Assembly: GCA_947561715.1 (NCBI GenBank)
Contig: OX387201.1
Location: 9,934,001 to 9,998,000, forward strand
Source of the DNA: Ascidia mentula
Taxonomy: Eukaryota; Chordata; Ascidiacea; Phlebobranchia; Ascidiidae
Length of the DNA: 64,000 nucleotides
Reading direction: 5' to 3'
Position 1 is the stretch's first letter, and the number at the start of each line of letters is the position of its first letter. The position numbers and the translations under genes were made by a program. The notes below the pieces were generated by a model. It saw only the letters and a program-made list of their open reading frames with translations, made no database searches and was not told where the DNA came from. Below, one piece after another: positions 1 to 64,000 of this stretch.

Positions 1-725
1 TAACGTTTTTCGTCTTTGCCGGTGACGTCACTTTCAATCAAGTGCCAAACCACTTTCCGCTCCCTAGAATTTTTTTTAAATCTCTGTATCTGTCAAGAAT
101 TGCGTGCTGAACAGCGTGAAAGTAATAAAAATTGGTAGAGATATCACGTATTCCATCAGAATGACCTCAAACAGGGCCTTTTAACGTTTTTCGTCTTTGC
201 CGGTGACGTCACTTTCAATCAAGTGCCAAACCACTTTCCGCTCCCTAGAATTTTTTTTAAATCTCTGTATCTGTCAAGAATTGCGTGCTGAACAGCGTGA
301 AAGTAATAAAAATTGGTAGAGATATCACGTATTCCATCAGAATGACCTTCAAATAGGGCCTTTTAACGTTTTGCGCTTTACCGGTGACGTCACTTTCAAT
401 CAAGTGCCAAACCACTTTCCGCTCCCTAGAATTTTTTTTAAATCTCTGTATCTGTCAAGAATTGCGTGCTAAACAGCGTGAAAGTAATAAAAATTGGTAG
501 AGATATCACGTATTCCATCAGAATGACCTTCAAACAGGGCCTTTTAACGTTTTGCGCTTTACCGGTGAAGTCACTTTCAATCAAGTGCCAAACCACTTTC
601 CGCTCCCTAGAATTTTTTTTAAATCTCAGTATTTGTCAAGAATTGCGTGCTGAACAGCGTGAAAGTAATAAAAATTGGTAGAGATATCACGTATTCCATC
701 AGAATGACCTCAAACACGAGTCTTT
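1..725 (+). repeat. Left arm: tandem 181-bp satellite, about 4 copies in view
   Basis: The same unit restarts at about 1, 182, 364 and 545, giving a period of 181-182 bp. Each unit holds the palindrome GTGACGTCAC, although the fourth reads GTGAAGTCAC. The array decays into unique sequence just after the block ATGACCTCAAACACGAG near 720. It is the reverse complement of the array at 12,388-17,996. It continues beyond the window start, so its length is unknown. Confidence 0.95.
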
Positions 726-1463
726 TTACCGTTTTTTGGTTAATGACACGAAAATCTTTGCAAATCCGAAGCTTCACAATTTGGAAGGTAAAAATCGGCT
801 TCCCCTCACCATATGGTGGAACACTAATTAGACCTGCATGACCATTTTATTGGCTGATAAGCATTTAAAAAATTTCCCGATTTTTTGAATGTGTAAAAAT
901 GACCATTAAGTTAACGCAAGTATAATAAAAAAGAAGTTTGAAATGAAATGAACAAAATTACACGATGTATATGAAAGTATGTAAAACACAAATTTATGCA
1001 TGATATTAATGCATGCATGATTGGTAAAAGTTAATCACAATGTTTGATGTAAAAAATTCGAGAAAACTCCAATGACAGTTTTGATAGTGGCACAATAAAA
1101 CAAGCATGCAGGTTTTTTTTTTCTGGCAGTTTTAATTGATCAACACAGACTTTTAAAAACTGCCAAATTTGTCATATTTGGATCAAAGATGGCATGAAAA
1201 ACTTCTGTGCCATAGGTGGTCGCTTCTGGTGACAGGATAAAGCATTGCTGTAGTTTTATGAATCTGAAAAAATAAATATACCCCAGCAGAAAACTACTCT
1301 TGAAATAAGGAAATATAACATTTGTGGCAATATTATTGTCAGTCACCCTTGTTCAGTATAATTGTACTATGCATACAAGGGCAAAAGCTAGAAATATTCT
1401 ATAAATGCAGAGATAAGGTGGTAATATCAATGATGATTTTAAAATTATTGAAAATTTTTTTCC
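726..1463. other. AT-rich non-coding spacer inside the left arm
   Basis: This stretch separates the left satellite arm from the 3' end of the transposase unit. It is AT-rich and contains only short chance reading frames. I see no repeat or domain in it. Part of it may serve as the 3' untranslated region or terminator zone of the minus-strand transposase transcript. Confidence 0.5.
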
Positions 1464-1469
1464 TTTATT
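1464..1469 (-). terminator. Candidate poly(A) signal of the transposase unit
   Basis: The plus strand reads TTTATT, which is AATAAA on the coding strand. It lies about 65 bases past the stop codon of the MULE/Ulp1/USP reading frame, a normal distance for a poly(A) signal. The surroundings are AT-rich, so a chance match is possible. Confidence 0.4.
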
Positions 1470-1531
1470 TTTTAACAAGTTACCTTGGCACATTTTTTGT
1501 ACGAACAATTACAAAACACAATGATACCATT

Positions 1532-4500
1532 TTAATGTTTACTTAAATATGTGGCAATAAAACCTAAAGATAATGATGCCTTGTTATATGACAGTTTTTC
1601 TGTAAACATCACTAACAAAGTTATACCTTCTATATACAAAACTTGTGATAAATACGTATCAACATTCAGCAAGTTACTCTCAAGTTTTTTCTGCAAACTA
1701 CTTCCATAGACAACAAATTCAGGTTTTATAACTTTACCAACAAAAGATTCACGAAAAAGTTGATCCCCAACAAAGCGCTGTCGCCACTGATGTTGACAAA
1801 TGGAATAATTTAGAAATCGAATAAGGTTTTCAAAATCAAGATTTGTTAGGTTCGTGTTGGTTAATGATAATAAAGAGTTGAACTCAATTAGTTTTTTTCT
1901 CTGGTCACTGAAAAACAAATGAACCCTGTAAAATTCTGGAAATAGATTTGCTTCACAAACAGTTTGGCGCATTATTATAGATAATGTTTTGAGTATTTGT
2001 TGGTAAGTAAAATTTACATTATTACTTAACATCGCTGGGGTTGCACTATCAATTAACTTGCCATCAATATGCTGGGTTAACTTGACATCTTTTAAAATCA
2101 GTTTTTCACATGTTTTGACTGCATCCAAGTTGCAGTGGCGACGCTTTCTGGGGATCACTTTAATTGGCATTTTAACAAATTCCTCTACAACACGGTAATA
2201 AAATATACATCCACCAGTATACAGAGCCTCATTCACTACTCCTAAAGGCACACACCTAACCACTTCATCATTAAATTCAAGCACCCATTCCTCATCAATT
2301 AACTTATAAGTAACATAATGTCCACAATTAACATTTGACCCAACATGAACAATTACAGAAACCAACTTAAGCATAAATTTATGGGAAGGGGACTGAAAAG
2401 TCAAGGTTTTGTCTGGGATTACTTTCTTCATACATTTTTTACCACCAATGTTTCTATTTAAAACTATGCAAACAACTTGAGACATCTTTTCAAATGTCAT
2501 TTCAAAAGCCATTTTACCTTTAGATTTACAAGCTTGGCAAAGACTGACTGAAGTAGTATTAAATTCAGTTTTACAATAACTACTAAGAAAACAACCATCC
2601 AACATATTTTCAAACATAGGCAAAGTGAGTGCTGATTGGTTTCTGACAAATCTTTCAATTTTACTGCAGGAGTGACATTTTTTTATTGTGACCAATTGAA
2701 ATGTGACATCTAACCCACACTTCTGAAAAACAGTACCTAAGTCAAAAACAAAAATGAACTCATTGGGATCTTGTTGCGCATTCAAAACCCAGTGTAGGTG
2801 CTTGCATATATCTTTAATTAATTGAAGATACATGACCCTGTCTAATCTGCCACATGCAACTTCACTAATCATGAAAGCTAGTCTACCAGCAACACCACCT
2901 TTGCATTCCAAACTCATAGGGACTTCTTCGCAAAGACATCTAATACCCTGTACAACAGAGTTTAACCAACAATTGTTATATTTATTTGGAAGTCCAATAA
3001 AAACAAATTCAAAACTCTTTAAACCACACCTGTAAATTGCTTCCTCACAACTATGTGAATTACACACTAAACTAAACACCATCCACATTCGAAACATCAA
3101 AGCATTAAAAGGTGAAATTTGCACTTTTAAGATCTTACATGCAATACAATCCACTGCGTAACAAACACACAGACCACAACTAGCATCATCACATTGTTTC
3201 ACAATTGAACCATTTTCAAACATGACTGCATGGCCAGTAAACATTTGCAAAGTGGGAATTAGGTTATGCTTGATCAATGCTGTCAATTCTTCATCAAAGC
3301 TCAAGAATGAGTTGTATAATACCAGTTTATTACCAGATTTGTTAAACCACAAAACAACGAAGTGACTCTTAAACAAAACAGGAATGAAAACATTTTCACA
3401 CATTGTTTTATCATCACAAAAAATACTAGCGAAAGCCTTAGGCGCATTCTTAAAACATTTACCACTTAACACTTCCATAGTCAAAGCAGTTGACAAACAT
3501 GCAAATGTTTCAGGCGATACAGCATTACACAATGTAACTGTTCTGGCTATGTAAACATCAACTACCTTATCAGTTAGCCAACCTAAAGTGGAGTCCGAAT
3601 GTGACTTAGCAGCATTTTCTGTCAAAGCGATGTAAGTTTTATTACATGGTTTCAAACAGAGTGAACACAAATCCAACCATGACAATGACTGGTGACAATG
3701 CATAATCAAAGCAGTTTCTAATATTGAAGTTTTGTTTAACTGGTCGTGGGTCCATATTTTATCAGCTATGGGTTTACAAATCCGGTGAACTACTTCTTCA
3801 GGGGGGCAGAAAATATATGGTGAGGCAAAGGGAGAAGGTTTCATGTTGTTATTGTACAAATGTTGAACTGTTTCATTTTTGTACTTAATTCGTTTTGAAG
3901 CAGTACTGGATGAATAATAGCTACTAGGATTGTTCTTACGTTTTTTAAACTTTGATTCAAAAACATGGGCCCCATTTCGTTGTAAATTTGAGATATTCGA
4001 ACTACAAGATTTGTCCCGAAATGTTTTAAATTGCATAAATGTATCACAGAATATCTTAATCAAAATCTTTAGAGAATTGTAATATTTAACAACAAAGTCA
4101 TCAATTTTTGACATTCGCTTGCCATCTAAAATGTTAGTCTTTAAATCACGAAAATGTTCTTCTATTATACCTTGAGTGTGATTGTCGCGCATTATTGTTT
4201 GGTGATCCTTATTTTTTAATGCATTACAATGGACTTTCTGTGGATGATACATTTGTGCTTGTGCATTACTCGTTGTGTCACCGTTAACATGTCGGGACAA
4301 ATCTCCCAGCATTAATTTGGAAGTTGAACATATTCTTGAAACGATTACCTCCAAAACTTTTGTACAAAAATCCGGGTTGTGATAAATGTTCTTTGAAATT
4401 TCTGGGTCAATATGTTGCTTATAAATATCAGAGATAAAAAAATCATCAAGCTTTTGCTTATATCTTTGATAAAATGGTGAGCGTTTTTCCTGTAATCTAT

Positions 4501-6212
4501 CTGTTGCTTTTGCAGTAAAAAAATAATCAGTTCTGTCCATGGCATTGTCACCATCAATGTCATGGTCAGTTTGAGTTTGAGTAATCCTTTCTTTGATATG
4601 ATTAAAATGAAATTCAACAATTGAGGAAGAAGCTTCACAATTAGTTAGAATAAAAAAACTTTCCATTACTTTATCTAGTCCAGCCAATGTGTCACAAGAA
4701 AACATTATGTTAATCCAATACAGATATGTTTCAACAATTTTCTTACTTTTGCTATGTTTATGACAAAAAATTTTGGCAGCCCTCATTGCATGGCTGTAGC
4801 AATTGTGCAATACAGTCTTGCTCAAATCTTTCTCATTAGGAATACCAGTTACAATACGATAACAACGATTGTAAAAGTCTAAGCGCAATTCTTGACAATA
4901 TGCCTTCAAAACTGCATTCCACATTGCCATGGAGCCATCAATGATGAGCAGGCTGGGCTTTTTTGCCACGCTACACAATTTTAAGCAATCAAACATAAAT
5001 TTTTCCAAAAAATGACTAATCGTACTTGAATCATGGTGCGTTGTCAAAAAAGTTGCCACAGGAAGTGGAGCACCACCCTGTTTTGGATTTCTGACAAGCA
5101 AAGTGTAAATTTGAAAATCTGAATACCTATCAATACGTCGGAGGACACTTCCCGTGGCATCAAAATAGACAATGTCCCGACAGCATAAATGATTAAATAT
5201 TTTGATCTGACTATTACAATACAATGCAACTTCTGGGGGATGAATGGCTATTGTTCGAATATAATGTTCTCCTTTCTTTAGCATTTCCAGACGGATTTCA
5301 TTTAAATTAATAAACCAAAAGTTACTAATTTTTTTACGTTCGCTTTTGATGTTGTTCAAAACAGATTGCGATGGCAAAAAAGTATGAGCCCCAAGCCAGC
5401 GTTCTTCTGGTAATAATTCGTTGTAAATTTCCCGAAATCGTTTAACAGCGGTTTTATTTTCTAATGATTTGCAAAGCTTCTTCCTCATTACTCCTGTTAC
5501 CCGCCTACATTTTTTGCAGCCAGGACAATGGCTTCGGTTACCAGACACTTTAACGCGCCCCTCAACTTTGTCAACAAACGACCAAAACGTCACCACAAAA
5601 ACAACTTCACACTTGCAATTCTTACACTTCCTATGCGCACAATACAGGTTCACCCATCCCTCTCTATAGCAATCATCATTCCGTGTAATGTTCGCAACAC
5701 TTTCTTCACTTCGTAAATAATTGTTTAAGACGTTTGGCACGCAACCATTATAAATTTGATGCACATTTTTAACTGTTAAATCCACATACAAGTTGTTTCC
5801 AAAATGATTGGCCGTTCTATTTTTTATCATGTTTTCCCATTTCTGAACTGAAATCATAAATACACCACTAACATCAACTTCAACGGAACGCCTAAATTTG
5901 GAACGAATGTCTGCACCAATTTCACTCACATCGAAAATTACATTATCATCATCATCATCATCATTATCATCATCAACAACAACAACATTCTCGCCCTCAA
6001 AAACAATACAATCCTCATCACGAACGGTAGCGCAAACAGGCGTACGAGATTTACTGTCAAACAGTTCATTGTGCTTTTGTTCCTTACCAAATGTTTCAAC
6101 AGGAGCATAAATGGGCGAAGCATACAAAATTGTTGATTTCTCGTCATCCGAACTAAAAGAATTTGGGCTGTTAGCTACAGTGTCATTTAATTGTTGCTTC
6201 CGTAAAAAACAG
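1532..6212 (-). CDS. MULE-type transposase fused to Ulp1-like protease and USP-like deubiquitinase
   Basis: This is one uninterrupted frame of about 1,550 codons. Residue numbers count from a TTG at 6,127. A run of Asp/Asn (about 50-62) is followed by a Cys-rich zinc-finger-like segment (about 165-215). The transposase core has the MULE signature: Asp in YFDATG (about 323), Asp in IIDGSMAMWN (about 395), the CxxH motif in NCYSHAM (about 442) and Glu in IIEEHFRDLK (about 655). A C48/Ulp1-like domain follows, with His in SHFVVLWFN (about 920), Asn in LYNS where Asp is usual, Gln in KQCDDASCG and the nucleophile Cys in the same motif (about 980). Last comes a USP domain: Cys box NNCWLNSVVQ (about 1053), QQDPNEF, two CxxC pairs and His box NCGHYVTY (about 1268) followed by FNDEVV. 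All expected catalytic residues are present. No ATG occurs in frame before about residue 92. A good acceptor (TTCTTTTAG) near 6,160 suggests a spliced 5' end. The frame overlaps the end of the upstream PHD unit in another frame. The role inferred is DNA transposition plus removal of SUMO or ubiquitin from host or element proteins. Confidence 0.85.
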
Positions 6213-8615
6213 TCGACACGTCATCGTCACTGCCAGAAATAGTGCTACCCACATGCGAATTGGTCCCAACTAGCGCGTCTGTATTTCCAGTTTGATTTTC
6301 GTCTGCAATGCACTCAGTTGTTTTGTCAATGGTCGATTTGTGCTCAAAACGCGGGTTTAAAAACGTTCCAGCACCAGGACAAACCAAATGAGACCGATTC
6401 CATTCATTAGCTGACAAAGTCGCGGCAACACATAGAGGATCAAAAACACAGCTCGGGTGAAACCATTTGCTACAAGTTTCGCACTCGACCATCAACCTGC
6501 CATCATACGGAGTATTACAAACGCAGTACAACTTAATTACATTAGATGATTGACATGGTTGAAAACAAACTGACAGTTCCTTTGACGATTCACAGTTGTT
6601 GTCAAGAGCAAGCTTGCATTGGTTTTGAACCATTCTCCTAAATTTGTCGCTTTTTACCCAAACCTGGTTCATTTTGAAGTAATTTTGTTTGGTAAATTTC
6701 TTTTTCATGTGTGTTAGCATTGTTCTTGCAACAACTGACGGTAAGTTTGTCGTATTAGGGTAGTTCTTAAAGCATTTTGCCAATTTGGAAATGAAGTTTG
6801 GGCAAAGCAACTTTGACTGCGTATTGTTGCCATGTTTGTTAGTACCGGAGTGATTTATAACAATCGAATCTATTTTTGTCCGATTTAATTTGCAAAACTT
6901 TAAAAGAAGTATTAGGCGTTTCGTTATATGCTTATCTTGCCAAAAAGTGTTGCTTTGCAAAAACTCCTTTCCTGTTTTGACATCAAAGTGGTTGAGGTTA
7001 TGTGTAACAAAATACTGGGCAACAGCGTTAATCTTGTCTCCTGACGTAGCAAAATGTCCACCGCCTGTCATTACCAAACGAGCAGGATAGCGCAGAATGT
7101 TGAAAAAACTAGACCGACGAAACAAACGTTTTCTGTCAATGGCTGTCGGTTTGGCGCAATTTACAGGAAACAAGGCCAACAGGTGGTTCAAAAACAACTT
7201 CAAACAATCCAAAACCTGCAGCAATCCAGAGGAACAAACCAAAAAATACAAAAAAAATGCATAAAACAAAGCCAGCAATATAAGACAGCGAAACACAAGT
7301 TTGCAAAACCGTAATACTAGCCACAAACTCGTGAGCAGCCCAAACGCGCTGGCCAAACCATGATAAAAAAATGACTGACTTGAATTGTAATTACCACCAA
7401 AAACTTCTACATCACCTTTTTTGTGGCTCAAACAAGGAACGCGTTTCCGTGGTAGTTTGTGGCTCGGTGTGGACTTGGGTGGCACTCCTACATCTCTGGC
7501 ATGTAGATTGGGGCTCGGTGTAGACTTGGGTGGCACTCCTACATCTCTGGCATGTAGATTGGGGCCCGGCGTGAACTTGGGTGGCAACCCTTTATCTCTG
7601 GCATGTAGCTTGGGGCCCGGCGTGGACTTGGGTGGCACCCCTTTATCTTTGGCATGTAGCTTGGGGCCGGGGGTGGACTTGGTTGGCACCCCTTCATCTC
7701 TGGCATGTAGATTGGGGCCCGGCGTGAACTTGGGTGGCAACCGTATATCTCTGGCATGTAGCTTGTGGCCCGGCGTGGACTTGGGTGGCACCCCTTTATC
7801 TCTGGCATGTTGCTTGAGGCCCGGCGTGGACTTGGGTGGCACCTCTTTATCTCTGGCATGTACCTTGGGGCCCGGGGTGGACTTGGGTGGCACCCCTTTA
7901 TCTTTGGCATGTAGCTTGGGGCCGGGGGTGGACTTGGGTGGCACCCGTTCATCTCTGGCATGTAGATTGGGGCCCGGCGTGAACTTGGGTGGCAACCGTA
8001 TATCTCTGGCATGTAGCTTGGGGCCCGGCGTGGACTTGGGTGGCACCCCTTTATCTCTGGCATGTTGCTTGAGGCCCGGCGTGGACTTGGGTGGCACCTC
8101 TTTATCTCTGGCATGTACCTTGGGGCCCGGGGTGGACTTGGGTGGCAACCGTATATCTCTGGCATGTAGCTTGGGGCCCGGCGTGGACTTGGGTGGCACC
8201 CGTACATCTCTGGCATGTAGCTTGGGGCCCGGCGTGGACTTGGGTGGCACCCCTTTATCTCTGGCATGTTGCTTGAGGCCCGGCGTGGACTTGGGTGGCA
8301 CCTCTTTATCTCTGGCATGTACCTTGGGGCCCGGGGTGGACTTGGGTGGCAACCGTATATCTCTGGCATGTAGCTTGGGGCCCGGCGTGGACTTGGGTGG
8401 CACCCGTACATCTCTGGCATGTAGCTTGGGGCCCGCCGTGGACTTGGGTGGCAGCCCTTCCTCTTTGGCATGTAGATTGGGGCCCGCCGTGGTTGTACGT
8501 TGTCTTTTTGTGGCATGGAAATAACAGTTGGTGACACATCCAAAACATTCGATGGTGCGAAACCGCTTTTTTTTTTCCTTTGTAGTAGCAGTAGTGGATT
8601 TTGATGTTGAAGGTT
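6187..8615 (-). CDS. PHD-finger protein with 17-residue repeats and a hydrophobic segment
   Basis: The open frame reaches 8,673 but has no ATG. A good acceptor (TTAATTGCAG) puts the likely exon start at 8,615, so a first exon upstream is implied. In order, the protein has a short basic and Cys-containing start, then twenty tandem repeats of 17 residues (type PPKSTPGPKLHARD plus three variable residues). A strongly hydrophobic stretch of about 60-70 residues, coded around 7,140-7,370, resembles two or three membrane segments. A basic region of unknown fold follows. A C4HC3 PHD finger coded around 6,400-6,545 reads CVCNTPYDGRLMVECETCSK and continues with WFHPSC and a distal Cys. PHD fingers read histone tails, so chromatin targeting of integration is a reasonable inference. 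The membrane-like part does not fit that easily. It lies directly upstream of the transposase frame on the same strand, with a short overlap of frames. I do not recognise the protein as a whole. Confidence 0.7.
7461..8505 (-). repeat. 51-bp minisatellite coding for twenty 17-residue repeats
   Basis: The unit is exactly 51 bases, so the phase is kept and all frames stay open. That explains long mirror frames on both strands. Within it there is a partial four-unit order, with variants ending ARDVRV, ARDIRL, ARDKEV and ARDKGV recurring in sequence. The unit is GC-richer than the surrounding element. Units differ by only a few bases, which points to recent expansion or conversion. Confidence 0.95.
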
Positions 8616-8775
8616 CTGCAATTAACGGAATCCTAATGAAACCATCATAGAGGATAACATAAACTGCATGCAATTTGCATTTTGTTGCATGTCGTTTTAA
8701 TTTTGCATTGATTAATTATGTATATATTTAGGCCTAAACAGGATAGCACAAATTCCAGCATTAAGCACGGTAAGG

Positions 8776-9497
8776 TCAATCCTGAATATACTCATTTATC
8801 ATTTTCAAACCTTTGGCATCGGAAACAGCAAAAATGGTATGGACATGAGCTTCCAGGCTGTCCATATAATGGCGCAGCCCGACGTCCGAGAGATGAAGGT
8901 TGTCGCTCCAGTTCTCCCGGTCGTCAGTAATATTAAAATCAAGGAAGGTCAATCCATTTTCCACAGCGAGGTTTTGAAGTACCTGGTTGACGCAATAAAC
9001 GCAACGTAGATGGAAGCCTGTTTGCGGTAGAATACCAGCTACAACAATCTGTTGAAAATGAAAAATCCACAAATTGTAATGCTGCAGAGGCCAATTACAG
9101 TATTCTTTCTACCAACCTGACATTGCGGGTACTTCTGTTGACAAACCTCAATCAACTGTTGATACTCGGCCCCGATGCTGTCGTGGTGGTGATCAGCGCG
9201 ACGGGAAGCCACGTCGTTGGTGCCAAGAGCCAGGATGATCACATCGACTGGCTCGAATCTATTCCCGTACACAATCTCCTCAGCGCCGTGTCCGATTTTC
9301 CCCCCTGGAATGGAAATCGCATTTAAAGCAAAATGCTCACTGCGAGACGATACTACCTGGGGGCAGACAATGTTCCTCCCGTTGCTATCGGTCACCAACA
9401 ACACGGAGGGAAGTTGTGAACCTTTAGCACGGAGGTAACAGGTCTGCTTTCCGCAGATCCCTGTGCTGTAGTGAACAGGTGGCGTTCTTCTTCCCAT
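8776..9497 (-). CDS. SGNH/GDSL-type hydrolase carried by the transposon, two exons
   Basis: Exons are 9,117-9,497 (ATG at 9,497) and 8,776-9,048, joined by a 68-bp intron with a CAG|GTTGGT donor and an AACAG acceptor. The spliced protein is about 217 residues, a normal size for a single SGNH domain. Block I reads LLVTDSNGRN with the nucleophile Ser. Block II is the conserved Gly in IPGGKIGHG. Block III reads ILALGTNDVA with Gly and Asn. Block V reads WSDNLHLSDVG with the catalytic Asp and His. Such enzymes hydrolyse esters; the substrate here is unknown. Related esterase domains are known in some CR1-type retrotransposons. Carriage in a MULE-type element is unexpected to me. No signal peptide is evident. 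It is on the same strand as the other two units of the element but is a separate reading unit, and an additional upstream exon cannot be excluded. Confidence 0.82.
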
Positions 9498-10806
9498 GAT
9501 GTGTAGCCTGGATCAATTCTTATGAAATGCCGAGTTGATCTTCGTCTGTTAATGCGTACTTGGACCCTTTTCTTCAGTGTAAATATTCAGCAGTAGATAT
9601 TGCAGACTTAGTAGCTGATGCTTTGTTATATCAGTTTTCTTGGAAAATAGGAAGAATTTTTAACTAAACAACAAAATGATATGCGCTGAATGCGTTATTT
9701 CTGAACGCTCCTATATTCACTGTCACAAAAGTTTACCATGTACAAACAAAATGTAGCAAAACTTGAGGTATTCATACGACCCCTTTCCAAAACATCCACT
9801 AAGCAATGTGAAATAATGCAAATATTTTTTTAAATCATCAAGTCAACTTAGCTGGTTGTTTCGTAACAATTGGAACTATGATATTGGAATGCATCACCTT
9901 GTGATTGGCTTATTCTGCGTGGCGTGACTTTCAGCAAGAGGAGGAAAGCGCCAATGAAGAGAAAGGATGGAGCAAACATAACTTTAAACACGTTTGGCCA
10001 ATTGAAGTTAATGTATACTTACAAATTATAAGTTGTTGTTGTGCAACAGTATCTTGTCCGGGTTCCTTTGCTTGAAAAATGTCATGTACTGTAGTTTTAC
10101 ATACGAACTTCGTCAAAATCCAGGGGTTGCCATTATACCGTCCATATTTTTAATTTGCTCCCTATTTGTGACTGGGCGTCCCTCATTTTTGGCTTTTTAA
10201 ACTGGTTTGGTTTTTATTCGTTAATTTTGAACCAGATGTTTGATTGATATTTTTACACCCATTTTCACAAGTATATCATTTTACCGAGGACTGATTTGTG
10301 GGATTCCTAACTTAAACCCTCAACCCTATGTCAGAATAAAACAGCGCATTTTTATTTAAGGTTGTTTATCGTTCCACTTCTATCACTGATGCTACTTGAA
10401 CAAGCAACATCAAATTGGAACAAACTGTATTGTATAATAACAAACAACAATGGACCAAAAGGTTTGGCCAAAAAGTAGTGGTCTTGTCCCAAACATAATC
10501 TACGTTTAGGATTTACACGTGAAATTACAATTTGTCTCGATGATCTTGGGCCGATGGGTCTCAATTAAAAAGGTCGACTGCTCTGCTGGCTATTTGCCTC
10601 TAAATTGTCCGTTCGCCAATGCACTAGGCTGAGATGCAGACAGATGCGTATAATTGTTTATTAATATAATGCAACCAAACAGCATAGAATAATAATGGAT
10701 TAAAATAGAATGGAATCGATTTAGAATCAAATGAAGTGGTCAGAAAGGGCAAAAGCGTTACCGATTAAACATTATAGTCTCGTGATATGAAAAAAATTTT
10801 CATCAC

Positions 10807-10884
10807 TACCGTATGTATAGTTGCTAAGTAAATACGTTTCCACACGTGCTAGACCTGTGTTTGAGCTCAGTTTTTTACGCTGCT
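10807..10884 (+). repeat. Direct repeat copy 1 (partner at 11,484-11,560)
   Basis: This copy shares a block of about 77 bases with 11,484-11,560, starting TACCGTAT and ending GTTTTTTACGCTGCT. The last 30 bases are identical and the first half is diverged. The two copies are about 680 bases apart. They may be regulatory repeats of the element or remains of a small inserted element. Confidence 0.75.
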
Positions 10885-11483
10885 TCTGTGTTTTGCATTC
10901 CGAAAAACTGATGACGCCCTTTACAAGGCCTGTCACAAACAAACTCCCCGAACGATGGAATGCGCTACAAATTTTTATTAATGCAGGTTCCAGCTTTGGC
11001 ATTGTCCCGCATGCGGCTTGGTAGGTGTCAATGCAAATTCTTGTCAACGCGATTGCGTCCCCTATTTCACCCTCAAAACAATTACCCATATGTCAAAGGC
11101 GGCTTACATCACACGATTGCAATTTAACCGAATGAAGCTACAAAGTACTCAATCCCAGATATTAGGATATATTTTTATATATGGGATGTGTCATGTGACA
11201 AAGGATTACCACATAAAATATGTCATGACAAAAACAACATATAGGCGTAAATGAGAAGAATTAAATCGATAAAGGGCATGTAAACAGAACGTCAGTTTCA
11301 CAATTTTTACTCGAAGAAATAATGTATGTTTACAGGAGGTTTTACACTCCAAAATGACGATAAAGGTGTGCATATAATGCTAATAATAGGCCTAAAAAAA
11401 GAAAAACAAACGAGAGGTAAAATCAGTGTTTCAAACCTTCCTGGATCATGAAACCAAGCTACCCTGGTAGGCTGTCCATCGAT

Positions 11484-11560
11484 TACCGTATCTATAGTTT
11501 CTGAGTTGTAAGTCGCCACACTTGCTGGACCTGTGTTTGAGCTCAGTTTTTTACGCTGCT
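11484..11560 (+). repeat. Direct repeat copy 2 (partner at 10,807-10,884)
   Basis: This is the second copy of the block described at 10,807-10,884. The shared core runs from CACAC through GACCTGTGTTTGAGCTCAG to the GCTGCT end. Confidence 0.75.
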
Positions 11561-12387
11561 GACGCCTTAACAAGGCGAAATATAAATCTAAACAACCTTC
11601 GTATTAAAAGGAAGTGAAAATAAATATGATTGCATGGACATATTCGCTTAGGGATAGGCGTGTTCATAAAAAGACAAGCAAACGTGTTTGGCATGTGTAT
11701 CAACATACTTAATACTGCGATTTAAAAATTGAATTCAAGCATACACAATACCGGATCAAGTCAACCACCATGGGCAATTAGCACAATTAATCAAGAGGTT
11801 TTGCAACGGAAGTTAATGCCGGCATAGAAATAAGTTAAGAATCAGACGATTTTGACACTAACATTCGTCAATACAAACTTCCAATCGGATAGTATTAAGT
11901 ACTTCACAGGCTATATCGATGGTTGATAAACATGGGAAACTCACCTTCATGATAAGATGTTAAGCAGAAATGTTTCATATCGCACGACAAGACAGGATCG
12001 CCACACTGCAAAAAAAAAAAAAAAAAAAGTTGGTAGCTATGGTATTTAAAGCATGAACTGGAAACATTATCGAGTTGTCTGATTACAATAGTAGATATCG
12101 TAAACTGTTATTGTTTTTCAGACATTTTTAAAATCATTTATTATGTTTACTGCAGGAACTGAAGATGCCCAAGGGGCGAAATATATATTCCTGATTATAA
12201 GCCGGGCTGATCCTATAATAAAAAGCTACTGCTGCTGCATTTTCTAGTAGATATCGCAATTGTACATTTTGCCAGGCAATTTCTGCACTTGCGAAACAGT
12301 GCATCTAGGCCAAAATCTGTATTCTCTAATCGATGTGATCAAGTATAGCTTATCTGGTGGAGCGGTGGCTGTGATTTTAAAACGATT

Positions 12388-15300
12388 TTCTGATGGAATA
12401 CGTGATATCTCTACCGATTTTTATTACTTTCACGCTGTTCAGCACGCAATTCTTGACAGATACAGAGATTTAAAAAAAATTCTAGGGAGCGGAAAGTGGT
12501 TTGGCACTTGATTGAAAGTGACGTCACCGGCAAAGACGAAAAACGTTAAAAGGCCATGTTTGAGGTCATTCTGATGGAATACGTGATATCTCTACCAATT
12601 TTTATTACTTTCACGCTGTTCAGCACGCAATGCTTGACAGATACGGAGATTTAAAATAAATTCTAGGAAGCGGAAAGTGGTTTGGCACTTGATTGAAAGT
12701 GACGTCACCGGCAAAGACGAAAAACGTTAAAAGGCCATGTTTGAGGTCATTCTGATGGAATACGTGATATCTCTACCAATTTTTATTACTTTCACGCTGT
12801 TCAGCACGCAATTCTTGACAAATACTGAGATTTAAAAAAAATTCTAGGGAGCGGAAAGTGGTTTGGCACTTGATTGAAAGTGACGTCACAGGTAAAGCGC
12901 AAAACGTTAAAAGGCCCTGTTTGAAGGTCATTCTGATGGAATACGTGATATCTCTACCAATTTTTATTACTTTCACGCTGTTCAGCACGCAATTCTTGAC
13001 AGATACAGAGATTTAAAAAAAATTCTAGGGAGCGGAAAGTGGTTTGGCACTTGATTGAAAGTGACGTCACCGGCAAAGACGAAAAACGTTAAAAGGCCCT
13101 GTTTGAGGTCATTCTGATGGAATACGTGATATCTCTACCAATTTTTATTACTTTCACGCTGTTCAGCACGCAATTCTTGACAAATACTGAGATTTAAAAA
13201 AAATTCTAGGAAGCGGAAAGTGGTTTCGCACTTGATTGAAAGTGACGTCACCGGTAAAGCGCAAAACGTTAAAAGGCCCTGTTTGAGGTCATTCTGATGG
13301 AATACGTGATATCTCTACCAATTTTTATTACTTTCACGCTGTTCAGCACGCAATTCTTGACAGATACAGAGATTTAAAAAAAATTCTAGGGAGCGGAAAG
13401 TGGTTTGGCACTTGATTGAAAGTGACGTCACCGGCAAAGACGAAAAACGTTAAAAGGCCCTGTTTGAGGTCATTCTGATGGAATACGTGATATCTCTACC
13501 AATTTTTATTACTTTCACGCTGTTCAGCACGCAATTCTTGACAAATACTGAGATTTAAAAAAAATTCTAGGAAGCGGAAAGTGGTTTCGCACTTGATTGA
13601 AAGTGACGTCACCGGTAAAGCGCAAAACGTTAAAAGGCCCTGTTTGAGGTCATTCTGATGGAATACGTGATATCTCTACCAATTTTTATTACTTTCACGC
13701 TGTTCAGCACGCAATTCTTGACAGATACAGAGATTTAAAAAAAATTCTAGGGAGCGGAAAGTGGTTTGGCACTTGATTGAAAGTGACGTCACCGGCAAAG
13801 ACGAAAAACGTTAAAAGGCCCTGTTTGAGGTCATTCTGATGGAATACGTGATATCTCTACCAATTTTTATTACTTTCACGCTGTTCAGCACGCAATTCTT
13901 GACAGATACTGAGATTTAAAAAAAATTCTAGGGAGCGGAAAGTGGTTTGGCACTTGATTGAAAGTGACGTCACCGGTAAAGCGCAAAACGTTAAAAGGCC
14001 CTGTTTGAAGGTCATTCTGATGGAATACGTGATATCTCTACCAATTTTTATTACTTTCACGCTGTTCAGCACGCAATTCTTGACAGATACAGAGATTTAA
14101 AAAAAATTCTAGGGAGCGGAAAGTGGTTTGGCACTTGATTGAAAGTGACGTCACCGGCAAAGACGAAAAACGTTAAAAGGCCCTGTTTGAGGTCATTCTG
14201 ATGGAATACGTGATATCTCTACCAATTTTTATTACTTTCACGCTGTTCAGCACGCAATTCTTGACAAATACTGAGATTTAAAAAAAATTCTAGGAAGCGG
14301 AAAGTGGTTTCGCACTTGATTGAAAGTGACGTCACCGGCAAAGCGCAAAACGTTAAAAGGCCCTGTTTGAGGTCATTCTGATGGAATACGTGATATCTCT
14401 ACCAATTTTTATTACTTTCACGCTGTTCAGCACGCAATTCTTGACAAATACTGAGATTTAAAAAAAATTCTAGGAAGCGGAAAGTGGTTTCGCACTTGAT
14501 TGAAAGTGACGTCACCGGTAAAGCGCAAAACGTTAAAAGGCTCGTGTTTGAGGTCATTCTGATGGAATACGTGATATCTCTACCAATTTTTATTACTTTC
14601 ACGCTGTTCAGCACGCAATTCTTGACAGATACTGAGATTTAAAAAAAATTCTAGGGAGCGGAAAGTGGTTTGGCACTTGATTGAAAGTGACGTCACCGGT
14701 AAAGCGCAAAACGTTAAAAGGCCCTGTTTGAAGGTCATTCTGATGGAATACGTGATATCTCTACCAATTTTTATTACTTTCACGCTGTTCAGCACGCAAT
14801 TCTTGACAGATACAGAGATTTAAAAAAAATTCTAGGGAGCGGAAAGTGGTTTGGCACTTGATTGAAAGTGACGTCACCGGCAAAGACGAAAAACGTTAAA
14901 AGGCCCTGTTTGAGGTCATTCTGATGGAATACGTGATATCTCTACCAATTTTTATTACTTTCACGCTGTTCAGCACGCAATTCTTGACAAATACTGAGAT
15001 TTAAAAAAAATTCTAGGAAGCGGAAAGTGGTTTCGCACTTGATTGAAAGTGACGTCACCGGTAAAGCGCAAAACGTTAAAAGGCCCTGTTTGAGGTCATT
15101 CTGATGGAATACGTGATATCTCTACCAATTTTTATTACTTTCACGCTGTTCAGCACGCAATTCTTGACAGATACAGAGATTTAAAAAAAATTCTAGGGAG
15201 CGGAAAGTGGTTTGGCACTTGATTGAAAGTGACGTCACCGGCAAAGACGAAAAACGTTAAAAGGCCCTGTTTGAGGTCATTCTGATGGAATACGTGATAT

Positions 15301-17996
15301 CTCTACCAATTTTTATTACTTTCACGCTGTTCAGCACGCAATTCTTGACAGATACTGAGATTTAAAAAAAATTCTAGGGAGCGGAAAGTGGTTTGGCACT
15401 TGATTGAAAGTGACGTCACCGGTAAAGCGCAAAACGTTAAAAGGCCCTGTTTGAAGGTCATTCTGATGGAATACGTGATATCTCTACCAATTTTTATTAC
15501 TTTCACGCTGTTCAGCACGCAATTCTTGACAGATACAGAGATTTAAAAAAAATTCTAGGGAGCGGAAAGTGGTTTGGCACTTGATTGAAAGTGACGTCAC
15601 CGGCAAAGACGAAAAACGTTAAAAGGCCCTGTTTGAGGTCATTCTGATGGAATACGTGATATCTCTACCAATTTTTATTACTTTCACGCTGTTCAGCACG
15701 CAATTCTTGACAAATACTGAGATTTAAAAAAAATTCTAGGAAGCGGAAAGTGGTTTCGCACTTGATTGAAAGTGACGTCACCGGTAAAGCGCAAAACGTT
15801 AAAAGGCCCTGTTTGAGGTCATTCTGATGGAATACGTGATATCTCTACCAATTTTTATTACTTTCACGCTGTTCAGCACGCAATTCTTGACAAATACTGA
15901 GATTTAAAAAAAATTCTAGGAAGCGGAAAGTGGTTTCGCACTTGATTGAAAGTGACGTCACCGGTAAAGCGCAAAACGTTAAAAGGCTCGTGTTTGAGGT
16001 CATTCTGATGGAATACGTGATATCTCTACCAATTTTTATTACTTTCACGCTGTTCAGCACGCAATTCTTGACAGATACTGAGATTTAAAAAAAATTCTAG
16101 GGAGCGGAAAGTGGTTTGGCACTTGATTGAAAGTGACGTCACCGGTAAAGCGCAAAACGTTAAAAGGCCCTGTTTGAAGGTCATTCTGATGGAATACGTG
16201 ATATCTCTACCAATTTTTATTACTTTCACGCTGTTCAGCACGCAATTCTTGACAGATACAGAGATTTAAAAAAAATTCTAGGGAGCGGAAAGTGGTTTGG
16301 CACTTGATTGAAAGTGACGTCACCGGCAAAGACGAAAAACGTTAAAAGGCCCTGTTTGAGGTCATTCTGATGGAATACGTGATATCTCTACCAATTTTTA
16401 TTACTTTCACGCTGTTCAGCACGCAATTCTTGACAAATACTGAGATTTAAAAAAAATTCTAGGAAGCGGAAAGTGGTTTCGCACTTGATTGAAAGTGACG
16501 TCACCGGTAAAGCGCAAAACGTTAAAAGGCCCTGTTTGAGGTCATTCTGATGGAATACGTGATATCTCTACCAATTTTTATTACTTTCACGCTGTTCAGC
16601 ACGCAATTCTTGACAGATACAGAGATTTAAAAAAAATTCTAGGGAGCGGAAAGTGGTTTGGCACTTGATTGAAAGTGACGTCACCGGCAAAGACGAAAAA
16701 CGTTAAAAGGCCCTGTTTGAGGTCATTCTGATGGAATACGTGATATCTCTACCAATTTTTATTACTTTCACGCTGTTCAGCACGCAATTCTTGACAGATA
16801 CTGAGATTTAAAAAAAATTCTAGGGAGCGGAAAGTGGTTTGGCACTTGATTGAAAGTGACGTCACCGGTAAAGCGCAAAACGTTAAAAGGCCCTGTTTGA
16901 AGGTCATTCTGATGGAATACGTGATATCTCTACCAATTTTTATTACTTTCACGCTGTTCAGCACGCAATTCTTGACAGATACAGAGATTTAAAAAAAATT
17001 CTAGGGAGCGGAAAGTGGTTTGGCACTTGATTGAAAGTGACGTCACCGGCAAAGACGAAAAACGTTAAAAGGCCCTGTTTGAGGTCATTCTGATGGAATA
17101 CGTGATATCTCTACCAATTTTTATTACTTTCACGCTGTTCAGCACGCAATTCTTGACAAATACTGAGATTTAAAAAAAATTCTAGGAAGCGGAAAGTGGT
17201 TTCGCACTTGATTGAAAGTGACGTCACCGGTAAAGCGCAAAACGTTAAAAGGCCCTGTTTGAGGTCATTCTGATGGAATACGTGATATCTCTACCAATTT
17301 TTATTACTTTCACGCTGTTCAGCACGCAATTCTTGACAAATACTGAGATTTAAAAAAAATTCTAGGAAGCGGAAAGTGGTTTCGCACTTGATTGAAAGTG
17401 ACGTCACCGGTAAAGCGCAAAACGTTAAAAGGCTCGTGTTTGAGGTCATTCTGATGGAATACGTGATATCTCTACCAATTTTTATTACTTTCACGCTGTT
17501 TAGCACGCAATTCTTGACAGATACTGAGATTTAAAAAAAATTCTAGGGAGCGGAAAGTGGTTTGGCACTTGATTGAAAGTGACGTCACCGGTAAAGCGAA
17601 AATCGTAAAAAGGCCCTGTTTGAGGTCATTCTGATGGAATACGTGATATCTCTACCAATTTTTATTACTTTCACGCTGTTCAGCACGCAATTCTTGACAG
17701 ATACAGAGATTTAAAAAAAATTCTAGGAAGCGGAAAGTGGTTTCGCACTTGATTGAAAGTGACGTCACCGGTAATGCGCAAAACGTTAAAAGGCCCTGTT
17801 TGAGGTCACTCTGATGGAATACGTGATATCTCTACCGATTTTTATTACTTTCACGCTGTTCAGCACGCAATTCTTGACAGATACTGAGATTTGAAAAAAA
17901 TTCTAGGGAGCGGAAAGTGGTTTGGCACTTGATTGAAAGTGACGTCACCGGTATAGCGAAAATCGTAAAAAGGCCCGTGTTTGAGGTCATTGTGAT
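12388..17996 (-). repeat. Right arm: inverted 181-bp satellite, about 31 copies
   Basis: The unit runs from TTCTGATGGAATACGTGATA through a T-rich segment, the AATTCTTGACA block and GTGACGTCAC to AACGTTAAAAGGCC. It is the reverse complement of the left-edge array. Copies differ at a few diagnostic sites, such as CAAAGACG against TAAAGCGC, ACAGAG against ACTGAG, and GGGAGC against GGAAGC. Outer units (17,440-17,996) are more diverged, as are the first ones. Short reading frames of 71 codons recur because of the repeat and are not genes. Confidence 0.97.
13095..17432 (-). repeat. Higher-order repeat: three copies of a 1,446-bp, 8-unit block
   Basis: Diagnostic variants recur every 1,446 bases. 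The AAAAGGCTCGTG variant is at about 14,541, 15,987 and 17,433. The unit type with an extra base (TTTGAAGGTC) recurs at the same spacing. Eight units of 181 bases, with one or two single-base insertions, make 1,446. Copies look nearly identical over 4.3 kb, so the block was amplified recently. Confidence 0.92.
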
Positions 17997-18635
17997 AGAA
18001 AATCTGGAACTTTTGCTGTGGTATTGATGCGATATAGTTGCCTAGTTGATTATTTTTCAAAATTATGTTTCATACTATGACATAAACCCAGAAGAAATTC
18101 ATTTGTGTAGGTTTAACCTTATCCTGAAATGCTGCCTAATGATGCGGAACTGATTTTTCGAAAAATTAAATTTGGATTCTGCCAGAATGACAATAGTGCC
18201 AACTTGCTATGTGTGTTCCAGTTCAACGATTATTTGATTGACACGTGAGATTATAGAAATTATACAATCATAGCATACTCTTGTTCAATGATTAAAAGCA
18301 GATAGTTTTATCAATACTATGTTGGAGCTGAGAGTAAAACTCAAAATTGTGAAAGAACAGAAAATGCAGTTGTGCTAATCTGCGCTAAACGGTATTTGAA
18401 TTTATGATTTTACTGAACGAGGTTGGAAATCGATCTGGAACGTAAAATAAGGACGACTGGAAATATAACATGTTGTTCATTTTGTTCAAGCTTCTTGACC
18501 ACCAAGCTGCATAGCATTTCCGTTTTGTTTGTATAAGTTCATGTAAACACGACCACTTTTGCACGTATAGAAAATTAAATTTATTACAAAATCACACGAA
18601 GGGCCCAAAATTGATAACGATACATCACAAAATTA
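17997..18635. other. Unique AT-rich flank between satellite arm and next gene
   Basis: This is AT-rich sequence with no open frame of note and no repeat that I can see. It would contain the outer right boundary of the transposon and the 3' flank of the membrane-protein gene. Confidence 0.4.
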
Positions 18636-20648
18636 TTAAAATTGGTCCAACAATGTATCTTTTGCTTCCGGCTCGCCATGTTTAACTTCTTTAGCCTCCG
18701 GTCCGCCTTGCCTTCGAATTTGTGAGGATTTTTCATCAATTTTTCTCTAAAAACACAAATTTCATATCCAACAGGTGCCTAAACAAGATGCAAACTTCAT
18801 ACTGACCCAAGTGTGGTAAACAATTTCGCCTTTGGGTTGCTTGGGTTTACGTTTACAAAAGACCACCAGCACAACAATTGCAACGACTAGTATACTTCCA
18901 ACAGTAACACCAACTATAATGCCAGTCCAAGAAATACTTTCTTCGGGAGGATCTGTTTAAAAAATAACGATTCAACATTTACTTTTGTATGATTATTGTT
19001 GACTGTTAAGTATAGCTCTACATAGTTTTTCTTAACATGAGCAGTTATGGTCCTGGGCGTTGGTATGTATTTCAGTATCTACTGTGTCATCCTACCTTTA
19101 CTGTGGAAACAATACAGGGTTGTCCTCACTGTTTCTTGTCCGAGGTAAAAAAAGCAAAACAACCCATTTCGCTCATCAGTGGCGCCATTTTCGAAAGCGA
19201 TTGAGTTGAGTAAAATACCGCAGGTGTACAGAATAACGTTGCGTTTTTCTCCAACATAGATCGTGTGATTGTCAAGATTAGCTGAGATTTGATATACCGG
19301 ACCACCCACCAGTTGTTCAAGGTCGTATGAAACGTTTCCTTGTTTGAAAAATGCTGTCAATAAAAAAATGTATTGGTTAACATAAAACGTTGGCTGTATT
19401 GGGTGTTTGTGTATGTAGCCTATACAGAATACAAAAGTGCATACCAAAAGTTCATATATTAACCACTACATATTTTCAGTGGCGTAACTAATCTTTCTGG
19501 GTCTTATCTCTACAGATTTGGAAATACTTGCGGAGAGAGTGGTTGTGCAAACAGTAGGAGATGAATTTCCTGATGACGATTCGGCAGGTGATGTTGATAG
19601 ACTGTTTGAAAGCAGCTTCATCTCTCCTGTGATTATGTTTAACCGGATGCAAACACGTTTCTTGTATTTGCTGCAATACACCCTATACGTCACATCTGCA
19701 AAATGATAGATTTTTAATAACAAAAATGTACTTTGATATTAAGAACAAGTGAAAAAATACGACCTGGTAGTTTTTGGTATAGTTGAAGTTGTGGGCTTAG
19801 TCTTACCCCATTGATATTCACACTGTTCCATAGCTGACTTCCAACATTTATTGTTACATTGCAACCCCCAAGTTTAAACGGGACTCCACAACATTTAGCA
19901 ATCGGGTAGCCTTTCTCCCTGCAAGCGTTATACGGATAAATGAAACGAAAGACACCAAAGGTTTAAAGTTATGCCCTTCCCGAAAAGCACTTTTACGCAT
20001 AATTTTGAAATATACTGTTTTGTGTTGTACTGCAATGCACTTTAAAATCCCTTTTTTTCACAATGGTTGTGCCAAAGTTTGATAAATCAGCAACAATTTC
20101 ACTATGTATTCAAACCAAGAGGTTGAACACGAGGCGATGTTATTATGACTCACTTACATCCCCTTGGCCCATTCGTACAGCGTGACAGTAAGGTTGTCGC
20201 TTTCCTTTGCGGTAGAGCGTTCTACATTCCAGGTGCATTTTCCTGTTTGTTTTTGGTACCTGAAGGAACTTCGCACCTCTCTAAATTTCGCGTATGCATA
20301 TCTTATCGTTTTCTCTGCAAATAAATGAAAACTTTTTGGACTTTACCTTCACATATATTTAAACTTTTATACCATTTTTTTGATGCAATTAAGTTGTTTT
20401 TCAAACACACAATTATTGAGCTATGGTCATATGCAGCCCTGAAACTTTCACTTACTAGGGAAATTAGGCGGGCAATCACAAATGCACGCGGAGCAATCAG
20501 GGTGGTGTGGTGCGTCGTTAGCTTGACGGCATTTCACAAATCCTTTTGAACCTTCAGTGCCGCAACATGCAGTCAACAAGACACCGACAGTAAACAAATG
20601 CCAGTTTGAAAACGCAGCCCTGGGAAGCTGGTTCTTCGTTGGGCGCAT
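18636..20648 (-). CDS. Unrecognised single-pass membrane protein, seven exons
   Basis: Exons in gene order are 20,456-20,648, 20,158-20,314, 19,764-19,918, 19,528-19,695, 19,096-19,353, 18,807-18,952 and 18,636-18,746. They sum to 1,188 bases, or 395 residues, with consistent phases. The start has a hydrophobic signal-like stretch (WHLFTVGVLLTACC). A short Cys cluster follows, then an extracellular part with many Cys and sparse N-glycosylation sites. The sixth exon codes a clear membrane segment (IIVGVTVGSILVVAIVVLVV) followed by FCKRKPKQPK. The last exon gives a charged cytoplasmic tail. The predicted topology is type I. The donor of exon 4 is the least certain; a second choice lies near 19,488. 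I do not recognise the ectodomain. A CUB-like or immunoglobulin-like fold is possible but unsupported. Confidence 0.72.
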
Positions 20649-23600
20649 ACTTCAAATCGTACTGTTAACAATGCAAAACAATGTTGTTCAATGCGAAGTT
20701 CGTGTATTTTAGCACACTTTGCCAAAGGCGCCGGTCACGCACAGAATCTAACTATCGTCTGCTGAGGAAATAAACCCCTAGTCGATAAACCACGAAGTTT
20801 GACATTTACGCGCATAATCCAGAGTGCGTCTTTCACGAAATACAAAATGATAAATGACACTGAAATCTCTTTTTTAGCAATTAAACAAACATTCAGGAAA
20901 CTTCGGGTAAGATTTTTAACTTGGCTAAGCGTGATTTTGTAGAATAGTGCTAAACATTGGACACACCAATGCAACCGTTCCAGACAAGTAAACAACGAAC
21001 TTTTCCTGTACTGAAATAACCCTTACATGACATTAACACACATTGAAGAGCGACCACATGTGCAACTCTTGCACTTTCCTGACACTGCTTCCACATCCTG
21101 TAAGACTGTTATGCCGCTTTACCAAGGTATTTTTCCAGCCCAGCCTTACAATGGACTTCCCAGGCGGTTGTCTGAGCATGCTTTGTTTCGCTTCACTTCG
21201 AAACTATGCCCAATAAAAGCTATGTCCACATTCGGTCTCGTCAAGATCACGGAATTGTTGTTTTCAAAAATAGCTCGCCTTGGAATTTTAAGTGTCATAA
21301 AGATTAATTGTGCCCTAGGCTTCGTTGCCAGTCAGACAAGCGTTCTTCATGGATGTAACGATTTAAAAATTACGCTATATCATTTACTGGATTATAAAAC
21401 CAGCAGTTATGACCGCAGGCAAAAAAGGCAAAAAATAAGGTTTCCCACACTAGTTTTTTTTGTGCCTTCACCACAAACGCATATATGATGAAAAAGGGTG
21501 ATTATTATAGGCAACAACCAATACAAAAGAAAATCATCTGTGATTAAAACAAACTGTTAGTTCGCATGTTTTTTTGCCTCACTTGCAAAGGCGATTAGAG
21601 CCATCATAAAAGGAACGATTTGCTGTTAGAGAACCGGTAACGATAAAAGGAAATGGTGTTCTCCTTGTTCCAGTAAAAACCACTGAAACAATTCAATTTA
21701 CCCACGCCGATAAAAGGTAAAAAATCCTGTTATTATGATTCTTATCACGTCACAATGCAATTCTGCAGAAGAACTTTCCTTATTGGGCCTTTCGAAGCGT
21801 CGAGGTTTTCTCCTTCTTGCGATTTTTATTTGTTGTTGGTTTATTTGCTGTAACACAAGCACCTGCAATATAAATAAACCCGACGTGACACATCAGACAA
21901 ACCAAAAAGTGACCAGAAGTGCAAATGAATATAAAATGGGCTGCGTGTCTTTGCCCATTGATTGTATCCAAGCCTCCAGATGTTGTGGATGAATGGCTTT
22001 TGCGTTTTGCCATGAGATTAAGTCAAGTGTGTAACTTGTAGACGCTATACACTTTCTATTGTGTTTTGGTGTGAACCAATTCTCCTTCAGGCGTGACAAT
22101 GTTATTTCTAATAACAGCCAATATGTCCCCCTGGCCCTCGGCATAATGACGCCAATTGCACTGATGGTTATTGCTACGTCTTTTAGCCTTGCGCAGTTGA
22201 ACTTCGTAATTGTCGCGGGTATTTTCAAGTGAAATTTTAAAGCAAAATAAAACACATTCACACACAGTGGCCACTCTCAAAACTAGAATTTATGAAATGC
22301 AGATAAATTACGGTCGAATGCTGTTACAAGTGACTCAATTACGTCACAAGCTTAATTACTGTTTATGCATCAACAACACAGGCAAGTATGTACAAGATAT
22401 AATGCGATTATGTATATCAGTTATTGCCATAGATACAAATAAAGGTTTTCATGAACGACCACGAGTTTAAAATTCATGCCTAAATTACTATTCAGGCAAG
22501 TCTGCTGTCCTTTGGACCCGTAATTATTGAATCGTTCCGCCCAAATTGCACGTGTTTACACAACGAAGCCAAATTGTACACACACTAGCACGTGTTAGAG
22601 TTCGATCGTGCGAACAGGAAAAAGGTTAAGGCCTCAACGATTCCATATTAGACAATACTACTGAGATATTGAAGCAAAACACACCTTTGTTGGAACCGCT
22701 AGTGCAAATGAAAGAGCCCTCGAATTCAAATACAAGATTTCTTCATATACTGTGTAAGTTGCATACGTTTGTAGTACGCCTGCTTTTAATGACAGTATTA
22801 GTTACAAACACTAGATAAAAGTCTATGCACAACAGAAGGAAAGACGTAATAAAAATGTAATGTATGACGGTCCCGAAGATTGATGTTAGTGTTCCCCTTG
22901 CTATTTTCTTTGAATATCAACGATGTACCCCTAATAACTTCATTACGCCTTTACACCAAAGCCATTCGTTAATATGGTGTACCCACAATAGTGTTTTTTA
23001 TTGGCTCGGTTGCTTATACATGATTTTTGTTCCGAGTCGTGTTTTTTTTTGAGAAGTGTTTTTTTTGAAGATTGGTTCCTATAGTTTGGTAATCAATGCC
23101 TTGGCGGCGACTGCATAGTTATCACAAAGTAGAAGTCTTGCTTGGTTACAAAGTTGGCATGTCACCAAGCTGCACTGCAGAAATATTAGGTCGGCAACTT
23201 GCATTATTTACCTGGTGCTTTGGGTCAGCCCAATATTAAACAAACTGAGACACTTTGTGCAATAACTCCTTAGTTTGTTGGATTGCCATGTGACGTCACG
23301 ATTTGCTAAAATCTAGGTGACAACACAGAAGTACAACACCTTATTTGGGCAAGTAACACAAGTACTGTCCGCTTTTCCATATATGCCTCAGAGAAAGAAG
23401 TTTATCACTATTTTTGGCCTAGGGATAATTAAAGACATGTTTAGGAACACAGAAAATCTTTCAATGGCTCATTAAACGTTATTTAAGGTCAAAGTACCAG
23501 ATATATTGTACACAAAACCGTTTTTCGTTTTTGTTTGTCGTCCTTATTGATGGCCAATTTTCTCGAATCCGCATCTAATTTTGTGATAAACTAAAAAAGA

Positions 23601-24479
23601 TGTGTGGAGCTAAAATCAACAATTTTCTTGTGATCGTTTGTAGTAGACTTATTAGCGCGCTCCACATCTCCCACTACCTTTGTGTGCAATCGATTATACA
23701 AGACCTGATGTATTGGTTCTAAAAGCTCAATTTCCAACAATTCCGATCATCTACTACTGAAACTCATCGAAACTATTAGAAAGTCCCTGGGACACTTAAA
23801 TCTGCCAATTTGGCGTTTACTCATTGGCCAGCACGCCCGGTTAAAACTTTTATCACCTCCAACTGCAATCGCGATGCTCTCCAAAAGAACTTGATAAAAT
23901 TGCCTTCAATTGAGCGCGCGACCTAGTAACCTCTAAGGTTTTATCGGTGCCCTTACCATTTTATATTCTGTAATTTTTTTCATTTATGTTGTAGGTCAGT
24001 CATTCACGCAAAATAAAATACGCAATTGTGGTACACATTTACCACGCGTCACTGTGCGCAAGTAAGGAATCTAATACAGCAGATATTTCCTCGAAAATCA
24101 AAAGTAAAAGGGTAGTAATTCGCCACCTGCCTTCTAAAATTTTAAGGTCAACATCAATCACGGTCAAACAACAATAACATTTAGTGAAAATGACTAATCG
24201 GTGTCATGGGAAAACTAATGACATCAAAACGGTTCGCAGTGCTTTCGTTTGATGAAATCGGAAATCAATGCCTGGCGTTACTGAATTGCGAAACTGACAA
24301 GGCCGCCAAAGTAAGAGCCAGATTCAATGCAACGTAACCAAGAAATGTACATCAATAACTTAACGATTGCGGCCGAGCGAGAACTGCATAGCGAGAGACC
24401 CCTTTCTTCAAAATCATTAGAAAACTTGCCAGGCTTTAATGGAGAAGGTTGGTAATAAGGCAACAGGGTAGGCAACAGA
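20649..24479. other. Intergenic region without recognised genes
   Basis: These 3.8 kb contain only short frames on both strands with no motif, splice pattern or similarity that I recognise. Promoter sequence of the minus-strand membrane-protein gene should lie at its left end. Confidence 0.4.
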
Positions 24480-24672
24480 TTTGGAGGGCAGATTTCTACA
24501 CAAGTCTTTGGGTTTGTTTTTTTACTGACTGAAACCTATATAAGGTGTTGTCGCAGTTATGTTGTTTAAGTGATACGATTTGTTTTGTATTTAGGTAGCT
24601 GTCGTTGTATCAGAGCTGCAATTGAATACGCCCGGTGGCCGATGAAGACCACAAACTATACAACCGACAGCA

Positions 24673-24816
24673 ATGCCGATCACAGTTATTATAGTTGCCG
24701 CAACACTGGCGCTTTTTATTATGCTCGTAGTCTTTTCAGTGCTTTGTTTTTGTCGCTTGGAATACTGCATGAGGGTGCGTCACCCGTACCCGGATGGCAT
24801 TCAAGGCGGTGTTTAA
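24673..24816 (+). CDS. Possible orphan membrane-anchor exon (47 codons)
   Basis: The frame starting at the ATG codes MPITVIIVAATLALFIMLVV followed by FSVLCFC, RLEYC and a short tail to a stop. This looks like a membrane segment with a brief cytoplasmic end. An acceptor-like AG lies about 28 bases upstream in the same frame. I find no matching upstream exons. In the duplicated copy near 30,310 the frame is broken by indels. It may be the terminal exon of a lost family member or a chance frame. Confidence 0.25.
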   Translation: MPITVIIVAATLALFIMLVVFSVLCFCRLEYCMRVRHPYPDGIQGGV

Positions 24817-25050
24817 ACCCATTTTCACATACGTCAGAATTCCAGTATTTTGGGTTGAAACTAATCGCCGGCGTTCGCGTAAACACTAAGGGCATTTGCG
24901 GTCAGTCACGTAAGCAAGCTGACCTTTACTATAATTAACAAACATGCTGCTCAGTTAGGATTTCAAATGATTATCTCTTATTCGATTTTAGTCGTGAAAA
25001 AGTTTACTCGACATCAATAAAATAAATTTATTCACTGATCCTTCGTGTAC

Positions 25051-25160
25051 AGCTTACAGACACGCAAGATTGATCCCCCAGCTCGTTGACGTGCGTCTAT
25101 ATATTTATCATTTTGGTGTGTAGCGAAGTGTGTCCGCTAGTCTCCGAAAAACGGACCCAG
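25051..25160 (+). promoter_or_regulatory. Conserved upstream block of the first TIL gene
   Basis: This block is nearly identical to 30,690-30,790 upstream of the paralogue, more so than the sequence around it. Conserved pieces include GATCCCCCAGCTCGTTGACG and GTCCGCTAGTCTCCGAAAAA. It lies about 330-440 bases upstream of the start codon. Conservation after duplication suggests a shared enhancer or proximal promoter, though gene conversion could give the same picture. Confidence 0.4.
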
Positions 25161-25243
25161 CAGTCTGTGGGGGGACGCACGACTGGTAGCTTAAGAACTG
25201 GAAAATCTGGTTGTGTTACCTTTTTTTGCGACATCGAAGCTTG

Positions 25244-25249
25244 TATAAA
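25244..25249 (+). promoter_or_regulatory. TATA box candidate of the first TIL gene
   Basis: TATAAA in the context AAGCTTGTATAAATTGCAC lies 240 bases before the ATG. The paralogue has the same element at 30,881-30,886, about 220 bases before its ATG. Confidence 0.5.
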
Positions 25250-25488
25250 TTGCACAATGTAGTTTATTCTCGAGGGTCATAAGAATAGTTGTGTGAAACG
25301 TATAAAGTAAAGCAAGGATTGTGAAAGGTTGTAAACTTTAGCCGGAATAATCGGACATTCATTTAAAGCAAATGTTCAAGCAGAGATAATTAGGCGAGCC
25401 TCAACTAAAGCACTAGAAATTGCCTAAGTATAAAACAGTTTATTGCTGTGTATTTAGAGAAAACTACAGCGTAACACAAGGATTAAAA

Positions 25489-27012
25489 ATGGCTGGAGTT
25501 GACATCTTCCAATTCTTGCTTTTGTCCACAATATTGATGGGATTGGTTACAGGTATGAACATAAAAATAATTTCCTTAAATCCAGTATAAGATTTTTAAC
25601 TTTTTATTGTGTCGCAATTGACAACAACACTAAATTACCACTGCCATAATTGACCAACTGATCTGGGCTGTATCGTCTTTTTGATGACTTAATTGTTGTA
25701 CACATTTGTACTCATGCTATTTTGTTTTTGACATTATTTGGTATTTGTTGACCATCATGGTTAAACAAAAATTTCAAAATCATATTTACATGCACATTTT
25801 CATTTTAGTTTAGACGTATTTTTAAAGTTTGTTGGATTTATAGCCATATAATAATCAGTAACTACATTATTGCCAATAAAACCTGAGGACAATAGTAAGC
25901 TTAATACAATAACAACCAACATATTAGATCAATCACTTTTTATTGTTTTAATACGGAAGCAATATATAACATCTATTCCATGATGCAGGTCAGTGTTCGC
26001 AACCCAAGTATTTTAGTAAATGCGCCTCGCCGTGCGAACATACCTGTGAAAGTCGGCCAGAAGTTTGCATCGCGTTGTGCGTCGAAGACTGCGTCTGCCC
26101 ACGAAAACTTGTGAGACAAAATGACACCTGCGTTTTGCCCTCCAACTGCCCAGGTGATATTCACAAAATCAGCGACTTTTTGTCGTGATTCTCCTGATTG
26201 TGTTCCTGTAGGGGCCGATTGTCCTTCAGGTGTGACGAGGTTCAGTTGTTTGGTTGCTCCTTGCTCAACTGCAAGATGTCCTCGACATACCGACGCGATT
26301 TGCCTTGACGATTACTGCGGTGGATGCAACGCGAGGTTTTTCAAGAATGCCGAAGAAGTTACAAATGACTGTAAGTCACGAGGCAATAGTTTCGAGCCCA
26401 AATAATCATTTGTACAATTATTTTGATGTGGTCTTTAGGCAATTGTACTGCGCCAAAGGAATTTCAAACTTGCGGATCAGCTTGTCCAGCAACTTGCGAC
26501 GAACCCAACCCTATCTGCACAGAACAGTGCGTAGAGAGATGTGGATGTCCTGACGGGATGGTGGAAATAAGTTCCACTAATTCGACATGCATTCCTGCTT
26601 CTGAATGCGCTGGTATGTTTTAATACATACCTTGCCACATTTGAAGTTGCTACACATGTGTTCTGTTGTTCAGATAACTGCGAGGCGCCCAGAAATTTTT
26701 CAACTTGTGCGTCCGCTTGTCCGCCAAACTGCGACGACTTGGAGCGACCTTGTGTCAAGAAATGCGTGCAAAAGTGCGCGTGTCCACAAGGCATGGTCGA
26801 AGTAAGCTCCACGAATAACACCTGCATCACACAGGAATCGTGTCCAGGTGCATTCAAATTGAATAAATATAACCTAAAACATATAAAAGCTTTGACTAAA
26901 CAAAATGTTTTCAGGGTCGAACCAAACTACAGAAGTTATCGTGGGTGTTGGTGTCGGAGTGGTTGCAGCCTTGACTGTGCTTGCTGCTGTTTGCTTAAAA
27001 ATGAGATCGTAA
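25489..27012 (+). CDS. Membrane-anchored protein with three TIL domains (paralogue 1)
   Basis: Six exons: 25,489-25,552, 25,989-26,153, 26,212-26,370, 26,439-26,612, 26,674-26,847 and 26,915-27,012. They give 277 residues. All introns are in phase 1. Exon 1 is a signal peptide (MAGVDIFQFLLLSTILMGLV). Exons 2, 4 and 5 each code one TIL domain with ten Cys, for example CSQPKYFSKCASPCEHTC at the start of the first. Exon 3 codes a different Cys-rich module with the motif RCPRHTDAICLDDYCGGC. Exon 6 codes a membrane segment (VIVGVGVGVVAALTVLAAVC) ending KMRS. TIL domains are often serine-protease inhibitors but also occur in mucins and adhesion proteins. Reactive-site activity cannot be told from sequence. 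Equal intron phases allow exon shuffling, and the neighbouring paralogues show it. The predicted product is a cell-surface protein. Confidence 0.88.
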
Positions 27013-27233
27013 ATTTTATGCCCTTACAGTATTGCAAACTTGCTGCTTTCTCACGATATATGCATCAAATAAAAACAAATGTTCCCATCTCATTGCTCTA
27101 TACTCGACAAACACTCCATGAAATCAGCTGCACTGATGAGACCTTTTAGGTCGAAACAGTGGCCATCTGTCTGCAGCTTATACACACTCTATGAAAACAT
27201 TTGCCATGCTTTGTTTGTAAAAACTTGCTTATG

Positions 27234-27239
27234 AATAAA
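27234..27239 (+). terminator. Poly(A) signal candidate of the first TIL gene
   Basis: AATAAA lies about 220 bases past the stop codon, on the coding strand, in AT-rich sequence. Confidence 0.45.
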
Positions 27240-27688
27240 ACATATAACTTGGCGCCAGTTAACACAAGCTATTCAGTATAGGAATGTGTAATTTTGGCTT
27301 AAAACTTGTAGTGCTCATGGAACCATTTAGATTTTTGCTTCAACCACAGGGTGTCGCGAACATCACAATGGGCATCACTGCAGTATCTACAAAAATACTT
27401 CGTTGTTTGAATCAGTGCCTTTTCATCTTCACTACAGCTGTTTGATGCATTTTATTCACCGCAGTGTTCACATTGCTAAATGTTCACGCACTCTGAGGTG
27501 AACCAGTCTTTGCACGATTAAGAAACACTACTTTGATTGACAACATTCCTTTTACTTCACTAACGCCATTGTTTTTAACATGTGGTTGGTTTACTCAGGC
27601 CCGTTAAACCTTTCAAGTGTAGGCTATGCCGCAAACGTTTTAAAATAATGAAATATCATTCAAATCCATTGCTCATTGAAAACTTAGT

Positions 27689-27842
27689 AATTACGTTTTC
27701 AATTAAAAATGTACTGATCTTCTGGCATAAACGTACTGTATTTACAGTACGCTTAAACGTACGTAATACAGTACGTTTATGCCAGAAGATCAGTACATTT
27801 TTAATTGCAATATGCCTGGCAGCAACAGGAATTACGTTTTCA
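27689..27842. mobile_element. Small hairpin MITE with flanking 13-bp direct repeats
   Basis: Arms at 27,701-27,741 and 27,766-27,806 are perfect reverse complements over 41 bases, with a 24-base centre that is itself partly palindromic. A 13-base direct repeat, AATTACGTTTTCA, lies at 27,689-27,701 and 27,830-27,842 and may be a target duplication or part of the element ends. It has no coding capacity. The family is not recognised. Confidence 0.7.
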
Positions 27843-28779
27843 TGTAACATCTTCTAAATATGGCTTAACACCGACAATAACGGAAAATACAGTCCGAGAT
27901 ACTTGTCATGAAAGGTTTTAGCATTGTGACGTAAAATTCCCTTAACTAAGAAAAAAAGACGTAATCATTCAATGTATTTCGAAAGCGTTTGGCTCATAAA
28001 AATTTAAATTATTGGTCTATTGGGGAAACAACTGGCATATTTGATGGTACATATATACTTGACCCAACTCATTTCACTAAATGTAACGTTGTATTTCAGA
28101 ATGTTACGGTGGTGATATATTGTTCATTAATTACCTTTACAGAGTGCTGCAACTATATCTCTAACTTGTTATTTATTGTATCACGTCGCCAAGGTTTTGA
28201 ACCTTGTTGGAACTGCTATTGAGCAAATAAAAATGGTCTCGAATTACCAGAGAGGTGCCGCACATACCAAATTCATAGGGACGGCAGTTAATATCACCAA
28301 CATATAGCGTTCGTCGTAAGGTTAGAGAAGGGCAACAACTCTACAATGTCGTAACACCAACCTGGCAATATTGGGTTAATGTAAAACGAAAGAAGCCATA
28401 ATAGCCATAGAAATTAAGAGACTTCGGACGTCGTCTTGTGCGTCGAATTAAACTCGACCCGTATGACAGCGCGCAGGATTATATCAGTGTTAGTGATATA
28501 GTCTGGGGTGTGACATTGTGGACATATTGCGTGATGTTGGGTGATATGCTGCTTCATCTCCTGGCTCGCCTTTTGGAGAAGACATCATTGCGTCAATTCT
28601 TGTTCGTATTTTCCCCTATTTAATAGCTCGATGTTTTGTATACGACATTGCATATGAAACACCTTCACTGCCTTCATGGGAGGCTCATGGGACTTTCGTA
28701 AAGCCTTCTTAATGTTTGTACACAATGCTCTGATGCTCAATTGGTCGCACAATGAAAAGGTGAACAATCCCCTGCGTCA
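27843..28779. other. Intergenic sequence, nothing recognised
   Basis: Only short frames are visible. The right part (from about 28,400) may belong to the fossil retroelement that follows, but I cannot support this from motifs. Confidence 0.35.
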
Positions 28780-29390
28780 AAGTTTTTGATACATTGGCAA
28801 ACCCTCATTCTTTGTAGCACCTTTCAAATTTTTCTGAAGTAAAAGATAGTGCATTGTCGGTCACTATAGAATGTTTATAACCTTAATACGAGAAACAGCG
28901 ATCCAAAAGGTCCAATGTTGCCTTAGCGTTTGTACGCTCTCGACATGTAATAACGTCTTCATCAATGTTGGGAGAGTACATCACTGTTCAGGCCAGTTGT
29001 TTCATGAGCTGTATGCCGAAATGCAGTACCTAAAAAAACTTCGTAACGTAGTTTTGTGGGAATGACGATTCTGGAGGCTGAACTCCGTACGAAGTAGTGA
29101 CGGAATCACTCACTTTTTGAAATTGTTCCGTCGCTTCATCGGAAGATTGTCTTGGCCAATCTTTGCGGGTATACTCAATCACTTTGCCCAATATGGGGTC
29201 GTTTTAAGGTTCTTTTCCAAGTGCTGACGAGTCCGTTTGCACTTGTATTCCGACCGTTTTGATTGCGCGTAAGATACTGACGTCATTGACACTAACCCCG
29301 TGAAGAGTCACAACATCACCTTGTGGAAGTCGACTCCATACATAAGCATTAATTGTTGTGCTGTCTAGTTCTTCCGTATTTATTGATGTA
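28780..29390 (-). mobile_element. Fossil of a Ty3/gypsy-like LTR retroelement (pol remnant)
   Basis: Minus-strand translation shows pieces typical of the region from after RNase H into integrase of Ty3/gypsy-like pol. These include a DPILGKVIEYTRKDWP-like piece and, further on, an integrase-core-like piece with VTDNALSFTS. The element is broken, with several breaks. I see no LTRs and no gag. Edges are approximate and it could extend to about 28,400 and 30,000. It looks old. Confidence 0.55.
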
Positions 29391-30689
29391 ATGGAATTTA
29401 TTTAGGAAAAGAAGAACCTTATCAATGCATAAATCATTGACTCAACCTCTTTTTACAGTTGACGGAAAAATTCCTCTGGTTTTGTTAAAGTTTTAGATGC
29501 ATTGGCAGCCTCTCATTGCCATCGGGGAAACGGTGAAACAATTAAGACGTCACATACAATTGACAATGACAACGCTTGATGCGTCACATACAATTCAATC
29601 AGAAATAGATGCACTAATATGAACCAACACCTGGTCTCTGGATAAAAATTCCTTTAGCTGGTTGGCCTTTTTTTTCTGAATTAATTTTCGAGGAATTTCT
29701 TTCTTTGTGAGACCACAGAGTGGTTCCGCTGCAATTAGAAATTCTGCAAGCAAAAGAATTCCATAAAACTGCACAAATACAAGAAATGACCGCAGCGTGG
29801 GTATATCGGGCGGAGGCGCTTCCTTTGTACAGCGTCGACTTTGAGACTCTTTCTTATGCCGTTGTTTTGGAGAATATGCCCAAGGTACTCAATTTACTGT
29901 TGAGCAAATGTACATTTGGAAATAAGTTGGAGCAGAACTGGTACCAGAGGGCAATACGTTCTTTGACAAAACATCTCGATGTGTGCTCAATGCAAACTTT
30001 TTTAGATTTTCTGGTTTCAATTTGATTTCATTATGGGCGTCTTCTCTTCGTGATACCAGAAACACCACCCAATTTTTGCACTAAATCCTTGGTGATGGCA
30101 AAGGGACAATTATGAATTGACAGTCACGGAAGAGTCTCCATAAAACGGTAAAAACATATTTGATTTCTTGTGATAACAACTTTGGAAGACAGTTTTCTGG
30201 AAAAGTCTTTAAGTTTGTTTTATTTGTGTGCTAACTTAAATCAAAGCTATTGTCGTAGTCATGTCTTGTCGGCTCAGTGGCTGATGAAGACTACAAAATA
30301 TACACAACCGACAGCAATGCCGATCACTGGCGCTTTTTATGCTCGTAGTGTTTTCAGTGCTTTGTTTTTGTCGCTTGGACTACTGCATGAGTGTGCGTCA
30401 CCCATACCCAAAGGGCATACATGGCGGTATTTAACCCATTTTCACATAGGTCAGAATTCCTGTATTTTTGGTTCCAACTGACCGCCATCACTGGCGTAAA
30501 CACTTGCGGTCAGTCGGGGCACTTGCGGTTAGTCACGTAAGCAAAATCAGGAGGGATTTCCTATAGTCTGACAAAAACGCTTCGCTTGGTTAACATTCTT
30601 CAACTTATTGCTTTATGTGATTTTAGTCGTGGGAAATGTACTCGACATCAATAAAGGGTTATCTTCGCCTATAAGATCCTTTGTGTACA

Positions 30690-30790
30690 ACTCTATAGAT
30701 ACGCAAGATTGATCCCCCAGCTCGTTGACGTGCGTCTATATATTTTTCCTTTTGGTGTGTAGCAAAGCGTGTCCGCTAGTCTCCGAAAAA
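30690..30790 (+). promoter_or_regulatory. Conserved upstream block of the second TIL gene
   Basis: This is the counterpart of 25,051-25,160, with only a few differences. It lies about 310-410 bases upstream of the start codon at 31,101. Confidence 0.4.
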
Positions 30791-30880
30791 CAGACCCAAT
30801 GTATGTGAGGGACGCACGGCTGCTTACTTTGGTATTGGTAAATTTGTTTGTGTCACCCTTTTTTGCGACCTCAAAGCTTA

Positions 30881-30886
30881 TATAAA
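30881..30886 (+). promoter_or_regulatory. TATA box candidate of the second TIL gene
   Basis: TATAAA in the context AAGCTTATATAAATTGCAC matches the element at 25,244 in the paralogue and has similar spacing to its ATG. Confidence 0.5.
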
Positions 30887-31100
30887 TTGCACAGTGTGGC
30901 CTATTCTCCAGTGCCACGAGGACAGTTGTGTGAAACGCACTAAAGGTACAGAGTGTTGAAGGTTAAAAACTTATTACTGGATAGACAAAAATTCATTTAA
31001 ATGTTTAAACATAACAAAATTGCGGGCTTTAACCAAAGAGAGAAAACAGAATATAATTGTGTTTTTTTTCAAAAAACTACAGCGTAACACAGACTTAAAT

Positions 31101-33799
31101 ATGATTGGTGTTGACATCTTCAAATTATTGCTTTCGTCAACAATATTGATTGGATTGGTTGCAGGTATGTTTATAAGTAATTTTTTAAAATACTTCAAAA
31201 AACACCCCGCTTACTGCTGGACTGATAAATACGTTGTTTAATTTACCTTGGATGGAATATAACCTAACATATAGCTTATGGCTTGCAGGTCAATGTTCGC
31301 AACCAAAGTCGTTTAGTGCATGCGCTTCGGCATGCGAACCAACCTGTGGAAGTCAGCCAAGTCTATGCACCCTGCAGTGTGTCGAAGACTGCGTCTGTCC
31401 ATCAGAACTTGTGAGACAAAATGACTCCTGCGTTTTGCCCTCCAACTGCCAAGGTGACTTATTAACATAATCGAATATTTGTCGTAATTCTCCTGATTGT
31501 GTTTTCCTGTAGGAGCCGATTGTCCTTCAGGTGTGGAGAGGTTCAGTTGTTTGGCTTCTCCTTGCTTAACTGCAAGGTGTCCTCGACATACCGACGCGAT
31601 TTGCATTGACGATTACTGTGGTGGATGCAAGGCGAGGTTTTTCAAGAACGCCAAGGAAGTAACAAATGACTGTGAGTTTCAAGTTTTGAGCCAAATAATC
31701 ATTTATATAATTCTTTTGATTTGGTCTTTAGGTATTTGTACTGCGTCAATACAATTAGACACATTTAGAGATTGACCTGGCGCCATGGTCAAATACGTAC
31801 AGAGTTACCTGTTTTAATGTTACTCGAGTACTATTCCTAGTATTTAGTTGATTTTCGCCGTTTTTTAGTGTTATTTGACCGTGTCCATATAAAAATCAGT
31901 TTGACGGATGTTTACATGTTGGACACTAAAAATTAAGGACAATGTGGGATAAATCCGCATATTGCTGGATTTATAAATACTCTTTTTTTATTATAATTCG
32001 GGAGCAATTTAGCCTAACAAATAGCTTATGACTTGCAGGTCAATGTTCTCAACCAAAGTCGTTTAGTGCGTGCGCTTCGGCATGCGAACCAACCTGTGGA
32101 AGTCAGCCAAGCATATGTACTCTGCAGTGTGTCGAAGACTGCGTCTGTCCATCAGAACTTGTGAGACAAAATGACTCCTGCGTTTTGCCCTCCAACTGCC
32201 CAGGTGATATTCACAAAATCAGCGACTTTTTGTCGTGATTCTCCTGATTGTGTTCCTGTAGGTGCCGATTGTCCTTCAGGTGTGACGAGGTTCAGTTGTT
32301 TGGCTGCTCCTTGCTTAACTGCAAGATGTCCTCGACATACCGACGCGATTTGCATTGACGATTACTGCGGTGGATGCAAGGCGAGGTTTTTCAAGAACGC
32401 CAAGGAAGTAACAAATGACTGTGAGTTTCAAGTTTTGAGCCAAATAATCATTTATATAATTCTTTTGATTTGGTCTTTAGGTATTTGTACTGCGTCAATA
32501 CAATTAGACACATTTAGAGATTGACCTGGCGCCATGGTCAAATACGTACAGAGCTACCTGTTTTAATGTTACTCGAGTACTATTCCTAGTATTTAGTTGA
32601 TTTTCGCCGTTTTTTAGTGTTATTTGACCGTGTCCATATAAAAATCAGTTTGACGGATGTTTACATGTTGGACACTAAAAATTAAGGACAATGTGGGATA
32701 AATCCGCATATTACTGGATTTATAAATACTCTTTTTTTATTATAATTCGGGAGCAATTTAGCCTAACAAATAGCTTATGACTTGCAGGTCAATGTTCTCA
32801 ACCAAAGTCGTTTAGTGCGTGCGCTTCGGCATGCGAACCAACCTGTGGAAGTCAGCCAAGTCTATGCACCCTGCAGTGTGTCGAAGACTGCGTCTGTCCA
32901 TCAGAACTTGTGAGACAAAATGACTCCTGCGTTTTGCCCTCCAACTGCCCAGGTGATATTCACAAAATCAGCGACTTTTGTCGTGATTCTCCTGATTGTG
33001 TTCCTGTAGGTGCCGATTGTCCTTCAGGTGTGACGAGGTTCAGTTGTTTGGCTGCTCCTTGCTTAACTGCAAAATGTCCTCGACATACCGACGCGATTTG
33101 CATTGACGATTACTGCGAGGGATGCAACGCGAGGTTTTTCAAAAACGCCAAGGAAGTAACAAATGACTGTGAGTTACAAGTTTCGAGCCAAAATAATCAT
33201 TTATATAATTCTTTTGATGTGGTCTTTAGGCAATTGTACTGCGCCAAAGGAATTTCAAACTTGTGGATCAGCTTGTCCAGCAACCTGTGACGAACCCAAC
33301 CCTATCTGCACAGAACAGTGTGTAGAGAGATGTGGATGTCCTGACGGGATGGTAGAAATAAGTTCCACTAATTCGACATGCATTCCTGCTTCTGAATGCG
33401 CTGGTATGTTTTAATACATACCTTGCCACATTTGGAGTTGCTACACATGTGTTCTGTTCTTCAGATAACTGCGAGGCGCCCAGAATTTTTTCAAGTTGTG
33501 CGTCCGCTTGTTCGCCAAACTGCGACGACTTGGAGCGACCTTGTGTCAAAAAATGCGTGCAAAAGTGCGCGTGTCCACAAGGCATGGTCGAAGTAAGCTC
33601 CACGAATAACACATGCATTGTACAGGAATCGTGTCCAGGTGCATTCAAGTTGAATCAAATAACCTAAAACATGTCAAAACATTGACTAAACAAAATGTTT
33701 TCAGGGTCAAACCAAACTACAGTTATTGTGGGTGTTGGTGTCGGAGTGGTTGCAGCCTTGTCGGTGCTTGCTGCTGTTTGTTTAAAAATGAGATCGTAA
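31101..33799 (+). CDS. Membrane-anchored TIL protein with internal triplication (paralogue 2)
   Basis: Exons: 31,101-31,164, 31,289-31,453, 31,513-31,671, 32,039-32,203, 32,262-32,420, 32,788-32,952, 33,010-33,168, 33,230-33,403, 33,465-33,638 and 33,705-33,799. They sum to 1,479 bases, or 492 residues, all phase 1. The order is signal peptide, then three copies of a TIL domain plus the RCPRHTDAICIDDYC module, two more TIL domains, and a membrane segment like that of paralogue 1 ending KMRS. Copies 1 and 2 of the exon pair are each followed by a truncated fourth exon that runs into a stop, so I left those out. Skipping them keeps phase and joins to a Cys codon. If they are included, the product would be short and secreted. 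Protein function is as for paralogue 1: a surface protein with possible protease-inhibitor domains. Confidence 0.82.
31732..31775 (+). pseudogene. Truncated TIL exon, copy 1
   Basis: After a good acceptor (GTCTTTAG) the frame opens like the TIL exon at 33,230 (Cys, Thr, Ala), then diverges and stops after 14 codons with no donor. It lies in what would be the intron between module copies 1 and 2. It may be skipped, or it may act as an alternative last exon. Confidence 0.6.
32481..32525 (+). pseudogene. Truncated TIL exon, copy 2
   Basis: This is the same truncated exon as at 31,732, duplicated with the unit. The identical truncation shows that the loss came before the last duplication step. 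Confidence 0.6.
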
Positions 33800-33938
33800 A
33801 TTCCCATTAATTGTAGCTAACTATCTGTAGATATCATTACTTGAAACTACTCCATTCTTACGATTTATGCGTGTATCTTTCAAAAAACAAATGTTCCTAT
33901 TTTCGCTCCACGTGTACAGAACAAAACGTTTACTGCAT

Positions 33939-33944
33939 AATAAA
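33939..33944 (+). terminator. Poly(A) signal candidate of the second TIL gene
   Basis: AATAAA lies about 140 bases past the stop codon on the coding strand. Confidence 0.5.
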
Positions 33945-35141
33945 CATTAAACTTTAAGTTCCACGTTTTATTTGTCAGAAGTTTGATTGTGGTTCCATTG
34001 CGATGTCTAAAATTATCTATTGAGGGGATAGCGCCATTTGTCTAACAGTGAGGGCCGCAAGCTATTCAGTACAACAGTGTTTCCCTAATTTTTTGGGCCG
34101 CAGAACAAGATTACTTGGGGCCAACTAAACTTAATCGTTTTATCAGTTGTCAGTTTGACGTTATTAAGATTTTGTACTTAAGGGGTCACTACAAACAACT
34201 TAAAGGAAATAGATTACTTGCGGCCATTATTGCTGACATACTAACGGATATAAGCTTTTGTAATAAATGTTTCTGTTGCTGCCAGGCATATTGTAATTTA
34301 ATGGTCTGTTGTTCTGGCACAATAAAAACGTAACTTTATTTACCGACAATCCGCCTGTTATCCAGTAAGGCGTCCTCAGGGTAATGATACTGGTAAGCAA
34401 ACAACCAACACCAAGCTTTTGCTTAAAACTTTATGGTTACTCATGGAACCTTAGATTTTTTTTATCAAGTTATGTGGGTTTAGCACTATTAGGATCGCTG
34501 CAGTAAAGATCTAAAAAAATGCGTCGTGCTTTAAATCAGTAGCCAATACGTTCCCCCCTACTAAGTTTGATAACTTCCTTCACCCCAATATTCACAAATC
34601 TTATAACTAAACATACAGTATGACTGCTAGCCCGACGATTGCCAATTTAAATTGGACACAACCGAGATATAGATCATAACAAATTAATTTATATCATTCC
34701 TCATTCATTGGTGTTTTCACCACTGCAAAAAGTTCATACACCCTGGGGTCATGGACTCATGTGGTTACCATTCTCATTTAGACACTCACCCGGTTGAGAA
34801 ACACAGCTTTGAATGACAATATTCTTTTTTCTTCACAAACGCTATTATTATGAGCAAGGTTGGGTTACAAAACAGAAAACACAATGCATGGTCTGTCGGT
34901 GACAATTGGGTTGAAGTGAATGCGCGTTCGTGCAACAATACCGTTGTTCGTGTGAATGACTGAATGCTAAAATAAGGCTTGTGTCATACCGTAGAGTAGA
35001 GTAATAATGTGTAGCTTCTGCAGATCGATTTGACAGTTTGCGGAAATGACGTACTCGAGTTGCATTATTTGTGTAACAGTAGGTTAAAACTGTGTATGTG
35101 CGTCAGCAGCTGGTGTTGTAGAAATATCTGCAAGGTTCAAG
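33945..35141. other. Intergenic sequence between the second and third TIL genes
   Basis: No gene is recognised in it. The right end must hold the promoter of the gene starting at 35,142. Confidence 0.4.
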
Positions 35142-36119
35142 ATGGCGTTCATAATGACATTGTTGATTTTTGGTTTCTTCAGTTTCACAAAATGCCAAAT
35201 TTGTAAGTACAGTGGTAAACTCTGAAGCTTAGCATAACAATTTACAATTTTTAGAGCCGTCAAAAACTGTACTTTGTGCTTAAAGATTGTGACCCACCGA
35301 AGGCACACAATCCATGCGCATCACCGTGCAGTTCCACATGCACCAACCCATCACCTATATGTGCCGCTGTTTGTGATCCGAGATGCGTCTGTCCATCTGA
35401 ATTGGTAGAACGTTCTTCAAATGACGCAACTTGTGTTCTGCCTTCTACTTGTCCAGGCAAGTACTTCTTGTTCTGTTGGGAGATTTGTATGACAAAAAAA
35501 ACTGATTCCAAAAAGACGGTGGCAAGTGCAAAACTTGCAACCACTAGGTTTTCTGCAAGGCTAACACATTGCAGATAATTTACAAACAGAAGTAAAAACT
35601 GTTTTAAAAATACATTGATAACATGAGGAAACCAACTCAACCAGAGATATATTATCTTGCAGGAGTTGGGTGCCCAAATAATGGCAGCGTTTTTAACTGC
35701 TTGGTGGCGCCGTGTGCCAACAGCATCTGTCCCGGTATCCCTTCAGCTATATGTCTTGACGATTATTGCAATGGGTGCAAGGCCAGGCACTTCTTTAAAG
35801 GAGAGGAAGTGACTGAAAAATGTAGGTGTTTGCAACACTGTCTCAATGGCGATGGTTTTTGTCACAAAATTAAGCAAATTCATTAACAAACTGCTACAAT
35901 CGTCATCAACAAATATTTTGGTAGCCGCCGAAAGACGACTACTGCATGTTTACCTATTTGCAACATCTTCAATAGACATCTGAAACTAATTTTGTTATGG
36001 CTCAAGTGTTGCTAACATGATTACTTGGCTTTATCTTAATAGGTAGAGGAACCATGACGACTGGAACGAATCTACTGCTAATTGTACTGAACATCATTGT
36101 TTATTGTATCTTGTTTTAA
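35142..36119 (+). CDS. Short TIL-family surface protein (paralogue 3)
   Basis: Four exons: 35,142-35,202, 35,286-35,456, 35,663-35,821 and 36,043-36,119. They give 155 residues. Exon 1 is a signal peptide (MAFIMTLLIFGFFSFTKC). Exon 2 codes a TIL domain with ten Cys (start CDPPKAHNPCASPCSSTC). Exon 3 codes the companion module with AICLDDYCNGC. Exon 4 codes a hydrophobic C-terminus (NLLLIVLNIIVYCILF) with no basic stop-transfer residues after it. This suits a GPI-anchor signal better than a membrane anchor. Phases are all 1, as in the neighbours. The intron after exon 2 needs a GC donor (CCAG|GCAAGT). The gene is more diverged than paralogues 1 and 2 and has lost two TIL exons or never had them. 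Confidence 0.83.
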
Positions 36120-38499
36120 ATACATGCGAAATGTTTTATAACTTCTTTACCCGCTTTCTGGCTTTCAATCTAATTAACCAAACATATCCCATAAGACACA
36201 AGAGGGAGGTGCGCGCGATTTATTCGCAAACCCAGGCGAACACAATCATTATCATCAGCACTGGCGAAAATATCTTTGGTATCGGTTTGTGTTGCTTTGG
36301 GCGCCGAAAGACAAAAAGGAAACGGTCGTCCGAAAATAAGGGAGGGGTGAGCGAACAAAAACACAACCTTCTGGGTGGGACGTCGCGGCGTTACGCGCTC
36401 GCACGATCACACAAGGAAACACGCACACGTACACACGAAAAAACGAACGGACAGTTGGGTTTACTTCTGGGTACATTAACAACGGTCACACGGACGGAAT
36501 CTTTCTCGTCCGCATCTTGATTCGACTCAGTTTCGGATGTAGAAAAAGAAAAGGGGCGACAGAAAAAATGACAGATGTGAAACAGAAACACGCGCAAAAA
36601 CACAAACGTCGTGGCCCACTTTTTGAGGTAGCGCGGAAAGTAAGGATTTAAAGGCGCCATTCATGCGGTATGGGATGCCACCGGGCCGGCGTGGAATAAC
36701 AATGCAGAATTTGAGGTATCATGTGCAGGGAGCGATAAGATAATTAAGCGCTTGCGGCAAGCGCGAAGGGCTGATTGGACACGCGATATATTCACACAGG
36801 GTGGGGGACAAACGCAAAAGTAATAGGCGATGTGCATGAACCTGAGTTAAGAGTCAAGCGTACAGCATCGAAGGCCGGGAAGATACTGTGCAGAGATAGA
36901 CGTAACTGAGGTTTGGGGATCGGGAGCTAGATGTTGTGGAACCGGCTGGAATCATGTTGACGAAATAGAAAGGTATCAAACTTTTTTGGTCCCGGTTTTT
37001 ACGACATGTGAAAAAAACGGCAAATAAAAAAATGCAAAAAGCGACGAAATTTAACCGGCAACGGCATTAATGTAGGTTAGACCCAATGAAGACGTTGAGG
37101 CTTTAGTCACAGGCGATGGGCGGAGGCAAAGCAACCGGTTGAACATTAGGGCACAGGTTTTTCCGTTGAAGAAACGCAGACCGTTGGGAATTAAAAAGCA
37201 TTTAGCCAGAGCAAAAAAAATCGATTTGTTGCCAAAACAGGGTCGGCACAAGGCGTTATGAGGCTACGACGCAAACAGATTTACAAACCAAGGGCACAAC
37301 GGGGCTGGAATAGGGTATTCAGCCACACGGAAGCTGAAAAAGGCGGCAATCAAACAAATTCGCAAAGCAATCCGCCCGCGATATTGGATAGAAAAGTACG
37401 TCGTCCACATCCCAAGTCTCGATACAACACTTTGACGGAAAAGATATTGGCGACAAAAATACACACACACTTATTTATAACACACAGAAATGGACACACG
37501 CACACATAAGATATTCAGTACATCGCTGAGATGGGCTACGGCTATACAGCTCAAGCATAATTATCCACGCAGGAGCAAATCTACCAACAAAGACAGGCGT
37601 CACACCGCGCAATCTGCAGAGATATATATGTATATTTACACGTTGAATAAGAGTCCCGCGTCGCGAAAACACAAAAGGAAGTTATTTTATCGATCGCAGA
37701 TGATATCTTGCACAAGCTTATGGACCCCTGAGTATGTAAGCGGCGATAACAAGAAACAGCCAGCGATGCGCACTTATGAGTCGCCACTGCCGGCGACAGA
37801 AGCGAGCAAAAAGTGGGAAAAATCGTGCTTGTGACGACCTCTGCCAATAATGTTGTATGTGAAGAAGTGGCTGCACACAGTACGGGCTCCTTTACCTGAA
37901 GAATATACGCGAAAAGACGCGAGTCTGAACACTTGGTTCGGCTCATAAATACGCTGTACACAAAAACATATAGACACGCTGCATCGATGAGTTTCGTCGT
38001 CGTCATGTGAGAACGATTGTCATTCCATGTTTTAACGCAGAGGAACATAACGCCTTTTGCGATTGTGGCGGACGCTGTCGCTGTTACACAGAATGAATAC
38101 CCGCCTCTAAGCATAAAGTGCGCCAAATAGCAAGCGCATGGGAAGGCTTTATGGGTGAAAAGGTGGTGGCGAGAGGCTCCGTTGGGAGTTGAAAGCGAGG
38201 CACATGTCGGCGGAGATAGAGGTAGAAGTTTTGCTGTCACAGTATTTGCAGCCGTTTTACACGGACACGCCCGTTAGAGGGAGACGCCGCAAGTATGCTT
38301 TAGGAGGTACGAGCGCTATGCTGCTATGGCTACTGTTGCTGTCAGTTTGCTGGCGAACATGTTGTGAGTATCAGGGTTGCATATAAAACGGCAAAACTAC
38401 ACACAGGTTTTTTCGCTGTCAGTTTGTAGCGGATCCATGGAAACTTTGTCGTAGTGGAGTCATGCGTCGCAATAGCACTTTCGACCTCACTTAAGCGTT
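36120..38499 (-). other. Probable long 3' UTR of NR6A, or intergenic
   Basis: No coding features are recognised here. The sequence is less AT-rich than the regions to the left and has many CpGs. A minus-strand AATAAA at 36,219-36,224 could end the NR6A transcript 2.3 kb past its stop codon. Vertebrate NR6A1 transcripts also have long 3' UTRs, but this placement is inference. Confidence 0.3.
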
Positions 38500-41400
38500 T
38501 TAAGTCGACTCAGACGTGCTGTCACGACTACTACGGCCGTGACTTGAAGATGGAGAGCCAGTCACCACCATCTGTCCACTAGAGGCCGTCGACGTGGTCG
38601 ATGGTGGTCCAATCGATCCGCTACTGCCGTGGTGGAGCCCCAGAGCTCCGTGCTCGTGCTGTCGGTGAGTCAGATCAAGCATTGTGACAGCGGCGGCCAT
38701 TTTATCATCTTCGCGAAGGGCTGTGAGACGCTGAGCTTGCGGGGGTGACGAGGTGGGCGACGGTGGAGGCGATGAGCCTTCCAGGTCACGCTGAGCCGCT
38801 GCAAGTTGAGTCGATTGCACCTTTTGCAGTTTGCATGTGTGCAGAATTGCCTGAAGAGAGGAAGAAAGGGTTTAGGCGGCTAAGTATTTACAAGGCAATG
38901 TTTTTCAAATTGCATGTAGCTGATTATAATCAATCACAAAATAATTCGTTCCTGTCTATTCCCATTATTCCGGTTTGCCAACAACAAATATAACACGCGG
39001 AACAAGCTGATTTTCAGCAGTCTACATCCTTCGTTTTTGCCTACTCATTGTCACTGGGTTGCCCTCCTGGCGTAAGTAATCTGCGGTCATATCTTGGTTC
39101 CTGCACCAACAATGGCCCGGGCGTGCTGGAAATTACCTTGAAAAGAAGAGGCAACTTGGCTACGTCGGTGTTGAGCATTTTGCCGGCCACGAAGCGAATC
39201 TCAGGCAAGCACAGCATAAGGTCACGGAAGCGTTGAGCTCCGTTCGCTGCAGCACTGCCGTTCATACCCCGTTGATCGACCGAGCGTTCAAGGGCTCGCA
39301 TCTCAGTGTACCGCTGGCAGGCGTACCAGTAGCGCTTGTTGATGTCCTCCACACGCTCAACCTCTTCCAGACCTTTGATATCTGCGAGAAAATAAACGTA
39401 ATGACTTGCGCACTTTGTTTCGTGGAGAAAGCGTCACTGGCTCTGCGTGGATTGCGATAAGAACAACAAAGAGTAGGGCAATGGCTAAAAACTGTTGCAC
39501 GAACTTTTGATATTTGCTATTGTCAGGAACGACGCTTCCTCCGTTAATGAACAGCAATATCGTGCTGGGGCTTGGGATTGCACATGCTGTTTCTAACATT
39601 CTTTGACGCGACTTATTAACTTTCGTGGTAGTTAATGCGTTCGCAAGAACACGAACATAGCCTGATGCAAATTATCGAAGGCTCAAAGGGTATACCAATA
39701 TTACGGACCGACTAGCTTGCATTGTTATGTAGTCTATGTTTTAAAATGGGGAGAAGCAAACGTTACCGAAATGTAACCGCACACTAAAGTTCACCCAAAT
39801 ATGGGTGATGCGATATACGAATCGCATCACGGGGCCAGTCACTAATTTCGGAGTAAAAGTGCACCTGTGATATGACTACACAAGGCAACCGCCCAAGTTC
39901 GCTCACGTCACGCCCCGTGACGTCTACTTAATCTTCAACTACAGCACAACGTTGGCAGAAAAGCATAGATAAATTTAAACCGACCTTTTCAATTTCGTTT
40001 AATTTTGCTTAAACGGGGGCCGGGTAAGCCCACGGCGGACTCCCTTCGCCGAAACAATGAGTCGGCAGGCATTGGGCAATGCACGAGTGCATGTCAGGAG
40101 TCAGAGGGGCGCGACGCGTGGCCGCGCAAGGCCAGAGCACATCTTGGCCGAGGTCCCGCCTGTCGCAGCATGAATTTTAACTTCTAGGAAGCGTGGCCGC
40201 GTCACAAATCGACAGCTTCTTTCTTGATTATAATCGGCCTCCGCAGACCCGTCCGGTTTCCAAGAAGTGCGTTTCCGTATGCGACGCGCAACCGAATATG
40301 GTGGCGATGTTATAATAGTAGTCGGGCTGGAACTTGAGCGCAGAGGAAAGGTGGCGGATCGCGTTTTTACATTGAAAACATAATTTTAGCTACATCACGA
40401 AAGACGGTGCAACCCGATGTACATGTGGGTTTGGGTATGACCACCCTTATCGCTGGACACTAAGAGGACCGGCGATTAACGAACATAGACATCACGTATA
40501 GGTCAACAATTGGCATTTGCTACTTTCAAAGAAAGCACAACTGATTGTGAAGTATCAAATTTTTGTGAATTACGAATGTCCTACTGTACATGCGCCCTGA
40601 ATACCAATTCTGGATGCATTGAAATTCAAGATGTCATGACCTTTTTGAGCCAACTCAACGGGTAATTAAAAAGTAAGCTAACGCCTGAGATGGTCATTGT
40701 ACCATCGTTTGCACGTGATCTAATCGTTTCGAAACGTCTGGTAATGAGATGACGTGACAAATGAATATATCGTTATCACCCAGAAGAGACTGGGGTGGGG
40801 CAGATCGTGAGCTACGTGGCCGACATCAGATTGTCAGCAATGACGAAGCATTGTTTGGCTGTTGTCTTGGCCTTTGCCTTTGCTCTTAAAACTGAAATTA
40901 AATGCAACGGAAACGAAACCGCGCCAAGCGATGCCAGGTCCGACTCGAAAGAGTTTACGACAAAATTTATGCTAAACCACAAGTTGTTCGCAGTAAATTG
41001 GGTCAGAACAAGGTAGGTGTCACTAAAAGAGCAGTTCGTTGCCGATCAGCAGGCCTTGTAACACTGCTGACGTACAGTGGTAGTTCCGGAAAAAGCGCAT
41101 GTTGCCGTTTGGCAATGCAACAAACAACAGCGCATTATTGTGTAAAGGACAGTGAGTCACCGGTTTTCCCTCTTGCGGAACCGAACGCCTCTGACAACAG
41201 TAATAGGCTTTAGATTTCAAACCCTTTCTGCCTTTGCCCTCGCGTATAGGGTGTGATTCGGTGTGTGTGTGGACGACTGACTAATGCCGTCACGGGTCAA
41301 ATGGCTTACACAGGAAGACACAGCCACGGGAGGCGCAAGCTTACCTTGGTTGAGAAAGTTGATGACTTTCATGATGACGTATTCCTCCTTATCGATGCGC

Positions 41401-44400
41401 AGGTGAGAGAACTTCTGGTAAAGATAGGTCATTCTCTCCAGGATCTCCATCTCGTAATCAGTAAACCTGTGAAATGAACGGTCGTTACATAACGCGATGA
41501 GTCGCATAGTTGAATGTATCACCAGTAATTTAAAGTAAACAAAGTCTCTGACGCGAACTAGCATTTGTAAATCCACGTTGATGATAACGCAGAACGATGA
41601 GTAGTTGTGTTAAAATCCAACTAAGTTTCTTTAAAGCTCCTTGCTTCACGTGGCGCAACGTTTTCGTTAACATTCAAAAAATAAACGTATGCAACTCCAC
41701 ACAGGCTATAACAGCGTATCAACATCCTTAAATGAAGGACTGGAGCATGTAACTAATATCCCTTAAATTAATTAACACTGTTGGGTGCCCACTTCTATGG
41801 CTGTAATACCATCCCCGGCCGTATTTCGGTGTCCAGCGGACGTTTGTGTCCAACGCAATCAAGTATAGTGGTGGCTACACAACGCAATGTGCAAGATTAA
41901 TGACATCCGCTGCGGAGTTACCTAAAACCAAGCTCATGAAAACGGGAGCGTGGAAGCAGTGGACCATCGCTCAAGCGATCCACACGCTGTGGAAGGAGTG
42001 ACAATGGCGTTTCCCGGTGCGCGGGAAACCGCGTGTCATCTGTAATGAGGTTTTCGCACACGCTTTGGAAGTTTCCCCCATGGCAGCGAGCCATTGCACA
42101 TCCGCACTTTAACCGTTACGAACGCGAAGACCGGGAACTCGTGCAAGGTTAAGCATGCGAGGAAGAGCAGGCGAAAGTCATTGAAAATCGCAAGTTCCGC
42201 GTTCATTGTTTTTCAACCTCGTGGCACGGCAAGGAGGTCTGGTGCACCACGGGTTCGTGAATGTGCAAATAGACAGTGGCGTTTCCGTAACTCATTTAAC
42301 TTGCCAGTGCGCCATGAGCATTAAGTTTCTTGCGTGATCCGACCGTTGTGTTACGGCTCTTGTTTGACCTCAGCAACAACTTTATACTTGGGTTTTGTCG
42401 TGAAAACACCACATGGACTTTCGTTATTTTGGATTCTTTTGTTCGTTAAAAACCATCGCCACTCACCGTGAAAGCTCCTCGCTGTCCGGAATATATCTTG
42501 ATGTGATGTCCGCCAAATCGCCGAAAAGTTGTTCTTCGTGAACGCACAATGCGGCCAGCAAAATGATCTCTGCCCATGTAGTGCTCAGCAGCGTTGTGTG
42601 ATCTGCATGTGGAAAAACGAGTTTAAATCGTGAAAGGGTAAATCGGAAATTGATGTACACGTGTGGCAATTTTTATTTTGACATGGATGACTGCAACACA
42701 TTCGAACAGCATACACATATTTACAGTAGCAATTCACACTTTTTAGAGATGTAAAACTTTTTGACAAATTTAAACTTTTTCGGACATTTTTGCTCAATCC
42801 AAAAATATGACTGATACGGCCTCCCAAATATCTCAAACCGGTATTTATTAAGATTTTGGGCAAATGACCTCGAAATCCAACACTAAATCCTAACGTTAAT
42901 TTAAACTATTATTACGTGTCGCAGTTCGGCCATTGTATCTCTTGTTCACGTGAACGTGATCTACTGCATGTAAACGCAGTCGAAGGCGTTAACTAATCGC
43001 CCGCTTTGGAAATGACTAATTAGCAACTGTCAGTCGGCGCCAGGTTGAGTGCACCACACGAAAACACGCAATGTATATTCAAAACCAATAAAAGAGTGGA
43101 ACTGGGTGCAAAGCGGAGGTGGTGGTAACTCCGAGGCCGTTGGAAAGTTCAGAACCGTTTGCGCGATTTGAACCGGTTTAAACCGGTTATGGATATTATG
43201 GATGTTTGAATGACTTAGCGATCACCTTCATCCACCAGTGAATTGCAGTTGCAAACTATGATGGAAAATGGCAACACGAGACAGGAGAGAAAATGCCACT
43301 CTTCGCCGGAGATGGCTTCAAATAATGGTTGTTTGTGAATTTGCATGCAAACGGCGCGAATGCCATCGGGAAGTTTGCGACCAAACCGCATTGAGAATAT
43401 TTATGTTTGGAAACGCTTGTGTTATCATCTGCCAAAAATAACCAAAACCGAAATACAACACTACCCTTTCTGCCCATCCCATGCTGCTGGAACGGAAAAA
43501 TGGCTCCCCCCACGTTTCGGAAACAGTTTCTATCAATTGTTACGAAGCGCATTTTTGGGAAACCTAAAGGAAAGAGCGGAGTCGGATCGCATGGCACCTA
43601 CAGTGGAGTTTTGAGACCGTTGGTCGCCACATGAGACATGCATAAAAAAAACACTCGCAAATCTATCGCGCGACTCGCCTTTGATGGAGATACTGTCGAA
43701 AAACGGCAGCTTTTTGATCCAAACTATTTGTCGGTAGAGCATTTCATCGGCGACCTTGCAGAGAAAACCAAAGAGTTGACCCTGAAAACGACAACATGAT
43801 GTTGATTTGATTTGTAAGATTTTGAATATTAGCAAATAAAACAAGACGACATTTTACAAAAAATGCTGTGATTAACAAAAAGAAGAAAAAATGCTTTCGA
43901 TATAGTCTTGCCTTTGAAATTGGCCCCTCTTTGGGCAGCTGATCAACGTTAATTGAAGACAGGGCCTCAATGTCTTCAGCCATCACGAGTTGTTCAACCA
44001 GATTGCCGCTGGTAAGTTCAGATGTATGTTCGGGTGATCGATCCCTTCAAAAAGGAAATAAAAGTAAGAAAATTTCATGTCACTATTCCAAGAACTATGG
44101 AATAATTCTTTCACAAATACGATCAGAGTTTGTAACACACGAATTACTACGATTGGAAAGGTTTTGTTCGTGAATAATGATAGTTATTTTATCAAACTAT
44201 TGCAGCCGTCAACATTTCCATTTACAATCCGTGAGTTACAAACTCTGAAAACAAATCAACATCAAGTTGTCGTTTTCATGGTCAACTCTTTGTTTTTTTT
44301 GAAATAAAGACTTTGAATATTAGCAAATAAAGCAAGTCGACATATAACAAAAAATGCTGTGATTAACAAAAATTGAAGACGTCAATCTTTCCATTACAAT

Positions 44401-47400
44401 CGAAAGCGAAAACATACCGCACGCAGTTGGTCATGATTATTAGAGGCGTTACGTTTAGCGAAAAAAAAACACAAGAGCAGCTGACGACAAGAAGGACTCG
44501 TTATCGGTAGGAAGTCAATGTGACAGGTCCAGTCCAACATCCTGTGGTCAGCTCATAACAAGCCAACCACCCATGTTACACCGACCTTTAATTACACAGA
44601 AACGGCGTTTTTAGTCAACAAACAGTTTCTTTTCTGGGTACACGAATGCGGTCGTTGCAACGAGCCCGGTTTTAAAAGATTGGCGTGCGCTAAAAAGGAT
44701 TTGGGAACTTACTTGGCCGTTTGGCTTTGTTGCATTGTATATTGACTCAGATGTGGAGGTAGTTGATACCCAGCCATTGCAGGGTAGTAAGAGTTGTCTC
44801 TGCGCAAAGTATAAAATAATGTTAGGAAGCGAAACACGGTAAAACATTGCGTTGTGCCGGCCAAACAAACAAATGAACGATACCTAATTTGCAAAATAAA
44901 ATATGGCGTTGGGTGCGAGTCACTGTCTTTTGAATGCTGGGGCGGCATTTTATTCTGGCTCAAATGTGAGATACGTGTTTGTGTGGCGCGAAAAGGTCCA
45001 TTAGGGTCGCAGCAAATGGCAGAGAAAATGTCAATGAAAAATCAGTCTAACGACCGGTATTATCACAACTCAGACTTCCTCAAGGTTGCAAACAACCACA
45101 GCGACATGCATTTGGTTTTAATGCACGGTAATGGGAGTTATTTCAACAAAATCGTTTATTTTTGAAGCAGTAGAGGCTCCTTACGGCCTTAAACTTGGCC
45201 TTATATTATCTAAACAACAGGAACTCTTTTCCGCGTATGTAAGCCTACCTTAACTGAATGCCGGGAGGCATTGGGGGCACGAACTGCGACTGAGCTGTAG
45301 CACCTCCAAGCAAGTTGCGCGCAGCCATTGGGGAGGCATTCGGTCCGCGGAAGCCGTTCATCATCGGGGACGACGCCGTACTCGCGTTAATCGCGTTTGC
45401 CGCGTTTTGATTCACAGAGCCCTGGGGTAGGTAGGGGAGAAAACCAGGATGGTTGCCGTGAGTGAGGGATGGGAAGGGATTGTTGGAGTGGTCCATGTTC
45501 ATTGCCATCTGCTGCTGGTGTTGTTGCTGTTGTTGCTTCTCCTCGTCTTCGAAATCTTTGCCCGAAAGTATTCGCTCGATCTCCTCATCCGATATCTGCG
45601 TTTGGGAAGATGAGCGGTAATCAAGCGGGGTTCTTCTTTGGGAAACGCGCGGGTGCAAATATTTCCATGCCACACACCACTTACTCACACACCACCACCA
45701 TATGTAAGTACTATTTCAACGACCGGAGTAAATACGGCTACCCGCGAGTAGGTGGTTTCTATGACGAGGCTTTGGCAAATTGCAATAAAAAAAGCGCGAA
45801 AAAAATCCATAACGTTAAAACAACAGTGTCCAGCGTGGGTTACAAGAGCCCACGCATCCCGCATGCCGCGTAACTGTCACACCGGCTGGGCCGTTCGTTT
45901 TTTTTTGAGTTGCGTCGCTTATGGCAGTGGATTGCGCGAAATTGGATACGGCCGCTCGTGAGATGAGAAACTAAGCGCTGGACGTGCACGGTTGCCCTAC
46001 GACTGCTACGCAAGACCCGTAAGCTCACGCAGCCACTTCCTGTCGAACCGGCAAGGCTGCTTCGTAATTAAGACAAAGGCCAAACGGCGACGTTTGCTAC
46101 AGCGGATGCGATGCGTTTGCTTGAGGTATCACAAACAGTAGTTTGAGGAAGACGGTAATATACACTTTGGTGACCAAAACGGACAACAACGTACATCATT
46201 ATTAATAGCCCTTTTTTAGTACATTTTATAAGAAGCCCTTTTTCAGTGTTGGTTCTGGGAGACGGGCCACTGCCTGTAAGCAATCGGGAAGTAGTGCAAG
46301 GAAGTTACAACGGCGCGTTACACCATACGGTCAACACAGCCCACATTTTCAAAGCTGCCCCGTTTGAACCGCGTCTACCTCAAACCGAAATAGAAACCAA
46401 AAAACGTTATATAGGGAAACGAAGCGAAATTGCACCAACGAGGAGACGAATCTCCGGATGAAGTTGAGACCATTGGCGCTGGAATTTCCATTGTAACATC
46501 CGACAGTCATCCAAAGCCATATGCGAGGCTTTGTCCAACGAAATAGGCAATAAATTCCATTTACCTGGACAGGGCCAATGCTTTTGTTTCTTCCACCAGG
46601 CATTCCATCTTCGCGGATCGCTGTGAAAATGCACAATGGGACAAGGTTAGTTTCAAAGTGTTTGATCACGCCACAAAAACAATATAACGAGTGTGTCGCA
46701 TTACAAGCGAGAAAATCACAACTGCTAAAGACACAAAGGCTGGGAATTCTTCAGTGGTGGTATTTGATTAACAAGAATTTGTAACAGTAAGCCTTAAAAG
46801 CAAACAATGGAGTCCATGATCAGTTTTACCGACCACGGCCGACATACTTCTTTAAACTTGGCAAGGAAGAAAAGTGATTCAATAATTGTGTGTATAACGC
46901 GCTAATACACCACGAATACGTCCATGGACTAACCTTTGCGATTCATTCCCATTTGCAAGCACTTGAGCAAGCGACAAAACTGACATCGGTTGCGTTGTTT
47001 TCGCGACATGACACAGTTTTTGCTCCGCGTACATCTGTACACGCGCTTGTTGCATATACTCCGCTTGAAGAAACCCTTGCAGCCTTCACAAGATATGATG
47101 CCGTAGTGAAGGCCCGTGGCCTTGTCGCCGCAGATCAGGCAGCTCTTCACCTCTTTGCCGTCCTCTGTAATAATAATAAAGGAACGGGTTAAACATCCAT
47201 GAGAAAAACACACTAACTTGCATTAAACAATATTTCCTGGTATGGGAGAGTAATGGTGTGGAAATATATTAGAAACGTTATTTAATGTTGATTCGCGTTA
47301 CAATGTGTCGTACGCAAAATTGCTTGGTTTGGCGCGATTTCGGTCATTCCAGTCGAGTAATTTGCAAGTCATTTGGGCGGAAAATGTCACAACGGCAAGC

Positions 47401-50400
47401 AACTGCAAATGTAGCGGCCGCCACTTTCTGTGCACGCTTTCTCCTAAAATACACAAAGGCGGACTTTCCCCCGTGCGTCCTCAAAACCAGGGGCTGACCA
47501 GCGGCGAACAGTGATCATGAATAAAGGACGAACCCCACTTCCGCCGATTGTGTGCGCTTGAGGTCCTGTCACGCAATAGTAAAGCAGGTTTTCAAAAAAC
47601 TCCCAGCGATCTTCCAAGATGAGTAACAAAAAAACACTTCTGCTTTAATTGTGCCGCCAGGGTGTAAGTCGCTATTATCTTATTGTACTGTCTCCACGAC
47701 CCTTAGTCACTGCCACGAGGCGGAAACGACAGTAAACGATATTGGTTAAAATGCAAATTTTTAACACCGTGTTGAAACCAAAGTCATGCACTGCAGGCTA
47801 GGAGGAATATGGTTACTCAGACCGGATCGCTTATTGTCTGTCACGCCCCTCGTCTTGGCGCAAGGATGTTAAAGAACGCAAAAGGGCGAAGCGACAGACC
47901 ATCCGGCGTCGTCAATGATACTGGCGTCCATCCACGCTATGTACGTCAACGCAAGGCAACTCACAGCCAGACTTTACTCTGAAGGAGGCAAAGTACAGAT
48001 ACGGCAAAAACTAGCACATATTGATCAGTCCGTTTTGTCACAGTCGTTAACACAGCGCCCGGCGTGGCAGCCGATAACGACCGAGAAATGAATTCGAGCG
48101 GGTCACATTGCGTTCAAACGCAATCGAACTGGGCGTTTAATCGTTACACTATTACCACAGTTTTGGGGTTTTCGGCCTCTGCTTATAGTTCAATACAAGC
48201 AGATTCGACATTTACATTAAAAATGATTTAACAAAGGTTCGTGGGTTGACCTACCTAATAGTCTCTAATCAAGCTCTATGCGCACACCGAGAAGGTCACG
48301 TAAACTTCCCTTTTAGGTGCGGTCAGGTGAAATCCCACGCTACAGTTTTTATTATTACCATAACGAATTTCCTGGGTTCAACGCAGTACACCTCAACCGA
48401 TACCAACAAACAAAAACCGTTCGACGTGTGGGCGGACACGTCACGTGATTGCCCGCCGGAAGTGATGTTGGCGGAGGGCGTGACGTCATCGGACTTGCCC
48501 AACACACCAACACGAACCTGACACGTTACGCAACCGTAGCTGGCTCATCGCGCCAACAGGTTCCCGTGACCAATCCAGGGTAACGCTTAGACCTGACATA
48601 GGATTGCAATTAGTCCGAAACCATCCGGGCCACAGGTCGAATAAAATTGACCACACACGCGCCCAGGTATGATTAATACCGGGGTTATTCGCAGGAAAAT
48701 CGCTGCCATTAACGTTAACGGGTTTGCTGGTGCTACTAACAACATACTGCGCAAATCGACACATCGATGCGCTTTATTTACATACGCGTGCACATTGCAC
48801 GCAAACAGTATATGTTACCCATAAATAGTCTGACTGTCCTTTCGCTTTGATATTTACCGTCAGGGCATTTCAGCCCACAGAGAGGTTACAAAAGTGTCAC
48901 AAGTCTCCTACCTTTGCGGTCAATGCCATCGAAAATCTGGTTAGGTGGTGACTTCGGCGACATGACGCCGTTTGAACTTGGCACGAACGCATAGGGTCCA
49001 CCATACGCGTTCAAGTTGCCTAAGTTAGACATACCAAGGCCCGAGCGCATAAGCGGCGGAAGGCCGGGAGAGTTTTGCATGTTGGAAATGCTCATGGCGA
49101 TGTCGGGCATCGAATCTTGGTTCTTCATGATCTTGTCCAAGTAAGAGCGCTGAGGTGGGGACATGAGCGAGAGGCCGCTTATGCCCTCCATGCGATGCCG
49201 GCTCAGATCTAAACTCATTCTTTCAAGCGACGGGCACCGACTTCGATTTACCTATTTTCTGGATTGTCAGTGGTTTTACGCAGATTCCTTACCAAGCCAA
49301 AATAGTCGCTACAATATTTTAAAGCACAGATCCTGCGACGTAGAAAATTTGACATTACGATACAACAAATTCTAACACAGGGTGTAATGCAAAAACAAAC
49401 AATTCTTTTAACTTTTCTGGAAATTATTCTACCGTTATATACTGCTTTAGCTTCTGTCCTCCATTGTCATTAAATGTGAACTAACTGTTCAGCCTCCAAC
49501 GCATATTAATCAGCACTTGCTCGACTGACCACAAGCGCGGCCAGTTGCACTGTCCCGCGTGCGGCTCTGCGCTAATTGTTTGTCATTAACCGAGGGCGCG
49601 CGCGCGCGTCACCGCGGAGTGAGAAAGAAGTCGTGACTGCGACGTTTTGTTTAATTCTTGTAGGCGAACGAACGCGGCCAGCACGGCCCCTCACCAACGA
49701 CTCACGTATGGGCTTCCTGAGCTGAATTACTAACTAACCAACTAACACGGGGACACTTGACTCCACGGCCTGGTGAGCATCTGCATCTGCTCTGGTTGCG
49801 AACATATTGACAACAAGGCAACAATGCATTTTTTTACGCCATCACCACAAAGCGATGACTAGTTCAGCAATCCCCGGTCCAGCTTGTGCGGTCGTCCCTA
49901 ATCTTCGCTACAGCCCGTTTTGTCCACCCATAGTCTGCGGGTTCAATGGTAACACTCCTTCATGCCGCAAATGCAGGAAAATAATCGCAAGCCACCTGAG
50001 GTTTGCAATCCGCGCTGTGTCCGAATTTGTTGGTCTTGCGGTTAAGATGGAGGCGCTTAAAAAATACGACCCAAAACAACGAGCGGGTGAGCATACTGCC
50101 AGAAGCCGAGCGGAAGCCGTTTGTCACCTCGCCCTACACGCTTGCGACCTCGCGTTCCTATCATGCACCATGCAACGCGAATGATGTTTCCACCAACACT
50201 AACACTGAACGTCGTGGTACTTTCCAAAGTCGAGGTACCTGGAACAGGCGCGCAATAATTACCATTTGTTCCATCACATCAATCAAAACCTAAAATATGG
50301 CCTGAGAAAGCGGAACATTCCCGTTGGATCTCTTAGGTAGGTTTTCGCATAGCATTTCACGACGTCAATGGCATGCATTTCACGATTTGCAAACCCTGAA

Positions 50401-53400
50401 TTCGGCGAGGAAAGGCGCCATCATAATTTATGCGTCCCTTTCCCGAGCACTAGAGGTCAATTACCAAGCGCACAATAGGGCGGCATTGGCGTGTCCCTGG
50501 CCACTCTTCATACAATCGTGCGCACAATAGCTGATAGCGCCTCTTAGGCGAAATAAACGGGTAATTAATGAGCACCTTTGGTATACACAATGCGCCGGGC
50601 GCAAGGTTCCCTGCGCTTGGGGCAAAATTTTGAACCCTAACGATCGGGCGGTTAACTTTACGACTTGACATTAAACGAATACGGTAATAGAATGGTTTTT
50701 GTTTTACAAAATGATCTCGACGACATGTGGAAAGTGCTGGTCAAGTGCATGGTCGACACACTAGCGACGTCTAGTGGGCACACCATACGTTGTCCGCATA
50801 TTCTTTATCTTTTTTAAATCTGGTTTTGAAACCAATAAAAACGCCAATATAAACTAAATGTCTAAACGAGCAATAGCGAAGCACACGAAGAAAATCGTAT
50901 GGAATTGTCTGTTTCTTACGGACAGTGGTAGGATGCCTGCACACTACATATGCAACGAAGGGGCGGCATCAACGTGAAAGATGACGCCTCGCTTCCTGGT
51001 CGGAAACGAAATAGGGCTGAGCAGTTCATCGCAACGCACGCACGAAGACGGAGAAAAACGACCTCTATGTTGTGAGTGGTGAGTCATGTTTCAAGGGAGC
51101 TACCCCACTGGACAGTTGCTTCAAACCAACTACGAGAGCACATAATTGCCACGCCACGACACACTAAATACAGCTGTTTATTCATATGCTATGAATTGTC
51201 CTGTAACAAACATTCATACTGCCGACCTATCTAATCGTCGGCATTGTTACCATAAAATGCTCGATGATTGTCTTAAGCTCAGACAACATGGTGCGTCGCT
51301 CAAAGTTTCCGAAATCGTTTCCTATGCTGTCAGCAACGAACAATATCTATCTGGCTGTGTTCTAACTAATGAGCCAGTGGTTGATCCGGTATGACAAGCT
51401 GTCCGAAACGCTGCTTTGTCGATCCATGGCGAACAGTTAAAAATGAGGTTAAGACTTAACCGCAACAAATGTGCGGTTCATAAGCTTACAATACACGAGA
51501 CACGCGTTGAATGGCCTCGATTGTTGATTGAAGAGACCGAAGCGATGAATTCCGAATTATGCGCATGGCATGAGGCCGCAATACACAATTACCAATGGTC
51601 TTCAATCGAGGTCAACGCATACTGAAATAACAACACACCTGACCACCACTCGACCTCAGTAAGCGCTTTTAAGTTCAAAAGTGCGCTTCTGTTTATATGC
51701 TCTTCTAATTAAGCCAGTAATAGCGGATGAGCAGTAACATCTGCACATATACTCTGTTTTTCTCTACTATCGACGGCAGCACAGGGAAAAATGAGGGGCG
51801 AAAACATCCTAGCAGCAGGTTCCGCACAGGCAACAGATATAGAGCACTCGACAACGACGCATGACGGAACACTGCGCAACTTCCATCCGCCGCGAGACAG
51901 GAAGGCTAAAAACTCCCCAAAACAAGGTCGAGCTCCGGGAAAACAACAAAACCGACGACTGTGGGCTTTACAGGCCCAATAAACAACCGCGGTATGTTAT
52001 TTTACCGTGAGTCATCAAGACCCTGCGACGTTCAATTTCCGCCAATTAGCTTACTGTATAGAAACCAATACATATTGCATAGCGTCGACTCGCCCAGAGC
52101 GACAAAACGAGATGAGAGGAGTTGGATTTCAGGCGTGGGAGCGATCACATCCGTTGCCAAAGAAACGCTCGTGCTCGCTAAGCCTTTACGGTCTGGCCTT
52201 TTAGGTTGCTCCCACATGCTTCCTTTTCACTCTAAATTGGTGACTTAAAGCAAAAATGGCCATCACTTTGTTAAACGAGTGAACTGTTTACATCTGTGTT
52301 TTGATTTGCAGAGAGAACGACAAAAATATGATGTAACATTAAATTATTAGGGACTTAAATTAGCTTCACGGCGACTGCAAAGTTACCATACGCAAAAATG
52401 AAACGAGTAAAGTCGAAATAGTGTACTGTCTACAGTTAACATAGCCACCAACAACAGAGGCAGCGACCTCGCCAAAAAAAACCCACTAAACTGCACCAAC
52501 CAACGTACATGCAAAGCGGGGTGATGTCCCATCGCTAGGTAATTGCGAATACACAATTTAACATCCTACGATTGTTACGTATTCGAGGATGGCCCGGGCG
52601 TTTTCACGAACCCGAATGATCCGCGACATCGGTCCGACACGAAGCGTCAACGATGACTGATACCTGTCATGCGTCCCCACAACGTGCCGCTGTCACACAA
52701 TCTGACGAACGTGTGTCAATTGCTCTGCAAAGCGTGGCGCAAGCGTTGCTCTGAGGGTGATGAATACGAGAGCAGTGATTACGTTGACTTTATGGAGCAT
52801 TACAATATATTTTTAAACTTCTGCCCTTACAATGAGTTCAGCGATTCTGACCGTGTCTAAGTTTTCCTGACAGTAACAAGCTGGCAAGCTTTCACCATAA
52901 CCGAAAAAACTTCACACTAACTTGTTGCCCTATTAACCCTTGGGTATACCGCTTTGTAATGAGAAAAACTCCAACTGGGTTCCCTATAAATAGTAACATT
53001 GTGCTATTCCGGCTTTCGAGTTACCATGTTTAAAACACCAGGGTTTTCAAAAAAACGCGACCATATAGCGACACCTTGCGGTAGGGTATTCTGGCGTACC
53101 TCTCTCACCTGGAGCGCCAGTGATACCAAAAAAACACAAAAGGCGTTCATTCTTGACAAAATGCCACAACCATGACTCACATTGCGGTCGTTGTCAACAA
53201 CCAGTGACCTTTGCGCATCGGAACCGATTTACCGCAAGTAAACCTTGACAATATTTCACATTTTTAATGTTTGATTTAAGCTAACATGCCTTTTGAGTTT
53301 CGACAATCCTCTGTTTGTGTTTGCATACGCCATTTTCGCGCGGTGACTCCAGCTACACGGGGCGCATGGAACTTGATGCACGGGCGCGAATTTAACAAAC

Positions 53401-56400
53401 GATGATTAACGTTACGCGGATTTGTTTGCGCATCGCTGTAGTCGACCAATGAAAGAGATCGGTGTAGTAGTAAACATGCAAGCGGTACAGAGTGAACGTT
53501 GTACGTAGACTGCGGCTCATGACGTGATGAAATGTCCACTTCCGCTACGTACTAACAACAAGATTGAATATTTTTGACCACATGAACATTAATTGTGCTT
53601 TACATGAAAGGACGTCAGATTTGGTAACAGTAATTTATTTGACGTTTTCCACGGTTTTTGTGTGGAAGACATTGCTTAGTGAAATTTAGGTGAACTAAAA
53701 CACAATGGGTTCCGAAGAAATCATTTCTGCGCCTATTTTCTTATGTAATTTAGCGATAATTAAACTTTTCATAGATAGATGGAAACATGCCGTTTCTCTT
53801 TTATTTCTGATCCCGTAATGAGATTGAACTACACGCACATATATTTGTCTCTCAAATTATATCATTATTCACACATTATATGCACAGCTTTCGTTTGACC
53901 ACAAATTGCCGTACCTGTTGCACTCCCACATGGCGAAACAAGAAGGAATAACTCGCTGAAAACAATTACCTTGACCGGAAGAACGTCAGTAAGCAAACAG
54001 AGAAGACAAACTTCGTCAGTGACAAACACAAAGCAAGCGTGAGTAATGTAACTTAAATGACTAATGTTGGAAGAGCAAAGCTCTTGAACCAGGGATTCTG
54101 ACATATTTCGCCGACTGGACAGCCAGTGACGTGAGTAGCGCAGATCCAAGTGTGCACGGAACTCTTCCCAACATTCCAGCTCGCCTGATTCACACAGTGG
54201 CGCGGGCGGCAAGTCATGGGCCATCGGAAGAGATGAAAGAAAATGGTGGACAGGCCAAGCAGCAGAGTGTGACGTCACCTCGTTACCGAGTCCGGGGCTT
54301 TATCGCCGTGAAAATGCGGCCGTCGGCGGACGACCGTACAGCGGGAAACCGAAGGGCTAGTGCGCGGGTGACACACTTTTCGAGTGCGTGCGTCGCCTTT
54401 CGTGTTTGCTTTTTGGAAGCAAGTCGCGCGGACCTTGGTGAACCCGACATTTCCACGAGGTTGGCGAGAGGCGGAAGGGCAGCCGCGCACCGTCCAGTTG
54501 GGAATAAGCTCGACCAGGAGACGCACGCCGCAGTACGAACTCGCTTGACCGCCACGCAGCCTGGAACAGAATCCCTGCCGCGCGCCTCGCGAAGCAGGAA
54601 AGCCATTGGATGTCGCACCACCGACACGCAGCTTACGCTTCACTGCCTTGTCTTGGTCTAATTGGGTTCTGAGTAACGCGATTTTGTGAATTGAAGCCGG
54701 GAGTCACGTTTCTGCTCCCCGTCGTCGATGGCACGGAACAACAAAGACGATTGGGACGGAATCGCGCACGAAACGTCCACAACTCATTGGTGGACACAAA
54801 AGAAACCGCCGCGTTCACTAGTCTTGAATGTGCGGCTTAATGGATGAACGTCACGTTAAACAACAAAGATTTCAATTATTTTGAAAACCGCGTCCAATTA
54901 AATCGTATGGCGATATAAACTACATATGGCGACATAAACAATGCACAGAAGAACATCGATCGATGCCTGGTATTACTAAGAAACAATTATGCCCATGAAC
55001 GAAGCACGAGAACTCCAAGAAACAGCGTAATGTTGAAAGGCCACATTTCTTAAAGGCCACGGGCAACCGAGTACCGATTCATAAGAACTGCAAGCAGACA
55101 TGACACAAATGTAGCAACGCTGTTTCCACAAACGGAATTTGCCTTGATTTATGTAAACCGGCGACAGGCAATGATTTTCCTCAATCCGTTTAAACCCGAC
55201 GAAAATGGCCGACGGCCTCGCTCTAGTTGCTGCGGCACCGTTGCGTCGCCGGTTGGGACGTCGTGGACACCGGATTACAACTGGCTGTCGTGACTCAGAC
55301 ACAAGGAACGCATCAGGGATGAACGAACTCCCCCGACCCGTCCGTAAGTGGGGCACGAGCACCTGCCCTACGACGAATATCTGGGTCGCATTTGTGAACT
55401 TACAACGCGGCCTGAGGTTTTTCTCCCGATGTTACGTGGCTCCGGACACGCTCTTAAGCCCGACGAACGGTCGATACTCGGCCATTCGGGAGTGCGGTGA
55501 GATTTCCACGGAAAAGTGGTGGAAGTTTTTGACAAAGACGTTATGAAATACGTAGGCGTACTCAATGGATTTTTATACACGCTCATTACTCTCGTGATTC
55601 TCAATGTATTTCGTACACTGGACAAGACGACAAACTGTACATTTTTCCCCCAGTAAATCGCGAGACAAAAAGATTCGTACAGATTATTTGTTAAATTTTT
55701 CGGCATAAGATCGATATTCTGCTCGAGGTCTGACTCAAAGCTAAGTGTACGATTAACTCCATTAACGTCCATTCAAGCGACGTAAAATCAATGCGCAAAT
55801 CCTTCGTTCCCCAAGGAACAAGCAGTGATATCACATTTTTCCAAAGAACTACGGCAATGCTCGTTATTTGCTTTTTATTGTTGAATGTGAACTTGAAATC
55901 TGATATAAACCAGTAACATCTGCGGCGTAGCAACGTTAATCTCATCAGAACTACTGACATGACATTTATGCCATACCCGTTTTTCGTTGCCTAACTTATT
56001 CAACCGAGTTCAGATACAACAAAACTAGGTAGATTATACTCACTTGAAAGCTGCTCACTGTTATAATTACACGATGTGCATTGAAATGATAAACACGTGG
56101 TAAAATGCACGATAACTACAAAGGCGCAACAATTGCTTAAACGACTTTCCAACCTTCCAAGTCACGGTTTTGAATAGAACTAACCAAATATTTGCTTATA
56201 ATTCCGCTTCGCTTTTAATTAACATAAATATGAATGGACGCTGGTGGCAAACGTAAGTTTAATTTGATTTATTTGCATGCGGCAACTGAAAGTACAGTTT
56301 TCCCTGACTTCAATTGACATTCACGCTTCTGTTTCAGTAGAATCAACAAAATTCACTTTCTCGGGGTCTTGACAATTCCTTATCCTTCTGTACGCGTGCT

Positions 56401-59400
56401 CTTTTCCAAACACTAACTACTGTCCAAAAGAAAAACATCTCCACTAGATTTCCGGCCCTAATTTCGGTTCATTTGCAGTATTCCCCTCACACGCTGTCAT
56501 CAATAATTGATCGCCACTAAAGACTTTCGCATGTGGGCGACACCTTTGAACCGGCAACCGCATGCCACTGCACCTTCACCTTTGCCTGTCACACTCGCCC
56601 AGAAACAAAACGGGCGCCGCGGAACAGATACCCCTCCTCCCGGGGCGAGAACCTGACCACACAGTCGACACTATAACCTGAGTAAAGACCCTCGCGACGA
56701 AAACACATTTTTTCAACAAACATGTGACTAAGCCTACCGCACATACACGAGAGTCGAGAACAAGGGAAGAAGTCATCGGCGTAAACAACGTCACGGCCAC
56801 GCCGAGGCAAGCCCGCGATAGCGAAAAACAAGCAATAATGACGCAACAGAACGGGTGGACAACCACGCGGGGCGCTCTCAAGCCGCCACGAGCACTTGTT
56901 TTCGACAACGCGAACGGCCTCGGGCATCGGTCACTCACCCAGGCGCGACCACGCGCGGGCTCTGAATATTGACCTTGGTCATGTTTCCGTTGCACGAGCG
57001 CACGCGCAAAAAGATAGTGCCGCGGAGGAGCGCGTGGGTGAGGGTCGTTTAAAGCAACGAAAGCGCTCGCGGGCAACGAGATAAGCAGTGCCAGTGGGCA
57101 ACGAGGGGTGGGGCAACGCGGGTCAGTGTGACTCATTGGAGCGATCAATAGGGCACCGCGCGCACTGGACGCTGAAGAAAGAAAGAAAGGGGAAAAACAA
57201 ATTACTGAAAATTATACGCCCATTACCAAGGTGGGTTCCTTTTGCGTGACTAAGGTTGACAGCCCGTTTCGCGGCGAACACAAAGTCGGTTGCGATCCCC
57301 AATGGAATGGGAAAAATTTATTTACAACACAATCGCTGTGTGCGGATTGGAAAAAAACAGAACATAACTCACACCTCAAGTGCTTTCAGGAATCCTAATG
57401 GGCACGAAAAACGTATTTGTCGCTAGGCAGCAAATACGAAACAGGCGTCCCTGTTATTTTATAACAATGCGTTTTCCTGGTGAAGTGAAGTTCAACCTCT
57501 GCACTTGTACAGCTTTGGTAAACCAACATTAGCAATAAATATCCGATCCGGGATCATTGGAAGGGATCTGCGGCGCAGTTCAAACAAAAGCGAGCGCAAC
57601 CTGAAGAGGACCAACGGCCGAGCTCGTAAACAATTCCCTCTGTTTTTCACTGTCGTTTGGCCAGCGTAAGGTCAGTTGCCCTCAAAGCGGATGGGAGCTG
57701 GCCGAGTTGCTCAACATAGTCATTCAATACCAGGTTTATCATGTCAGAGGCCGAGGGGGTGGTATGCGTTCCTATTGTTTGCCTGCGTCCGATGTTTGCC
57801 CGCCGCGAACTGGACAACCGACCAGCTGCGCCCTTTCGTTGGTTCTCGTTCAGCGGCGTGGATTTGAAATCGTGCGTTTTCTGAATCCGTCGAGGCCCAA
57901 CGCTGCGAAGTGGCCACTTCAATAACAGGTTTAATGCCGCAGGGCAAAGAAAAACACCCACTTCACACTACACGGGGGGCGGAGGCAGTGCGAAATGGCA
58001 CGCAGCGAACTTCACGTTGTTTGTTCTGGCCCCGTGTGTGATCAGTGCACTGGTCAGCACATTTTCTAACACCATAACGAGCGCCCTTTTTCAACGGGTT
58101 GACACGTATTATGTGGTCAGTACCGGGCAAAGGAAGGTGCGCAAAGTTTGCAGAGACCCGCCATTCTCTACGAACAAAAAATATTTTTTTTACAACAGTT
58201 CGTTCCATTGAGCACCGCTTGTCTGTTTTACACCCGTTACTCAACATGGTAGGTTCAAGTTCCGTTGTAGTTGCGTAAGTGTAGCACGTTGCACTGGTTA
58301 TGAATAGAGGGGCCTTGGACATAGGAAACCAACTCCATTCATTGCCGTTAGCATCGGACGCCGACTGCGGTTAACGGCCCCAATCATCCACGCTTTTTAG
58401 GCTAGACACTGGTCCTGGGAACTTTCTATCGACAAATAGATTGCCGTCGCTTGTTTTGTGTGTATTGTGTCGTACATTAGGGCCGTGGATGCCTTTAATC
58501 ATTGGTAACTCGATAGCGGCGGCTTTCTCGCCAGCGCGACACCCGGCATACGATTTCACGCATTGAAGTTGTCGTTTCAATAAAGACAAAGAGAACCACG
58601 GATCGTTCCTTGGATTCCATGTCGACGATCGCTCGCGCGATGGAACCGTTGACGCTTTTGTGGCGCTCGTTCGAATTTGAACCGCTCAAGAATAGTTTGG
58701 TAGTGACGTCATACTTCGCCAAAATTCCCATTTGCTCAGGAGCAAGCGTTGCCGTTGAAGAAAGGAAACTGACAGAAGGGGTTGGGGAGGTCAGTCGACC
58801 ACGTTTTCCAGTCGAATCTTGTCATTTGCGACATCGAACGCGACGTTCCCGTGACCGAAGCGAAACGACTGAAGGCTAGTGGGTACAGGAACGAGAAACC
58901 GCAAAATGGCCAGTACATGCAGGCGCCACACTGTCCGCAAATGCTCAGAATTCAGGAAGCCTTGCCCCTGTTTCGCGCTGCCTTGCGCACGCGGTACGTT
59001 ACATTGCCACAAAACTGGTTCGTATAACGGTACAAGTCGCTCCGTCAACCGCCAGCTTTAACACGAGGTTTAACAATCTGCCAACACGCGCTGATCACAC
59101 GAAATAACAAAGGAGGAAATTTCATTCAGCGCATGTGGCAGAACGGAAGTCAGTTCATTTAATGTTTGAAAGCAAGATCACGGACAGTGCTGAAAAGAAA
59201 CCGCCACGATCCAAATTCGGATAGGTCCACATTAATTTTTGCCTATTTTTTGTACTTAAAAGGGAGCGACGTTACACAGGAATTCGGGCGTATCTGGCAA
59301 TGAGGGTTTGGTAATTGAAAATGTAATAAGTAATTTTATTACTAGCAACTGATGCAATTAACAAAAAAATAATCTTTATTAGATGTTTAACACTTTCAAC

Positions 59401-62148
59401 GTTCGTGTTCAACACACTTCCCTGTTTTTTCACTGGTACAATATTACGAACGCATGATTTCACAAGAATTCCTTTTTGTTTCATATTTAAATGAACACAG
59501 ACACAAAGGTCGAGGAACACCCTGGTTGCCTGTGTCCGCTTGTAAATAGTGTTGACCCACTCTCATTAAAATGTCAGTGAAAAGATATAGCAAACAGCCC
59601 GCCCAGTTTTGAAGTAATCTTGCTGTGACACCCACATCCCGTGCCAATCGAGGTGGTACAGTTTACGAAAGGATAAGTGCGAAGAAGCTGTCATCCCGAA
59701 AGGTATGAAGACTCGTCCGAACTGTCAGGGTATCACTGACCACTGGTAACCTTTTCACGAGGCGTTTGTCGCTTTGGATGCAACGAGGTTGGTGCTAATC
59801 GGACTAGCACCATCATAGCCCCTGGGATTCAGAAACCACGGCGAGATTTACTTACTTGCGCACCCTTTGTGGGCGCCACAAATTAAGGCATCGTAGCGGC
59901 AAACCTGATTTAACCCCCAATCGAATTCAAGTTATCATTCGATTAGGGTGGACGCGCGTGGGGACTGTGCGGGCGACACGTCCACAGAGGGAGTGCGGAA
60001 CTCCCTACGGCGAGAGTCAGCAATAATCCCCGACGATACTGCATTAAGAAGCGTAAGTTCAACGCAATTGTCAAGGCGATCTTGTCACACTATGGTGATT
60101 GGCGCCTATTAATGGCCATCAAGCACGTCCGTAGTTCATGTGGGATGACTGCCTTTATCGAACGAGGATGCGTACGTCAAATGTGTCAAGGGTGGTGCAC
60201 GCTCTAGTCCATGCAGGCACGATAAACAAACTGGACGCTTGGCCAAAAAGTTTGACTGCAATGCGAAACCGTATACACGAGAAGTCATCCAAATTGAACA
60301 AACGCTGGTCGACAGCTTCATTCGCTAATGGCGCGTAACTCGCCTGCATGGAATCAAGCGCATTCTCGGCCTTCTTGTGGCTCGCGAAACTGGACGGTCA
60401 CAAAACCACTCCGTTCGCCATATTTAGAGGAAACCTCCAAACGTCAACGGTAATTGAGCTTTAAAACGCAAACACAAAACAGAAAGCGCTATCATTTGGA
60501 CTAAAATGCACCAGACAGTTTTTTTTGCACAAAAGACAATTACATGATTCCTGAACATAACTGACCAGCAAAGAAGCACATAATAAACCTGTTACGTTTT
60601 TTACCAGGCTTTTCAATTTAGCCTAGCTTTAGCCTTTCATTTATCACTGCATAAATGATGTACCCATGTCGATCAACACGCAGGAAGGAAAAACATAAAC
60701 TGGCTATTGGGTATGAAGTGTAGGTCACACTGGGAAAGCAACATCATTCCACAAGACCATTGTTCTTGCCATGCCCACGCTTTGGCTATTGACCTGAACG
60801 ATAGCCCGGGCTCAACACAAAAGATGCTTGATTTGAAATGAGCTTCTGTTAAGGAACAGTGGGGTCATGAATGGAATGTTGGGGTGTTGCAAGGTTATGA
60901 CTTTTCATGTAAACATGCAAGATAGGACAACGAGCAATATATACACGTTTGTATTGGAAGATCAACATTAACGTCATATAAGCAGAAAGTTTTACAAATG
61001 TATTCCAACATAATGCATATACTTATATGGTTTACAATTTTTCGGGCTATATTTTGTTTTACCCACTAGATTTAAACAAAAACTCCTGTCCATGCAGAAC
61101 ACATGAGAGAAAAGCAGTTTACGGAGGAGAGGAAATGTGTAACTAGACACCATAGCAAGTATATTTTCAGAACATTATGTACAATGAAGAAAATGTTAGC
61201 TGGTTCAGTCAAGTTGTTACTTCTATCAATATCATTTTTTAATCTTAACTTGTGGGATAATTAACTGTGTTTGAAAAATAACCCATTCTACTTGTTGTGT
61301 TCCTAAAATGACTCTGCGGCACTTTCAGCAAAACACCTTGTTTGAAAACAAGCTTGTGCACACATCAAGTGTAAGTCCGAGTGGTATTTAGGTAATCATT
61401 AAACAATGTTTAACCACAGTTCCAAGGATAGCTTAGTCGACTGCTGCATGTATGGCACCAGTGTTAAGCCTTGTGATAAACATGAAACCAGTGCCTTTCA
61501 TACACTTCTTTCATTTGTACAAATTTTCTTCGGTAATATAAACAAACTGTGTAGCTTTTATTGAAAGGTCATGCAGTAAATGTTTGAAACCATGCAACTT
61601 AAAATGTCCCCAGATAAAACTAACCTGTAAACATATTGTTGTTTATTTCATGGTTGTTCTGTGGTGAGGATGTGTCATTTGAACCTGCAGGTGTGTTGAT
61701 GTGACTTCCATGTGGCTGCCATGTAAACCCTGCACACAAAAAGTTATTTACTGCTTATCATTGTTTCACACAAGACTTATTCAAGATAAATCAACAATAG
61801 CTTAGAGGTTTTTGCTGTTCTTGGAAATATACCAATGCCACAGGAAGGTCTTTGAAATATGATCTGAACAGATGGTTGGGAATCACCAATATGTTTGTGC
61901 TACCCAGCAAATAACAGATATTCAATTTTCCAAGTAAACTTTAGTGTGAAGTTTACCGCGATAGTATTACCAAAAGTAAGACTTAGTTTACATAAAAGCA
62001 AAACTTCATAGCACATTACAAGACAAGAAACTTAATTGTTATAAGGCAGAATGAAACAAATGGGGCTGTCCTGTTACTTACTTGACATGTCAACTGCTCC
62101 ATTTACATCCTGATAGCTGTAGCCAGGGTTAAAGATTGCCATATCCAT
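38500..62148 (-). CDS. NR6A1: Nuclear receptor NR6A (germ cell nuclear factor, GCNF), 13 coding exons
   Basis: Exons in gene order: 62,082-62,148, 61,625-61,729, 48,912-49,208, 46,934-47,164, 46,565-46,620, 45,249-45,595, 44,713-44,799, 43,912-44,044, 43,679-43,781, 42,467-42,602, 41,345-41,466, 39,137-39,381 and 38,500-38,850. They give 2,280 bases, or 759 residues, with every phase consistent. The DNA-binding domain (about 165-230) has P-box [10 protein letters not shown] and is almost identical to vertebrate GCNF. The T-box follows ([17 protein letters not shown]), then ISDEEIERI, a Gln-rich hinge (QQQQQHQQQ), and the ligand-binding domain from about 405 ([32 protein letters not shown]). 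GCNF is an orphan receptor that represses pluripotency and germline genes through DR0 half-sites. Here it has about 106 extra residues of Ser/Pro-rich tail after helix 12 and an insertion in the ligand-binding domain. Two introns use GC donors. Confidence 0.95.
39805..39830. other. Perfect 10-bp inverted repeat in an NR6A intron
   Basis: GTGATGCGAT and ATCGCATCAC flank a 6-base loop. It could be a protein-binding dyad or a chance hairpin. Confidence 0.4.
43821..43880 (+). repeat. 60-bp direct repeat left of NR6A exon 8
   Basis: TTTGAATATTAGCAAATAAA and the following 40 bases recur at 44,312-44,371 with only a few changes. The pair brackets the exon at 43,912-44,044. Confidence 0.85.
44312..44371 (+). 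repeat. 60-bp direct repeat right of NR6A exon 8
   Basis: This is the partner of 43,821-43,880; both end in ATGCTGTGATTAACAAAA. Confidence 0.85.
48442..48488. promoter_or_regulatory. Promoter-like cluster: E-box, ETS site and CRE
   Basis: Within 47 bases the sequence has CACGTG, CCGGAAGT and TGACGTCA in a CpG-rich stretch inside NR6A intron 3. Such clusters are typical of CpG-island promoters. A transcript starting here on the minus strand would include the DNA-binding-domain exon but not the N-terminal exons. Confidence 0.35.
49209..49218 (-). promoter_or_regulatory. In-frame ATG next to the NR6A exon 3 acceptor
   Basis: The coding strand reads ATGAGTTTAG immediately before exon 3. The TTTAG serves as the acceptor and fits the phase from exon 2. 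If transcription started in intron 2, the same bases would supply an in-frame start codon. That would give a receptor without the first 57 residues. Confidence 0.35.
49219..61624 (-). other. NR6A intron 2, 12.4 kb, with CpG-rich stretches
   Basis: No other gene is recognised on either strand. Parts (about 54,100-55,500 and 56,600-58,900) are GC-rich with many CpGs, unlike the rest of the window, and give long chance frames. A short alternating CG run lies at 49,596-49,608. This is the largest intron of the gene and the natural place for enhancers or an internal promoter. Confidence 0.5.
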
Positions 62149-63407
62149 GCCAGTTATTTATACAACAGAAGTAGAAGCAGTGGGAACGTGATGAGGATTA
62201 AGTTTTGAGGTAGAAATTTTGAGGTAAGTCAATCTTTGTTGTAGATTAATTTATACTGAACTACATGCTCATAGCTATAAACTAGCCTGCATGGAGAAAA
62301 ACGCATTTCAGTTTCGTTGTATTTAGTGAACGTAAACTACAATGGTACAGCCCACCGGCAATATTATATGGGACCTTAAAGCTCTACATGCAATTAGGCC
62401 AATAGCAAGTTTGATTTATCATTTGATAACATAACTTACTTGTCCAAAAGTAAAAAAAAACGTCTATACTCTTACTTTTCATGCACGACACGTTGTTAGC
62501 TCATATGACAGTAAGTTAAGCGCGGCAACAGAACCAGTATAACGAAAACCAACGCACTAACACGCTGCTAACAAACAAGTTCTGGAAGTCGACCAGAACG
62601 TCAGCTTTGCCTTGCATTTTTACTCGCCCAGTTCCGCTTTAGCAACACTCACGTTTTTTTTACTCAGCCGTCTCAATAGCTCCACCTTCCGGTAACGGCA
62701 ACTCTGGTCAATGTAATATTTTTACGAAATATTTACCCAACGCAATTGTAGGAACATCTGAGAGGTAACTTGCTGAAAACTATCCACACGAAAACAAATC
62801 GTTACCTTGAGTGTTTGTATGTTCGTGCGAAAACTGTATCTGCATAAAAGTAACAACAAAACTACTGGCACAACAACAGGTTCAACAAATGGTTCTCGAA
62901 CTATAGAAAGCACTTTGGAGTAAAATGTTTGACAGCTATCTTTCAACATAGTTAACCTCGACTCCAGACGAAGAACCACTGGTTTAAACAAACACAAGGT
63001 AAGCGAAAGCGTACATACATATCGTACTGCACCGCACAACAAAACCGCAGCCAGAAATAAGTCGGTTCAACTCTAGAATAGAAGTATAGAACAAATAAAT
63101 TATTGGACTGAATTAAAACTAAGGTGTCCTTTACAAATACGATTATCATACGCTTAGCGACAATAACGCTACTACCACTAGTGACCTAAGAACACCAATG
63201 TTAGTGTTTTACAAAAGGCACAATACTTCAATACAACACACAAAAACATGTCGCTGGTAACAACTTCCACAACAGTAAGGCACACAGAAAAACAAAAGGC
63301 GCAAAGCAACATAAACATTAAGGACTGTACAACAGTTTGCCATAGTACTTTCAGGAGTGTGTTGCTACTGCACAAGGTGTAATATTGCACTGATGTTAAG
63401 GTAATGG
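62149..63407 (-). promoter_or_regulatory. Intergenic region: NR6A upstream region and SCYL3-like 3' flank
   Basis: These 1.26 kb separate the SCYL3-like stop codon from the NR6A ATG, both on the minus strand. The region must hold the NR6A 5' UTR and core promoter as well as the 3' UTR of the upstream gene. I see no convincing TATA box and no clear poly(A) signal. Confidence 0.4.
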
Positions 63408-64000
63408 TCATTCCCAGGATACTGCATCGTCATCCCAACCAACAGCATTCTGAAAAAAAAATAATAATATCATATGCTGGAAAAATGAATTACAAACAGT
63501 TTTCGGTGTCCAGCAAAAAACTGGCAAATATCCCAGGTGATTACGTCAAGTATATAAATGAACTCAATGAAGTGTTTAGTATCATTAATTTGTATTAATG
63601 CCAGAACATAACTCACGGAATCGTCTACAACATTGAAGGCAGTGCTGATAGTGCTTCCTTGCCCGCTATCAACCGATCTTACATCCACCGCATCCAGGCC
63701 AAGATCCACGCCATTCTGTACTACCACATGATTTGCCTCCATGACAACGTTGGCCTGATCGAGGGCCGGAGCCATGTCGGCGAAAAAATCGGGTTCCGCT
63801 GCCTGGACGACAGGAGCTGGTGGTGACTTGACCATTATCTCAAACTCGCTACCCAAAGCTCCGTGTTTCGGGGAAGCCCCGTTCCGGGCAGGTGGCGATT
63901 CGCGAGGTTGAGTTTTTCCAAGCTTTAACCTTCCGGGTTTGCGCTTCTCGGGCGACTTGTCCGAAAGGGAATTCGATCGCGTGGCTGGTTTTTGGATAGA
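63408..64000 (-). CDS. SCYL3 (PACE-1)-like protein, last two coding exons, partial
   Basis: Exons are 63,617-64,000 (running off the window) and 63,408-63,449. Phase 0 joins them with a GTGAGT donor and a CAG acceptor. The partial product starts with a Ser/Lys/Pro-rich stretch. It then has LGSEFEIMVKSPPAP and AAEPDFFADMAPAL, and ends NAVGWDDDAVSWE. This follows the pattern of the SCYL3 C-terminus, where a GEEF segment, a DWFADM segment and a terminal acidic run with Trp occur in the same order; I compare from memory. SCYL3 is a catalytically weak kinase-like protein that binds ezrin and acts at the Golgi and cell edge. The kinase-like and HEAT parts lie beyond the window. A SCYL1-type paralogue is the main alternative. 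Confidence 0.6.

What the first reader, a model, noticed from the sequence alone, without database searches (positions are those of the whole stretch)
1..17996. Very large mobile element with inverted arms made of satellite DNA
The same 181-bp satellite stands in opposite orientation on both sides of an 11.7-kb block that encodes a MULE-type transposase. Both arrays end at nearly the same unit phase on the inner side. Tandem-repeat arms plus a MULE transposase match Foldback/NOF in design, but the size (over 18 kb), the cargo and the satellite organisation go well beyond what I know of that group.
Basis: partly seen in the sequence, partly recalled or inferred. Interest (0 to 1): 0.88.

Follow-up and report, generated by a model that had tools for sequence, protein, structure and literature searches.

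The report
Giant sea-squirt transposon with satellite arms
This is a 22-kilobase jumping gene, most likely of a sea squirt, from a family that moved recently; its two ends are long mirror-image arrays of satellite DNA, and a related family in the same genome has the same design built from an unrelated satellite, which shows one way that satellite DNA is made and spread.

Summary
Confirmed and extended. The block with its two inverted 181-bp arrays is a 22,478-bp transposon that starts 4.3 kb left of the window and ends at window 18197. Its tips lie beyond the arrays, in terminal domains (130-210 bp). Perfect 8-bp target duplications flank 6 of 6 copies whose two ends were read (A-F); a gap-free empty site, 97% identical, exists for copy D, none was found for A, B, C, E. 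Two copies on different contigs are identical over 6,700 bp compared, yet their right-arm spans differ by 364 bp, two unit lengths: recent movement. Arms have 6 to 31 units and seem to exchange sequence. A second family (46% identical transposase) has the same inverted-array plan at 5 of 5 loci, with a satellite of unrelated sequence. The protein frame (up to 2,596 codons, open in other copies, interrupted here) has a coding minisatellite, PHD finger, DDE-like core (by eye only), Ulp1-like and USP peptidases; an SGNH-type hydrolase lies upstream. No MULE profile matches; the closest described kind is Rehavkus, not FB/NOF. New variant of a known kind: larger, in a chordate, with protease domains, 8-bp duplications, and arm satellites that differ between related families.

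The parts
1..736 (-). Left (gene 3'-side) satellite arm, inner 4 units; the array continues left of the window to C69:9929849 (27 units), then a shortened outer domain (about 130 bp; about 200 in B-D) and the tip ACTATTGTC at C69:9929720, then the 8-bp duplication GCCAACTT
1532..6127 (-). Transposase frame P0001 (1531 aa; stop-to-stop 1535-6220): DDE-like core, Ulp1-like peptidase, USP peptidase, C-terminal region
4016..5809 (-). DDE-like core: candidate D323, D397, C443-x2-H446, E656 of P0001 (assigned by eye; invariant in 6 aligned copies that are 88-99% identical to the first)
   Evidence: dN/dS 0.16-0.17 between three lineages
3086..3409 (-). Ulp1-like (C48) peptidase segment, weak profile match
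   Evidence: E 0.028 here; best E 0.0016 in copy E; all under the curated cut-off
2246..2998 (-). USP-type ubiquitin hydrolase (UCH) domain; Cys-box and His-box motifs located by eye
6187..8673 (-). N-terminal part of the same protein (P0002, 828 aa): 17-aa coding repeats, hydrophobic stretch, PHD finger; in copies B, C, D, E, G it is one frame with the transposase, in the window copy the frame is interrupted near 6187-6220 (cause not determined)
7452..8492 (-). 51-bp coding minisatellite (about 20 copies)
6433..6525 (-). PHD finger
   Evidence: dN/dS 0.09-0.14
8779..9497 (-). SGNH/GDSL-type hydrolase, apparently two exons (9039-9497 and within 8779-9108), upstream of the transposase; profile matches under the curated cut-off
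   Evidence: E 3.6e-05; E 0.021
9850..10102 (.). Non-coding block 92% identical between copies A and E (main coding stretch 88%): candidate promoter
12388..17988 (+). Right (gene 5'-side) satellite arm, 31 units; units 0-27 from the inside are nearer to 3'-side arms of other copies, the outer three nearer to 5'-side arms
17990..18197 (+). Right outer terminal domain, ending in ...GACAATAGT; left and right outer 195 bp are 77.9-81.7% identical in A-E, gaps not counted
18198..18205 (.). 8-bp target duplication GCCAACTT (right copy)

Best explanation
It is a cut-and-paste DNA transposon family with transposase-coding copies of 15.0-22.5 kb, most likely in the sea squirt Ascidia mentula. A large transposase (PHD finger, DDE-like core, two peptidase domains) acts on the conserved tips and makes 8-bp target duplications (insertion shown; catalysis inferred). 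The satellite arms are part of the element. They lie inside the duplications, change length between otherwise identical copies, and the two arms seem to exchange sequence in inverted orientation (traces seen; gene conversion through fold-back pairing inferred). Each unit carries a motif like the tip (GTCATTCTGnnnGAAT), so the arms may be arrays of extra transposase-binding sites (suggestive only). The peptidases probably strip ubiquitin or SUMO marks to protect the transposase or loosen silencing (inferred from domain type). The plan is shared by a related family whose satellite sequence is unrelated. The window copy has an interrupted frame and probably moves only with help from intact copies.
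For: Inverted arrays around the gene in the five whole copies A-E and on both sides in F and G. Perfect 8-bp duplications in 6 of 6 copies with both ends read (A-F). Related empty site for copy D: 330 bp aligned without gap, the target present once with one difference. E and G identical over 6,700 of 6,700 bp compared, with different right flanks, and gene-to-tip spans of 6,191 and 5,827 bp, a difference of 364 = 2 x 182. dN/dS below 1 in all eight regions and three pairs compared, lowest in PHD and core (0.09-0.17). Arm exchange: 28 of 31 units of arm AR lie nearer to 3' arms of other copies, the outer 3 nearer to 5' arms; 2 of 11 units of CL show the reverse. Second family: 5 of 5 loci bracketed by inverted arrays of an unrelated satellite.
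Against: No transposase profile matches the core, and both structure predictions failed (mean pLDDT 31 and 30), so the DDE assignment rests on motifs read by eye. Arm types are not clean: 3 of 7 units of DR and 1 of 9 of BL are nearer to 3' arms too, several are ties, and mean differences between arm types are only about 1%. Five of eight gene-less pairs of ends lack a duplication. No empty site was found for A, B, C or E. Ends of the second family were not read. The Ulp1-like and SGNH matches stay under their cut-offs. No expression or activity data.
Confidence: 0.87

Rival explanations
1. An ordinary dispersed satellite into which, or beside which, a transposon happened to insert, so that arms and block are unrelated.
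For: 181-bp units also occur at loci without a P0001 match, and 3 of 22 clusters counted had no terminal domain listed near them.
Against: Arms are inverted at all five whole copies and lie inside the target duplications. Arm divergence tracks transposase divergence in three lineages (mean unit identity 93.5-95.8% in A-D, 85% in E; 77-82% in H1/H2).
Confidence: 0.02
2. A true member of the MULE superfamily close to FB/NOF.
For: DDE-like order with C-x2-H; D-D spacing of 73 residues within the 60-76 reported for arthropod MULEs (PMC13359780 passage); 8-bp duplication within the 8-11 bp given for MULEs (PMC6446971 passage).
Against: PF10551 gives 49 matches in this genome (48 over cut-off), none in a P0001 locus. 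No FLYWCH or SWIM match. D-E spacing of 258 exceeds the 120-214 reported. PHD finger and satellite arms point to Rehavkus, used as outgroup of MULEs.
Confidence: 0.2
3. A new transposase superfamily, unrelated to MULE or Rehavkus at family level, that converged on the foldback design.
For: No family match for the core; long D-E distance; fused peptidases. Foldback designs have arisen with different transposases (PMC3169594 passage).
Against: PHD finger, satellite arms and a minisatellite are all reported for Rehavkus.
Confidence: 0.25

Closest known systems
Rehavkus DNA transposons (Rehavkus-1_TC of Tribolium; Repbase)
   Same: PHD finger in the transposase, minisatellite, inverted termini made of short satellite arrays (164-bp monomer, mostly five and eight copies); passages of PMC6446971 and PMC10218199 seen
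   Different: 9.5 kb against 15.0-22.5 kb; duplication 9 bp against 8 bp; hosts given as arthropods and annelids against a chordate; USP, Ulp1-like and SGNH parts are not mentioned in the passages seen. No sequence comparison was possible.
Foldback elements of the Mutator group (FB/NOF, Tetris, Tm1)
   Same: Composite inverted repeats with an outer domain and a variable number of tandem units; duplications of 8-10 bp; gene-less derivatives (PMC4079207 and PMC3169594 passages)
   Different: Tm1 units are about 14 bp and its transposase element is 2.6 kb; Tetris has about 220-bp units but no transposase was found; no protease parts in the passages seen. FB/NOF itself is known to me from recall only.
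Galileo (P-superfamily foldback of Drosophila)
   Same: Repeat-bearing inverted ends; the repeats hold extra transposase binding sites (stated in the PMC4079207 passage)
   Different: P-element transposase with THAP domain; no such profile match here
MULEs of chordates
   Same: One MULE sequence reported from the sea squirt Ciona savignyi (PMC6446971 passage)
   Different: Its structure was not seen; the review says that evidence for chordate MULEs is limited, and lists Rehavkus only from arthropods and annelids

Membership tests
Rehavkus | PHD finger in the transposase protein | tested here: met
   PF00628 E 1.4e-05; a match to the PHD-bearing region lies beside the transposase match at 27 of the 29 loci that I count
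Rehavkus | Satellite/minisatellite arrays in the inverted termini | tested here: met
Rehavkus | 9-bp target duplication | tested here: not met
   8 bp in 6 of 6 copies with both ends read
Rehavkus | Catalytic core related to known Rehavkus transposases | not testable with these tools
   No tool used here gave Rehavkus sequences; the paper with the core alignment is not held
MULE superfamily | Match to the MULE transposase profile PF10551 | tested here: not met
   Not among hits at E up to 1 (P0001) or up to 10 (pieces and other copies; HMMER filters drop most weak hits); 49 other matches in the genome, none in this family
MULE superfamily | DDE triad in an RNase-H-like core | tested here: inconclusive
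   Motif order fits by eye; structure models failed
MULE superfamily | 8-11 bp target duplication | tested here: met
   8 bp; range from PMC6446971
Foldback (structural class) | Long inverted repeats with internal tandem units of variable number | tested here: met
   6 to 31 units per arm in A-E
FB/NOF | NOF-type transposase | not testable with these tools
   No NOF sequence was available

The most novel reading that the evidence does not exclude
A chordate transposon superfamily that makes and renews its own satellite DNA. The inverted-array architecture is kept by selection because the units are transposase-binding sites, both arms are kept alike by fold-back conversion, and whole satellites are replaced between related lineages, so these elements seed new satellite families into the genome; its transposase is a separate superfamily with built-in deubiquitinase and deSUMOylase.
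Probability: 0.3. Interest if true: 0.85.

Novelty: new variant of a known kind. Interest (0 to 1): 0.62.

Why it matters
It gives a natural experiment on how satellite DNA arises and spreads inside mobile elements: copies identical in the compared 6.7 kb with different array lengths, traces of exchange between opposite arms, and related families whose arms have the same plan but unrelated sequence. It also shows a DNA transposon above 20 kb that moved recently, most likely in a chordate, with ubiquitin- and SUMO-protease-like domains in the same protein as its transposase; complete arthropod MULEs are given as 1.4-10.0 kb (abstract of PMC13359780 in the listing).

Tried and rejected
Chance or assembly coincidence: rejected, since the arms are inverted around the gene at all five whole copies. 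Satellite as independent centromeric DNA: the listed clusters are dispersed, and the longest array measured in A-E is the window's own 5.6 kb. One search lists only part of 402 matches, so this is not a full census.

Relatives in viral contigs: none found. Structure prediction of the core and of the peptidase region from six close sequences: both unusable, so no fold search was run. Profile of the core against solved structures: one hit, E 0.25, to a scorpion toxin, taken as chance; the Ulp1-like piece: two hits at E 0.34 and 1.9, taken as chance; weak hits to unrelated Pfam families beside it were also taken as chance. Similarity between tip and satellite unit: 13 of 16 bases, reached by 49 of 2000 shuffles, so only suggestive; the motif is one of the two longest invariant runs across the unit consensus of three lineages, and the pattern has 35 matches in the window, 34 in the arrays and one at the right tip. 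The motif stands in opposite orientation at the tip and in the neighbouring array.

The nearest-unit result for E (42 of 42 units nearest to E's opposite arm) is weak as evidence of exchange, since E was the only copy of its subfamily in that comparison. The blastn meant to show how the window copy's frame is interrupted printed nothing.

Paper searches. Judged by their listings, none is about an ascidian element of this kind; the library is open-access only. PMC6431247 was seen in passages.
Full report
What is there. TRF finds the same 181-bp unit at 1-736 and 12388-18000, 96% matches. A unit search shows that the two arrays are in opposite orientation and that the left one runs on outside the window to C69:9929849 (27 units; right 31). 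The window is C69:9934001-9998000 of a 195.8-Mb, 79-contig genome. So the host is most likely that sea squirt and the window lies on its chromosome 5. This is an inference from lengths.

Other copies. P0001, the 1531-aa frame, has 34 matches in the genome, which I group into 29 loci. I examined five whole copies: A (window), B C67:6.09 Mb, C C67:9.22 Mb, D C70:0.92 Mb and E C2:8.73 Mb; the ends of F (C2:15.1 Mb); and parts of G (C73:9.08 Mb). In A-E the gene is bracketed by inverted arrays with 27/31, 9/15, 11/6, 20/7 and 15/29 units on left/right. F and G have arrays of opposite strand on the two sides. Relatives H1 and H2 (C71:5.41 Mb, C2:14.35 Mb; protein 80% identical) have the array on the gene's 3' side at 77-82% unit identity; their other side was not read.

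Ends and insertion. Beyond each array lies a terminal domain of about 200 bp (about 130 bp at the left of A) ending in ACTATTGTCATTCTGGCAGAATCC (two differences at the right tip of E). Immediately outside are perfect 8-bp duplications in 6 of 6: A GCCAACTT, B GACGAGGA, C ATAAATGC, D TAAAAAGC, E ATGTGAAT and F CTTAAAAG (read). Element lengths are 22,478, 17,334, 15,042, 16,487 and 21,873 bp for A-E. Joined flanks of A-E were searched in the genome (40 of 225 candidates scored). For D one place, C70:2350055-2350354, spans the junction over all 300 bp at 97%; the 330-bp alignment is gap-free and holds the target once, with one difference in the 8 bases. 29 further listed places span the D junction at 75-86%, since D sits in a dispersed repeat. 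For A, B, C and E no listed place spans the junction, so no empty site was found for those four.

Recent movement. E and G are identical over the 6,700 of 6,700 bp compared but have different right flanks. From gene end to tip they measure 6,191 and 5,827 bp, a difference of 364 bp, two 182-bp units; G's units were not counted one by one, and its left end was not read. H1 and H2 are identical at 6,978 of 7,000 positions.

Short derivatives. With the right terminal domain as query (41 matches; 40 of 112 candidates scored), eight pairs of opposite ends 0.4-7.3 kb apart have no P0001 match between them. Two of eight have perfect duplications (AGTATATT, GTAGTAAC), one has 7 of 8 bases, five have none (read). 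The five without may be recombinants between elements, as suggested for a Tm1 copy (PMC3169594 passage), or carry longer ends than I assumed.

Arms evolve together. Units of the two arms of E differ by 4.5% on average, as much as within an arm (4.4 and 3.8%), against 12.4-15.7% from A-D. In B, C and D the 5'-side arms of different copies resemble each other (3.6-4.6%) slightly more than their own 3'-side arm (4.7-5.1%); in A both arms are alike (2.7%). Unit by unit, 28 of 31 units of A's right arm are closer to 3' arms of other copies, and the outermost three are closer to 5' arms; 2 of 11 units of C's left arm show the reverse. Against a clean picture: 3 of 7 units of D's and 1 of 9 of B's 5'-side arm are closer to 3' arms, and many units tie. 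The A result reads as sequence transfer between opposite arms, most simply conversion in a folded-back state. A's right arm also shows a repeating set of unit types of about eight units, so the 28 units are not independent events.

A second family with another satellite. The 3' flank of a 46% relative (C69:8.19 Mb, L057) carries a different repeat, with no blastn match to the 181-bp unit at E 10. Mapped genome-wide, this satellite brackets in inverted orientation 5 of 5 loci with this transposase type: C69:8.19, C70:19.45, C70:20.91 and C1:2.12 Mb (46% identical to P0001) and C67:1.62 Mb (matched in two pieces, 58% and 36%). It also forms inverted pairs without a P0001 match, for example C1:10.49 and C69:13.06 Mb.

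Coding content. In B, C, D, E and G one stop-to-stop frame of 2,323-2,596 residues has no stop inside; in the window copy the frame is interrupted between about 6187 and 6220. Order: 17-aa coding repeats, a hydrophobic stretch, PHD finger (PF00628, E 1.4e-05), DDE-like core, Ulp1-like segment (PF02902, best E 0.0016 in copy E, under cut-off), USP domain (PF00443, E 7.7e-08). dN/dS between three lineages is 0.09-0.14 (PHD), 0.16-0.17 (core), 0.29-0.42 (Ulp1-like), 0.26-0.38 (USP); the other regions give 0.25-0.71. An SGNH-type protein lies upstream on the same strand in 9 of 9 copies A-H2 (with a stop inside the match in E and G), within 10 kb at 9 of the 15 other relatives, and at 0 of 5 loci of the second-satellite family. 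The PHD-bearing region lies beside the transposase match at 27 of 29 loci, not at C72:12.11 and C67:3.71 Mb.

Which transposase. No transposase profile in Pfam or NCBIfam matches the core, and PF10551 gives 49 other matches but none in this family. By eye, D323, D397, C443-x2-H446 and E656 have the order known for MULE-like enzymes (recalled). The D-D spacing of 73 lies within the 60-76 given for most arthropod MULE families; the D-E spacing of 258 is longer than the 120-214 given there (PMC13359780 passages). The best structural fit in print is Rehavkus (passages). The MULE review reports one chordate MULE, from Ciona savignyi (passage).

Mechanism. Shown: insertion with 8-bp duplication, arms inside the element, arm-length difference between otherwise identical stretches, dN/dS below 1. 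Inferred: DDE cleavage at the tips, inter-arm transfer by fold-back pairing, unit motif as binding site, peptidases acting on ubiquitin or SUMO marks. That two families with unrelated satellites keep the same array plan argues that the array itself is useful or self-generating; which of the two is open.

Noticed in passing
window 26658-27149: Plus-strand frame with a trypsin-inhibitor-like (TIL) domain, E 1.3e-07; outside the element.
   Followed up: no
G000:C73:310938-311528 (L050): A 0.4-kb miniature element with both tips and what looks like a single satellite unit between them, 7 of 8 bases of a duplication.
   Followed up: partly
window 9850-10102: Non-coding block more conserved between copies A and E (92%) than the main coding stretch (88%); candidate promoter.
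   Followed up: no
L044, L045, L049: Flanks of two gene-less elements share a stretch like ACCATAGTGTACT just outside the assumed tips: either longer ends or a common target.
   Followed up: no
G000:C2:15117319-15121472: Gap in the P0001 match of copy F that holds another, distant SGNH match (32%): probably a nested insertion.
   Followed up: no
G000:C71:810674-841404: Arrays of the second satellite in opposite orientation about 20 kb apart with no P0001 match between: possibly a larger or composite element.
   Followed up: no
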